Assembly (NCBI RefSeq): GCF_032118995.1
Contig: NC_092659.1
Location: 9,961,177-10,025,176 of the forward strand
DNA from: Asterias amurensis
Lineage: Eukaryota > Echinodermata > Asteroidea > Forcipulatida > Asteriidae
Length of the DNA stretch: 64,000 nucleotides
Reading direction: 5' to 3'
This document shows, piece after piece, positions 1-64,000 of the stretch (positions are counted from its first letter, which is position 1; the number at the start of each line of letters is the position of its first letter). Both the position numbers and the translations under genes were made by a program. A model generated the notes under the pieces. That model saw only the letters and a program-made list of their open reading frames with translations, was not told the DNA's origin and made no database searches.

Positions 1-400
1 TTGACACATTCGTACCGTAACCAAATTGGTCTCTTTGTACTGGCAGGGTACAAAGTGACTATCAGCTAAGTCACTTGTATCTCAGAATAATCAGAAACGA
101 TGCAGAAATCTTGATTTAGTACAATGTATGAGGAAGTGTCTTGTAAAAAGGTACTAAGTGTTCAAGGTACGAAGTGGCCAAAGTCACTTCTTACCTTGCA
201 AAGGTAAAACGTGTCCAGGGTACAAAGTAGCAAAGGTATGAAGTGTCCTGACACCTAACTATCAGGAAAAAGCTCCAGAAAGCTTTAATATTCCAAACAG
301 TCTGGAACATTGGGTATTTGGCTCAAATCAAAAGTTATATATACAAAAGTTAAAAAAACGCTTGTCTGGTTTTAGTTCTGCATCTAAAGCATACTGCTGC
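1..400. repeat. Degenerate GGTAC-AAGTG short repeat array (48-245), otherwise no gene
   Basis: Between 48 and 245 an imperfect 14-mer of the form GGTACnAAGTGnCC recurs at least five times at irregular spacing (near 48, 150, 165, 219, 234). No coding potential is visible in this stretch downstream of EIF2A. Confidence 0.5.
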
Positions 401-656
401 CTAGCCTTGTCCAAGGCTCTTTATGCAAGCACCGGCCCGCTCTGAATTCACAAACTTACATAGATACTATACTACACGGTATATAACAGTACTTGATACC
501 GTGGGGTCGAAGCATGGCTTTTTGAGGTGATCGACGAGGTTACAACGAGGCTTTATCAGTCTCCTATGAGGTACAACAACCTATAGTATCTATGCAGTTT
601 GTGAATTCATAGCGGGTTGGTGCTTGCACAAAGAGCATTGGACAAGGCTAACCGCT
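401..656. mobile_element. Foldback/MITE with about 70-bp inverted ends (family G)
   Basis: The left arm starts GCCTTGTCCAAGGCTC and continues through GAATTCACAAACT; the right arm is its reverse complement with a few mismatches, ending near GGACAAGGCTAA. The ends resemble those of the element at 17044-17684. Confidence 0.7.
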
Positions 657-1178
657 GTCCAAACGGGTTTTGAGTTACCACAGACTGTAGTGTTTAGATA
701 GATTGAGGGCAAGTTATTAGGGAATTTCAGACAAACTACATACGCAGTAAATGAGTGTTTAGAATGTGTACACAAAAAGTTCTTTTAACTCAATTACCGA
801 AATTTCAAGTAATAAAACGATATGAACTATTAATGTTTTTTATACTTCTATAAAGAAAGCAAAATATTTTTAAAATGTTTTTATTTTTTGTCACAATTTT
901 TGGACCAATCAAGTACATTAACTTTGTAAGTGTATTTGATGTGTATTGTACAAACTAATTTACTAGTTGCAGCTTCTTGAAGTAAAAACAACCTTAGTTA
1001 GTGATGCAAACCAAAAGGAAAGCTACTTTTATATTTGCTCTTCAGTACTCAAATAAAGTTAAGCCTAGAATATCACACAGCTCATGGTCATGGTCTCATT
1101 TGTCTGTAGTCTGTCACAAAAATTGATGATATAAATGGCCCTGACTCTTCAAGAAGGATGTTACCGACTAGGGTTTCT
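657..1178. other. AT-rich DNA with no recognised feature
   Basis: No gene or clear repeat was seen. The last 30 bases (AAGAAGGATGTTACC at 1151-1165) recur just after the next MITE and near 6530. Confidence 0.4.
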
Positions 1179-1561
1179 TTAAAGACACCGGACACCTTTG
1201 GTAATTGTCAAAGACCAGTCTTCTCACTTAGTGTATCTCAACATACTCATAAAAGAACAAACCTGTGAAAATTTGAACTCCATAAGTCGTCCAAGTTGTG
1301 AGATAATAATGAAAGAAAAAACACCCTTGTCACACAAAGTTTTGAGCATTCAGATACTTGATTTCGAGACCTCAAAATCTAATTGAGGTCTCAAAATCAA
1401 ATTCAGGGAAAATTACTTCTTTCTCGAAAACTATGATACTTCAGAGGGAGCCGTTTCTCACAATGTTTTATACTATCAAAAGCTCCCCGTTACTTGTTAC
1501 CAAGTAAGGTTTTATGCTAATAATAATTTTGATTAATTACTAATAGTGTCCACTGCCTTTA
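1179..1561 (+). mobile_element. MITE-A copy
   Basis: The ends are TTAAAGACACCGGACAC and GTGTCCACTGCCTTTAA. The internal hairpin ATTTCGAGACCTCA...TGAGGTCTCAAAAT, typical of the family, is present. Plus orientation is defined as the one reading GTCAAAGACCAGTCTTCTC after the left end. Confidence 0.9.
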
Positions 1562-1645
1562 AGAAAGATGTTACCAGCGAGGGTTACTTCAAGGGATCAG
1601 ATATTTCTTCTGATAGCATAGCTTTACTGGAAACCAATCCTAAAC
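1561..1645 (+). repeat. Duplicated segment, partner at 6529-6613
   Basis: About 85 bases starting AAGAAAGATGTTACCAG are almost identical to 6529-6613. The similarity continues into the right part of the preceding MITE-A copies. Confidence 0.8.
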
Positions 1646-1846
1646 AAAGGTGTGAAGCTGTGCATGATGTAGTATTAAAAGGAATATGTAACGATAACAA
1701 TAAACAAAACCCAGCATTTTAGCAGGCAACATGATTGATTCTGCCAAGATTACAAATTATTGATCGCTTTCTAGCACTGCATACACCTGCAAGAAGCTGA
1801 TAATATTCTATGTATTATAGGCAAAGCCTTTAATACACCTTTCAAG

Positions 1847-2568
1847 TAAGCTTGGGCGATATCACGATATTATCGAATATCACGATATTAATTTGGAAAC
1901 GATTTCGATATCGGATGGATTTGGTTTTAATCGAAATATCGATATATCGCGATATCGATTAAATATCGCGATGTATTTGCTAGCTGAGACATCTTGCACC
2001 CCATAGGTTTGGAGTAAAACCAGAAGAATAGGTCATTTGAACACCTCTCTTATGCTATGACTGTCTCTTCTACAACTTTCACTTGGAGTTTGAAGACTGA
2101 TGATTCAGGGGTTTCCCTTAACTTTTTTTTTCAATCGCCCGCCGGGCGAGTCAACCAAAATTCTCGATCGCCCGCAGGTTTTTTCACTAGCCCACATGTA
2201 ATTATACACAAAATTTTCAAAACGAAAAACCCCCCCCCCCCAAAAAAAAACCCACGAAAGTGAAGCCTATAAAATTGCTTTTTTTTAGGATTTTATATCT
2301 GAATTTTTACCTTAAACTATCCCTTTTCCATCAACAACAACTTTAATGACTTCGTGGTTAGGGGGTCGGTTGATTTGAACATGTTTTGAACTCCGTTTGC
2401 AACAAAATCTTCATGAATCAACGATCAGTCAACAACGCACATTGAGAAATAATTAATGAATTGCCCCGTAACGCCCTCTGTTGGCAAAAGTTGTCCATGT
2501 TATTGGTTGTCCAAGGCTGTACATTGTGATATATCGTGAATAAAATAAATCAATATCGCCCAAGCTTA
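1847..2568. mobile_element. hAT-like non-autonomous element, 722 bp, 8-bp TSD
   Basis: Inverted ends TAAGCTTGGGCGATAT are flanked by perfect 8-bp duplications CTTTCAAG (1839-1846 and 2569-2576). The interior is rich in ATCGATAT-type motifs and carries no transposase. The same terminal sequence occurs at 53472-55216. Confidence 0.85.
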
Positions 2569-2585
2569 CTTTCAAGCCTTATTAT

Positions 2586-2836
2586 GGGTGCATTTGTTTA
2601 GCTTCCCTGTGTCGACCTTCCAGTGCTCACTTGGGTGAGCCCCCGATAAGAGCTAATTTAACTATCACTCACCCTCTCATGGTGATGTCATGCACCTCGG
2701 GCCAGCCCCAAAGTGACCTACTCCACAAGCAGGGCACTTTAGGCTGACCCAAGTGAGCCCCTGGTATGACGTACAAGCTATTCGAACGCACCGGGGTAAA
2801 CCGGGGTCAACCCAGGGAAGCTAATCGAACGCACCC
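2586..2836. mobile_element. MITE family E copy
   Basis: The inverted ends are GGGTGCATTTGTTTAGCTTC and GAAGCTAATCGAACGCACCC. The copy at 39349-39600 has the same length and internal landmarks (GTGAGCCCC, GTCATGCACCTCGGGCCAGC). Confidence 0.85.
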
Positions 2837-3132
2837 AAAAATATAAGTTTTCCCGATTTTTCCAAGGGAAAAAAAAAAATCAGACGACAGACTTAAGTGG
2901 GAAGAGTATGATGCCTGATATAATGGCAGCACTTAAAATTGTTGAATTGGGCAAATATATTGAACTTGGTTCTAGCAGAGAACACTGGATTAAACATCTG
3001 AATACGTTGGCGTGAACATATTCCTAGCCTGCTTAATGAGATGGTGTCATAATTAGGTAGATTTTTTTGGCTTACACCCGTTTCAGACAGGTGTGCCAGA
3101 TATAGATTAGGAGCGACTCTAGGTAGACCCAA

Positions 3133-3518
3133 ATTAAAGGAACACGTTGCCTTTGATCGGACGAGTTGGTCACTCAAAAGCGTTTGAAACCGTTTTGTTA
3201 TGAAATATATATGGTTAGAAAGATGTTTTAAAAGTAGAATATAATGATCCACACAAGTATCACTCAAAATTGCACGGTTTTCTTTTTACGTCGCGAACTA
3301 TCACGGTCGGCCATTTATTTTTGACTCCCATAAATGGCCGACCCTGTTATTGGACGAGGTAAAAGGAAAACCACGCAATTTCGAGGCATATTTGTGTAGA
3401 TCATTGTATTCTACTTTTACATCATCTTTCTAACCATATGCATTTTATAACCAACGGTCACAAAACGCTTTTCAAAGACCAACTCGACCGATCCAAGGCA
3501 ACGTGTTCCTTTAACTTT
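3133..3518. mobile_element. Palindromic MITE-B copy
   Basis: It ends TTAAAGGAACACGTTGCC and GGCAACGTGTTCCTTTAA. The two halves are inverted repeats meeting at about 3320-3340 (TTTGACTCCCATAAATGG). Confidence 0.88.
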
Positions 3519-3536
3519 GGTTTCAGACAGGTGAAC

Positions 3537-3864
3537 TTAAAGGCAGTGGACACTATAAAGACTAGTCTTCATAATTGGTGTATCTCAACATAGACATAAG
3601 AAAACAAACCTGTGGAAAAAAACACCCTTGTCAAACGAAGTTGTGTGCGTTTAGATGGTTGATTTTGAGATCTCAAGTTCTAAATCTGAGGTCTCAAAAT
3701 CAAATTCGTGGAAAATTACTTCTTTCTCGAAAACTATGGCACTTCACAGGGAGCTGTCTCTCACAATGTTTTATACTATCAAACTCTCCCCATTACTCAA
3801 CACCAAGAAAGGTTTTATGCTAATAATTATTTTGAGTAATTACCAATAGTGTCCACTGCCTTTA
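3537..3864 (+). mobile_element. MITE-A copy (shortened left part)
   Basis: TTAAAGGCAGTGGACAC and GTGTCCACTGCCTTTAA ends with TTAA at both sides. About 50 bases near the left end are missing relative to other copies. Confidence 0.88.
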
Positions 3865-4242
3865 ACATAACATTGCATTGGCTTGGCTCATGACAAGTTC
3901 GATGTCTGAAACCAAGGTGCTCCAGAGTCGTTCTGATTGACTGCAACAAAGATCTTTCTGCTTCTAGCGCGTCCACTTCTAGTGGTTTCAGACGACAAAC
4001 TTTTCATTTAATCCAGAATTTGGTTCAGCGCGACTCTGGAGCACCTGTCTGAAGCGGGTGTTAGTTCCAAGTAGAATGCCTGTTTTACCAGCTCACTCCA
4101 ATAAATCAAAGCCAAATCCTCTGAGTTCCTATCCTAAGGCTAACCTGTTTGACAGCAGACTTCCAGTTCAGCCATCCAACCATCAGGTTCCAACCAGCCA
4201 TCCAACCATCAGGTTCCAATAGTTCCAACCTTGGGTTTACTT

Positions 4243-7200
4243 CTAGCCCTTCAGTTCTAGTTGTTGTAGCTCCTTTATTAGAGCAGCTTCACCTTGTACT
4301 TTCTCCAGCTGGTTAGCTTCTAACACCTTGCCTCCGGCTTTTTGTTCCTTCAGTTTTTCAATGGCTTTCAGTTTCTGTTTTGCCAAAAATAAGAGTACAA
4401 TAAAGTAAACACCGAACGGTGAAATTGACTCATACCCATATTATATTGGTTTTACCCATAAACCAATGTTTGTTAGCAATGTATACTCAATATTTTCCCC
4501 GAGTCCTGTGAAAAAATACTAAAGGCATACAACTCGGGTGGGATTTGAACCCACAACCCTTCAATTCTAGAGCAGTGTCTTACCAACTAGACAACCGAGG
4601 TTGCCCAGTAGCTAGAGGCAGTTCGAAACCTATGTTTTGGCAGCGGGTACCGCGACGATATATACGATAGATTTAAAATTTCGCATAGAGGATAAAGAAT
4701 ATTAATTTTGTATTTTTCCACAGGACTCTGGGAAAGTACTGAGTATACAGTGCTAACACACATTGGTGTATGGGTAAAAACCAAAATTAATATTCTTTAT
4801 CCCCGATGCAAATTTAACATTTCTTATATATCATACCCATATTATTTAGTAAACGTTTGCGGTAACACTATGTAATGCTAATCTCTGAATGAGTTCGGGT
4901 GGTCCTGAAAAGAACTGTTGGTTTGAACTTGACATTTCCATCGGTATGCTCTGATCGTTATCTGGGGAAAGCAATATACATCAATACATGCATGACATGT
5001 GATAAAACTGAAGCAGCAAAGAAAGTTAGTTTGATATAAGCCTGAACATCTGATGTCACACTTCGAGGGGGGGGGGGTAAGTGGAGGGACACTCTGAGTC
5101 ATGATGAACCTTTAAGTGCTTTGTAAAATTAGAAACCGTACACTTGCCCGTCTTTTTCAACGTTTCTTTTTATTTGTGTGTCCCACTGTTTTCTAGTTTC
5201 GCGCAGGTCCCGCTAGTGGTTCTCCCCAGTCCCGTTTATACTTGATTTGTTTATTTTGTTCCCGTTCCATTTACTAATTTCCTGTCCTGAATCGTTTCCA
5301 AGTCCCTTTTCTTCTTTTCTTTCCCTTAAAATATTCCCAGCTCCATGCCATAATCAACACCTCCGTTGTGATCCTCATAATGACCCCGTGATTGCTTCCA
5401 CTGTACGCGCGAAGTTACTGGACGCTTGCGCTATGACTGTGACATCACAAATGGCGCCTGACAGGTATATGAAACAGCGCAGACCCCCCGACAACCCAGG
5501 GTAGCCCCCAAACCCAAAGTTACTACACGCTCGCGCTTGACTGTGGCGTCACAAACAACGAAATTGACTCCGGGACGCTTCCATTCCGCAGGGTGCGGGC
5601 ACCACTTGGCGTGAAAACAATGGCGGCGCCCATGCGATTTAAGCGTCATTATGGTACACATGTAGAACAATGAGTGATTCTAACATATTTATTCCATGAC
5701 CTGCATCTCTTTGGAACTCCTTGCCTGGTGCATGTTTCCCCACATCCTACAATCTGTACTGTTTTAAGAGGAATATCAATTTCTGCCTCCAGCTCTCCCG
5801 AGTTATTTTTATGTTTATAATCATTTTCTTCTTGAAGCCCCTTACCTAGAGTGGCTTTTAGCCTTGCTTGGAGCGAACTTGCATAAACACAAAATATATC
5901 GAACCCTCTTGGACAAACTCAAGCATGATTTGGAGTTTTTTTGGACAAAGAATATAATTTGGGAATGGGGAAAATGAAAGTTTAAAATTCTCTGCACCTT
6001 TCTAAGACTCTTGATCTTCTTGTCTGTTTCTGTGGCAATGTTTTCATCTTGTGCTGATATTGGGGTGACTGGCGTATGATGGGCCGGACCCAAGACATAG
6101 GAAGCCATCGCTAGGGCATCTCTCTGCTCACTGGTACGAGAATCCTGTAAAAGATGTTCCAACAGATAGACATAAATTAAAGGCACTGGAAAATATTGTC
6201 AAAGACCAGTCTTCTCACTTGGTGTATCGCAACATAAGCAAATTAACAAATTTGAGCTGAACTGGTCATCGAACTTGCAAGATAATAAAAGAAAAAACAA
6301 CCTTGTCACACGAAGTTGTTTGCTTTCAGATGCTTGATTTCGAGATCTCAAAACCTAATTCTGAGGTCTTGAAATCAAACCCGTGGAAAATTACTTACTA
6401 CGATACTTCAGAGGGAGCTGTTTCTCACAATGTTTTATACCACCAAAAGCTCTCCATTATTTGTTACCAAGTAAGGTTTTATGCTAATAATAATTTTGAT
6501 TAATTACTAATAGTGTCCACTGCCTTTAAGAAAGATGTTACCAGTGAGAGTTACTTCAAGGGATCAGATATTTCTTCTGATAGCATAGCTTTACTGGAAA
6601 CCAATCCTAAACAATATATAAGTAAGTTTTTATGCAATTGTTTTTTATAGTAATTGCCAATAGTGTCCGGTGCCTATAGTTGCTTCGAAGTTCCTGTAAA
6701 AATGTTCTTATTTTGAGCCAAACTAGTACTTTATTTCTTGATTCTTACCAGAGGGGAGCCGATCACCTCTTGCTGTTTAGCTTTGGCCTTGGCTTCTCGT
6801 TTCTTCTTGTTCTTCAAGGCGTTTTTAGAAAGGGCCTTGTCTGTAATAAAAGTATTAAAAATGTTATAAATAGTTCAAAACAATTTCTGTTTCATGACAA
6901 GAATACACATTTAACTCTCTCAGTGTCTGCGACATTTCAAAAGTTTCAAAAATTTCAAAAATTGCCCAACTTTGAGCGTTTTTTTTTGTTATTTTGAAAA
7001 TTCTGTGAAAAAAAAAAGAAGTAAATATATCTTGGTATCCCCCTCTTTGTCTTCTAACTCACATCTAACTCGCCATCTTATTCTGAAATATCCATGATTC
7101 TGAATGAATCAGGTGATTCTGAATCATTAAAGTAATAATAAAGAATACAAAGGAAACAAAGCGGCAGGTATTTTTACTGCAAGGTGAGTGGGACGAAGTT

Positions 7201-10200
7201 TGAATTATTAAACCTAATCCTTCGTACCATGTAATAATGAAAGTGCCTTTGGCACAATAGACTGAGCAAGTCTCGCGCGTAGTGGTGCGAGAAAACCACG
7301 ACAAATGAACAACTTTTGTTAATGAAATCATTTCTTTGCTATAAATTATTCTTAATGCCAAATCTGAACAACAATAAAACCTATTACAGCTTGTTCAAAT
7401 ATACAACTAATCAATTGTAGTCTATGTATAGAAAGTACAAAAGTAAAACTCTGGGACAAGGATGTTTATTTGATCTTAATTTTTTTGAATTCCCTGTTGT
7501 AAATCTATGCCCGAATGAGAAACTACTAAAAGCTGTTGTGTACGCGGATGACGATGGTCGCGAGAGCGTTATCTTAACAAGAGAAAGCCGACGCCTAAAG
7601 GGCCAATGAAAAGGCTTTTCACCCCTTGCGACCAAAACAAGCGTCTGCGTAAGTTTTGTGATCTGAGTTGGGCACAAACGCTTAATTTTTTTTCAAGTAA
7701 CCTGACCCGAGGTCCAGTTTATACATTCTTTGTTATTTTGTTGAACTTATTTTTACTTTTATACATGTTGTTAATAAGTGTTACATTTTCAACAATATAT
7801 GTAATTTGTTTTGGTCATAAAGTACGTTAAAGTAAAATAATGGACAAAACAAAATCTCCCCAACTCCATAAGGTTGGGACCACAATGGTCCCGGAAGTTC
7901 AAATACGCGCGAAACTTGCACGGTCCATATGCTGCCAATCCAGCCAGGAACACCAATTTTTCAGTTAGTGTTATGCCTTCCCCCCAAAAAAATAAAATTA
8001 AATACAGGTAGTACAAAAATTAACAAGAGCGAGAGTGCCCCCTTGTGATAACATGTATACTTTATACCTTGAACATGTACAGGGTTTGGCAATTTAAGTA
8101 TGAACATTACCTCGTACATGTACGAGGTTGGTGATTTCGCAAATGGACCTAGTACATTTTTTAGTTTTGCACTGAAAGAATTAAAGGGAAGAGAAAATAA
8201 GATCCAATTTACCTGAGAGTGTTTCTGCTGGCTCCTCTTCCTGAACCAATGAAAACAAGCAAAGAAAATATCAATAAAAAAATATAAAAAAAAACAAGTA
8301 TCAAAAACAATGGTTAAAGCCATTATACACTTTCGGTAAACAGTATTGTCCAAGTCCCACACTTCGTGTATCACAACTTATATATAAAATAACAATCCTG
8401 TGGAAATTTAGGCTCAATCGGACATCGGAGTCGGGAGAAAATAACGGGAAAACCCACTCCTGTTTTTGCGCGTTTCGCCGTGTCATGACATGTGTTTATA
8501 ACAAATCCGTAATTCTCGTTAACGAGAATTTATATTGTTTTACCGCTTTCTCAAAAAGTAAAGCATTTCATGGACTAATATTTCAAGAGAAGTCTTTCAC
8601 CATTACCTTCTGTAAACCCTGTAAATTATTTGTAAATCTGTGAACTTTTTAAATTTTTTCTGTACCGAAAGGGTCCAATGGCTTTAATGGAACAAAAGTA
8701 ATACAATAGACCGATCCATTCAGCTCCACCCAATGCGTATTGACCAATCACAACGCAACGAAGGTCCGAAAAATAAGGTCCGACATGCGTGCGGGTATCT
8801 TGGCGCCCGCGGCAGAATTGTGCAGAAAGGCATTCGAGAGCCCCACGTGTTCTTGCTCACACGTGCGTTATGGGCGGAGGCTACTGGATCGGTCTATTGA
8901 GTAAAAAGGTACCATACTACATAGGATTTATTTGGAAGCATGCAAAATGAGACTTTAAATATAGATATTAAACGTCTTCAAGCAAACTTGAATCCTTGAT
9001 TCTCCTTGGTAAATCCATAGCGAAAAGAGTGTGATACAAACCTACATTGCACGTCTTATAAAACTATGTTTCAATGGGAGACTTTTTTTAGACGGTCCTT
9101 TTTCACAGTAGTGTGCGTGCTCAGACCTAGGTGCACAATACTGAGCATGCGCGCACGCTCAGAGCCGCAAAAAAGGACCGTTTTGTCTGCTGACACCAGC
9201 ATCTCAAAAGTATCTTAAACACTCTACACATTGCGCTGTTTCAAGCTACACATGAAGGTGTGCCTGCATCCCATAATCGGATGCAGAAGTGCTATATTTG
9301 TTTTATATTCTACTTGTGCTTGTATGATAATAATTGTCTCACAATGGCTCATGAAAACCAGAGATAATTTAATATCATGAGGAAATTTGATTTTGTAAGA
9401 ACGTCAAGAAAGGAGTAAAACACCTACATTAAGTTTGAAGGAGGATGCTGCAGTCTTGGAGGCATTTGGAGGTCTATAAACAGCTGGCTTTGCATCAGCC
9501 TGCTTAGCGGATTGTTGCTGAGCAATAACTGGCTTAGATGGGAAGGTGCCAGCAGGAAATGGTTTCCATACAACCTCCCATAATTCCTTCTCACGAGGGA
9601 CAGAGTATTCACTGAATAACTTGCCTGAGTAGTGCCACATCTTGTAGCTGGGAAATAATAAAAGACAGTTTAATAATACATGTCAACAAACCTATTCTAA
9701 CTATCAAATGTTGGCAATTTGATTACTCCACCAAATTGATCCATACAAAAACATTGTTTGTCGTTTTCACCATTTGAGAGGGCACTGTTGATGTTAATAT
9801 TTCACATGTAACACATCATAACAATATTGACTGCTTTGGCTTCAAGGTAATCCCGGAGCAGTCCATTTTCAGAGAGAAAATGAAATGACCCGGGGGGTCT
9901 AGTTTGAACTATAGCACAATTTAAAAGCAACCACTATTGCTCTGATAGATTCACAGATTGTTAAAGACACTGGACACTATTGGTAATTGTCAAAGGCCAT
10001 GTCTCCTCACTTGGTGTATCTCAACATATGCATAAAATAACAAACCTGTGAAAATTTGAGCTCATTCAGTCGTCGAAGTTGTGAGATAATAATGAAGAAA
10101 AAAACCACCCTTGTCACACAGAATTGTGTTTTTCAGATGCTTGATTTCGAGACCTCAAATTCTAAATCTGAAGTCTCGAAATCAAATTCATGGAAAATTA

Positions 10201-13200
10201 CTTCTTTCTCGAAAACTACATCGCTTCAGAAGGAGCCGTTTCTCACAATGCTTTATACCATCAACAGCTCCCCATTACTCGCTACCAGGCAAGGTTTTAT
10301 GCTAATAATTATTTTGAGTAATTACCGATAGTGTCCAGTGCCTTTACATGTAAGTTAACAGCGCCATGCCGGTAACTTACCACTCCGGTAAGTTACCGGC
10401 TGTTCACACGTAATATCGGTAAGTTAGCAATTTGCAGCGATAAGTTAAAGGAATACGTTGCCTTGGATCGGACGAGTTGGCATTGCCTTGGATCGGACGA
10501 GTTGGCGTTGCCTTGGATCGGACGAGTTGGCGTTGCCTTGGATCGGATGAGTTGGTCTATAAAAAGCTTTCGTAACCATTTGTTATAAACTGCATATGGT
10601 TGGAAAGATGTTTTCAAAGTAGAATACAATGATCCACACAATATTGCCTTGAAATTGCGTGGTTTTCCTTTTACTTTGCGAACTAACAGGCGGCCATTTA
10701 TGGGAGTCAAAAATTTGACTCCCATTTAATGGCCACCCGTGTTAGTCAACAAGGTACAAGAAACACCGTGCAGTTTTGAGGCATGTTTGTGTGGATCATT
10801 GTATTCTACTTTAAAATATCTTTCTACCCATATGCATGTTATAACAAACGGTTACAAATGCTTTTCAAAGACCAACTCGACCGATCCAAGGCAACGTGTT
10901 CCTTTAATTATTTTATGTCCAATGTGAACACCGCTTATATTTCCTTGAAACGTGTTGAAGAACTCACCCATTTCCAACTCGAAGTCTTGGTGAGCATGTA
11001 GCAGTCAAGAAATGCTCTCCATCAGGGCACCATTCAAACTGTGTGGAGTCATCAGCTTGAATTTTACTCACTAGCTTTAAAGAGCTCCTTCCCCAGAATT
11101 CCTAACAAAATATATCAATAAATAAAATAAACAAATAAATCATTCAATAAATACATATATAAATAAATAAACCAATAAATAAATACATTAATATACATCC
11201 AAATTATTTTGAGTATTTACCAGTAGTGTCAACTGCCTTTAAAGGGCCTTAAGTGTCACTGAGTGAAGGCTATGCCCACTAAACAAGAAGCCACTATTAT
11301 TATTAATATTATTACGTACCATTTTGCCTCTTAAGTTACCAAAGCCAGCCAAGCAGAGAAGTATTTAAGCTGCTAAGGAAGACACAGTTAATGTTATGAA
11401 TATTCATCACTTATTAAAATATTACTAATCCAATTCTTGGTGGTACATCATGTTATTTAATCTGAAAAGAGTCGCAAAATAAATTTGTTTCAGCCGGGAG
11501 ACATTTTTTTTTGTGTATGTAAAATGTATTTTTGTGACATTGTTTTACTCTATAACAGATTTTAAATTTGCATTGGGGATAAAGAATATTTTTTTTTGTC
11601 ATTTCTTTTGGTACCCATACACCAATGTGATTAATATTGTTTTACTCGTTTCTCAAAATCTACATCACCTCAGCAAGTAGTATTTGGAGGTTCTACTATC
11701 ATTATCATCAAACAGTACAAGTTTAATGTAAATCTGTAGACATATTGTGTTTTGTTACAAAAAGTACCCAAATCCTTTTAGGCAAAACAGACAATGTAAT
11801 TTCTGTTGGTTTCTATGGCACTATTGGCTACATTTCAATTCATACTACCAGCTGAACAGTTGCATTTTAAAAGCTGTTGCTTTTTAGGAATTTGTTTAAG
11901 ATTCCCCATACAAAACTGTTTAAAGACACTGGACACCTTTGGTAATTGTCAAAGACCAGTCTTCTCACTTGCTGTATCTCAACATTCATACGTATATTAA
12001 AGTTTTAACCTGTTAAAGTTTGAACTTTTGGTATTTGAAGTTGCAAGACAATAAAAGAAAAAAACCCAACACCCTTGTCACAAGAAGTTGTGTGCTATCA
12101 GATGCTTGATTTTGGGACCCCAAAAGACCTTCTGAGGTGTCAAAATCAAATTATTGGAAAATTACTTCTTTCTCGAAAACTACAGTACATTACTTCAGAG
12201 GGAGCCGTTTCTCACAATGTTTTATAATATCATTAGCTCCCCATTGCTTGTTACCAAGTAAGCTTTTATGCTAACAATTATTTTGAGTAATTACCAAAAG
12301 TGTCCAGCCATAGATTTCACCAAACTCTTCCTACCTTAGGATTAATCTTAGGACTTAGGACAACTAAAGTTCCGTATTCAAATTCACATTGAACCCATTC
12401 TAAGTTAGGACGGGTTACTCATCCTAACTTGAGTTAGGATTCATCCTAGTGTATTGTTTATTTTTCTTGAGGAGCGTATTTTCATATCATATTAGTACCC
12501 AACTGTTTTGCCATTACAACTTTCCTCTGTTGACAATGTTTGGAATGTGAGTAAACAAGAAGGCTGCATTATAATAAACAAGAAAACAATGTAAATAAAT
12601 AAATCAACTAAAAGGATATCTGTTCCTTGTGGATTGTAGAACACAGTGTTTCTTGGCCCAGTGCCGAATTCAAACAGTGGTTCACACTTCAGATTGAAGA
12701 GGGTTGCTTTGGAGGGAATAACTGGTCAAAAACTGGTCAAGAAAAATGGATATTTGAATGCAATCATTATAATCCAATACAAAGCTTTTACATGGTGCAT
12801 GCCTGGAATAACAATTTTGGCCTTGGAGCAGGCCAAATTTTGAAGGGCACCAAGGCCAGTAGAAAGGGCACCAAGGCCAAAAGTTTCAAATTAGAGAAAG
12901 TTATGAAGGCCTGTAAGTTATTGAACTGGTCATTAGCATTAATAAACACGTCAATTAATCATTACAAATTGTTTAGAGGTTTCCCTAGGGGTGGTAAACC
13001 CAATGAAACATTGTTTTTTATTTTTGAAATAAGATATTGATAAATCATGTTCTTCATTCATGGAGAAATCCTAAACGATTTTGTCACAACATATTGAAGT
13101 AAAAAAAGAAAATTAAACTTCATTTCAATGAAGAAGACTACAAATCATCCCCAAAAGTTTCATTAGTCAAATTCATCTTAAACATCTTGCATCAAGCGTT

Positions 13201-16200
13201 TTTTTCCCCCGTCTTTATTTTGGCAAACTCCTAAGTAAACATTTTCCAGGAGTTATTTCATTCGCCATGTTTTACGTTCGTCACCAAACGGCGATACCAT
13301 ATAATGCACATTAATTAGGTATAAACATTTTAAAATGCAATGAGCAATTTAGAAACAGGGAGGAAAAAGAAACGACTGGAGCCAGAAGGGTTGCCTAAAA
13401 GAAGCACAGTTCCTGTCTAGAGGTTCTCCTCTCCAGCTGATCCTAAAGAGAACAGCAATTTTGGCCTGTTTGATCTAAAATTTTTGGTCTATATTGGCCA
13501 AAATTTCCATTCCAGGAAAACAATAAAAAAATGTTGCAGTCCAGTCAGTGAGCAAACAAAATTTGCTGATTGCTGCATCCAAATTACATCCATTAGACTG
13601 GTGCCTTATCAGCAAAGGCTTTGCTTAAAGACAGTGGACACTATTGGTAATTGTCAAAGACTAGCGTTCACAGTTGGTGTATCTCAACATATGCATAAAA
13701 TAACAAACATGTGAAAATTTGAGCTCAATTGGTCATCAAAGTTGCGAGATAATAATGAAAGAAAAATAACTTGTCACACAAAGTTGTGTGCGTTTAGATG
13801 GTTGATTTCGAGACCTCAAGTTCTAAACTTGAGGTCTCGAAATCAAATTCGTTGAAAATTACTTTTTTCTCGAAAACTATGGCACTTCAGAGGGAGCCGT
13901 TTCTCATAATGTTTTATACCATCAACCTCTCCCCATTACTCGTCACCAAGAAAGGTTTTATGCCAATAATTATTTTGAGTAATTACCAATAGTGTCCACT
14001 GCCTTTAAATAAACTTGCTTTTGCCCACCATTCAGACGGACAACATAATTTTATTTTAGGATGACCAGGGCTCTATTCCACACACACTATAAGATGAAAT
14101 AGAAATGTCTCACAATTTTAACTGCTAGGTTAAAAGTGTGACGTCACAATAATAATCACTATGGCAATACTGAAAACTTGATCATCTAAATATTATAATA
14201 ATGAATCTATGTGAAATCAAGTAATAATCAGCATATAATTTCTTAAGCTCAACATGTGTTGTTCATTGTAACCACATCAAAAGGATACACCCATACACAA
14301 CACAAAAATCTGAGGAGTTAGGGTTCCAGTCCACACTGTAGATGGGTCCAGTTTTAGCTGTAAAATAAATAATCATTCACTAATAAGTATTGACCTAAAC
14401 ACAGTGTCTAAAACTTGTTTATTAATAACAATAACATCAAGGTACTGAAGGCACTGAGTATATACAAACTTTCAGAGAGATAAGGGTTTACAAGGTGCTA
14501 CGGCACATTAAGCAGCCACAGCCAGGAACACCGGGCTAACCCCTTCTCTTTTCGATAAGTATACTGGGTTCTTTATCATGCGTTACACAACACATGGGAC
14601 CAATGGCTTTACATCCCATCCAAAGGACGAAACAATGGTTTAGTGTCTTGCTTAAGGACACAAGTGTCGTGGCTGGGGATTCGAACCCACACTCTGCTGA
14701 TCAAAAACCAAATAAGTAAACAAAATTCCAACATCCATTATCAATTCTTAAGACTTATACATTATAATATTCTTTGTTTTTACCCTTACACTTACATGTG
14801 TGTAAGCACTGCATATTCAGTACTTTTCTGAGTTCTTGAAGAAAAATCACAAACCTATTACCTAGGTGGGACCACAACGAACTAATAGATTTAACACGCC
14901 TGTGATTTTTTCACAGAACTCAAAAAAAGGACCAAATATACAGTAAATACACACATAGGTAAAAACCCCAAATAAAATTCTTTATCCCGATTCAAACTCA
15001 ACACATGAATAAAACCAATATAGGATTTGGACGGCCTCTAGTTGGAAAGACATCTGCTCTAGAATTGCAACGGTCGTGAGTTTGAATAACACACGAGTAA
15101 TATGCCTACCCAGGAAAGTACTGAACATACAGTGCTGACACATGTCGGTTTAAAGGTAAACACAACGATGCAAATTTAACATCCATTTATAAAGTGACAG
15201 TTCGAATACCATGCAATTTCCCCCCAATAAAAACTAACCACTATAATGACAGTTTCCCACAATGTAATAACTTTCAGCATGGTGGTTTGCTAAATAAAAC
15301 TAGCAAAAAAAAAACCCCAGCATATCCAAACTTTGAGCACCATTCTCCGCTGCCGAATCTGGTTTCCTTATCTGCACAATGGACAGCTCAATCTTCAGAT
15401 TGTGCAATTACATTAGGTTTTCAGGCTAAAAACCGAGCGCCTTAAAAAGAAGAAAACCAAGAGGTGTTTGAGCTCCTAATTATTGACATACAACATCAAA
15501 GTCACTGGACACTATTGGTAATTACTCAAAATAATTGTTAGCATCAAACCTTACTTGGTATCGAGTAATGGGAGAGGTCAATAGTATAAACATTGTGAGT
15601 AGCTCCCTCTGAAGTGACATAGTTTTCGAGAAAGAAGTAACTTTCCATGAATTTGATTACAAGACTGCGGAATTAGAGTTTGAAGTGTCTCGAAATCATG
15701 CATACACCTTCGTGTGACAAGGGTGTTTTTTCTTTCAAAGTTATCTCGCAACTTCGACAACCAATTGAGTTCAAATTTCACAGGTTTGTTATTTTATGCA
15801 TATGTTGAGATGCACCAAGTGAGAAGACTGGTCTTTGACAATTACCAATAGTGTCCAGTGTCTTTAACCAACAAATAGACTACTCACACAATGCTACTGT
15901 ACAACCCTGTCCACTGGTGTCCAAATAGTGTAACGCTTGCTCTCCATAATATGACTTGCCTGTCTTGTCAACATCAACACTTGCAATGGCAAGAAGAGCA
16001 GTTCCTGCCAAAAATAACAAGAACAAAACCAAAGATTTTAGAAGAAACATCATCACACAAGCTTCTGCGTCCCATATCCAAGGAGTCTCACTTGCAACGC
16101 ACAAAAGTTCAAATTTCAGAACATTATCTCGCGACAAACAGCATGCTTGAGTTTAGAATGTAATTTTTGCACTTTCAGAATGCAGCGCTTGATGCATTGA

Positions 16201-19200
16201 CACTCACAATACGCAGTGTGCTATGCAAAGGTTTTTATACCACCATGACCGCCCTCCAGTTCGAGAGTCTGATTGGTTGATTAGCGTGTACTGGAAGCAA
16301 AAATCATGTACATACCTTTCTTGTTCCATATCATATTAATGTTATCTGCTTTGAAGAAGCTTTTACTGGCTATGGCTGCTCCCTCCCCTCCCAAGTTGGG
16401 GTATCGATATAATCTCACAAAAGCAGGAGATCCCTAGCATATGGAAACATCAAGAGTGGAGATTTGTAAAAATGGAAAGTGAACTTGGGGTCTTTCCTAC
16501 CCTTAGTTAAAAACACTGGACACCTTTGGTAATTGTAACTTGATGTATCTCAATATATGCACAAAATCACAAACCTGTGAAAATTTGAACTCAATTGGTC
16601 GTCAAATTTGGGAAATAATAATGGAAGAAAAAACACCCTTGTCACAAGAAGTTGTGTGCTTTCATATACTTGATTTCGGGACATCAAAATCTCATTCTGA
16701 GGTCTCAAAATCAAATTCAAATGTTTCAGTGGAAAATTACTTCTTTCTCCAAACCTACGTTACTTCAGAGGCCCTTTCTCACAATGTTTTATACTATCAA
16801 CAGCTCTCCATTGCTTGTTACCAAGTAAGTTTTTATGCCAACAATTATTTTGAGTAATTACCACTAGTGTCCAGTGCCATTAACAGGATATGGTTAGTCC
16901 CTAGAAACCCTTGGTAGTAAATCTTAACTTTGATACATACACTGTACTGACAGATTATACCATTTGAGGGATTAAATTACTCTCAGTTAGCAAATAATGC
17001 AGAAGGAACTATAGTTAGTTTTAACTTTTAAGTTTGCTTTGGGTTAGCCTTGCTCAAGGCAGTCGAATTACTTATTCCGAAAAAAGACCGCCGTTGTATA
17101 AAACCCACCCGTATTCACTCTGCGTAACATCGCACGACACGGTGCCCCCGTACACTATCCGCATGAAGCCACTGACCTCATTACTATAATAAGCGAAGAG
17201 TTCCCACGGTCAGCTCATTACCATAATGCCCGCGAAAGACGAGACATGTCTACATCATCACACACCACCACCACGGACACTCAGCGAGCATGATAGACGT
17301 GCGTGATTGGACGTCAAAATGAATAATTCATTTTGCCTCACATCCTGTGTTGTCTGATATGTCTGACGAACGATATACATATTCATGAGTTGCATACTAG
17401 CATATCCGAGAGCCCCCCCAATTTTGTCCACTAGTGGAATTTTTTCAATACAACACATTAAACCCGGAAGATACAGCCCGACAAGGCTGTCGGCCTGACG
17501 GCCTCCGCATGCGGTTAGTGGTACGAGTGCGATGACTTGTGTGAAAAGTATTCGTCTGATCTGACAGTGTGTGTACGGGTGGGTCATTCGGTGTGATTGC
17601 ACGCACCACGAACAGGGTATACGGGTGGGTTTACAGCGGCGTCTTTTCGGAGCGAATAATGCGACTGCCTTGAGCAAGGCTAGCCTTGGATCGGTCAAGT
17701 TGGTCTTTGAAAAGCGTTTGTAACCATTTGTTATAAAATGCATATGGTTGGAAAGATAATTTAAAAGTAGAATACAATGATCCACACAAATTTGCCTCGA
17801 AATTACGTGGTTTTCCTCTTACTTTGCAAACTAACACAGTTAGCCATTTCTGGGAGTCAAAAATTCGACTCCCATAAATGGCCGACCATGTTAGTCGACG
17901 AGGTAAAAGGAAAACCACGCAATTTCAAGTGATACTTGTGTGGATCATTATATTCTACTTTTAAAATATCTCTCTAATCATATGCATTTTATAACAAACG
18001 GTTACAAACACTTTTCAAAGACCAACTCGACCGATCCAAGGCAACGTGTTCCTTTAACATCAGGAACATAAGCAAACACTACATGAATGTGATGTACAGT
18101 TTGTACTAGCCTGAACATCTGACATCACACTTCGAGGCTCGTGAATAACGCCAGAGACCTGCCTAAAAACCAGCGTGTATTTTCACCTTTGACCTACTTT
18201 CATTTCATATAGAGATATGCAGTTAAATTCTATCGCGGACTTGACAGCAGTAAACTGTTTGGGCATATTGAAAGCTCATGCCACTGCACGTTTATACTGA
18301 TATCATTGTATCCAATGGAATCACAGGATCTGAGGAGCAGGGACCTGTCTTTATCCTTGTGGATAAAGACAGGGGCCCAGTCTAAGTTTGTACTTACCTT
18401 AACAACAGGAACATAAGCAGCAACAGAGGGTGGGGATTCCCCTTCTGAGATTACACATCCTTCCATTTTAGGAAGCTGAAGTCTGGCCACAATGTTCACT
18501 AAAAATACACAAACATTCACATTAACATGTATTCCATTATCTCATTTAATGCCACATATATTTCTTTCTATACAAAAACAAAATAAAGGATTTAATACAA
18601 ATCTGAAAAAAATTAGGAACCTTTAATTTAGAGCTGGATCCAATCCCATTATAGGCCCAAGATTTTTAGTCATTTGAAAAAGCATATTATTTTAAATCCT
18701 TTGGTTGTAGATCCAGTCCATGTTCTCTCATCTAATCTATTTATCTCTGCTACATACAAACATGTACCAATTTAAATTGTATTTCAGACAAATAGTTCTT
18801 AAGGAACAGTATGTTGCCTTGGATCGGACGAGTTGGTCTTTGAAAAGTCTTTGGGTTAACGCCCCACTATAGGATTTGAGGCTTTGCATGGTGAGGTATC
18901 AATATATATTTGGTTTGCGGTAACACCATGTGTGTATCTTCTTGCCGGGTAGAGTTTGTCCTTGGAGAGCTGTCTTTCTATATTCTACTATCACAGAGTA
19001 GATTTATCAGATTGTTTGGGAAACTTCTCAGTTCTGATAGGAACTGTCCTGCTTCTTAACTACTACCCGGGCGGAAGGTATAGATAATTGGCTGGGACTA
19101 CTACTTTAGCTTATAGGACCGTAACTAACTGAACTACCGCAGAGTCAGTTCTTGAGTTGGTCTCAACGTTTCAACTAACTTGCTCTAGTCATCGTCAAGA

Positions 19201-22200
19201 AGTCCCATTTCTTATTGTTTCCCATGCAAAACTCTGGTTGATTTGCAAAACTAATTAAAACCTAACCCACGTAATCCCAGATCAAAAGAAAAAAGTGTCA
19301 AATATAGAAGTTGATACAACCTACCAAAATCATGGTCGCTGTAGCACAGAACACCTCCACTGGCAAATACAGCGCACACCTTTTCATCAGCTGACCACTG
19401 AGGTCTCCTATTATGAGTCAAATCAGATAACAAATAGTTTGAGAAGAACTTTTACCTGATTTTTCGTATAAAGAAGTTCAAATTCTCAGCCAAAATGACA
19501 ACAGGACTGCAGAATGCGTTGTTCCAAAATGGGAATTTTAACTTCAAACTTCAGCATTAACCCCTAAAGATTTCACACTCAATCTGTATCTGTATAGTTG
19601 AGCCAGGAAAAATACATCTCAAGACACATCACACCAGCTTTGCCCATTGTGTGGATGGTATGGCTTTATTATTGAAGTGATTAGTGAGAGTGTCCTTGAA
19701 GATATCTAAGATGCCTGTGATTTTGTTGACAGGACTGAGTGAACAACACACACTGGTGTAAATGGGTAAAAGCCAAAATTAATATTGACTTTAATTGCTA
19801 CTCACCATACAGCTCTTTTCCTCTGGATGGTTGAGTTAACTACTTCTCCTGTCTTTAGATTCCATATATGAAGATTGTGACTGGCTAACTGATTATCTTT
19901 GACAGCTGCAAAACAAAATTGTGCTCAATAAATGTCATTCTTGCATATAGTTTCGCTAAGGTAAAGCGTTCTCCTTAATCAAAAATGGAGCATCATCCTT
20001 TATCTTGGTGCAGCCATCTTGAATTTCTATCATTGAAATCAATGTTACCAAACCGAGGCTGGAAAAACAAAATGTAGTCTGGTTACTATTTGCAAAATGA
20101 TTATTAGCATTCATTATTGTTAAATGATACAAGGAACATGACCAATATGGAGACATTCACAGAAGCAAAGAAATCTCTTGCAACCAAAAAATACTGTTTT
20201 GAGAAAATCTTGTTTAAAGTAAACCAACTCTTCAAAATAACTGGCTGGTAGACTATTCGCTATTCAATCTTTCAAATGTTACTTATCACAGAGGTAGAGA
20301 TCCTAAATCATACAAATCAGTTTCCAATTTTGTCTATGTAGCGTGTTTAATTATTGAGTTAGTAAATTGCCTCTTCATGAAAACTGTACAAAACATGGTT
20401 TGTGTGCGGCACATCATGTGTTGCAAAATGTTTGGTTGCTCATGTAAAATTAAAAAGCCAGACCACTCCATTTGGCACTGTGCAAGCAGATAAATCTACA
20501 CGGTCGGTCATGTAATCACTTTTGGGCACTTTGTAGAAATTATCCAGTTTGTTTTTTAGCCTTTCATAAAACACGTTTTTTGGCACTTTGTGCAAAAACT
20601 AAGGAAAAAAAATAAATAAATAAATTTGGGCCATACAATTTTCAGAACTCCACAAAATTTTCCCAGATTTGTACTGAAACGCAATCACATGAAAAATAGC
20701 TTGATAATTTCGTATTTTTACATAAGCAGTTGAGTTATGTATGTATTATCGTCCGATTTGAAAATTTCCGAAATTCTCACACTGTCTGCTCTCTAAAAAG
20801 CAAAAGATTCTAAACCACAGTAAACTGAATCTTTGAGCTCTAGATTTCCCTTAAGTATTGGCCAATCACAGCCCACACTCAAGAGTCCATGAAACACCTG
20901 GCACATTAAAATCCCAATAGGCCAAGTAAAAACAAATACCAGTTGATCGTCCAGGTTTTTCCAAAAAGATGAGGGTGAGGGCCTTCTTATTTTTTCATTT
21001 TGTATTTTGTTTCAAAGGTGGCCACCAAGCATTTTCATTCAAACTGGCAACCAATTCTTAACTTTTAACCACCATTTACTTTCTGTATAGTTACAATTGC
21101 TTAAAAAAATTGGAAGTCTATTAAGAAATACACAGAAATATTATCTTTTTGGGAAAAAAAAGAAAAAAAAAGAAAAAAGAAAAAAAAAAGAAAAGAAAAG
21201 GATGCGGCCTCAAAAAAGATGAGGGAGGGGACGATCAACTGCTAGTTTTTAAAAAATTATTTGGCCTTATGGTTTATGTTGACAGTTACTATGGAGGACA
21301 GAATTTTTGATTGGATCAGCCTTGGCCAAGTAACACTGCAGAGATAACGAAAACGATATCGATTACGACGCAAAGAGAACGCATTCTATTGGTTTAAAAT
21401 GCTCCACGCAGAATACGCCCACGCTCATTCAACCAATCGAAGGTGTGTGTTGTTAACATTCTCGTTGTCATTCTCATTATCGAGGCGTGTGTGACCGGGC
21501 CTATATTCCTACCTTGATAATTCTGCCACGTAGCAAGGTATGTTCCTAGAGGAGAGAAACATAGCTGAGCAATCTTGGCCAGTTGAAACTGATGGAGTAA
21601 CTTATAATCTGACAATCGGATCACCTTCGTGCTGTAAAACAAAATAGTCATACCAATGCCTTTAATGTTGTGGATTAGCTGTCTAATATACAACTGGACC
21701 AGCTTAAAAACCTTAAAGGCACTGGACACTATTGGTAATTACTCAATATAATTGTTAGCATACAAACTTACTTGGTAACAAGCAATGAAGAGCTGTTGAT
21801 AGTATAACACATTGTTAGAAATAGCTCCCTCTGAAATAATGGTTTTTGAGAAGGGATTAACTTTCACTAAAATATTTGAATTTGATTTTGAGACCTCGGA
21901 ATTAGATTTTGAGGTCCCAAAATCAAGCATCTGAAAGCTCACAACTATGATAAGGGTGTTAATTCTTTCAGTATTATCTCGCAACTTGACCAATTGAGTT
22001 CAAAATTGTTTGTTATTTTATGCATATGTTGAGATACACCAAGTGAGAAGACTGATCTTTGACAATAACCAATAGTGTCTAGTTTCATTAATCTCCACTG
22101 TGCTGTAACAAGGAGACATAAAGGTCATACAGTTACGTTATTATTATGATAGTTTACTTTCATTCATTTCATTTATTTTGTTAATTCTGGTTGTCAAACC

Positions 22201-24628
22201 AAGGATTCTCAGAAAAGCAAAGTTGTTCACTATGACTAGCCAAGAACCCCCTGGAGAGAAAACAAGAATGGAAGTTTGTTTTTGATGTGGGTGGAAAACT
22301 CCAGAGAATCAGGTAGGGACTGAAACCCCAATCCACTTAGTGCTAAGTTCGAACTTCCAAATGTTCTGTTCTGTTAGAAGGCGAGAAGAGATACCACTAT
22401 GCCAACCCAACGACCCAAGGCAGAGGGAGTGGACCATGGAATGCATGGCAATGTTTTGGTAATTTTGAAGTCTGCAAGTCAGCCAAATAGATCAGTAGTG
22501 TTGCAAATAAATGGGGAGATAGGGAAATCTTGTTTATTTATTTAACCATTCAAAATCTTACCACTGTCCATTGCACCAAGCAAACATTGACCCATCTGAG
22601 CTGTAAGCCATAACTCTACAAGACGAACTGTCATCTCTGTGAAACAAAATAAAATAACAAATTCTTTCACAATCAAAATAAAAAATTAAAAAACGTATAG
22701 TCAAGCATATAAGGGCATTGAAAACTGTTTGGAACATTTTCACAAAGTTTTCAGTTTTCTGAAAAACACAATAAAACAATTTACAATCCAAGTGTAAAAT
22801 CTCTTACCTCTTAAACTGGACATTGTCTGTGAAGTCTGGAGGTCCATGTACCATCCACATTCCTTCTGAGCCACGAACTAAACACAACCAGAGAAAAAAA
22901 GTAATAGGGAAACCTTTCTTGGTGTTGAATAATGGGGAGAGGTTGATAGTATAAAACATTGTGCGAAACGGCTCCCTCTCAAGTGCCTTAGTTTTTGAGA
23001 AAGAAGTAATATTCCACGAATTTGATTTGAGGTCTCGAAATCAACCATCTAAACGCACACAACTCCGTGTGACAAGGGTGTTTTTTTTATTTCAGTATTA
23101 CTCGCAAATTCAATGACTGATTGAGTTAAAATTTTTACAGGTTAGTTATTTTATGCATATGTTGCGATACACCAACTGTGCAGGCTAGTCTTTGCTAAGT
23201 ACCAATAGTGTCCACTGCCTTTAATTTGAATCCCCTGTAATATCGACACATCATTTTGTTTTAAACAGACCACAACAGTACAACTATTGTTACTAGCCAA
23301 AGGAGGAGTTGTGCGATGAATTTGCATTAGTATGAGTATTTCTATATAAATACAAAAGTTCCAAACACAACGAGTCAACATCAAAGTTTTGTAAATAACC
23401 ATCTAGAGGATCCAGGGTTACAATTATTGCAACTAATCCACATTCATTTAAGTAAAACTCTGAATTATCAGTCCGTTATATCAATTTTAGTGAAACTTTA
23501 AATGTACGCATTCATTGATAAGGCCAAATAAACAAAAATACAAGTTGAACGTCCAGATTTTTCAAAAAAAAAAAGGAGGATGAGGGCCTTTTTATTTGTC
23601 ATTTCAAAAAATCTGGTCGATCGCGCAACAATCGGTCGATCGCACAACATTTGGCAACCAACATGAGTGATCAACCGATCGTACGGGAATGGCTCAGCGC
23701 GATTGGCCGATTGTGCAGGAATGGTTTTACGCGATTGGCCGATTGTACAGGACTTGTTTAGCACAATCGGCTGATTGTGCAGGAATGGTTTACCTGTTTT
23801 AGGTCGATTGTGCATGCCTGTGATCCCAATGGCCGAAGCCATTCCAGCAGCACGATCAATAGATCTTGCACCATATGTCGATCGCGCAAAACTTTTCCTG
23901 CACAATCGGTCGGGCGCCCATAACTTTTCCTGCGCGATCGGCTGATCGGGCAAAAAATACATGTTGCGCGATCGGTCAATTAAAGATGTTCATTGGGCGA
24001 TTGACCGATTGTTGTGCGATCGACAGAATGTTGCGCGATCGACCGATTGCTGAGCGACCAATAGAGCTTTGAATATAGTGCTGCGCGATCCACCGCTCGC
24101 TCAGATTGACTGATCGCGCCCAACAGTAACATGTACTGGGTCTTGCCTTGGACAAAATTGTATTGTAGTAGTTTAACTTCAGTGCCTGTGCAGCAGAGCC
24201 TCTCTCTGTCTGCGATTCTGTCTGTACCAGACAGCCAGTCGAGGTCTGGACACGGCTAGACAGTGTTAAGTGTGCATAGGTTTTGTGAACTATTCTTCGG
24301 CAGGGTTGCCACAATAATGCATTGCAAGGAGAAAGGGGTGGGCAAAGCATGCAGAAGAATTGACAAATAAAAGCTGTCAATTGACTGTCATTGTCAAGTC
24401 AGTGTCATGATTGAAATTGAAAAAGGGAAAAAAACCTTGGCCTATTCTTTTCTTTTTAAAACTTTTATTATGCAGAACCACACCAGGCACAAACAGTTCT
24501 TTTTATAAGTTTATCAAAAATACATTTACTTGTCATTCTACAAACGCTACCTCCGTGATCAATGTTATAATAAATTTAGTTTATAGTTAAAAATACACAC
24601 GTGTGACCTGATGCCTGGGCGCCGCCAT
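4243..24628 (-). CDS. EIF2A: Eukaryotic translation initiation factor 2A (eIF2A), complete, 18 coding exons
   Basis: Coding exons, 5' to 3' on the minus strand: 24628-24601, 22877-22808, 22636-22562, 21631-21513, 19905-19806, 19407-19325, 18498-18398, 16433-16316, 16004-15888, 14357-14289, 12721-12620, 11360-11320, 11101-10968, 9647-9428, 8240-8213, 6840-6749, 6144-5998, 4374-4243. They total 1776 nt (591 aa plus stop); all phases join, and human eIF2A is about 585 aa. The protein starts MAAPRHQVTLRGSEG, against MAPSTPLLTVRGSEG in human as I remember it. Later landmarks are DVDKTGKSYYGEQALHY, LFNLKCEPLFEFGTGPRN, LAGFGNLRGKMEFW, CPDGEHFLTATC, a basic ALKNKKKREAKAK stretch and a C-terminal LKAIEKLKEQ coiled coil. 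The family is a WD-type beta-propeller that binds 40S ribosomes and Met-tRNAi, with a C-terminal tail contacting mRNA and eIF5B. Introns 10 and 11 look U12-type. Exons 12 (41 nt) and 15 (28 nt) are very small. A possible ATTAAA poly(A) signal lies at 4012-4007. Identification is near certain; the least supported exon is the first. Confidence 0.95.
4390..4812 (-). mobile_element. tRNA-derived SINE, family S1
   Basis: Minus-strand 4603-4531 is tRNA-like: an A box TCTAGTTGGTAAGACA and a B box GGGTTCAAATCCC close in a stem. Both sides carry the S1 body (GGGATAAAGAATATTAATTT, ACTGTATACTCAGTACTTTCC). Further S1 copies are at 14730-15190, 40990-41100, 56290-56610 and 59880-60000. Confidence 0.75.
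4862..5075 (+). repeat. Fragments of an unnamed dispersed repeat
   Basis: The segment at 4865-4960 (AATCTCTGAATGAGTTCGGG) matches 43095-43180. The segment 5037-5072 (GCCTGAACATCTGATGTC) matches 18112-18145. The parent element is unknown. Confidence 0.6.
5370..5650. repeat. GC-rich block with a 45-bp direct repeat
   Basis: Two related segments, GCGAAGTTACTGGACGCTTG at 5408 and CAAAGTTACTACACGCTCGC at 5513, lie about 105 bp apart, each followed by a TGACTGTG-type sequence and CATCACAAA or CGTCACAAA. No start or splice signals support a gene. Confidence 0.45.
6178..6529 (+). mobile_element. MITE-A copy in EIF2A intron 16
   Basis: TTAAAGGCACTGGAAAATAT left end, GTGTCCACTGCCTTTAA right end. It shares the unusual AATAATAATTTTGATTAATT tail with the copy at 1179-1561. 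Confidence 0.88.
8318..8693. mobile_element. MITE family H copy (TTAA-flanked)
   Basis: Ends TTAAAGCCATTATACACTTT and AAAGGGTCCAATGGCTTTAA. An internal palindrome AATTCTCGTTAACGAGAATT lies at 8512-8531. The opposite-orientation copy is at 62108-62481. Confidence 0.88.
8704..8899. mobile_element. Short MITE with AATAGACCGATCCA ends
   Basis: CAATAGACCGATCCATTCAG at the left and CTACTGGATCGGTCTATTG at the right are inverted. The element is 196 bp and GC-rich. Confidence 0.75.
9089..9187. mobile_element. 99-bp foldback with AGACGGTCC ends
   Basis: Left AGACGGTCCTTTTTCAC pairs with right GCAAAAAAGGACCGTTTTGTCT-type end (up to 9187). The inner arms GTGCGTGCTCAG and CTGAGCATGCGCGCAC also pair. Confidence 0.6.
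9961..10346 (+). mobile_element. MITE-A copy in EIF2A intron 13
   Basis: TTAAAGACACTGGACAC and GTGTCCAGTGCCTTTA ends. The internal hairpin GAGACCTCAAATTC...TGAAGTCTCG is present. Confidence 0.9.
10447..10912. mobile_element. Palindromic MITE-B copy with a four-unit tandem expansion
   Basis: B-type ends AAAGGAATACGTTGCC and GGCAACGTGTTCCTTTAA. Near the left end the unit GTTGCCTTGGATCGGACGAG is present four times in tandem (about 10457-10556), while other copies have it once. Confidence 0.85.
11116..11320. repeat. AAAT microsatellite, MITE-A tail and SINE tail abutting EIF2A exon 12
   Basis: An AATAAATA-rich tract occupies 11116-11190. A MITE-A right-end relic lies at 11206-11241, and a SINE tail (AGAAGCCACTATTATTATTA) ends at about 11315. 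The intron 12 donor starts at 11319, so the SINE tail reaches within 4 nt of the splice site. Confidence 0.7.
11573..11785. mobile_element. S1 SINE fragment and H-related fragment
   Basis: 11573-11640 carries the S1 sequence GGGGATAAAGAATATT and CCCATACACCAATGTG. 11641-11785 (TCACCTCAGCAAGTAGTATT ... ACAAAAAGTACCCA) matches 58200-58312. Confidence 0.6.
11920..12305 (+). mobile_element. MITE-A copy in EIF2A intron 11
   Basis: TTTAAAGACACTGGACACC left end. The right end, GTGTCCAGCCATAG, is cut off by the adjacent D foldback. Confidence 0.88.
12306..12455. mobile_element. Foldback family D copy (degraded)
   Basis: Inverted CCTAAGGATTAATCTTAGGAC-like units (from about 12331) and GATTTCACCAAACTCTTCC at the left mark it as a relative of 33654-33790 and 58314-58466. 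Confidence 0.65.
12722..14288 (-). other. EIF2A: EIF2A intron 10, U12-type (GT-AG)
   Basis: The donor reads TATGGGT/GTATCCTTTT, a full match to the minor-spliceosome donor consensus. The intron ends TTTCTTGACCAGTTTTTGACCAG-type: a branch-like TTTCTTGAC (minus strand, 12744-12736) lies about 15 nt before the AG. The neighbouring GT two bases upstream (GTGTAT) would break the frame into exon 11, whereas this donor gives VYGF-IPSKATLF. The intron is phase 1, after codon 293. It contains a MITE-A copy (13624-14008). Confidence 0.85.
13624..14008 (+). mobile_element. MITE-A copy in EIF2A intron 10
   Basis: TTAAAGACAGTGGACACTAT and GTGTCCACTGCCTTTAA ends with TTAA on both sides. The internal hairpin GAGACCTCAAGTTC...CTTGAGGTCTC is nearly perfect. 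Confidence 0.9.
14409..14712 (-). mobile_element. tRNA-derived SINE, family S2, reverse
   Basis: This reverse copy of the S2 element at 45494-45915 contains B-box GGATTCGAACCC, the CTTAAGGACACAAGTGTCGT junction and the AGCCAGGAACACCGGG body. Confidence 0.75.
14730..15190 (+). mobile_element. S1 SINE copies, degraded
   Basis: A plus-strand tRNA-like stretch (CCTCTAGTTGGAAAGACATC at about 15045) lies between S1 body segments (ACATGTGTGTAAGCACTG, AAAGTACTGAACATACAG). Confidence 0.55.
15497..15868 (-). mobile_element. MITE-A copy, reverse, in EIF2A intron 9
   Basis: AAAGTCACTGGACACTATTG left end and CAATAGTGTCCAGTGTCTTT right end. The right end lies 20 nt from the 3' end of exon 9 (15888), so the donor is close to the element. 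Confidence 0.88.
16191..16300. repeat. Dispersed repeat fragment shared with 59080-59170
   Basis: CATTGACACTCACAATACGC followed by AGTGTGCTATG is the reverse complement of a segment at about 59140-59165. Confidence 0.5.
16506..16884 (+). mobile_element. MITE-A copy in EIF2A intron 7
   Basis: TTAAAAACACTGGACACC and GTGTCCAGTGCCATTAA ends, TTAA on both sides, degenerate internal hairpin. Confidence 0.88.
17044..17684. mobile_element. 640-bp element with about 70-bp inverted ends (family G relative)
   Basis: The left arm runs GTTAGCCTTGCTCAAGGCAG through ACCCACCCGTAT; the right arm is its inverse, ending at CCTTGAGCAAGGCTAGC. It replaces the first bases of the adjoining B copy. A 175-aa open frame crosses it on the minus strand without any recognisable domain. 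Confidence 0.75.
17685..18057. mobile_element. Palindromic MITE-B copy (left tip lost)
   Basis: It starts TTGGATCGGTCAAGTTGGTC and ends GGCAACGTGTTCCTTTAA. The centre has GGGAGTCAAAAATTCGACTC. Confidence 0.88.
18792..18849. mobile_element. MITE-B left-end fragment
   Basis: TTAAGGAACAGTATGTTGCC then TTGGATCGGACGAGTTGG, truncated where the next repeat begins. Confidence 0.7.
18850..19235. repeat. Unclassified sequence, probably a dispersed repeat
   Basis: About 380 bp between a truncated B element and EIF2A exon 6. The stretch near 18890-18935 (GGTTTGCGGTAACACCATG) has a weak echo of the 4855-4880 fragment. No open frame or terminal inverted repeat was recognised. Confidence 0.4.
20938..21246. 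mobile_element. MITE with CAGTTGATCGTCC ends (family K)
   Basis: CCAGTTGATCGTCCAGG at the left and GGACGATCAACTGCTAG at the right are inverted. Inner AAAGATGAGGG units recur, and 21150-21201 is nearly pure purine. A related left end lies at 23540-23600. Confidence 0.65.
21319..21502. mobile_element. MITE family L copy next to EIF2A exon 4
   Basis: The inverted ends resemble GGCCCGGTCACACTGCAG. The interior has ACGATATCGATTACGACG and GCATTCTATTGGTT. The right end is about 9 bases from the exon 4 splice donor. Relatives are at 40134-40310 and 58706-58830. Confidence 0.75.
21714..22091 (-). mobile_element. MITE-A copy, reverse, in EIF2A intron 3
   Basis: TTAAAGGCACTGGACACTAT and AATAGTGTCTAGTTTCATTAA-type ends. 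The hairpin GAGACCTCGGAATT...TTGAGGTCCC is present. Confidence 0.88.
22918..23223 (-). mobile_element. MITE-A copy, reverse, left end missing
   Basis: It begins inside the family sequence (TTGGTGTTGAATAATGGGGA) and ends AATAGTGTCCACTGCCTTTAA-like at 23223. It lies about 40 bp upstream of EIF2A exon 2. Confidence 0.85.
23517..24125. repeat. CGATCG-rich inverted array of short tandem units
   Basis: Left units read GGTCGATCGCGCAACAATC; right units read ATGTTGCGCGATCGACCGA in the opposite sense. Intermediate units GCGATTGGCCGATTGTGCAGG recur. The apparent 154-aa minus-strand frame is a by-product of the repeats. The left side abuts a family K-like segment (23540-23600). Confidence 0.7.
24601..24628 (-). 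CDS. EIF2A: EIF2A first coding exon (start codon)
   Basis: The ATG at 24628-24626 sits in a strong context (GGCAAGATGGCGG). It opens a 28-nt exon coding MAAPRHQVT plus one base, followed by the donor GTGTGT. That single base joins the TT at the start of exon 2 to make a Leu codon, giving nine residues before LRGSEG, the same spacing as in human eIF2A. Intron 1 (24600-22878) is about 1.7 kb and carries the CGATCG-rich inverted array and a MITE-A copy. The exon was chosen by phase, start context and length rather than by strong residue identity, so RNA evidence would be worth having. Confidence 0.75.
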
Positions 24629-25295
24629 CTTGCCAAATGATCAATCATGTGCGCGCGCACACGCTCTCTCAGATGATGTGACGTATGCGAAGTATTACGA
24701 CATCACGCGCTTGCGTGCTCGTCGCATGCATGTGTGCGTGCGTAATTAAAAAGGGGGGGGGGGTTACAGGTTCGGGACTTTTTCTTTTTCTGTCGGCCCT
24801 GGAGATCGAGAAAGGATGGATGGTACATTTAAAATGCCACTGATTGAAAAGCACGAGTACGACAGTAGTAGCACTACATACAGAAAAAGAAAACAAAATC
24901 GTTCAGCACAGCGCGCGCCCTGCAACGTGATGGGACATGTTTGTTTACATACAATCTATGGATTGTGTTTGTGAGGCTTGAAGCCCCTCCCCCTGAATGT
25001 ATTTCCCTCTCCATGCTGAAGCGTAGGCCTAAAGTGCACATTTTTAAGCACTATGAGGAAAACTGTTAAAAGCAAATAACTTATTTTATACTTTATTTAT
25101 ATTTTGCTTTAGCTTACTCGACACGAGCAAGTTTTTGTTGAGGCATGATATACCTCCTCTATGGTTGATTTTGAGGCATGAGGCAAGAGAGGAAACAAAA
25201 ATCAGATTCGATGAATATGCATGATAAACTAATGTAGGTCAAAAGTCGCGCGCGCAGCTAGCGATGTTGTCGAGATTTTGTGGTGAACGTTAAAA
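24629..25295. promoter_or_regulatory. Divergent promoter region between EIF2A and RNF168
   Basis: The two genes start 667 bp apart on opposite strands, with no recognisable mobile element between them, which suggests shared promoter DNA. CRE-like motifs TGACGTA (24669-24675) and ACATCACGCG (about 24699) and several GCGC-rich runs lie on the EIF2A side. A poly-G tract near 24751-24763 breaks it up. No TATA box is evident near either start. Transcription start sites cannot be placed from the sequence alone. Confidence 0.5.
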
Positions 25296-28200
25296 ATGGC
25301 GTCGAGTTGTGATAAAAAAAACCTCGAAGGGGAAATGCAGCCACAGTCCCATTCCAACTTTTCAGATCTTCGACTGTCCGACTGCAAATGTCCGATTTGC
25401 ATGAGCATCCTTATTGAGCCTGTTCGAATGCCTTGCAATCATGAACTATGCATGCCGTGTTTTCGTCAGAATGTCGAGGAAGCAAACTTTACTTGTCCGA
25501 TGTGTCGTCTGCGGATAAGTAACTGGGCCAGGCGCTGTGCCAGAGAAAACAAACTTGTTGATGAACGAAGATGGAGGCAAATAAGGGAGGCGTTCCCCGC
25601 CCAGTGTCAGCGGAGACTGGCAGGGGAGGACGAAGAAGAAGAAGAGGAAGAAGTGTTGGGTAACTTTTATAAAGCTGTATTTTATTGTTGTATTTTATTC
25701 AATGATAAACTTACCACCCTCGACAAAGTTGTTTGGCCCAGCCAGCTGGGCCACCAGAAAAAAGAGTGGCATAAAATAAAGACTTAGGGTTATGCAAACT
25801 TCAATGTGTTGAGCAGACAGGCTTTTATTTATCTGCTCTTGCTCATAATATCCCAGAGACCTTCAAGCTAACTTATTGGATGGACAACAACCAGCGGTAG
25901 AGAATCAAGGGTTTTAACTTTTGGTTATCACAAGAACTACAACATGTACCATATCATGTGTACACTAGCACTATACATGCTAGTAGGGGGGCTGGTCATC
26001 TCGCCACCTAGCAAGCTCGCCACCAACAAAGTCGCCCCCTGCAAAGTCGCCCCCTAACCGGCTCGCCCCGAGTTGTTACAAAGTCGCCCCCTGACAATGT
26101 CGCCCCCAAACAATGTCGCCCCCTAGCAAAGTCGCCCACTGACAATGTCGCCCCCAGCCAATGTCGCCCCCTAGCAAAGTCGCCCCAGAAAATAATTTAG
26201 GGTTAGGGTTAGGGTTAGGGTTAGGGTTTATGTAGGGTTAGGGTTAGGGTTTATGTAGGGTTAGGGTTAGGGTTAGGGTTAGGGTTAGGGTTAGGGTTAG
26301 GGTTAGGGTTAGCACATTACTTCAGATGGAAATTTTTCTGAAAATGTTTTAACTATATTTTTTTACCATTTGTAGCCTTAATTATTTTCCGAACAACATC
26401 TGGGGGCGACTTTGCTAGGGGCGACATTGGCTGGGGGCGACATTGTCAGGGGGCGACTTTGCTAGGGGGCGACATTGTTTGGGGGCGAGATTGCCAGGGG
26501 GCGACTTTGTTGGTGGCAAACTTGTCAGGTGGCGAGATGACCAGCATTCGCTAGTAGTAGTAGTAGTACTAGTAGAAGGCTGCATAACAGAAACAATTAT
26601 CGATGAACAATTACAAACAATGTTTATAGTATGATGATGCTGCATAGTGCAGTGGCCTATATTTGTAACATTGAAAAACATTGTATAAAGTTGAGGCTGG
26701 CCATTTTTGGCATTGGCGAACAAGGAGTTTGCATTAATGATTAACATGATTAAGTCCACATTAACGCAAAACTGGTTATATATCCAACTTGTAGTGTTTT
26801 CAGACCAGGCCAGGGTCTAGCACAGAACAAAATACATCAGAATCTATAATTATCATTTACTTGTTTCCCCCCAGATATTATACCAGGAAAAAGGATTTGT
26901 GAACCAGGAGCAATAAAGCAAGAGTACAAAGAAGCTGTTGAGAAGGTATGCATGCGTATTGACAAAGCAACATCAAAACAACTTTTACTGAGAGCATTTC
27001 TACCTCCATGGTATTCTTGTCTGCATTCTTGTAGGGACCACGTGACTATCAATGCTAAATTTGTTAAAGATTGATCTTCAAACAGTACCAAAGTGTTTGC
27101 TACTGTACGAGACACTATGGTAACAGTGAGAAGTCATCTTCAGGTGAAACTTAAGTGTTTCCTGAAATCAAGCCAAGCTTACTAACCCTAACATTAGCGT
27201 TTCGTCAAGGTCTTCATTGCTTGGACAGCTTTGTAGAGCTGCCATCTGAAGCGATTGAAGGTTGGAAAAGGCCCTTATGGCTGCGCCACTGCACTCGACT
27301 GTTCCAGTCACTTCACTGTTCCAGTCACTCTGCTGTCCAAGCCACGAAAGGCCTTGACGAAAAGCTAGGGTTACATGGAGCCTATAGATTCGCTGTCTTT
27401 TATGCTGGGCCCAATTTCATAGCGCTGCTTAGCACAAAAAATTGCTTAGCATGAAATTTCTCCCTTGATAAAAACAGGAATGGCAACCAAATTTCCACGT
27501 GATTTTCAGGACAAGCAAACAACTGCTGAATACCAGTAAGAAGCAACGTACAACAAATAGAAATTTGGTTGGCAATCCTGTTTTTATCATGGAAGAAATT
27601 TCATGCGAAGCAAATGTTTGTGCTTAGCAGCTCTATGAAATTGGGCCCAGGTGTGGAAGGAGAGTCTTCTGTATAATTATTTATATCCTACAAGTGATAA
27701 ATCACAAGAAAAACTTATTTAGGTTTCAACAACTTCTGTACTTGTATATAACTGCATTTATTATTAAAAACCTACTCGGATGTAGTCAGACTATGGCATT
27801 TGTGACAACTTATGTTAAAATGAAAACTAATTTAAAAAGTAACAATAATCATTATTTTAATGTGGCTGCCATTCATATCATTTGGGCTTTTATAATTCAA
27901 ACTTTGGGAGGTAGTGCTTTTTTATAAAGATATAACTTTATGTTAAAGGCACTCTTTTATTGGTCATTGTCAACGACCAGTCTTCTCACTTGGTGTATCT
28001 CAGCATATGCATAAAATAACTGTAGAGACACGGGAAGGAGCTCCGGTCCTCTAATGAATAAAGGACGAGCACTCAATCCTGTCAACGACGCCATTTGTAG
28101 AGACGTAGACAGTACAAAAATATCAACAGTATAAATAGGCCTTAAAAGTACAATGGCGAAAACTCAATACTGTTTACAACACCATTTGTAGAGACACGGG

Positions 28201-31200
28201 AAGGAGCTCCGGTCCTCTAATGAATAAAGGACGAGCATTCGCCAAAATACAGTCAATGATAAATAAATGCCAGTCAATGACAGCTAAAATATATCAAATA
28301 AACTTCTCATGTATAGGTTTAATGGTAACCCATAGCAAACAAAACAAAAAGTTACAACACTACAGTAGATACATTGCATACATGTCATTACACAGTGCAC
28401 AGTAAAGGTTCACAAAAAGGTCAAACATGTGGCTTCCATGCTACACACACGGACGCACTGCACACGATCTATAAATAATCCGATCCAAACAAGACCCTAA
28501 AAATCCCAGTATATTCAGGTATAAATGAGAGCCAAAACACAAAATAATACTCCCAGATAGCTCTATAAACTTATCCCTCCCAGATAAATGGGTTTTGGAG
28601 CATGGCCAGAGCCATGCTCCCTATAAAAATAGAGAGAAATCCAGACCAATTAAAATGTGCTCTTCCAAGAACGAAGCTATTGAAAAAGAGAGTGAATGTC
28701 ATGTGACATCACCAAAAATAAACTTTTTAGAAGTTCAACAATGAGGGCGCACTTGGCGGATCATCACATAACAAACCTGTGAAAATTTGAGCTCAATTGG
28801 ACTTCGAAGTTGCGAGAGAATAATAGAAGAAAAAATACCCCTGTCACACGAAGTTGTGTGCTTTCAGATGCTTGAAATCAAGTTCAAATATTTTAGGGGA
28901 AAATTGCTTCTTTCTCGAAATCGACGTTGATTCATAGGGAGCCGTTTCTCACAATGTTTTATACTATCAACGGCTCTCCAGTGCAAGACCAATAGTGTCC
29001 AGTGCCTTTAAATGAAGGAAAGAGAAATGGCCAGAATGTTGTTTAATAATAGTATGTTGTTTACTCTCGCTCCTGTAGCTGAAATGTGAGCGCCAGCAGA
29101 TGGCGGAGATTGAGATACAGAAGAGTGAAGAATACATCGCCTGGTTACAGAGGGAGGAAGTGCGACTGTATGAAGAGCAACAGAATAAGTTGGCGCAGCA
29201 GCAGCAACTTGACGAGGAACTTGCTCGGAAGATGTCCACAGGAGTGGCAAGCCCAATAGAGGTTTGGCTTTATCTCATTGTTTTTAGGAAGCTTTCGATT
29301 TGGGACGGTAGGGCAGGATGGAAAGTAACGGAACGCGACGGTCCGGGAGCGTTATGTTAACATTAGACCTCCCAACATGCCAACATGTTTGATCAATTTT
29401 TGCTTACTTAAAAAAATTGTTTACCCAGTTTAGGCTTTCACAATTGTATTCTTAATATTGCTGACGTTTGATAAAGCCATATGCATTGCAAGTCTCACAC
29501 CAAGATCGTTCCCGGATTTATGATCCAAAGTGTAAGAAGGAAAAACCCAGTAAATTTCACTAAGTATATCTTTCCTGATGAAATTCTTTGATTGTTTTTT
29601 TAATTTTTTTAATTGTAGGAGATTCGTACCCGCACACTGCAAGAGCAAACATTAAAGGACGAAGAGTATGCAAGGAAGCTACAAAAGGAAGCCTTAAAGG
29701 TATATTCTAAAATTAGATAGTTCCCACTTGATTCAAATCAGCCATCTTTACGGGCAATTTTGAACACACAGCCATGCGTTTTGCACGAGAATGGCTAGCA
29801 GCATGCGTACATTTTACAAAACTCGTTGCCTGGTTGCGTTAATAAACTCAGCGCTTGACGCGCCTTCAAGCCAGAATGCAACTTGCCCGTAAAACATGGC
29901 GTCTATTGCAACTCATCTATACATAAAACTATCTTGATCCAAGTTGCTGCTTTCTCACAGAATATAACTTATTCTTTTCAAATGCTTTTTTTTTAACATG
30001 TCTTAAACTTGATTAAAATAGCAATCAAAATAATTAATAGTTCTATATGGAGCTGAATCCAGATTTGGACGATTACAAATGTATAAATATTTGTATTTTA
30101 TTGGCAGATATCTGAGGCAGTGTCTTCTCCAAATACCACCACCATTATCTCCAAGAAATTTTCTCGTAACTCTTCAAGTAATGGCAATACCAGTACCTCC
30201 TCTTCCATGAAGTGCCTTCGAATTGATAAGTTCCTCTCTCCATGCGCTAAGCAGGCATCCCCTCAGATACAACATACTTCCAAAGCATCTTCATCAAAAT
30301 CTTTGAACAATAATTCTTCCCCAGATTTGAGCATGTTGTCATCCTCAAGTCACAGGGCGTCTAGTAGTTCATCTGTTTCAAGCATTAGTTTAGATTTTGA
30401 TAAACCGTCTACATCTAAAGGAGTTACTAAGGAACCTGTGTTGTTTGGCGACCCGCCATGGGGTGATAGGAGCTCAAGTGAATGTGTTCTTGAAATTGTT
30501 GCGGATCCAACGAGCCCCACTGTCTCTTACCCAAGCCCAAGTATTGATGAAAGCCTCAAGAGTTTGAAAGATTGTTTACTTAATCCAGAATATGTCTTAG
30601 ATACCCAGGGGATTCAGAAAGACGAGAGGGATAATAAGAAAGAGAGTGCCTTTGAAAGTGTTAAGATTAAATCCATGGAAGCAGAAGGCGATGATTCTAA
30701 GACCTTGAGGAAGCGATCAGACAGTATGACCAGCACAGACAGCATCTCCCCAGAACTCAACCACTTTAGGCCCATTGATATCTCACCACGGACATCACAC
30801 CGTAGACTTGCGAATGGGCGACGGGAGTCACCAAAAGTTGTACATACCACTCCTCGGAATCTAACCAATCTATCCCAAGATGAGCCCATCGGAGACACAA
30901 GCTTACCTCCTCTAGTCAAGGCAAAGTTTGACAGTCTACTCAAGGAGAAGAAGAAGAAATTAGGGGATTCTTCCAAGAGCACCATGACTGGTAAAGGTTT
31001 CCAAGGAAGAACTAGCATGTTAATGAGACAGGAACTTAACAGACGACTCCATCACAAACCATCGGGAAACAGGCATACATTACTGAATTCAGCAACCCAG
31101 AGGCAACTCACTAAACCAGAAAAGTCTCCTCTTGCAGAAGGCAGAGTTGGAGGGAAGACAAGTAACAAACACGAATCCAAACAGAACGTTTCTCTAACAA

Positions 31201-32345
31201 GAAAAAACTATTTCCATAAAGGTTCAAGAAATAACTTAAAAGAAGCAGATAGAGATTCTGATTCTGATGATGTGATCATGACAGACTTGGATGAAGAGAG
31301 CCAGAAAATAAGTGCCACAGAAAACAACTTAAATATGGAAGAAGTGAATGCGAGAAAAAGGGAAAGTCCCGTTCAGCTTGAAATTCCAGTGCAACGATTG
31401 GAAATGAGTTCCAGGGAGAAACGAAAGAGTTGTAGCCCTCAACTGCAAAGAAAGAAACTAAGACTTGAAGATGATAGTTCGCTTAAGAATCTGAATGAAA
31501 CCAAGGGTGGCAGTGGAGACCCTGAGAATACTTCTGATCCAAAGAAAAGTCCTGGAAAGGTTTATCAGATGAAGATGAACCAGCCGAAGCCAAAACAATC
31601 CACCATTAAGAAGTTATTCAGCAGTAAGGACATGGAACCAGAACAAAATCATTCAGTTTCCCCAAAGAGATGGAAAGTGCCGTCTAGAAGCAGTCAGAGT
31701 CCACCCTTGCCCTCCCTGGTGCCAAGCCCTCATCACAATAAACTCAAAACAAACACGAAGGAAACATCAGTATCCGACGAAAGTCGCTCAGAAAACTGCC
31801 AAGAAAATATCTCCAGGTTCGACAGACACAAAGTTGGTATCCTAACCCCTGACAAAGGCATCTTGATGGACGCTAAACAAGATTCCAATCAGGAGAAGAA
31901 TGGCCACTTGGTGAAATCAGTTGCTCCCATCGATTCCGAAGGAAAAAACACTCATTCCCCAGAAACATTCAAGACAAACTCAAGGTATTCAACCGCAAAA
32001 TCTAAATCCAAACTGAAAGATCCTCCCTCACCTCATGGCAACGAACGGCAGAAAACTTCAAGTCCGAAGGTCCTTCAGAAGACGCCATCCAAGACGCGTC
32101 GGAACACTATCTGGAAGTACATGGAGTTAGTCAGTGAGGAAGAGAGAAGAATACAACAGGAAGAGGAAGATAGAAAGCTTGCGTTGAAACTCCAGGAGGA
32201 ATTTGACAAACAAGAAAGACGACAGATGTCCATGGTGGATAGATCACAGGGTGCAGAATCTGCGTATGAGCTGAGGGACAGACGCAGGGCTTCAGCAAAG
32301 AAAGTAACGGTAGATGTAGATAGTGATGACGATATATTTGATTGA
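25296..32345 (+). CDS. RNF168: RING-type E3 ubiquitin ligase, RNF168 family, complete, 5 exons
   Basis: Exons 25296-25659, 26875-26945, 29079-29261, 29619-29699 and 30108-32345 join in phase to 978 aa, against 571 in human RNF168 and about 708 in RNF169. The C3HC4 RING is C32, C35, C47, H49, C52, C55, C67, C70, with spacing identical to human RNF168, and the basic residue matching human R57 is kept (R73). An acidic run follows, then the LRM1-like exon 2, a UMI-like SEEYIAWLQ (161-169), MIU1 (DEELARKM, 190-197), a second MIU-like helix in exon 4 (DEEYARKL, 220-227) and RIDKFLSP, resembling human DIQKYLTP. The C-terminus has MIU2 (DRKLALKL, 921-928) and an LRM2-like YELRDRR (953-959). In vertebrates RNF168 ubiquitinates H2A K13/K15 at double-strand breaks downstream of RNF8. 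The middle, 240-900, is Ser/Lys-rich and looks disordered. The start has good context (AAAAATGGCG). RNF168 and RNF169 may descend from one such gene, so RNF168/169-like is the safest label. Confidence 0.92.
25987..26549. mobile_element. Foldback element built of tandem units around a telomeric core, 8-bp TSD
   Basis: It is flanked by GCTAGTAG at 25979-25986 and 26550-26557. Each arm is a row of imperfect units like CAAAGTCGCCCCCTAG, inverted in the right arm. The tips share CTGGTCATCTCGCC. The centre is the TTAGGG array. It lies in RNF168 intron 1. Inverted repeats made of tandem units recall Drosophila Foldback/Galileo elements, but no transposase is present. Confidence 0.8.
26201..26313 (+). 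repeat. Interstitial telomeric TTAGGG array
   Basis: Roughly 17 TTAGGG units, interrupted twice by TTTATG-type variants (near 26227 and 26250), read on the plus strand. They occupy the centre of the foldback element. Confidence 0.95.
27409..27650. mobile_element. Foldback family C copy in RNF168 intron 2
   Basis: GGGCCCAATTTCATAGCGCT left, GCTCTATGAAATTGGGCCC right. The inner arms pair through AAAACAGGAATGGCAACCAA and its inverse. Confidence 0.88.
27946..29010 (+). mobile_element. MITE-A copy split by a later insertion
   Basis: The left part 27946-28020 ends ATAAAATAAC. The right part resumes at 28768 with ATAACAAACCTGTGAAAATT and runs to GTGTCCAGTGCCTTTAAA. The sequence between (28021-28767) is foreign to the family. 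Exon 3 of RNF168 starts 69 bp after it. Confidence 0.88.
28021..28767. mobile_element. 747-bp unclassified insertion with ATAAC duplication
   Basis: ATAAC flanks both sides (28016-28020, 28768-28772). The first about 50 bases (TGTAGAGACACGGGAAGGAG) recur at 28188-28237. No open frame is recognisable. A 5-bp duplication would fit an LTR-type or other DDE integration, but the ends do not settle the class. Confidence 0.6.
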
Positions 32346-32430
32346 TGTTGATGATAAGAGTCTCAGGTCTTAATCTTTAGGAGACAAGGAAATCGTTCTC
32401 TTGAAAGTCACACTTACAGGTATCTAAGAT

Positions 32431-32590
32431 TTAAAGGCACTGGACACAATTTACTCAAAATCATTGTTAGCATACAAACCTACTTAGTAATGAGCAATGG
32501 AGAGAAGTTGATAGTATAAAACATTGTGAGAAACGGCTCCCTCTGAAGTAATGTGGTTTTTGAGAAAGAAGTAATTTTATTTCAGTCACA
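32431..32590 (-). mobile_element. MITE-A fragment, reverse
   Basis: TTAAAGGCACTGGACACAAT through GAGAAAGAAGTAATTTTAT; the rest of the element is absent. Confidence 0.85.
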
Positions 32591-33004
32591 TTTCCTCTTG
32601 CTCAAAATGATACTGAATATGTATGAAGTAAACTAAAAAAAAACATAACACGGTTTATTATGGGTGAACAGTCGATATGAGCTTCCATTACCTCGAGGAA
32701 CTAATATCTACTATTCGCCCTCAAACTTATTTGCCCTCAAACCACATTATATTTGTATATGAGTTGGTCCTTGTAAAAAGTATCACCAATAGACCCTATT
32801 CACAATGTGCATTGCACATACCAAACCTCTCCTGACCGCCATTATGTGTGTCAAAATGTGCACAAAATAATGGTACACTTGTTTACGCATCTCCAAACAA
32901 TGCGCCTTTTTTGGGGAGTCCATTCCTTTTGTGCATGTTTTGACCCACAAAAGGGTGGACATGAGATTCGTGTGTATGTGCGCTAAGCGTTATGACTAGG
33001 GTCT

Positions 33005-33290
33005 AATCACCTGGGCCCAATTTCATAGCGCTGCTTAGCGGCTGCTTACTGTGCAATTTCTATTTCATGGCGCTGCTAACCGTAAGCACACGAAAAGGCA
33101 TGCTAACCTTCCGGTGCTTACCACACGAAAATAAATGACGTCACAATGCAAATCTACGGTAAACACGCAATATGGCTGCCCAATTTTTCTGCTAACCTGT
33201 GAAATACGATAAGGCTTAAGCAAATTTTTCTGCTACAGTAAGCACGCAAATTTGCTTACCGTTAAGCAGTGCTATGAAATTGGGCCCTGC
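33005..33290. mobile_element. Foldback family C variant
   Basis: GGGCCCAATTTCATAGCGCT at the left, AGTGCTATGAAATTGGGCCC at the right. The inner arms are TAAGCA-rich (GCTTACCG / CGGTAAGC) and differ from the next copy. Confidence 0.85.
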
Positions 33291-33296
33291 ACCTGG

Positions 33297-33539
33297 GCCC
33301 AATTTCATAGGGCTGCTAAGCACAAAAGTTTGCTTAGCATGGAATTTTCTACCTCGATAAAAACAGGATTACTGACCAAATTTCCACATGATTTTCGGGT
33401 TGAGCAAACAACAGCTGAATACCAGTAACAAGCAATACGCAACAAATGGGAATTTGGTTGGTAATCCTGTTTTTATCAAGGAAGACATTTCATGCTAAGC
33501 AAATTTGTTGTGCTTAGCAGCTCTATGAAATTGGGCCCT
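33297..33539. mobile_element. Foldback family C copy
   Basis: GGGCCCAATTTCATAGGGCT and AGCTCTATGAAATTGGGCCC ends, inner AACAGGATTACTGACCAA and its inverse TTGGTTGGTAATCCTGTT. It lies 6-7 bp from the previous variant. Confidence 0.88.
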
Positions 33540-33653
33540 GTTCATCCACATACTCTTCTTTCAATATGAGTGACAAGTAGGGGATTTTTAACAGTCAGAA
33601 GAGTTAAGAGAAAGATATGGTGGAACTCATTTTGGAAAACTGCTTTATGTACT

Positions 33654-33790
33654 GGGGTCGATTTCACAAAGCGTTAACTTAGGACTAGTCCTAGGAGATA
33701 TACAAATTGTGTGGCTAGTCCTAAGTTAGGACGAGTAACTTGTCCTAACTCGAGATAAGACTAGTCTTAACTCTTTGTGAAATCCACCCC
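33654..33790. mobile_element. Foldback family D copy
   Basis: GGGGTCGATTTCACAAAGCG left and CTTTGTGAAATCCACCCC right. The interior is multiple inverted CCTAAGTTAGGAC/ACTAGTCCTAGG units. Confidence 0.85.
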
Positions 33791-34436
33791 TGGGCAGTTA
33801 TTAAACAACTGTTGGTTCAGAATGCACGAACAAAGAGAGTTTCAAGGAGATGCGTGTCACTAAAATGCCAAGTGAATATTTTTAAGGTATAGTACATACT
33901 AAGTTCTCATTGTTATTTTGTTGTAAATTCTACTTCATGGCTGCATTAACACATGGCAGTCATCGGTTTGTTAACTTTTAAAAAGTATATTTTTAATGTA
34001 CGTATAATTTTAAATGACTGTCAATACATTGTAAATTGTTTTTCATATCAAGCAAAGCTATTTTTGTTTATTATTATTATACACTTTTTTTTTTGGGGGG
34101 GGGTCAGAATTTTGTTTTTTCATTTATAACATTTTCATACAAAGAAGGGTTTTGCAGAATTGATTGTAGATTTTATCAACTGTACATACTGCTAAAGGAT
34201 TTGTTTTAATTCTTATTAAACGAGATAATACAATATAAATGGGCCTGAACTACATAATCAAGGTTAATATATGGAGGGAATCTCTCTGAAATGTTTGTAT
34301 TCATGTGAAACACTCCCATCTTTGTTAAAACTCGAATGTATTTTTTAGTCTAAGATGTTTTTGAATTTTGAATTTGTTTAACAAATCTACAGCACAATTC
34401 AAAAGACAATTCTCTGCAGTGACTTTCAGAATGCCA

Positions 34437-34829
34437 TTTAAAGACACTGGACACTATTGGTAATATTGTCAAAGATCAGTTTCACTTTGTGTGTCTCAAC
34501 ATAGGCCTATGCATAAAATAACAAACCTGTGAAAATTTGAGCTCAATTGGTCGTCGAAGTTGCGAGATAATATTGAACACCCTTGTCACACGAAGTTGTG
34601 TGCTTTCAGATGCTTGATTTTGAGACCTCAAATTCTAAATCTGAGGTCTCGAAATCAAATTAGTGTAAAATTCCTTCTTTCTCAAAAACTACGTTACTTC
34701 AGAGAGAGAGACGTTTCTCACAATGTTTTATGCTATCAAAAGCTCCCCATTACTTGTTACCAAGTAAGGTTTTACTTAAGGTTTTAATTATTTTTAGTGA
34801 TTACCAAGATAGTGTCCACTGCCTTTAAG
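34437..34829 (+). mobile_element. MITE-A copy
   Basis: TTTAAAGACACTGGACACTA and GTGTCCACTGCCTTTAA ends, internal hairpin GAGACCTCAAATTC...CTGAGGTCTC. Confidence 0.9.
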
Positions 34830-35151
34830 ACTTTGATCAATATGTATGCTGACAAATTTTAACATCTAGTTCAAAGTTGTTGATCAGTTGTTGATCACTT
34901 GTGCACAAACACAGCATGCATGGCTTGTATGCCATTTTTATTTATATCTGCAAGAATGAAAAAAGAAAACAAAACATGCACAGTAACTGAACGATGGCTA
35001 CAGTATTCAGTTCAATAATTTTGGTCTGAATCTTGTTAGACACATATTGAAATAGTTACAAGATTGTTAATATAGTTTGACTTAAGGCTTGTTCATATTT
35101 ATATATTTTGTGGAGAATGGAGTTTTACATAACTTCACTATATTAAATAAA

Positions 35152-35936
35152 TATTCTCAGTATTTGAAGGAGTTTGGGCATTGCTGGTATTTCAAGATGC
35201 ACTTTTGATAGACTATGCAACATTTCTTTGTAGAAACTTGTTTAACAAGACTTTTTCGAAAATGACTGGATTTGGCTTTGGATTCGGTTCAGGCCAGCTT
35301 GACCCCATGGTTGTTTTTGAAAATTGCGCGTGCTTTGCGTATACGCGCCCAGGGTTTCAGACGAGAGGACGAAGCCTGAAGCCTCATCCAAAGCTGAAGC
35401 CATGGTTGCGAAAAATGCTATAGAAAGGGCACATAAATGCACGAACAACTGTTACAGGTACCCAGTTCAAACACCACATGATGTTGAGTGCATTGGTTCT
35501 CATAGCAGATCAAATTACTTCAATTATGATTGGTTAGCAGCTGTGTGAAAATACATTGTTTTGTGTTTGATGTTTGCTTTTATTTCAAGTAGTTTGAAAT
35601 TATGTAGAACATATTCCATATAATGATCCACCAAAAGTGCCTTTAAAGTTAACACTTTCTAACAAAGAGTGTAAAGATTACATGTACTTCCATGGTTTAT
35701 TTTGTATAGATTTTTAATGCATGTACTGTGTACATTAACTGATGACATGGCTTTATTAACAGACTTGTGTATTAAGTGTGGAAAAGCAATGTGAGATTTT
35801 AGGATAGATTTGGTCAGTTTGAACAGTAGAGTATTCATAAAATGTCACTTTATAAAGTTGTTAACTAAATGATTATATGGCTTTTACCTTGGCGGTCAAA
35901 AACAAGGAGGTCAAACTCTTTATCACATGAAGGCCT
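35152..35936. other. No recognised feature
   Basis: Intergenic DNA past the likely RNF168 poly(A) signal. Short open frames at 35181-35548 overlap each other on both strands and show no domain or splice structure. Confidence 0.4.
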
Positions 35937-36330
35937 TTGAAGACACTGGACACCTCTGGTAATTGTCAAAAACCAGTCTTCTCACTTGGTGTACATGTAT
36001 CTCAACATATGCATAACATAACAACCCTCTGAAAATTTTAACTCAATTGGTTGTCGAAGTTGCGAGATAATAATGGAAGAAAGAACACCCTTGTCACACA
36101 AAGTTGTGTGCTTTCAGATGCTTGATTTCAGGACCTCAAAATCTAATTCTGATGTCTCGAAATCAAATTCATGGAAAATTTCCTCTTTCTTGAAAACTAC
36201 GTAACTTCAGAGGGAGCCATTTCTCACAATGTTTTAAACTATCAACTGCTCCCTGTTACTTGTTACCAAGTAAGTTGTTATGCTAACAATTATTTTGTTA
36301 GTTATTACCAATGGTGTCAGGTGCCTTTAA
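35937..36330 (+). mobile_element. MITE-A copy
   Basis: AAGACACTGGACACCTCTGG left end and GGTGTCAGGTGCCTTTAA right end. Confidence 0.88.
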
Positions 36331-37889
36331 TGTCATGGATTAGGAAGGAGTAAGTTGTTTCCATTAAAACTCTTAATGTTTTGTACACATTTTTAAGAGA
36401 GTGCTGGTTAATACAGACAAGTAATGGACTGACAATGAAAACAGTTTTAACTGGAAATTAACTGGAAACTGAACGGGCGTGGGGGCATGAAAAAAGAGCT
36501 ACTTGAATTTAATTTTTAATTTTTAATTTACTTCTTTGTAGTATTTTTGTTTGAATCGATTTAAGTTTTCTCCATTTTTGTAAAACTGTAAATACCAATA
36601 TACATTTATCCGATCAATATAATTTAAAAAAGCGTATAAATTTAACAAATTTTTACATTAAGATGGTAGCCCAGAAACGATTCTGTACATAAAACAAATT
36701 GCTCTTAATTAAATACATTTTTGTTTTAAATAGTGGAAATGGAGATATGTATTTTACTATTTGTAATTTCTACTTTAGATAAGAAAATAGTAGGTGTTTA
36801 AAACAAATAATCAACACTATTTTTTCAAGACTAAAGTTTCAACGAAATTAATGATGCTTAAGTTTGAATGTACGTATATGGAAATTTGAAATTTGTGTTC
36901 TGTTTCATACATAATATAAATAATTGTGCTGGTGTTTTGAGTACATGTAGGTACATTTTACATAAACAACTATTAGTTTTGTTATACCTCGATAACAAAT
37001 TGTGAAAATTATTGGACAAGAACAAATCACGTGACGTTCAACAAAAACGCATGTAACACGGCTGCACAGCGCGGTGGGTAACATGAGTGATGTACACCAG
37101 TGTACATCAACTTGATCGTTCCCACCGTTGGTCGATTTCAAGCGCTTAGTCCAAACCATCCGTGCGTTCGAGGGAACAGTGAAGAACTGTTTCTTATTTG
37201 ACCAACTCAACTGTTCGTCTGCTCACTTAACTATGCATACTCCGTTGTTAAAGTTTTTGAAGAGTAATAATCATATTACCAAGGTATAACAAAACAAATG
37301 TTGCACTGTGCGATTTGGGGTCCATAGGTTTTTTGCACCCTCGAGGGGAAAATGGCACCCTCGGCGAACCCCTCGGGTGTACAAAACGCCATGGACCCTG
37401 TCACAGCTTGAAACAATTGTATAATGTATGTACAACGTACAACTGCAAGATAAAGTTGCTTAGCTGAAGCAGGGTCCCAATCAAAAAGTTGTAGCATGGA
37501 CAAGTTTCCAAATCCAGTTACTGGTACAAGTTTGTAAATCAAGCACTAAATACACGCACTAAACTAGAGTCTTCCACATTAACTTTTTGCAATCTTTTCA
37601 AATTAAGGACTAAATACTGCCCTCATAGAACACTTTTTAAAAATAAATAAATGAATCGGACCAAATAAGAATACAAATGTGAATCATACAGGTATTGAAT
37701 TCCTTTTATTCATAACAATAAAAATAATAAATTCCACTTGGTAAAATGTGGATTGTTTCTACTTTACTTGGCTGCTGCACAAAGGAACTTAATAACTTTG
37801 AGATAATATAATTTGCGTTCTTTTGCATACACTAATAGTATATTAGAGGAGAGTATAATTGAGGAGGTTTCGCATTCGAATGGAAACGT
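36331..37889. other. AT-rich intergenic DNA, nothing recognised
   Basis: No gene-like frame, terminal inverted repeat or SINE box was identified. 37307-37395 is GC-richer and has an inverted CACCCTCGAGGGG/CACCCTCGGCG pair without further support. Confidence 0.4.
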
Positions 37890-38246
37890 ATACGTCTTTG
37901 AAAAGCGTTTGAGACCGTTTGTTATCAAATGCATATGATTAGAAAGATATTTTAAAAGTAGAATATAATGATCCACACAATTATCACTCGAAACTGCGTG
38001 GTTTTCCTTTATTTCGCCGACTAGCATGGTTGGCCATTTATGGGAGTCAAATTTTTGACTCCCATAGATGGCCGACCAGGTTAGTTCGCAAAGTACCAGG
38101 AAAACCACGCAATTTCAAGGTAAATTTGTGTAGATCATTGTATTCTACTTTTAAATCACCTTTCTAACCATATGCTTTTTATAACAAACGGTAACAAACA
38201 CTTATAAAGACCAACTTGACCGATCCAAGGCAACGTGTTCCTTTAA
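37890..38246. mobile_element. Palindromic MITE-B copy (left tip missing)
   Basis: The right end is GGCAACGTGTTCCTTTAA. The centre GGGAGTCAAATTTTTGACTC and the flanking arms pair. Confidence 0.87.
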
Positions 38247-38453
38247 AGTGTTGCAAGTTTGGGATACATACCTTGCTTTAAAGTTAAAGTGCCAAATCAT
38301 CCTATGAAACATTACAATCAAAATAAAACTTAATATCTAACTTTTAGTTTTAAAAGGACTATTGTGATCTCCAGAAAAAAACCTTTAGTTATACACGTGT
38401 AGTCCATTACATGGTCAACTATAACCAATGTGATTTACCAAATGTTACCAAAC

Positions 38454-38612
38454 TTAAAAGCACTGGACACTATTGGTAATAACTCAAAATATGTGTTAGC
38501 ATACAAACTTACGTGTTGGAGAGCTGTTGACAGTATACATGAGAAACGGCTCCCTCTGAAGTAACATAGTTTTTGAGAAAGAAGTAATTTCTCACTAAAA
38601 TATTTAAACTGA
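38454..38612 (-). mobile_element. MITE-A fragment, reverse
   Basis: TAAAAGCACTGGACACTATT through AGTAATTTCTCACTAAAATA. Confidence 0.82.
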
Positions 38613-39348
38613 GACGGATTAATACTTGGCAATCAACTAATTTTTCATACCAAGCATGTTGATACTTAGTGGTATTACTAAAGCTTGTGGTTAAACTCAC
38701 TGAGCTATGGTGTGCATGAAGCACTATGATAAGTTTACATTAAAGTCGCATTAAATAATTAACCACTGCTCCAAAGGTTTTTTTTTTTGCTAGCAGTATT
38801 TTTGGTTTACAAAGTGACATTTGCAGACTTGTTCATGGATGCGACAAACATTTTGGCTGGGAAGCATTCTAGAGTATTGTGGTTAACAAAAACAAAAATT
38901 GAATATGGAGAATCTCAACTTATAAAATATATTGTTATAAAAAAACACATGTGAATAACCTTTGTTTTAAACCATTAAGTTGTATTTTTGCATGAGTGAC
39001 AGCAACGTATTTAAGACTAAGTCAACAAGGAAACTGCAAATTGACAACAAATAACCATACGCTACTCCAGAATTTTTTCGCTAAATGTTTTGTGAATTCA
39101 AATATAATTCTGTTTGTTTTCAAATAATAATTGCATTTGTTGTGTCACCTTAATTTGTTTTTGTTTGATTAGCAATTCATTTATTCAAATTGATCATCTA
39201 TGATTGTAATAAATGCAAGACATTGACTGAGAACTTAATACAATCTGTAGTAAGTGTGTATTACTGTGATGAACATGGAATTGGGTATTCTGTGTGTTTG
39301 TTGTATATTGGTACTAAATATCTTATCCTTCACCCTCAGTGTTCAGAG
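38613..39348. other. No recognised feature
   Basis: AT-rich intergenic DNA without a supported gene or repeat. Confidence 0.4.
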
Positions 39349-39600
39349 GGTGTGTTCGATTAGCTTCCCTGTGTCGACCCCGCAGTGCTCAATTGGGTGA
39401 GCCCCTGACAAGAGCCAATTGAACGATTACTCACCCTCTCGTGGTGACGTCATGCACCTCGGGCCAGCCCTAGGTGACCCGTTCCACAAGCTAGGCACTT
39501 GGGGCTGACCCGGGTGAGCCCCTGGAATGCAGTCAAAGCTTTTGGAACGTACCGGGGGCAGATCGGCGTCGACCCAGGGAAGCTAATCTAACACACCCAG
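39349..39600. mobile_element. MITE family E copy
   Basis: GGGTGTGTTCGATTAGCTTC and GAAGCTAATCTAACACACCC ends; colinear with 2586-2836. Confidence 0.87.
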
Positions 39601-39644
39601 AATTAAACATGACAAGCCATGCAAACATGTAAAGCTGTCCAGGG

Positions 39645-39772
39645 GTGGTGGATTTCACAGTCTTAACTTGAGCTAGGATGCGTTACCTTATGTGGGACTA
39701 GCCTTAAGTTTTAAATATCTCCTAGGACTAGTCCTAAATTGGGACTATTTGTAAAATCGATCGCTGGTCCCT
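39645..39772. mobile_element. Foldback family D copy (degraded)
   Basis: GGTGGATTTCACAGTCTTAA left, TTTGTAAAATCGATCGCTGG right, with inverted CCTAGGACTAGTCC inside. Confidence 0.7.
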
Positions 39773-40133
39773 TTCCAAAAAGTAGTTATCTCAAATCAAT
39801 CATACATGAAACAATCCTCGGGGATCACTCAAATGTTCTCTGGATATACACCACAAACCACTAAAATGGACAATTACAATCAATATAATGTACCTGACTT
39901 GATTCCAATGGTAATGCATAATATCTCAATAGAGGTCTGATCTAAATTTTTACAAAATAATTCTTTAAAACTTTGAGTAACAAAAAAAAAAGATGATAAA
40001 GTAAAGCAAGAGCAAAAAAGTGACTGTCAACTTAGTTTTGACATGTACCTCTAGTGTTAGTTTAAAAAGTGGAGTTAAATTTCCTCACAAATGTTTTTAA
40101 TGTAACACTGTCTTAACCTGGTGTTTTGCCTGA

Positions 40134-40310
40134 CTGAAGGCCGAGCCACACTGCAGCAATAATGATCACGAAACAAAGAGAACGCATTCTATTGGTTGAA
40201 TGAGCTTGTGTGAATTCTGCGTGGAGCAATTCAACAAATAGAATGCGATATCTTTGCGTCGTAATCGTTATCGTTTTCGTAATCGCTGTAGTGTGACTTG
40301 GTCTTTACAA
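40134..40310. mobile_element. MITE family L copy
   Basis: AAGGCCGAGCCACACTGCAG left and GTAGTGTGACTTGGTCTT right. The interior shares GAGAACGCATTCTATTGGTT with 21319-21502. Confidence 0.75.
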
Positions 40311-40483
40311 ATCTGAACTTCCAACACGTTATAGAGTTATGACCATTGATCAAGTCAAGCAAGTAAACCCTTTCAGGTCTCCATCCAATACCAGGTAACA
40401 TTTTAGGACAGTCAACAAGGAGCCAAAGGCAGGACACGCCAAAAGCAATTCATGTACCAGAACTGGAACCTAGGTGGTGATCA

Positions 40484-40757
40484 GGGCCCAATTTCATAAA
40501 GCTAGTTACCAGTAAGCAAATTTGTGTGCTTACTATAGCAGAAAAATGTGCAGAAGCATAAAAGTATTTAACCATGGTTAAAATGTTTAGGCGCACAAGC
40601 ACGTTCACCATGGATTTGCATTGTTACTTCCCTCATTGTGTGCTAATCGTGATTTACCCTTGCTTACGGTAAACAGCTTTATGCAATAGAAATTCTGCTA
40701 AGGGACGCCTCGTGAGCACAAAACGGGTGCTTACTTGTTTTATGAAATTGGGCCCTG
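40484..40757. mobile_element. Foldback family C variant
   Basis: AGGGCCCAATTTCATAAAGC and TTTTATGAAATTGGGCCCT ends. The interior is similar to 33005-33290 (GCTTACTATAGCAGAAAAAT). Confidence 0.82.
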
Positions 40758-40873
40758 TCTCTCGACCAACATCACCGGTACAGCTTCGCTAATATAACTC
40801 TCTTGTTGAATTCAATGACAGCTCAGCATGTCTCAATTAGATGATTTTCAAATGAATCACAGCAAAATAATCT

Positions 40874-43800
40874 TTAGTCTTCATCTGGCATTGAATCCAC
40901 AAAACTTGCCAGCATGGAAGCCGTCTCCTCGGTCATCTCTTCACTTCCAACCTGTTGACAACAAAACAGATTAAAAAGATAGGAAGTCGCATCAGGGATA
41001 AAGAATATATTAATATTGGTTTTACCAATATACACCAATGTTTGTTAGCACTGTATACTCCATACTTTCCCCAGTCCTGTGATTTGAACCCTTAGCCCTT
41101 GCAACCAAGCAGACGGATGTTTCATATTCTCTGATCCGTTTTTGAAAATAATTTTAGAAACTCTTCATTGAATGAACTGAGAATGGAAGGGCAAAATAAC
41201 CTGTCCATTTTTTCTTATCAAAAGAGTATTTTTCATTGCTATTGAAATCACAAGTGGCTCAAAAGCACTGGACACATTTGGTAATTGTCAAAGACCAGTT
41301 TTCTCACTTGGCGTATCCCAACATATGAGACAAATAACTAACCTGTGAAAATTTGGACTCAATTGGTCATCGAAGTTGCAGGAAAATAATGAACAGGGAA
41401 AAACACCCTTGTTGCACAAAATGTGTGTGCTTTTAGATGCATAATAATAGGGCTTCAGTTGAAGTCTTTCAGTATTAGTTGAAGTCTTTCAATATTTGAG
41501 TGAGAAATTACCTCTTTCTCAAAAACCATGTTAGGGGCGAATTCAAAATTAAACAATCGGTAACTCGGGGTAAATCTTCATTTTCCCCCGGGGTTTTACA
41601 AGGCAAAAGGAAGTCGGACCATAATGAGCTCATTATCTACAGGTCAATGAACATTGCTCTTGGGGCCGCAGAGAGCCAAGTTTACTTCATTGATATCGCC
41701 GCCGGCCGCCCCGCGGTTTGGCAGAGGCTCGGTTAATCCGTAATTGATACTGTTCAACAATAGACCAGTGGAGTTTGCGGTCCATTGGTTTCTTTAGAAC
41801 CATTGAGTACCTGAATGGATCAGAAGAACATTTATTGGAGCAGCCAGGCATCTGTCACTAATCCGATAATCCCTTGCTGACGTAATCCCAAGCACAAATC
41901 TTGCCTTTTGTTAAATTGCTCTTTGTATCCGTGGTCACCCAACCACAACCAAGTTGACCCAGCATGTGCAGACGGATATTCATGACTCTATTGTTCGTAT
42001 GCAAGGCTGTAAATACCCTGTATTACCTCGGGGGATTCTGAAAAAGCCCCCGAGTTACCGCTTGTTTAATTTTGAATTCGTCCCTTACTTCAGAGGGAGC
42101 CGTGTTTTACAATGTTTTATACTATCAACAGCTCCCCATTGCTCGTTACCAAGTAAGTTGTTTTGCTAATAATTATTTTGAATAATTACCAATAGTGTCC
42201 AGAGCAAAACGCATGCTTCTTAACTAAGTTCCTGACTACTTACTTTATCTTCAGCATCACCAACATTTATCTTGTCTTCCTCTAGTGATTTGCCTTTCTT
42301 CACTTTCTTTGTGACTTTTTCATCCTCATCTTTTCCATCTGCATCATTGTCTTCATTCCTTGCCTGATTCTGAAGCTTCGTTAGTTGTCTCTTTGAGCGT
42401 CTCCTTGTGGAGTATCTTCTCCCATCCTCTAAAGATGCCGCTGGAGGATCCACATCCCCTTGTTCAGCAATACTAATGGTGCGATCTCCAGCTGTCTGAC
42501 TCTCAGCTTCACTACAGCTCATAGACTCTTGACTGGCTGAAGCTTCAGTGCTATTCTTGGTCACTTCTTGAAGCTGGATTGTAGTATCTTTAAGATGTTT
42601 GTCATCCCCACTACCCTGCTGTTCTTCTTTGATATCCTCCTCATCTTCTGACTCATCTGACGACTCTTCTCCTTGCTTGTCCTGGTCTAGATTATCCAAC
42701 GTGGCGGTTGAAAGCTGACTTCCAGACAATGGCCCTTCCTGGTCACTTGGAGGCGCTCTCCAACCATCAAAGCTGGACACAGCGATGGTGTTATCTTTGA
42801 CATTTGTTAGTAATGCCGAGTCATCACCAACATCATTGGTGTCCATGAATCCAAGGTCAGATCTTGCTGTAAGGTCATAGGTCGTGTTGGTTGATCTCTT
42901 AGGTTCAAGTTGGGCCATGTTGACGGGATACTGGAGCGATGGCACTCTTGGATGGATTATTGATTGACAAATGATGGATGCTTCAGTGCAAAAACTAGTA
43001 ACCTGATGATCACCAAAATAAACAACATACAAGGTAAGTAGGAGTTGAAACTTTGCATGGTGGAAATACGATATAGAAAGGTCTGCGGTAAAACAATGTA
43101 ATGATAATCTCTAAATGAGTAGGGTGGTTCTGAAAAGAACCGTTGGTTTCAACTTGACATTTTGATCAGTATGCTCTGTTATACAAGTTATGGTATAAAT
43201 CACAATACAATCAAATTTGTACCAGTGTTCTCACCTGGTGTATCTCAGCATGTATGCATAAAATAACAAACCTGTGAAAGTTTGAGCTCAATCGGTCGTT
43301 AGAGTGGAGAATAATGAAAGAAAAAACACCATTGCCACACAAGTTGTGTGCCTGCATATGCTTTAATCCGTGACCTCAGCTGAGGTCTCGAATTCAATTC
43401 AAATATTTTAGTGAGAAATTACTTCTTTCTTAAAAGTTATGCCACTTTAGAGAGAGCCATTTCTCACAATGTTTCATACTATCAGCAGCTCTCCATTGCC
43501 TGTTACCAAGTAAGTTTTTACGGTAACAATTATTTGGAGTAATTACCAAGAGTATCCATTGTCTTTAACATAACAAATTGGAGATGCAGGAAAACTCACC
43601 GTTATACTTGTGTCTTGTCGTCCACGACTGAATAAGCTGGTGGCACACTGTATGGGTGCTGGCCATCTAGGATGAGGTGCAATAACACAGGATAGAAGCA
43701 CATGGTAAAGTGCTTTACGGCAATCCACACTGGAGTATGGAGCAGGGCTGAGGGTAAGAGATACTTGCTGAATACGAACGAGGAGTGGGATGGCAAAATC

Positions 43801-46800
43801 ATGAACATCCTGTGGGTAAATATGAAGTCACATTTGAATATACAAATTGGTTTGTTCAGTGATAGATTGTTCAGTCTTTTGCCAGCGGCCAAGAACAAGT
43901 TCGATCAGCAACCATTTGTCAACCACTAGTCAATGTTCCATGGTTACCTACGTATGTATGAAAAACATCCTGGGTATCAACTTCAGTCCCTTGATCAAAC
44001 TTGCTCCATGGTGATTTCGTTATCGACTGACACTGCATTTGGGCTTTACATGTATGTAGTAAAATTACTAGTTGTACATGCGATCGTTTTTGATTGGGTG
44101 TTTTTACCACTTTTCATCTTGTTTTCTACACCATCGACTGTTACAGCCGTATATGATGATGACTAAACAATTAGACAATGTTAGATGGTTGAATTTCATC
44201 TCGATGACAGTTGATAAAAAAACGTAAAAATTTACGAAGTGGTTACCGCATTGCATGCTGTAGGGAATATGATTGTGCATGTGCGTAGCTGAACTCTCAC
44301 AAAATCTCTCGTGAGATTTTGAAATAAAATGAAATATACAAGGAGATCCTTACATGTTATATGAATCATCTTTTTACTTAATCAACAAAACTTTTAAGGG
44401 TTTTTCACGCCTGATGTGGTAAACTGTTTCAATTGATAGATAATAAAATAGCTTCATTCTTATTACATTACCTTGTGAACATCAGGTTTCACTCTGCTTC
44501 CAAGATTCATGATAATACATCGTAACACTGCAATCAGATTAATCAAAACAGAGAATCTTTCAACTGTTAATAAACACAATTTTTGTAATAAAGTATCCTA
44601 TAAAAGTTGTCTGCTGTTTGTTCTTTGGTTATGAATGGCGTTAAATTGTGTCTCTTGATTTCACTGGTCTATACATATCTGCTGTACATTTAAAATGACT
44701 AAAAATAGCCAGAGGCCATCACGGGGCACTGATCAAACCACATCAACAGCACTACCTAAAGCAGCCCTCAACTTAACTTTAAAACTCTGACAAGAAATTT
44801 GTTTTGTCATTTTCAGTGAGAAAATCTTGCCAATAAAGGGGTCCACTCATATTAACATTAGCAATTGAACACTGGAATATACATTGTAAATATATGTGTA
44901 AAGCCGCTTTGTTGCAGCGTGGAGGTATGACAAAGCAAATTCCCACAAATGACGTCAGCGGCATTGTCCTTTGACGCGCGCCGTCAACGGCAGAAGTGTT
45001 TTTAGTTTTTCAAAACCTTTAGGTTGGGGCCTGATTTTTTAATCGATAATTACGAAAAATTCAGAAGAGTACACTAATCAAGATTACAATAAAATGGTTA
45101 ACAAGTGCATTATTAAATAGTTAAAATACCATTTCCATTAAAAACATTCCGCTCTGGTAGCTGTGTACCTTACCTTTAAGTGAAGCTAGACACACCTCAC
45201 TATTAGCAAGACGGTCAATTCGCTGCTGGCCTGTTAGACTGCTAGCATTCTCTACAGTAGCAACTTGTCCCTTCTGTTTGGCCTTACCAGACAGCATTAT
45301 GGTGGTCATTGATGGCGCTGGTTTGTCATCACCTGTCATTTTTAACTGATGTACAAAAGAAACAAAACAAATTGAAACTAAATCTATGAAGGATGTAATT
45401 GTTTGTGTGTTTTCCCAAAATTTACCTCCGCTTGAGTTTCCCTGTGATTTTACCAAATGTTTACCTCAAGGTCTTCAATGTTGATTTAAGACCCATAGTG
45501 TCGTGGCTGAGCGGTTAAGAGCACCAAATTCAAACTCTGGTGTTTCTGATCAGCAGAGTGTGGGTTCGAATCCTCAGCCATGACACTTGTGTCCTTAAGC
45601 AAGACACTTAACCATTGATAAGTCCTTCGCATTGGATTTAAAGCTGTAGATCCTGTGTGTTGTGTAACACACATAAAAGAACCCAGAATCCTTATCCAAA
45701 AAAGAAGGGGTCTGCCCCGGTGTTCCTGGTTTGATTGGCAGTATATTGCGCCACAGCACCTTGTTATTACATGGTGCTATGTAAAAGGAGTGGATCTCAT
45801 AATTCAAAAGTAGTCCCACATACCTTGCAGGTAACACTGTATGTTAAAGCGCCTTGAGCATCACGGATATGCGTGCTACATGTGTATAAGAAGCCACTAT
45901 TGTTATTATTATTATAAGTGTGTTGTGGCTGAGTGGTCAAGTACACCAGACTAAAGTTCTGATCTACAGAGTGTGGGTTTTGGTCCCAGTCTTGAAACTA
46001 ACAGTGCCCTGTTAGGCCATGGTACAGGGTTGGAGACTACGGATGATCTAGCTGGCTGCATAAGGTTTATAGCGAATAGCAAAATATCAAGAGAGGGCGC
46101 TGTTGAACCCACACAAAGATATAGGCTATGCGTGCATAGCATTGCGGTTCTGAATCGCAATACACCTTATGAGGGATCGTGTCCTTTGGCGTGTGTATCA
46201 TCGCACTCGTCTCATGTAGCCACTTTATGACGGAGTGAGTGGGTTTGTGTTAGGCCAAGATTGTGTGGGCAGTAAGCGAAAAAGAATCCCTTTCTAAATA
46301 AAGCTACCTTTGTTGTTTGTATCTGTGGGCTTGCATCATTCAAGATCTGCTCCAGTAATTTATCGGCACAAGATTCAATTCCAGTGCAGGCTCCCACAGT
46401 TTCAAGCCAGGTCTCCAGAGTTGAATAAGCAGCTTGTCTTAAGCAACTGCAATAACATCAGAAATTAACATAACAACTAAATGATAATAATAGTAAAAAA
46501 TAACAATAATCCGTTTTATATCACTTCCAACATAAGTATCCTGGGTCACTGGGCCATATTTATTCCAAAAGTGTAGTGCACTAAGCTAAACAATCACAAG
46601 AACCATCTCTGCCCTCACAGGTACCCATTTACCCCTGGGTGGAGACAAGCAACTATAGTGAAGTGTTTTGCTCAGGGACACCCGTGTCACGACCAGGATT
46701 CGAACCCACACTATACAGGTCCAATTTCAAAGAGCTGCTGAAGCACAAAAGGATGTTAAGCACAACAAAATCATGATAACCTGAATAAGGACCAGCCAAA

Positions 46801-49800
46801 CTACCATGTCACATGTACCATTTGTGACTGGTATCCTGCTCATTTCTGCTTAGCAGAGAGTCGTTTAGCAATATTCTCTGCTTAAGCAACTCTATGAAAT
46901 AGGGTCCAGATTGAGTAAGACTGCTTGTTTATAAAGTTTATATACCAACATCCCACATAGTTTTCTTGCATTTGAGTTTTTACTCAGCCAAAATGCAATG
47001 CCTCGCTGAGTGAGGGGCATACCAACATCCCACATACCATGAGTTTGGTGCTCTTATCTGTTGGTGAGTTGGCCGTGCTGTGTGTGAAAGGAAAACGAGG
47101 AACGTCTTGCACCAAGAATAACTACACACATGATGCATATCCGAAACCTGTCTCAGTCATAAATATAAAACACACGTACAGAGCTCAAGGATGTCAGGAA
47201 ACCTTTCTTACGTTACTACGCCTTTTAACGCAGAAGGCATTTATAAATGGGAATAAAAGAGTACCAACTCTTTCTTAAACTGCCTTTTAAAACCTTGCAA
47301 AGTCTTGGCCATGCAATAAAGGTCTTCACCTTCGGCTCAGGCCTTTAGTCACACAGCCACGATCCTGCCGGTTTTTAAACGGCCGTTTAAGAACTCGTCG
47401 CTACCCTTTTATTCCCTTGTTATTAATATCATTATTATTATAACAATTTAAAAGTAGATTAAATATACCTGTATGGTCTTTGCTTGCAGTCATCTGATTG
47501 GCCGTTCATTGTCCAACCAAGTGTTTGTATGAAGAGTTTGTTTATCATGTCACCATGGACAATCAGATTACCACGGCAACTGGAAAACAAAAATTATACA
47601 TTAAATCACAGAACCTTTATATCACATGTTAATACACAGCCACCTGAAGTCTCTGACAAGTCTCGAACTTTTTATCAGAATGTATAAACACATCAAGCTA
47701 CACTTTGAGATAAAAGTTTATTTGGTCTTTCATTCATAAATACCTAAGACAGTTTATCCATTCTGGTTGGTCGAGAGGGCATCACGAGGGGGTGTTTGAA
47801 CGGATGATACAGCACCAGTAAAAAGTGTTGAAACATGGGCGTGACACGCGAGCTTGCATCTATGCTTATAAGACAATTTATTCATTCCTATTGGTCGAGA
47901 GCAACGGCTGAAACAGTTGTGCCACATCACGCGATACGCGCGACGTGCACAGCGTCTCCTTATAAGGAGTTGTTACCTAAATGCCTTACAATTTCATAGC
48001 TGGAGAGGTGTTGTGTTGAAAGAAATCATTGAACAATTCTAATTTTTGCATTTATTTTACTTTTTGACAAAAAGTGTTGATGTTTTTGACTGAAAAGGTA
48101 TTTATGAATGGGAATCAATGTGTATTGAATCGGTTTTCAACTAATGGTTTAAACCCGCCGAGGCCTGGTTCTTGATAATTTTACTGAAAGGAAGTCTCTG
48201 TAAAGTTATCAAGAACCAGGCCTCGGCGGGTTTAAACCACTAGTTGAAAACCTCTTCACCACACATTGATCCAGGCCTCTGCGCGAGTTTAAACCACTAG
48301 TTGAAAATTTCTTCACCACACATTGATTCCCTTATTTGTTCTTTCATAAAATTATTACCTTGATATAAGAGCTGACAATATGCTGAATGCTTCAGTGTGA
48401 ATTGTAGAGAGAGAACCAGCTAGCAGAGTCCATTGCAATGACACCTTTTTAGACTTTAACAAAACATACAACAATATAAGAGAACAGTAGTTTGTGAATT
48501 CTTCACAAGTTATTTCATTTCATTGAATGCAAGTTTCCCAGTCTCCAATTGAATAGCTTAGTGCGCTAAATATATGTTGCACAGGCTGTATACTCCCCAG
48601 GGAGCTGAGATGGTGAAGGAATGATTTAAGGCCCAGTGACCAGGGGTAATAATGTTGAAGTGCCATGAGCATCACTGCGTGACGGACATGAGCGCTATAT
48701 AAGAAGCCACGGTTATTGTTATTAAGTGCTTAGTGTCTCCGTTGCTGTACAGTTCAACTAACTACAAATTTGCTTCTCTTCACCAAATATTTGTTGTAAA
48801 ACCAAACACTAAACGGACCGTCCATATCTTTGGACCCTGATATGAAACATTTAATGAACTAAATCTAGTTTAGTATTTTGGGTTTTCTTCTCCCGTCTAA
48901 GATAGGGAGTTGGCTTACCTAGGGTATTGTCTATCCGATCATAACTTAAAAGAGAATTCACCCCGTGTTCCAGCTAATGACACCATCAAAAGACCCCTTT
49001 TCAATTCACTTCAGACGCCCTTTGCTGGAGCCTGCTTAAAGACACTGGACACTTTTGGTAATTGTCAAAGACCAGTCTTCTCACTTGGTGCATCTCAACC
49101 ATTTGCACAAAATAACAGGCCTGTGAAAGTTTGAACTCAATTGATCGTCGAAGTTGCAAGAGAATAATGGAAGAAAAAACGCCCTTGTTGCACAAGTTGT
49201 GTGCTTTCAGATGCTTGATTTCGAGACCTCACAATCGAATTCCGAGGTCTCAAAATCAAATTCAAACATTTTAGTGAGAAATTACTAGTCACCCAGGTCT
49301 ATCATGATGGGAACTTGCTTCATGAAAATTCTTGTGCGAAAGGGCTCAAAGTCATGCTCTGCTCTGGAAGCAAATATTCAGTGCTTAGCAGAAGTAGTGA
49401 ATTATGGGCTGAAAGACAGTGGACATTATTGGTAATTGTCAAAGACCAGTCTTCTCACTTGGTATATCTCAACATGTGCATGAAATAACAAACCTGTACA
49501 GATTTGAGCTCAACTGGTCGTCGAAGTTACGAGATAATAATGAAAGAAAAAACACCCTTGTCACACGAAGTTGTGTGCGTTTAGATGGTTGATTTCGAGG
49601 TCTCGAAATCAAATTCGTGGAAAATTACTTCTTTTTCAAAACAACTTACTTCAGAGGGAGCTGTTTCTCACAATGTTTTATACTATCAACAGCTCTCCAT
49701 TGCTTGTTACCAAGTCAGGTTTTATGCTAATAATTATTTTGAGTAATTACCAATAGTGTCCACTGCCTTTAAGTCTTGTGCCCTAAGATCTCATTATTTG

Positions 49801-52800
49801 TAGGTACAGTATACAATAATTCCTTAATAGTATACTTACTCTATTGATATTTGTGGTGATATTTTCATATTGAATTACTTTGTTTCTTTGTTCTTTATAT
49901 TAGAGTAAAATTGTTTGATTTCTAAAAGAAAACTGTTTACAGAAAGTTTTGAGATTTTTTGGATCGTTCAAATACTTACAAGCATCTTGCCATTCAAGGC
50001 AAGCACTCTGTAGCACAAGGACAAAACAGGATTGACTGGAATTTTCACAATTTCTGGAAATTCAGCTCTGCAAGACAAGAAAAATGCAAATAATACATCA
50101 AAGAGAGAGTTTGAGCTACACGCTAGCCGGTTTATACTGACCAAAACAAACTGTTACTTTCTTGAAAAATTCTTCAAAAACACTATTATAGGTTTTCTCG
50201 GTCAATTTCCGAAAATGAGCAGCCAATTTAACCATCAACCTAATCAATTTCGCGCGAAATTGAATGCCGCTGAAAAAGGATCAGGCGATTTCATTTTCTG
50301 ATGTACTTTTGCGTCAGTCGATTTAACAAAATAATCATTCAATTAACAATTCAACAAAGCGGCTTTCAATTTAGCCCAGTACTTCTTGAAGCGTATGTTT
50401 AGTCATTCAAATTCATTTTCGGGCAGTCACTTCTGGAATTTGCACAATCTAAAAAACGCTTGGTTGAACTTTTGTTTCCTTAAGATTTGTAAAGGCATAA
50501 AGGCATAAATACGGTTCACGTATTGGCACTGGAGTCATTTTGCCGATGTACTTCAAAGATAAGCTTTCGCTATAGTTGTACACACTGTTTTTTTTCTCAA
50601 CATGGCAGCTCTTGGTCGCTACACTAGAGTAGCCCAGGTAGATCGAGAGAGGTTGATTGATGCATTCAAAGGAAATGAACAAGACTACATTGAGCTTGCA
50701 GTTAACTTGAACATCAACAAGTCTACAGCAAGATCAATCATTGCAACATATTTGAGGAACGGAAGGCGAGAGATGCTGGTATAGGGTATTTGGTTACAAT
50801 TATATACACTTACCCTATTTCTGAGTCTGGGCAGAATTAAGCTTCATTTTGGCGGCGCTGGTCAGCTTTGACTTCATTCAAATTAATAAGATCTCACAAA
50901 TACAATTACTTAACTACTATTTATATTTAACTATTAAGAGATATTACTTTATACCCTAATGGTGTCCTCCAGCTGAAAGGTTGCTGTATAGGAGTAGTGT
51001 ACTACCAATTCAGTTTCCAGTCAGCCTTTGGACAACCACAATAAATGAACCTAAATACTACGACTATATAAGTTAGAGAGATACAACCTTTCTGTACCAA
51101 AAGCTGGAGAAGAGTGAGGGTGGTTTATTGCCTGCATTTGCTTTTATATGGCTATGTACACTAAGGAAAAAGATTAGGGCCTGCTCAATAGGCGTAAACA
51201 AAGGAACTTATAATAGGCTTTTATACTACACTGGGGGTTTTGGAGTTCATTGTTCACCATTTACAGCTGACATTCCCAGATGGTCATATACAATAGGGGA
51301 ATGGTAAAAGTCTCCAGTGCGAGCACTAAAAGCTAACACATGCTTGGCAGCTGTTAATGGAATTCACTACACTGGCAAGGGGAGGAGCAACCCACAGCAA
51401 GATGGATGATGACATGCGAAACCATCTTTTAAGCTAATACCGTCTTGACACTTCAAAAAGCGAAGGCTAGGTTGAGTGAACATCTACCAGAGAAGCTGCA
51501 GGTTTCTACTGCTACCATAGCCAGGGCCTTGGATGGGATGATGTTTTACACTAAAACTAGTGGAGGACGTCCCTGATGCAAGGAATTCTCCTGAAGTTCT
51601 TGATCAACGCGTCCAGTATGGTGAATGGTTCCTGCAGCATGGTGTTCTGGCACATCTAGTCTTCATTGATGAGACAGGCTACAACATCTGGACTAGACGC
51701 TCCCAAGGTAGAGCTCCACGAGGGATCGCTGCCAGACGAGTTGTCGACAGACAACGAGGGAGAAACTGCAATGTCTCCTTCGCTATTTCTAGTGAAGCAG
51801 GCTCGGTGCACCACAGAATTGCATTCGAAACTGTGACGCGAGAGAGATTCGAGGAGTTTCTTGCAGACACAATTCAACAGTGTGATGCAGTTTTCCCAAA
51901 CGACGAGCCAATTTACCTCATCTATGACAATGCTAGCCCTCATGTGCGAGCCAGACTCCCTGAAGGTGCCAACCCAATGATTCAGCTGAAGCGCCTCCCT
52001 CCCAGGCCTACTCCTCGTCCCTGAACAGCACAGAGATGGCACACTCTGCATTCAAGGCTGCAGTAAAACGCATCCGCGGGTTGCCTGAGTGGCAGCAACG
52101 TGTAGGAGACAGGCAGGCTGCCCAGGAAGCAGGATTGAACATGCAGCAGTGGAGATGCGATCTCCTACAACAAGCAGCCATTCAGAGTGTGGATGTCATC
52201 ACCCAAGTAAAGTGCATGCAGTGGTACAACCACACACAAACATAAATGCCAAGATGTCTGGCATGCCAACAGATTGACGGTTGATAAAGAAATGTCACAA
52301 ACTCTTAAAGAAAACAGTAAAAATTAGAGAACATTCAAGAAACCCCCACTCAACCCCCCCCCCCACAAAAAAAGGAGAAGAAGAAAACCTCATGGGCCCC
52401 ATCTTATATCCCCTGGACACATGAACAAAGAAAGTGAGGTTTACCTGAATTAAAGTTGCCCAGTGCAGTTTAACAGTTTATTCGTGTTTCTTTAATCGTA
52501 CTAATTTTAACTTTCATTTAACGAAATCGAGTGCCTCTTTACGAAATTGAAAATGATTAAATCAGCAAAATCTCTAGTCGAACTCGCTTTGCTAAATTGA
52601 ATGATGTTTGTGTGTCATGAAAAAGAATGAGTGTGCTAGGAACTTGAATGCCTTAGAACAAAATTGAATGACCAAATTCTGAATTTGAAACGCAGTAAAA
52701 ACCGGAGAGGCAAAATAGCTTTAATTCGAGCGCCTGAAAATGAAATTGGCTGCTCATTTGCCGAAATCGACCGAGAAAACCTATACTAAAAAAAGATATG

Positions 52801-55800
52801 AAGTTCATGATTTGCCTGACTAACCTAATCATGTGTTGGAGGCAAGCTGATAGAACCTTGAAGTGTCTGATGAGTGTACAGGTTCTTGAAGGCTCTTTAG
52901 ATGGTGCCTCAAGCGAACCTAGAGGAGGGTAGGCAGAGTCAACCTTGCTTCCTTCAATCAAAATAGGTAAGAAATAATGATGAATCAAAAGATATGGATC
53001 AAGAATTAAAGGGACACGTTGCCTTGGATCGGGCGAGTTTGTCTATGAAAAGCATTTGAAACCATTAGTTATAAAATGCATATGGTTGGAAAGATGTTTT
53101 AAAAGTAGAATACAATGATCCACACAAATTTGCCTCTGAATTGCACGGTTTTCCTTATACATGTACATTGTGAACAACACAGCACGCCATTTTGTGGATT
53201 CAAGTTTTTGACTCCATAAAAAGGCTGGTCCTGTCAGTTCACAAGGTAAAAGAAAAACCACGCTCTTTCGAGGCATGTTTGTGTGGATCATTGTACTCTA
53301 CTTTTGGCGGTCGTGTCCTTCAGCAGGATACTTTACTATAAATTGTTCTCTTCATATAGGGGTATAAATGGGTACCTGTGAAGGTAGAGGTTTATATTAT
53401 AAATAAAAAAGCCTTTGTAGCACCATGCGGCAGCTCAGGGCTGAATACTTCTCAGGGAGCTGAGCCCAATGTAAGCTTGGGCGGTCCCTTCGGTTACCCG
53501 GTTCTACCCGGTTCCAAATTGAAAACCGGACTTGCGGTTCCACTCTTCTGTGGAACCGGGTACCCGCTTTTGTCGGTTCCGATTTTAAAAGACCGAGTCC
53601 CAATTATAAAAGGCTCTGTGGAGCCGATCATGCGACGAACCGGCTCTAGAAATTGAGGCTTGATGTTGAAAGCGGTGACCGCAGATACAGTGTGCAAAGG
53701 CTTCAAGCCGACATGAGGATCAACTATCACATGTGGCTGCATACACAGTGCACACACATAGGCATCTTCTACAACCACCACATGTATGCATGTACATGTC
53801 ATGCATATACATGTACATGTATAGACAGCACGTTGTGATTGGCTGCCGATATATCCATATTCATAAAAGCTTGCCCCATGCACAAAACACACAGTGCTGT
53901 ATTGTGGCGAAAACTGCCTTGCGTTTTAGAATTAATTATAGAGTTGCTGAGACAACTTAAATGCTATCTCTTTATTTATAATGTCTTGCTTATTCACCAT
54001 TATTGTAAGTTTAACTTCAGCTAAATTTAGTGTTCACACATTTGGTTGTGCGTATTGGGCTGTGCGTTCGCGTGCACTTTACGCGCACGCTTACAAACTG
54101 CTAGCGCGCACGCTACCAAAGGTGTTAACATTTGTTTTCTTAACGCTTATAATTAACCAATCGGTTCTCTGGCTTAGTGCAGCGCGTACGTCTGCTAGGC
54201 TATAAAAGGGGACGAAAACCAGAGATCGGGGCTCAGTCGCTTCCAGACTCGAGATCGCCACTCAAGACCTCAAGACCTCAAGACCTCAAGACCTCAAGAA
54301 CTCAAGACCATTCAAGACCTCAAGAACTCAAGACCATTCCAGAACACACACACACGCAAAAGGATGCTACTCACTTTATTCATTGGCGATTCTCATTAGA
54401 TAGTTACTACACGAGCAGCCACGCTACCATGTACTGCTGCGTGCGAATAATGAACCAGCGAACTGATTGATTACTGAATACCTTAAGTTAATACCGTTTA
54501 AATCAAGAGAGGGCGCTATGTACATTTTGTGATTGAACATGATTGAATAAAATACACACTGTGTAGTTCCTTGCCGTTAATGTCAACCCTCTGTTTGAAA
54601 CACTGATTTATTTCAATGTGCCTCATCAGTAGAGTTTAAGGACAACCCCCCAATATTATATTTCATCCTTCCCCTGTGGCTTCTTCAGATTCCAGAGTGG
54701 TGGCTTGGTTAAATTCATAAGAACCATACCCCACCCCGGAATCGTTACAGTATGTATGTATGCATGTACAGGCATGTACAGGCATAGTACACTTGTATGT
54801 ACAAAGACGACACACTGCATGCACTACGGATGTACTGCACTACGGATGTACTGCACTACGGATGTACTACACTACGGACATACTGCTACACAACGATCGT
54901 ACTGCCGGCTAAATCAAAGACTTGTTTAAATGCAGGGAAAATAGGTGCTCGGTGGCACGATGTCTGATCATTGGGGTGGGTATTCTGGTATTTTCTTTAA
55001 AAATAGATCGGCTCCAATTGCGTGTGTGTGAGCTCGGAACCGATGTCTGATTAACTTGGTTATTTTCAGTTAAAATAGATCGGCTCAATTGTGTGTGTGT
55101 GAGCTCGGGACGGGCGGCTTATGTTTTATATTGAATTGGAACCGGGTATGTCTCAGAACCGAGCTTTTTTTCGGAACCGGAACCGAGCCCCAAATTTCTG
55201 GAACCGCCCAAGCTTAGCCCAATGACTAATGTAAAGCACATTGATACGGTTATTGTGAAAAGTGCTATATAAGAATTTGTTATTATTATTATCATTATTT
55301 CTGTTTCTTACCTGAGTCTGTTTCCCCGTACAGATCATCTAGTACAATCGTCATGCTAGTCAACACTCTATGGCAGAAGAAGGACCATGCCTCTATATGT
55401 TTGATCCCACCTTGGCCACCACCTCCAACCCTTGGAAGTAGAGCCAGACATCGACTTGCAGACTTCAGGAGAAAAATAATACATGAATAAGAGAGTTTGC
55501 TTGCTGAAATACTTCAATTAGGGTACACCAACTTGAATAACCTGACTATACATGAGCCTTGTTCTATGGAGACATTCCATCAATCTCTGCTTCTGTTGCT
55601 CAACGCATGAAGTGACGCATGAAGTGTCAAAGCAGATTCCGCTTTGCTGGCCACTGCTCTCGTGCTAAAGACATGTCATACCTGACATGTTATATTGGAG
55701 ATTGCCGTAATAGAGGACCAAGACCAATCAACTACATCGCCGTGATCTTGGACCTTCCAGACATGGTGATGGACCAACAATTCTGGCGTGACGTTGTGAA

Positions 55801-58800
55801 TGGAATCTCAGTTGCGACCGCTAAATGAAGATGATGTTCATGGTGCAGTCTGTTTTTCCATAGAGTTATCTATAAGAACTAGAGGACGCACCGGTGGGTG
55901 GTGCGTGCACAAAAGCGACAGGTACTGCAAGGAGACAAGCGCACCTTTTGTAAAAGGAAACGCGTTGTTTGCGCGTTGACTTTGTCATACGATGTACACG
56001 TGGGTATGATAAATACTCACTATCCCCTATGCGGTGTTTTTCTTTTCAACTTAAAAATGGCTGCACACTGGGCTGCATGCTGGGGGCTGCGTAACTAGGC
56101 CAGTGCACCCTCTAGTTCCTATATATAACTCTACAGTTCTTTCCAATTCATAACAAGGCTGGAAGGGCAAGACACATGTATTCTAATCAAATATCATGGC
56201 ACTGCTTACAGCAAAACACATGTAGGTGTGTAATTCCGCATTAAGTGCCATGATGAAATTGGGTCCTGATCCCCTTTGGTTAAACAAGAATCTTAGTTTT
56301 GGTTTTACCCTTTAACACCGATTAGTGAAAGCACTATATACTCAGTACTTTCCTGAGTTCTGTGAAAACAATCACAGGAATATTACTCGGGTGGGATTCG
56401 AACCCACGACCTTTGCAATTCCAGAGCAGTGCCTTACCAACTAGACTACCGAGATTGCCCGGTAGCTAGAGGCAGTTCGAATCCTATGTTTTAGAATTGG
56501 GTACTGCAATGATTTAATAGATATTGAATTTGCATCAGGAATAAAGAATATAAATCTGGGTAAAACCAAAGATAATGTTCTTCATCCCCGATGCAAATTT
56601 TAAAATCGATTGAACAAGAATCACAAAACTTTTTTAAGCAGGAAACACTGCTCCTGTTGAGGAAAATTTGCAGATACATGTATTTTAATACATGTATCTG
56701 ACAAATTTTAAGGACTTAAAAGTCCTTACAAGAACATGTTGCCTTGGATAGGGCGAGCTGAAACTGTGTGTTATGAAATCGATATGGTTAGAAAGATGTT
56801 GTAAAAGTAGAATAGAACTATCCACACAAATATGCCTCAACGTTGCATGGTTTTCCTTATACGTCGTTAACTAGCACGCCATTTTGTGGAGTCAAGTTTT
56901 TGACTCCATAAAATGGCCGACCGAGTTTGTTTGTAAAGTAAAAGGAAAACCTGGCAGTGTCGAGGCATGTATGTGTGGATCATTTTATTCTACTTAACAA
57001 CATCTTTCTAACCATATATGCATTTAATTACAAACAGTTTCAAATGTTTTGATGGATCAACTTGGCCGATCCAAGGCAATGTGTCCCTTTAACATAATAT
57101 AAGCGTTTTCTAAAATCTCTTTAAAAAAAAAAATCCACATACCAAAGAGATGTCTAAAATCTCCTCACTGTACATGACTTGCAGAAAGAAGTTCTCAGCA
57201 CGTGTCCTGAATGGTCCACAGGGTCCAGGGAAGTTCTGTATACAGGCAGACAGGAGACTTATCGCAGAATCCTAGTGAAAAGTGAGTAAAGAAACAGTGG
57301 CTTCATATTAAATAGACTTCTGGCTTGAGTTTTAAAGGCAATGGACACCTTTGGTAATTTTTAAAGACCAGTCTTACCATATAAAATATAAAATAACAAA
57401 CCTTTGAAACTTTAAACTCAATTGGTTGTTGAAGTTGCGAGAAAATAATGAAAGAAAAAACACCCTTGTCACACAAGTTGTGTGCTTTCAGATGCTTGAA
57501 TTCAAGACCTACATGTATATCAAATATTTTAGTGAGAAATTACTTCTTTCTCAAAAACTATGTTACTTCAGAGGGAGCCGTTTCTCACAATGTTCTATCT
57601 ATCAACAGCTCTCCATTACTCGTTACCAAGTAAGATACCAATTGAAATATTTTAGTGAGAAATTACTTCTTTACTTATGAGGGAGACGTTACTAACAAGG
57701 TTTTGTCATATTAACAGCTCTCCAAAGCTCGTTACCAGGTAAGTTTTTATGCTAACAATTATTTTCGGTAATAACCGATAGTGTCCAGAGCCTCTAAAGG
57801 TGAAATCCACTTTGATGAAAGATTTATTTGAAAAACTGATAGCCAAGAGGCTTCAATGAAGCAATGAACAAATAACACATGGGATATCAAACTCGGTATG
57901 AAAAGTATCAGACTGGTATGTTGATACCTGTAACATTTTACATGCAAAACTATAATCAAATCAAATCAAAATCTCTTGTGAAAACCAGCTGTAAAGGATT
58001 CAGGTAATTTTTGTAAAACAAAACACAATGTCCACAGATTAAAATTGAACTTTCACGGTTTGAAGATAATGATAAGAGAAAGCTTACCTTTAAATATTAA
58101 TTGCTGAGTTAATGTAGAGTAAAAACATGTCACGATAATAAGGGGTAAACACGTTTTAAATGCTTAAATAATTTCCACGACTTGTTTTACCCATTTCTCA
58201 AAAACTACAGCACCTCAGCAAGTAATATTGTAAGGGAAGCTTTCTCTATTAATATCTTCAAACTGTTTAAGTTTAATGTAAACCTGTGTTTTGTCTCCTA
58301 CAAAAAGTACCCAGGGGTGGATTTCACAAAGAGTTAGGACTAGTCTTATCTCGAGTTAGGACGACTTACTAGTCCTAACTTAGGACTAGCTGTACATTTT
58401 TGATATCTCTTAGGACTAGTCCTAAGTTAGGACTAGTCCTAACTGTTTGTGAAATCAACCCCAGACCCTCTAAGTCAAAACTTGATTGAACTATTCTAAA
58501 ATCAAAGCATCTACCAGTTGTTTCATGTCAAGAGCTGCTAGCATGATGATAGAGATGCAGGAATTAGAGACTTCTCTTGACAGCTCAGACACTTGGGCTG
58601 CATCCTGGAGAATGATTTCCAGTGTGCTGGCAACGAGGCTGATGACTGGCGGTGAATCATACGACTACAAACAATGAAAAATAAAACTATTTTAGTTGTA
58701 GTTATTTTTATTAAAGGCCCGGTCGCACAGGCCCCGATACTGAGAACGAATACGAGAGTGATAAAAATGCACGCCCTCGAATGGTTGAATTGCTCCACGC

Positions 58801-61800
58801 AGAATATGCCCACGCTTATTCAACCGGATAACATGCACCAAAAAGTTCCTTTCCCCATTTTTCCACAAAGTTTGATGAAGTCAAAAGTTACATGAATGTG
58901 TTCGGCATAGGAAAAAGCAAACCACTATCTTAAGTGGCACCGCACAAAAATATTTTAGTCTAAATTTCTTGCTATGCTAAATAGCTTGACGAGATAATTC
59001 ACTGTACACTAATGAAACAGAGGATCATTTGGTTAATATTTAACTTTTGTTTTGTTCCAGTGCGCGCTAATCCTCCAATCAGATGCTCGAACCGGAGTGT
59101 GATATCAAACAATAACCTACTCCCAGTGTTTATATTGCACACTGCGTATTGTGAAGGTCAATGCGTGACTCTCCCCATACGGTCAGTGCAAAAAATAACC
59201 TTCTCAACTTTGCTCATGCAAAACTAAAAACAAAAACAAAACCCAATCTTATTGACTTAATGAGGCTGGAAGATGAAATCGTTATCACACCCGCGCTCGT
59301 GGAATATAGTAAAATATAGTGCATCTGCGTCCCATATCCAACGAGGGCTGCAGAAGCACTATATTTTTCTGCATTCCATATCCAACGAGGGCCGCAGAAG
59401 CACTATATTTGTCTGCATTCCACTCGCACTTGTGTGATAACTTATATAATCTCCATACTCAAAACCTGACTTCATTTAGCAATAACCATCACGCCAAGTT
59501 TCTACACATGACATACCTGTAGACTTTGTACAAGCAACCTGACCCATGACAAACAGTGTTGCTGGAAGATCTCCAATGGACACTGAGGGACAAGGGCCCT
59601 CAAGAGACTTACACCCTCCAATCTAGTCAGAGAAAATGGTAAAAAAAGTTACTGATAAATCCAGATATGGAACCCATTTTTATTTACATATCGGTTGGAT
59701 TAGTTTTTGGAAATTTTTTCGAGAAAAACTTTTGTACGACACATGTTAAAATCTAATTACAACAGCTTGTTACCTCATCATATTGATGGAACTACGTAGT
59801 TTACCCATAGCACCCTTTTAAAGATAGCTACATTATGCTTGCACTAAACTATATCATGGTATGACTTATACATCCATGTGATATTTTTTTTCACAGGACT
59901 TGGGAAAGTACTGAGTATACAGTGCTAACACACATCGCTGTATGGGTAAAAACCAAAATTAATATTCTTTATCCCAATGCAAATTTAACATCTCTTATGA
60001 CTAATTCAGTAATTCAAATTTTTATCACTATCTAAAACCTGGGCAAAATAGAGTACCCCTTGTTTCTAAAATAATATTTGTAGAATCGTTCTTGCTAATG
60101 CAGTGGCGTCGTACATAAAATAACCTGACATAAGGTAAAACCCATTTCTGAATTGTGAAAGAGATAATGGCATTTCTTTAGCCCCCAAACCACAGCTTTT
60201 TAAAAGTGTTTTGTTAACATTCTAAATGTAACAATGTGCAGCAAATAGTACATTATAGTAGTAGACTGTTATATTTGGCAGTCAACTCGGATGTCATTCT
60301 TCGACTGAACTTGTTGCACTCAGCAGGCAAGTGACTTTATATTGGTGTTGCATATTGTTGCACTTGACAGTCAACTTTTGTTGCATTTGGCAGAGTTCAT
60401 GGTCCCACATAACCAAGTCACCTCTATGTGCATACTTGCATAGCAGGGCAACCCCCCCCCTCCCCCCCCGATCAGTCCGAACACAAACAACATGTCTGCA
60501 CAAAGCAACAAAATCCCTTGGTGCATTTTATTGCATTTGGTTTCAACTCTGTTCTGATGTATTTGGCAGGGTATGTACAAATAGAGCTACCCTAATGTGG
60601 GGGGGGGGGGGGGAGGTTAGGGTTAACTTTGGTTATACCTTGTTTTTGTAGAGTTCAGGCAGCTGTTGATATGACCAACCCATGAAGACAGATTGCCAGA
60701 CTTCTATAGCAAAAATAAAGTACATTATTTTGTTAAAAAGGTGTCTACACATGTACATCAAATCAATGTTAGATTTTGATTTATTTCTTATCGACTACTA
60801 GAATTTTTGTTAGAGTCTAAACATTTTAGTACAAATATCTGTAACATTTCTGTTACGATTAGAATAAGAAACCAGCCACGTACCATGTACTATTATTAAG
60901 CCAATAAACAGTACCCAACACTCAGGACACACTCTGACTCTTGGCTCCTCTGCATTGTTGCACCAGGGCCCAATTTCATAGAGCTGCTAAGCACAAAAAT
61001 TTGCTTCACATGAAATTTCTTCCTTGATAAAAACAGGATTACCAACCAAAGTTTTTTTAATTTTTTAAAGTCCATCTTTTCAAAAGGACTGGGCTAGGTG
61101 CTTTTCCCGAATCGTACTTGATTCTCTCGAACACTTGTAACCGTCTGTTTCATAACACAATATTAATGAATGCCTACCAGCAAATCATTTTAGTTTTTAT
61201 CCGACCCTGTTAGTGTTGGTGTTAACACAGGTCTTCATGCAACTAATAGGTATAAATAAGTTTGCGGTTGATTCAAACTGAAGAATTGGTGGCCTAATGG
61301 TCAACCGCTTACAAAAGCACTATCCACTAGAAAAGCACTATCCGGTATTTATCACTTTATTTTTCTGTGTATACAATTTAAGTTTGTTGACCTGGCTTGA
61401 CAACTATTTCCATGTTGACAATACTTTTTTTATTTCCCGCAAATTAAAATACCCCCCAGACTGTAACAATAACTTGTCTTTGGTTTCAATTTGCTGAGAA
61501 CTTTGCAGCTGGTTTAATGTGGGCGCCTGTAATGGCACACGCGCTCAGCGAACCCTGACAATGGGTGTGAGATCGGTTCACAAACAATACTGCTTCTTTA
61601 GAGATGCCAACAATGCTGTTTAGAATCTCTTCATTATTGGGTCACACCTCGCTTTATGACATCTTCTCACCGCGCAACCACCAATGAAACGTAAGGATTC
61701 AGATGGTTGCTAAACAATTCAGAATCTTCATTTGCAAAGGGAGCCCTCAACCATTGTTGTGTCAACATGTCAGTTTAACACAAAGTAAAACGCGCTCAAA

Positions 61801-62939
61801 TAACCAAAATGCTTGCACAAACTCAAAACTTCAGGAGTCAAATGGATGCAATTTCCAAACTTGCACAATTATGTTTTAACTTATACGCAGGATTACTATT
61901 TTGCGCTTGATTCAAATATACGTCTTCGGATTGGTCCAAAATTGAGCGCAGGGGTGTCTAGTGAAATATTCGCCATCGATAATTAAAAATAAAATGCAAT
62001 AAAAGATACACATTTATTCATCTGATGGGAAACAAAACAAATTATTTGTTAATATAAAAAAAAGGAAAGAATACTTCTTGCTTCAACTTCAGTCAACAAT
62101 ATTTTTATTTAAAGCCATTGGACCCTTTCGGTACAGACCAAAAAATAAAAGTTCACAGATCTACAAATAACTTACAGGGTTTACAGAAGGTAGTGGTAAA
62201 AGACTTCTCTTGAAATACTATTCCATGAAATGCTTTACTTTTTGAGAAAACAGTAAAATAATATCAATTCTCGTTGTCGAGAATTACGGATTTATTTTAA
62301 ACACATGTCATGACATGGTGAAACACACGGATACAAGGGTGGGTTTTCCCGTTATTTTCTCCCGACTCCGATGACCGATTGAGCCTAAATTTTCACAGGT
62401 TTGTTATTTGATATATAAGTTGTGATACACGGAGTGTGGGCCTTGGACAATACTGTTTACCAAAAGGGTCCAATGGCTTTAAAACTAAAGTTAATTTTAA
62501 AAAAGGGAAAAGGTTACTAATTTTTAGTAAATGCATTATTTATATATGATTATAATTATATGCAGTGAGTGACAGCAACAATCACAACACGTCACCATCA
62601 TGTGCGCAGACAGACGTGGTGGCATATGGAATTCTGGCAACAAACAGCGCCCCCCCCCCCCAATCGACCCTCCACACAGAACATCAAGACAGCCAATGCA
62701 GCAGGCGTAGTCGAGGTACAGCTCCGCACAGCCACAGGCAGAGCGGCGAGCCAGAGAATAGCACAAAATAAAATTATAAAACAGCATACCTCGAATCTAA
62801 AGATCTGCAGCTCTGTCGAATCTTCTGTAAATGATGGAAGCAAGTTTATTGCAGTTCCATGGGAATGCTGCTTATTACTCTCTTGCTTAAATAGCCCCAG
62901 CATTGTAGAACACATGTTGTCCACGATGGGAAGCGCCAT
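40874..62939 (-). CDS. PELP1: PELP1/Rix1-type ribosome-assembly scaffold, complete, 16 exons
   Basis: Exons, 5' to 3': 62939-62790, 60703-60639, 59622-59517, 58664-58515, 57271-57143, 55462-55312, 52951-52825, 50067-49980, 48444-48359, 47579-47469, 46437-46308, 45345-45174, 44527-44472, 43809-43600, 43002-42244, 40951-40874. The total is 2568 nt (855 aa; human about 1130) and every phase joins. Matches to human PELP1 include RLEGVSLLRALV...FQQHCLSWVR (human RFEGLCLLSLLV...FQQHCVSWLR), PYSSVDCRKALYHVLL, IAPHPRWPAP, SSFC-like VTSFCTEASIICQ, HPRVPSLQ and the C-terminal TASMLASFVDSMPDED (human AAMLADFIDCPPDDE). The N-terminal 577 residues are the helical RIX1/NUC202 region. Exon 15 (residues 578-830) is acidic, with a RRRSKR basic patch. 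PELP1 with TEX10 and WDR18 (yeast Rix1 complex) acts in nucleolar and nucleoplasmic 60S maturation. The vertebrate-style proline-rich stretch is missing. An undetected small exon between exons 1 and 2 is possible. Confidence 0.93.
40990..41105 (+). mobile_element. S1 SINE fragment
   Basis: GGGATAAAGAATATATTAAT then AGCACTGTATACTCCATACT and a GATTTGAACCC remnant of the B box. Confidence 0.6.
41257..42202 (+). mobile_element. MITE-A copy interrupted by a PIF/Harbinger-like MITE
   Basis: AAAAGCACTGGACACATTTG left end and AATAGTGTCCAGAGC right end. The family sequence stops at 41533 (ACCATGTTA) and resumes at 42085 (TTACTTCAGAGGG). Confidence 0.87.
41534..42084. mobile_element. PIF/Harbinger-like MITE, 551 bp, TTA target duplication
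   Basis: Inverted ends GGGGCGAATTCAAAATTAAA and its inverse TTTAATTTTGAATTCGTCCC continue through CGGTAACTCGGGG. TTA flanks both sides (41531-41533, 42085-42087), and the uninterrupted MITE-A sequence has a single TTA there. It is non-autonomous; the 78-aa frame across it has no domain. Confidence 0.83.
43080..43568 (+). mobile_element. Dispersed repeat fragment (43080-43180) and MITE-A copy (43220-43568)
   Basis: 43080-43180 matches 4862-4960. The A copy lacks its left tip (starts ACCAGTGTTCTCACCTGG) and ends AGTATCCATTGTCTTTAA, 32 bp from the 3' end of PELP1 exon 14 (43600). Confidence 0.8.
45494..45915 (+). mobile_element. tRNA-derived SINE, family S2, near full length
   Basis: The head (45497-45585) resembles a type II tRNA (Ser/Leu-like): A box GTGGCTGAGCGGTTAAGAGC, B box GGGTTCGAATCC, closing with CATGACA. 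The body includes CACTTGTGTCCTTAAGCAAG and CCCGGTGTTCCTGG, and the tail is AGAAGCCACTATTGTTATTA. It lies in PELP1 intron 11 on the strand opposite to the gene. Confidence 0.85.
45916..46060 (+). mobile_element. S2-like SINE head fragment
   Basis: TGTTGTGGCTGAGTGGTCAA and a degenerate B box GGGTTTTGGTCCC directly follow the previous SINE tail. Confidence 0.55.
46535..46735 (-). mobile_element. SINE family S3, reverse fragment
   Basis: ACCCATTTACCCCTGGGTGG, TTTTGCTCAGGGACACCCGT and B-box complement GGATTCGAACCC form a reverse tRNA-type SINE. Confidence 0.7.
46734..46908. mobile_element. Foldback family C, degraded
   Basis: GGTCCAATTTCAAAGAGCTG left and CAACTCTATGAAATAGGGTC right. Confidence 0.7.
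47729..48115. mobile_element. MITE with CATTCATAAATACCT ends
   Basis: CATTCATAAATACCT at 47729 is inverted as AGGTATTTATGAATG near 48100. Inside, a TTTAT-CATTC-GGTTGGTCGAGAG unit appears twice (47756 and 47876), about 120 bp apart. Confidence 0.6.
48116..48345. repeat. Long hairpin followed by a partial direct repeat
   Basis: The arm from about 48148 (GTTTAAACCCGCCGAGGCCT, continuing GGTTCTTGATAA) is repeated inverted, ending about 48237, with a loop near 20 nt. GTTTAAACCACTAGTTGAAA then recurs at 48288. It lies just downstream of PELP1 exon 9 (48359) in the direction of transcription. Confidence 0.8.
48558..48725 (+). mobile_element. SINE tail fragment (S3 type)
   Basis: TACTCCCCAGGGAGCTGAGA and the terminal GCGCTATATAAGAAGCCACG. 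Confidence 0.65.
49036..49287 (+). mobile_element. MITE-A copy, right part missing
   Basis: TTAAAGACACTGGACACTTT left end; the sequence stops after TTAGTGAGAAATTACT. Confidence 0.87.
49410..49771 (+). mobile_element. MITE-A copy
   Basis: GAAAGACAGTGGACATTATT and GTGTCCACTGCCTTTAA ends. It is the second A copy within 750 bp. Confidence 0.88.
50189..52783 (+). mobile_element. Tc1/mariner-IS630-type DNA transposon, 2.6 kb, inactive
   Basis: Inverted ends TATAGGTTTTCTCGGTC (extending through ATGAGCAGCCAATTT) are flanked by TA. It sits in PELP1 intron 7 in reverse orientation to the gene. Between the ends lies a transposase in pieces. The terminal inverted similarity extends at least 43 bp with a few mismatches. 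Confidence 0.88.
50602..52230 (+). pseudogene. IS630/Tc1-like DDE transposase remnant
   Basis: 50602-50781 encodes the helix-turn-helix part (VAQVDRERLIDAFKGNE ... LNINKSTARSIIATYLRNG). About 590 bp of unrelated or intron-like DNA starting GTATAGGG follows. From about 51376 the catalytic part continues with in-frame stops near 51435 and 51476. 51560-52024 carries the first two DDE blocks, VFIDETGYN and YLIYDNASPH. A shift near 52005 then separates the third block, LNSTEMAHSAFKAAVKR. At least two stops and one frameshift make it non-functional. Confidence 0.85.
53006..53304. mobile_element. MITE-B copy, right end missing
   Basis: TTAAAGGGACACGTTGCCTT left end; it ends after TTGTACTCTACTTTTGG where SINE sequence begins. 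Confidence 0.83.
53472..55216. mobile_element. hAT-like element, 1745 bp, 8-bp TSD GCCCAATG
   Basis: Ends TAAGCTTGGGCGGTCC and GGAACCGCCCAAGCTTA are inverted; GCCCAATG flanks both (53464-53471, 55217-55224). GGTTCC/GGAACC-rich arms follow. No transposase is recognisable. The interior has CTCAAGAC tandem units (54261-54340) and an ACTACGGATGTACTGC tandem (about 54821-54878). It is related to 1847-2568 by its ends. Confidence 0.85.
53830..54610 (+). mobile_element. Possible solo LTR fossil inside the hAT-like element
   Basis: A TATA-like TATAAAA (54201-54207) lies about 345 bp before AATAAA (54546-54551), followed by a short T-rich/GT-rich stretch, a layout seen in LTRs. No internal viral region accompanies it. 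Ends and family cannot be fixed, so this is tentative. Confidence 0.3.
55560..55830 (+). pseudogene. LINE reverse-transcriptase C-terminal fragment
   Basis: The translation has RFRFAGHCSRAKD ... RNRGPRPINYIAVILDLP ... FWRDVVNGIS, resembling the conserved tail of non-LTR retrotransposon ORF2 proteins (FAGHxxR, GRP, WRxxV). Only about 70 codons survive, so it is a truncated remnant. Confidence 0.6.
55861..56133. mobile_element. MITE with TAGAGTTATCTATAAGAAC ends, 273 bp
   Basis: TAGAGTTATCTATAAGAACT and its inverse AGTTCCTATATATAACTCTA; the arms extend through CTAGAGG. GC-rich interior. Confidence 0.75.
56196..56273. mobile_element. Family C fragment
   Basis: CATGGCACTGCTTACAGCAA to TGATGAAATTGGGTCCTG. 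Confidence 0.5.
56290..56610 (-). mobile_element. tRNA-derived SINE, family S1
   Basis: Minus-strand 56455-56385 is tRNA-like (A box GTCTAGTTGGTAAGGCA, B box GGGTTCGAATCCC), flanked by S1 body sequence on both sides. It is colinear with 4390-4812. Confidence 0.78.
56727..57093. mobile_element. Palindromic MITE-B copy
   Basis: ACAAGAACATGTTGCCTTGG left and GGCAATGTGTCCCTTTAA right; centre GGAGTCAAGTTTTTGACTCC. Confidence 0.87.
57333..57799 (+). mobile_element. MITE-A copy with internal duplication
   Basis: TAAAGGCAATGGACACCTTT left and GTGTCCAGAGCCTCTAAA right. The block AAATATTTTAGTGAGAAATT through the GTTACC-AAGTAAG tail appears twice (57521 and 57644). Confidence 0.85.
58110..58313. mobile_element. 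H-related fragment
   Basis: Shares CACCTCAGCAAGTAATATTG and ACAAAAAGTACCCA with 11641-11785. Confidence 0.55.
58314..58466. mobile_element. Foldback family D copy
   Basis: GGGGTGGATTTCACAAAGAG and CTGTTTGTGAAATCAACCCC ends with inverted CTTAGGACTAGTCC units. It lies 49 bp downstream of PELP1 exon 4 in the direction of transcription. Confidence 0.87.
58706..58832. mobile_element. MITE family L, partial
   Basis: TTAAAGGCCCGGTCGCACAG left end and TGCTCCACGCAGAATATGCC interior; the right end is not recognisable. Confidence 0.6.
59300..59445 (+). repeat. Tandem duplication of an about 60-bp unit
   Basis: CATATCCAACGAGGGCTGCA and CATATCCAACGAGGGCCGCA repeat with AGAAGCACTATATTT between. Related single units are near 9265 and 16066. 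Confidence 0.7.
59880..60000 (-). mobile_element. S1 SINE body fragment
   Basis: ACTGAGTATACAGTGCTAAC and ATTAATATTCTTTATCCC. Confidence 0.6.
60967..61047. mobile_element. Family C left half
   Basis: GGGCCCAATTTCATAGAGCT through AACAGGATTACCAACCAAA; the mirror half is not present downstream. Confidence 0.75.
61048..62107. other. PELP1 intron 1 sequence, nothing recognised
   Basis: No exon joins in phase and no terminal inverted repeats were found. AT-rich, with short unrelated open frames. Confidence 0.4.
62108..62481. mobile_element. MITE family H copy in PELP1 intron 1
   Basis: TTTAAAGCCATTGGACCCTT and AAAGGGTCCAATGGCTTTAA ends; TTAA on both sides. Inverted relative to 8318-8693 and similar along its whole length. 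Confidence 0.9.
62790..62939 (-). CDS. PELP1: PELP1 first coding exon
   Basis: The ATG at 62939-62937 sits in TCAAGATGGCGCT and begins MALPIVDNMCSTMLGLF; the exon ends in a canonical donor (GAG/GTATGC). It is phase 0 into exon 2 (60703-60639, KSGNLSSWVGH...NSTKTR), which matches the human LSSIKTR segment. Residue identity to vertebrate PELP1 is weak here, so the start rests on Kozak context, phase and the lack of an upstream in-frame candidate with similar context. Confidence 0.7.
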
Positions 62940-64000
62940 CTTGAATTTTATTAAAAGGCCATGAGACGCCCTCTTGTGAGAGAAGTAATGCACTCTCTTG
63001 TTTGTTTGTGGTTTTTTCCCTCAAAGGCGCGCATTTTCTTAGTTTGCGCGGAGCTAAAATTTGTACACAACATAATTATATGTGAGCTCATCGGCGCAAA
63101 ATACAGATTTTGGGGCAAACTTTGCGCTATATTTTTGCGCAGAACGGTCAGTCAGCATTGAGCCACCACACAACCAACCACACACACGCTACAGTACAGC
63201 AGCAGTTGATGAGCTGAAAATAAAATTAAGGTTAACTTGATGGTCCCCTCCAGGGTCTATGTAATTTATTAATTTGGAGGTAAGATAACATTTGCTTTTT
63301 GACTTTGGTTTGTGCTTTTTAAGGGTCCTACATCATGTTTCAGCAGACAAAATGAAAAAGTTTCCTATAAATAATTAATTTATGGATTGCCGATGACGCC
63401 ACCATTCCATTCCCTTGACTTTTTCATTCGTCTCGATATGACAATGAAAAAATATTATTTTTATTCATATTTTTTATTAAAATAATATAGTAATTTACCT
63501 CATGAGTACCATGATACTTTATAGGCCTATCCTTTTTTTTTTTTTAAATGAGTGAAAAAGTGGTGACGACTCGCCAACGGAGGATTTTTTCAACTGTCAA
63601 CTGTCAGACAGAGACGGACAGTTGAGTATCGACGGATGGCTGTGACAGGCCTCAGGGATGGGCGCGCACAGGGCCGAGAAGGTGGGGGGGGGAGATCAGG
63701 GTAGTGCTAGGGTAAGGGTTTAGTTAGGGGTAGCAGTTAGGATTTACACTGTTATAGGAAATTCGTGTAAACATTTACGGAGGTCGACCGTTCAACCATC
63801 AACTTGTCTTGGCCATCCGTTGAGTTTTTCGGACGGTTGAGTTGTCCGACAGACGAGTTGTCTGATATATTTTCTACCCCGAATCCAACTTTTGATTCCC
63901 ATTTACGGCAAGACTGAGCAAGCTTCACTGACCGGTGACAGAAACTCTGCTTTTTACTCACGGTTTACGTCAGGCTTAAATCATGCTGAGAATAAAGTTT
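62940..64000. promoter_or_regulatory. Upstream region of PELP1
   Basis: Presumed promoter and 5' flank. A degenerate TAGGGTTAGG-like run occurs at 63701-63740 (GTGCTAGGGTAAGGGTTTAG). No other gene was recognised and no TATA box stands out near the start codon. Confidence 0.35.

Follow-up and report, generated by a model that had tools for sequence, protein, structure and literature searches.

A TTAGGG-bearing family of foldback-type elements in the sea star Asterias amurensis

Short blocks of telomere repeat inside chromosomes are usually read as the scars of break repair or chromosome fusion, and the locus described here raises the question of whether such a block can instead be part of a mobile element. 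The window, the whole 64,000-nucleotide stretch of Asterias amurensis DNA that was analyzed, contains an element for which an earlier note, made from the letters alone, had reported a perfect 8-bp duplication bracketing inverted arms of short tandem units, with about 17 TTAGGG units at the center. That note favored a mobile element that carries telomere sequence over a simple break-repair insertion, and suggested looking elsewhere in the genome for copies with the same tips, 8-bp duplications, a TTAGGG core, and a full-length version with a transposase.

The anatomy of the element is as had been described (Table 1). The duplication GCTAGTAG is exact on both sides (8/8), and the arms are complementary over long runs, with a best pair of 93 nt at 97% (26078-26170 and 26418-26510) and an outer pair at 92% (25991-26041 and 26495-26545). 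Arm units of the type CAAWGTCGCCCCC are spaced mostly 16 bp apart, and at up to one mismatch TCGCCCCC is found 12 times in the left arm and 8 times in the right arm, which is shorter than in other copies (compare L103, below). The figure of about 17 TTAGGG units was a fair one, with 15 exact units in the core and ~19.7 when variants are included. As single-stranded DNA the element is predicted to fold at -193.3 kcal/mol, whereas 100 shuffled versions average -81.5 (sd 5.1; z = -22). Neither of the two 14-base tips is found anywhere else in the window, and the units recur there only as scattered single near-matches, never in a second row.

Table 1. Positions of the element, its parts and neighboring features in the window
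Feature	Position	Strand	Remark
RING-finger ORF, RNF168-like, just upstream of the element	25287..25787	+	Pfam RING; best PDB match RNF168, E 6e-29
Target site duplication, left copy, GCTAGTAG	25979..25986	.	8 bp
Whole element	25987..26549	+	563 bp, oriented G-tip to T-tip
G-tip GGGGGCTGGTCATCTCGCCACC	25987..26008	+	each of 47/47 genome pairs has one G-type and one T-type end
Left arm, outer domain, tandem ~16-bp units of GTCGCCCCC type	25987..26190	+	
TTAGGG array	26197..26312	+	15 exact units plus TTTATG/TAGGG variants
Unique core / T-side inner segment	26310..26398	+	~89 bp
Right arm, inverted tandem units	26399..26549	-	shorter than in other copies
T-tip GAATGCTGGTCATCTCGCC (reverse strand)	26531..26549	-	
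Target site duplication, right copy, GCTAGTAG	26550..26557	.	8 bp
Interspersed repeat, examples	15713-15870, 9961-10118, 49408-49565, 1179-1334		15 more places in the window

Searches of the whole genome (491,506,623 bases in 23 contigs) place the element in a dispersed family, for which all copy numbers are lower bounds, as only the best candidates of each search were scored. The complete element recovered at least 196 matches (best 40 of 328 candidates scored) and its unique core segment at least 40 (best 40 of 67 candidates scored, all 40 matching). Copies with the same tips do occur, with 128 + 113 matches to the tip CTGGTCATCTCGCC at up to one mismatch and 13 + 22 for a reversed-pattern control. 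By their outermost bases the ends fall into two kinds, a G-tip (GGGGGCTGGTCAT, GGGGG-type, some GGAGG) and a T-tip (GAATGCTGGTCAT, GAATG-type), searches for which returned 92 and 101 matches, with 5 in each control. Among the 192 tips listed, 94 form 47 facing pairs (up to 12 kb apart) and 98 are unpaired. All 47 pairs consist of one tip of each kind, and the ends are therefore fixed and asymmetric. At least 47 copies of the family are thus defined by paired tips, and 45 of these constitute the copy analysis (C17:17703900, which is locus L109 and was read later, and C19:15369431, a search match only, were left out).

The copies are closely related. Same-side arms compared among 39 of the 45 copies (400 of 741 pairs sampled; L076 comparable over 22 nt only) are 95.7% alike on the left and 95.1% alike on the right, and left and right arms are 92.4% alike within a copy and 92.1% alike between copies. 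Homogenization of the arms within copies, which was considered, is not seen in these values, and the two arms had diverged by the time of the common ancestor. Several loci have features of their own. At L088 (C7:20003656-20006658), five copies form a tandem array in which they are separated by the same ~19-bp flank, possibly an incipient satellite of the kind described for Tetris. The 1663-bp copy L103 (C16:5687367-5689028) has within its core a further insertion that bears its own inverted ends and a putative decayed Tc1-type transposase. Family tips and fragments cluster near a contig end at C2:124000-135100, including a T-arm duplicated ~1 kb apart (L053, L054), and a diverged copy recovered through its right array junction lies 36 kb from a contig end (L136). 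Unpaired tips were considered as possible ends of autonomous copies, and for six (L137-L142) a stretch of 1.4-1.5 kb was inspected together with its ORFs. One is a chance tip (L137), and the other five have an arm on one side, or only its outer 57 bp (L142).

An 8-bp duplication like that of the window element recurs in most of the copies. In the frame fixed by the tips, an 8-bp duplication is perfect in 23 of 45 copies and matches at seven or more of the eight positions in 32, compared to 3 of 2565 shifted-flank controls. The 13 copies without a clean 8-bp duplication in the expected frame include three in which it is displaced by a base or is 9 bp long (L070, L080, and L097) and four in the L088 tandem array with shared flanks, and the rest have none that is clean; perfect 9-bp matches occur only at L070 and L097. 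The 32 duplicated targets are biased in composition: 21 have A at position 7, 18 have C at position 8, and 15 have T at position 2. One insertion can also be compared to its target. Joining the flanks of copy L082 around one GTTGAGAT gives a sequence that aligns, across the join, to a repeat dispersed in the window (TGTGACAAGGGTG...CAGTGTCTTTAA; 19 partial or full matches there), and the four repeat copies aligned to the joined flanks have no gap at the junction (e.g., 15713-15870, 91% over 159 bp). These uninterrupted repeat copies are a related empty site for L082 with a single target copy.

A TTAGGG array is present in 41 of the 45 copies, in all 41 with TTAGGG on the strand of the G-tip, and ranges from 2 to 28 exact units. 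The four copies without an array are L070, L074, L094, and L105; the single TTAGGG of L074 lies in an arm. Both main junctions, AATARTTAAGG/G and TTAG/A[CT]CTTCCACAAG (the slash marks the join), are found with up to two mismatches in 31 of the 41 arrays, a count that includes left variants such as TTAGGA, and three more copies differ from them by small changes only (L088_5784, L098, and L099). The right junction (TTAGGG)3TTAGACCTTCCACAA occurs 45 times in the genome at up to three mismatches, with none in the control. In the remaining seven of the 41 the array is joined elsewhere in the core (L072, L078, L085, L088_4165, L093, L101, and the window copy). L072, L078, and L085 have a longer G-side core, which runs on past TTAAGG before the array begins, and in the window copy the array joins at TTAG/CACATT and ACCTTCCACAAG, present in most copies, is absent. 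Such odd junctions fit deletions ending in the array, while the local expansion of variant units (TTGGGG in L092 and TTTATG in the window copy) points to slippage. L099 and L104 have the same ~37-bp insert (AGACGATAGCCGGACG...) inside the array, which is a mark of a sub-lineage or a remnant of an older core. The repeat itself is that of the chromosome ends: of the 20 contig ends inspected, 12 consist of TTAGGG arrays, among them L117 and L131 with variant units, 7 have no array, and 1 reads N, which identifies TTAGGG as the telomere repeat of this species.

Taken together, the other copies, the 8-bp duplications, the TTAGGG cores, and the empty site sustain the mobile-element reading of the earlier note, and the duplications, shared array, and empty site identify a transposon family with a heritable telomeric core as opposed to a one-off break repair. 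A preference for subtelomeric targets was considered and dropped, since just one of 40 loci lies within 100 kb of a contig end and a limit of 500 kb likewise gives one, with no enrichment against a background of 17 contigs of known length (the 40 loci are the window copy and the 45 right-junction sites, without the four extra C7 tandem copies and those on C19 and C22).

The origin of the array within the family can be read in more than one way. It is quite conceivable, though we lean against it, that the array was never derived from a telomere and is a microsatellite that slippage built up from a core motif resembling TTAGGG (TTAAGG or TTAGG). The T-side inner arm has AATAATTAAGG at the place homologous to the start of the array on the G-side, and array length varies widely between copies that agree to about 95% in their same-side arms, both of which would suit such growth; the unit is exactly the telomere unit of the species, however, and the copies with the longer core carry the array away from TTAAGG. 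The same three copies weaken another candidate that was considered for the single origin of the array, telomerase primed on the TTAAGG of the arm, as their core continues past that motif.

The 335-bp core of L085 has 48 genome matches at about 33 places, and several of these lie just inside T-tips and read inward (C16:8912203, C3:17658392, C11:443383, and C9:5926518), for which reason the segment is read as a putative inner domain of the inverted arms; one match, near a G-tip at C2:6862764, reads outward and does not fit. Sister elements (L074, L109, L110, and L112) combine the family tips and units with other cores that have no TTAGGG array. GGATG replaces GAATG at one of their ends, and the second tip is poor in L110 and absent within 2 kb in L112. 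Two candidate giant elements were checked. At C3:17630467-17659022, a G-tip faces a T-tip over a span of 28,556 bp, and the pair is flanked by perfect 8-bp copies of CATCTGAC, which makes this a giant member of the family or one inflated by nested insertions; of two 350-bp samples from its interior, one contains part of a reverse transcriptase (Pfam RVT_1, E 2.9e-5, below the Pfam cut-off). The second candidate, on C2 (right tip in L057), was rejected, as the expected left tip is absent from L146 (161 bases).

The full-length version with a transposase that the earlier note had suggested looking for was not found among the genome matches: no copy has an intact transposase between both tips, and no autonomous copy is proven. 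Genome hits to four transposase groups were checked (18 hAT, PF05699; 6 Merlin, PF12762; 12 MULE; 23 P-type, PF21787), and none lies inside the C3 giant. Only one of these, a MULE at C8:11188826, has a listed tip or an inner-domain match at a distance of 15 kb or less; the nearest hAT, P-type (THAP), and Merlin (IS1595-type) hits are 46, 50, and 170 kb from a listed tip, respectively. Merlin was rejected as a candidate, with no family tip in the 2.1 kb around one copy and a search for the ends of that copy itself finding none. The C8 locus (L115, about 11.188-11.191 Mb) contains a MULE-type gene in pieces on the minus strand (L115:3108-6057), of which one exon matches PF10551 (E 2.7e-9) and the other four pieces have no Pfam match. 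The exon is flanked by inner-domain copies (2239-2716) and a T-arm (8585-8886), but a 38-bp relic of a T-tip, apparently intronic, lies within the gene region, and the gene is therefore not neatly framed. No left arm is present, the T-arm continues into a different repeat, and relatives of the exon at other loci are 38-53% identical, with none within 50 kb of a listed tip. If evenly spread, the 20 MULE loci would be expected to fall within 7 kb of the 33 inner-domain places about 0.02 times; because repeats cluster, the closeness is a lead and not proof. The L115 gene, with family fragments beside it, is the best candidate for the transposase of the family.

It is unlikely, in our estimation, that the transposase belongs to the hAT superfamily rather than to MULE. 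The 8-bp duplication would suit a hAT enzyme, as would the target bias, which looks more like that of hAT than of MULE elements: hAT duplications follow the pattern nTnnnnAn, and T at position 2 and A at position 7 occur together in 9 of the 32 targets (P about 7e-4). Conversely, hAT-type tips have the form YARNG while those of the family start with G, and the distance to the nearest hAT hit has been given above.

In another account, the core of the hairpin breaks repeatedly and telomeric repeats are added anew, such that the arrays are partly independent. This is improbable. The seven copies with the array at other positions in the core would be expected under repeated addition, but one ancestral array followed by deletions ending in the array gives the same pattern, both main junctions are common to 31 of the 41 arrays and the orientation to all of them, and the variant units in L092 and the window copy show local slippage. 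An extended version, to which we give just as little credence, would have a giant ~28-kb parent give rise to short hairpins whose cores repeatedly gain or re-anchor TTAGGG through hairpin breakage and telomerase-assisted healing; if true, a DNA transposon and the telomere machinery would jointly seed interstitial telomeres across the chromosomes.

The least tenable account, an interstitial telomeric sequence left by double-strand-break repair (through telomerase or a telomeric fragment) with the flanking inverted units incidental, can draw on the core being the species' own telomere repeat and on junctions with short matches to TTAGGG (TTAAGG and TTAG) like those described for break-repair sequences (PMC2246262), but it is hardly credible when dozens of sites have tips, arms, array, and 8-bp duplication in common and an empty site shows the target only once. 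Break repair is refuted for the dispersed copies, though it may account for how the array first came into the element.

The family is thus very probably a foldback-type, non-autonomous, cut-and-paste DNA transposon that is moved by a trans-acting transposase and carries a passenger TTAGGG array inherited from one ancestral element. A transposase made elsewhere would recognize the asymmetric tips, GGGGGCTGGTCAT and GAATGCTGGTCAT, and the repeated 16-bp arm units would probably serve as a row of transposase binding sites, by analogy with Galileo. The element would be excised and then inserted with an 8-bp staggered cut. The array would have entered or arisen in the core of one ancestral element and been copied with it to dozens of sites, its length and junctions later changed by slippage and by deletions ending in the array. 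The weakest step in this scheme is the assignment of the transposase to the MULE (Mutator) type.

The surroundings of the window copy deserve a brief comment. The element probably sits in an intron of the RNF168-like gene, with the ORF at 30087-32345, which has no Pfam match, assumed to be a further exon of the same gene. RNF168 is a DNA-damage ubiquitin ligase, and the pairing of such a gene with a TTAGGG-bearing element is probably a matter of chance. Another ORF in the window, at 51542-52024, resembles a Tc1/mariner-type transposase.

Some of the telomere-like DNA inside the chromosomes of this species was spread by a transposon and not by break repair, in one orientation, and the family offers a concrete, countable case of transposon-carried telomeric repeats, which a 2022 review lists as a proposed source of internal telomere repeats (PMC9693754). 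Caution is warranted in using TTAGGG spots as markers of chromosome fusion in this lineage. Additionally, the assembled genome offers dozens of closely related internal telomere blocks whose effects (DNA damage, recombination, and the binding of telomere proteins) could be followed one copy at a time. Resequencing data from 80 individuals of the species are available (PMC11757944).

With long inverted arms made of tandem sub-repeats, dispersed copies with target duplications, and an empty site, the family has the features of the foldback class. The likeness to Foldback and Galileo proposed in the earlier note stands for the anatomy, but not for the 8-bp duplication, the P-type transposase (the nearest hit is 50 kb from any listed tip), or a proven transposase copy. 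Galileo makes a 7-bp target duplication. Drosophila Foldback (FB) has tandem units in its inverted arms, as here, and a 9-bp duplication, whereas the sea star family has 8 bp (32 of 45 copies at seven or more of eight). A possible MULE transposase would be shared with MULE-type foldbacks such as Tm1, and we know of no telomeric core in either FB or these elements. Nearest in design and host are the TU elements of sea urchins described in the 1980s by Liebermann, Hoffman-Liebermann and colleagues, which reportedly have long inverted repeats with outer ~15-bp tandem units, an inner domain, and an 8-bp duplication. The echinoderm host and all three of the latter features would be held in common, and the differences are the host (sea star as opposed to sea urchin) and the TTAGGG core found here. 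This suggests that foldbacks of the reported TU design occur in sea stars as well as in sea urchins, with a member of 28.6 kb.

A sea urchin foldback (Lieberman et al. 1983) is among the works cited in the description of Tetris from Drosophila virilis, a non-autonomous foldback with tandem repeats in its terminal inverted repeats (TIRs), 8-10 bp duplications, and a tendency to form satellites, for which no autonomous copy was found (PMC4079207). The sea star family is likewise a non-autonomous foldback with tandem-repeat arms and a satellite tendency (compare the five-copy L088), though the TIRs of Tetris reach 1.7 kb with 220-bp units and the accessible part of its description mentions no telomeric middle domain (PMC4079207). 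Galileo, of the P superfamily, has long, internally repetitive TIRs with further transposase binding sites in their tandem repeats (PMC3688188). The short interstitial telomeric sequences of mammals are described as TTAGGG blocks with short matches at their borders that were inserted at breaks (PMC2246262). A break-repair block of that kind is a single insertion without transposon ends or target duplication, whereas here the block has been copied inside a transposon with both. Among the best-matching titles on foldbacks, transposons, and internal telomere repeats, drawn mostly from outside the subscription literature, no foldback family with a telomeric core was found.
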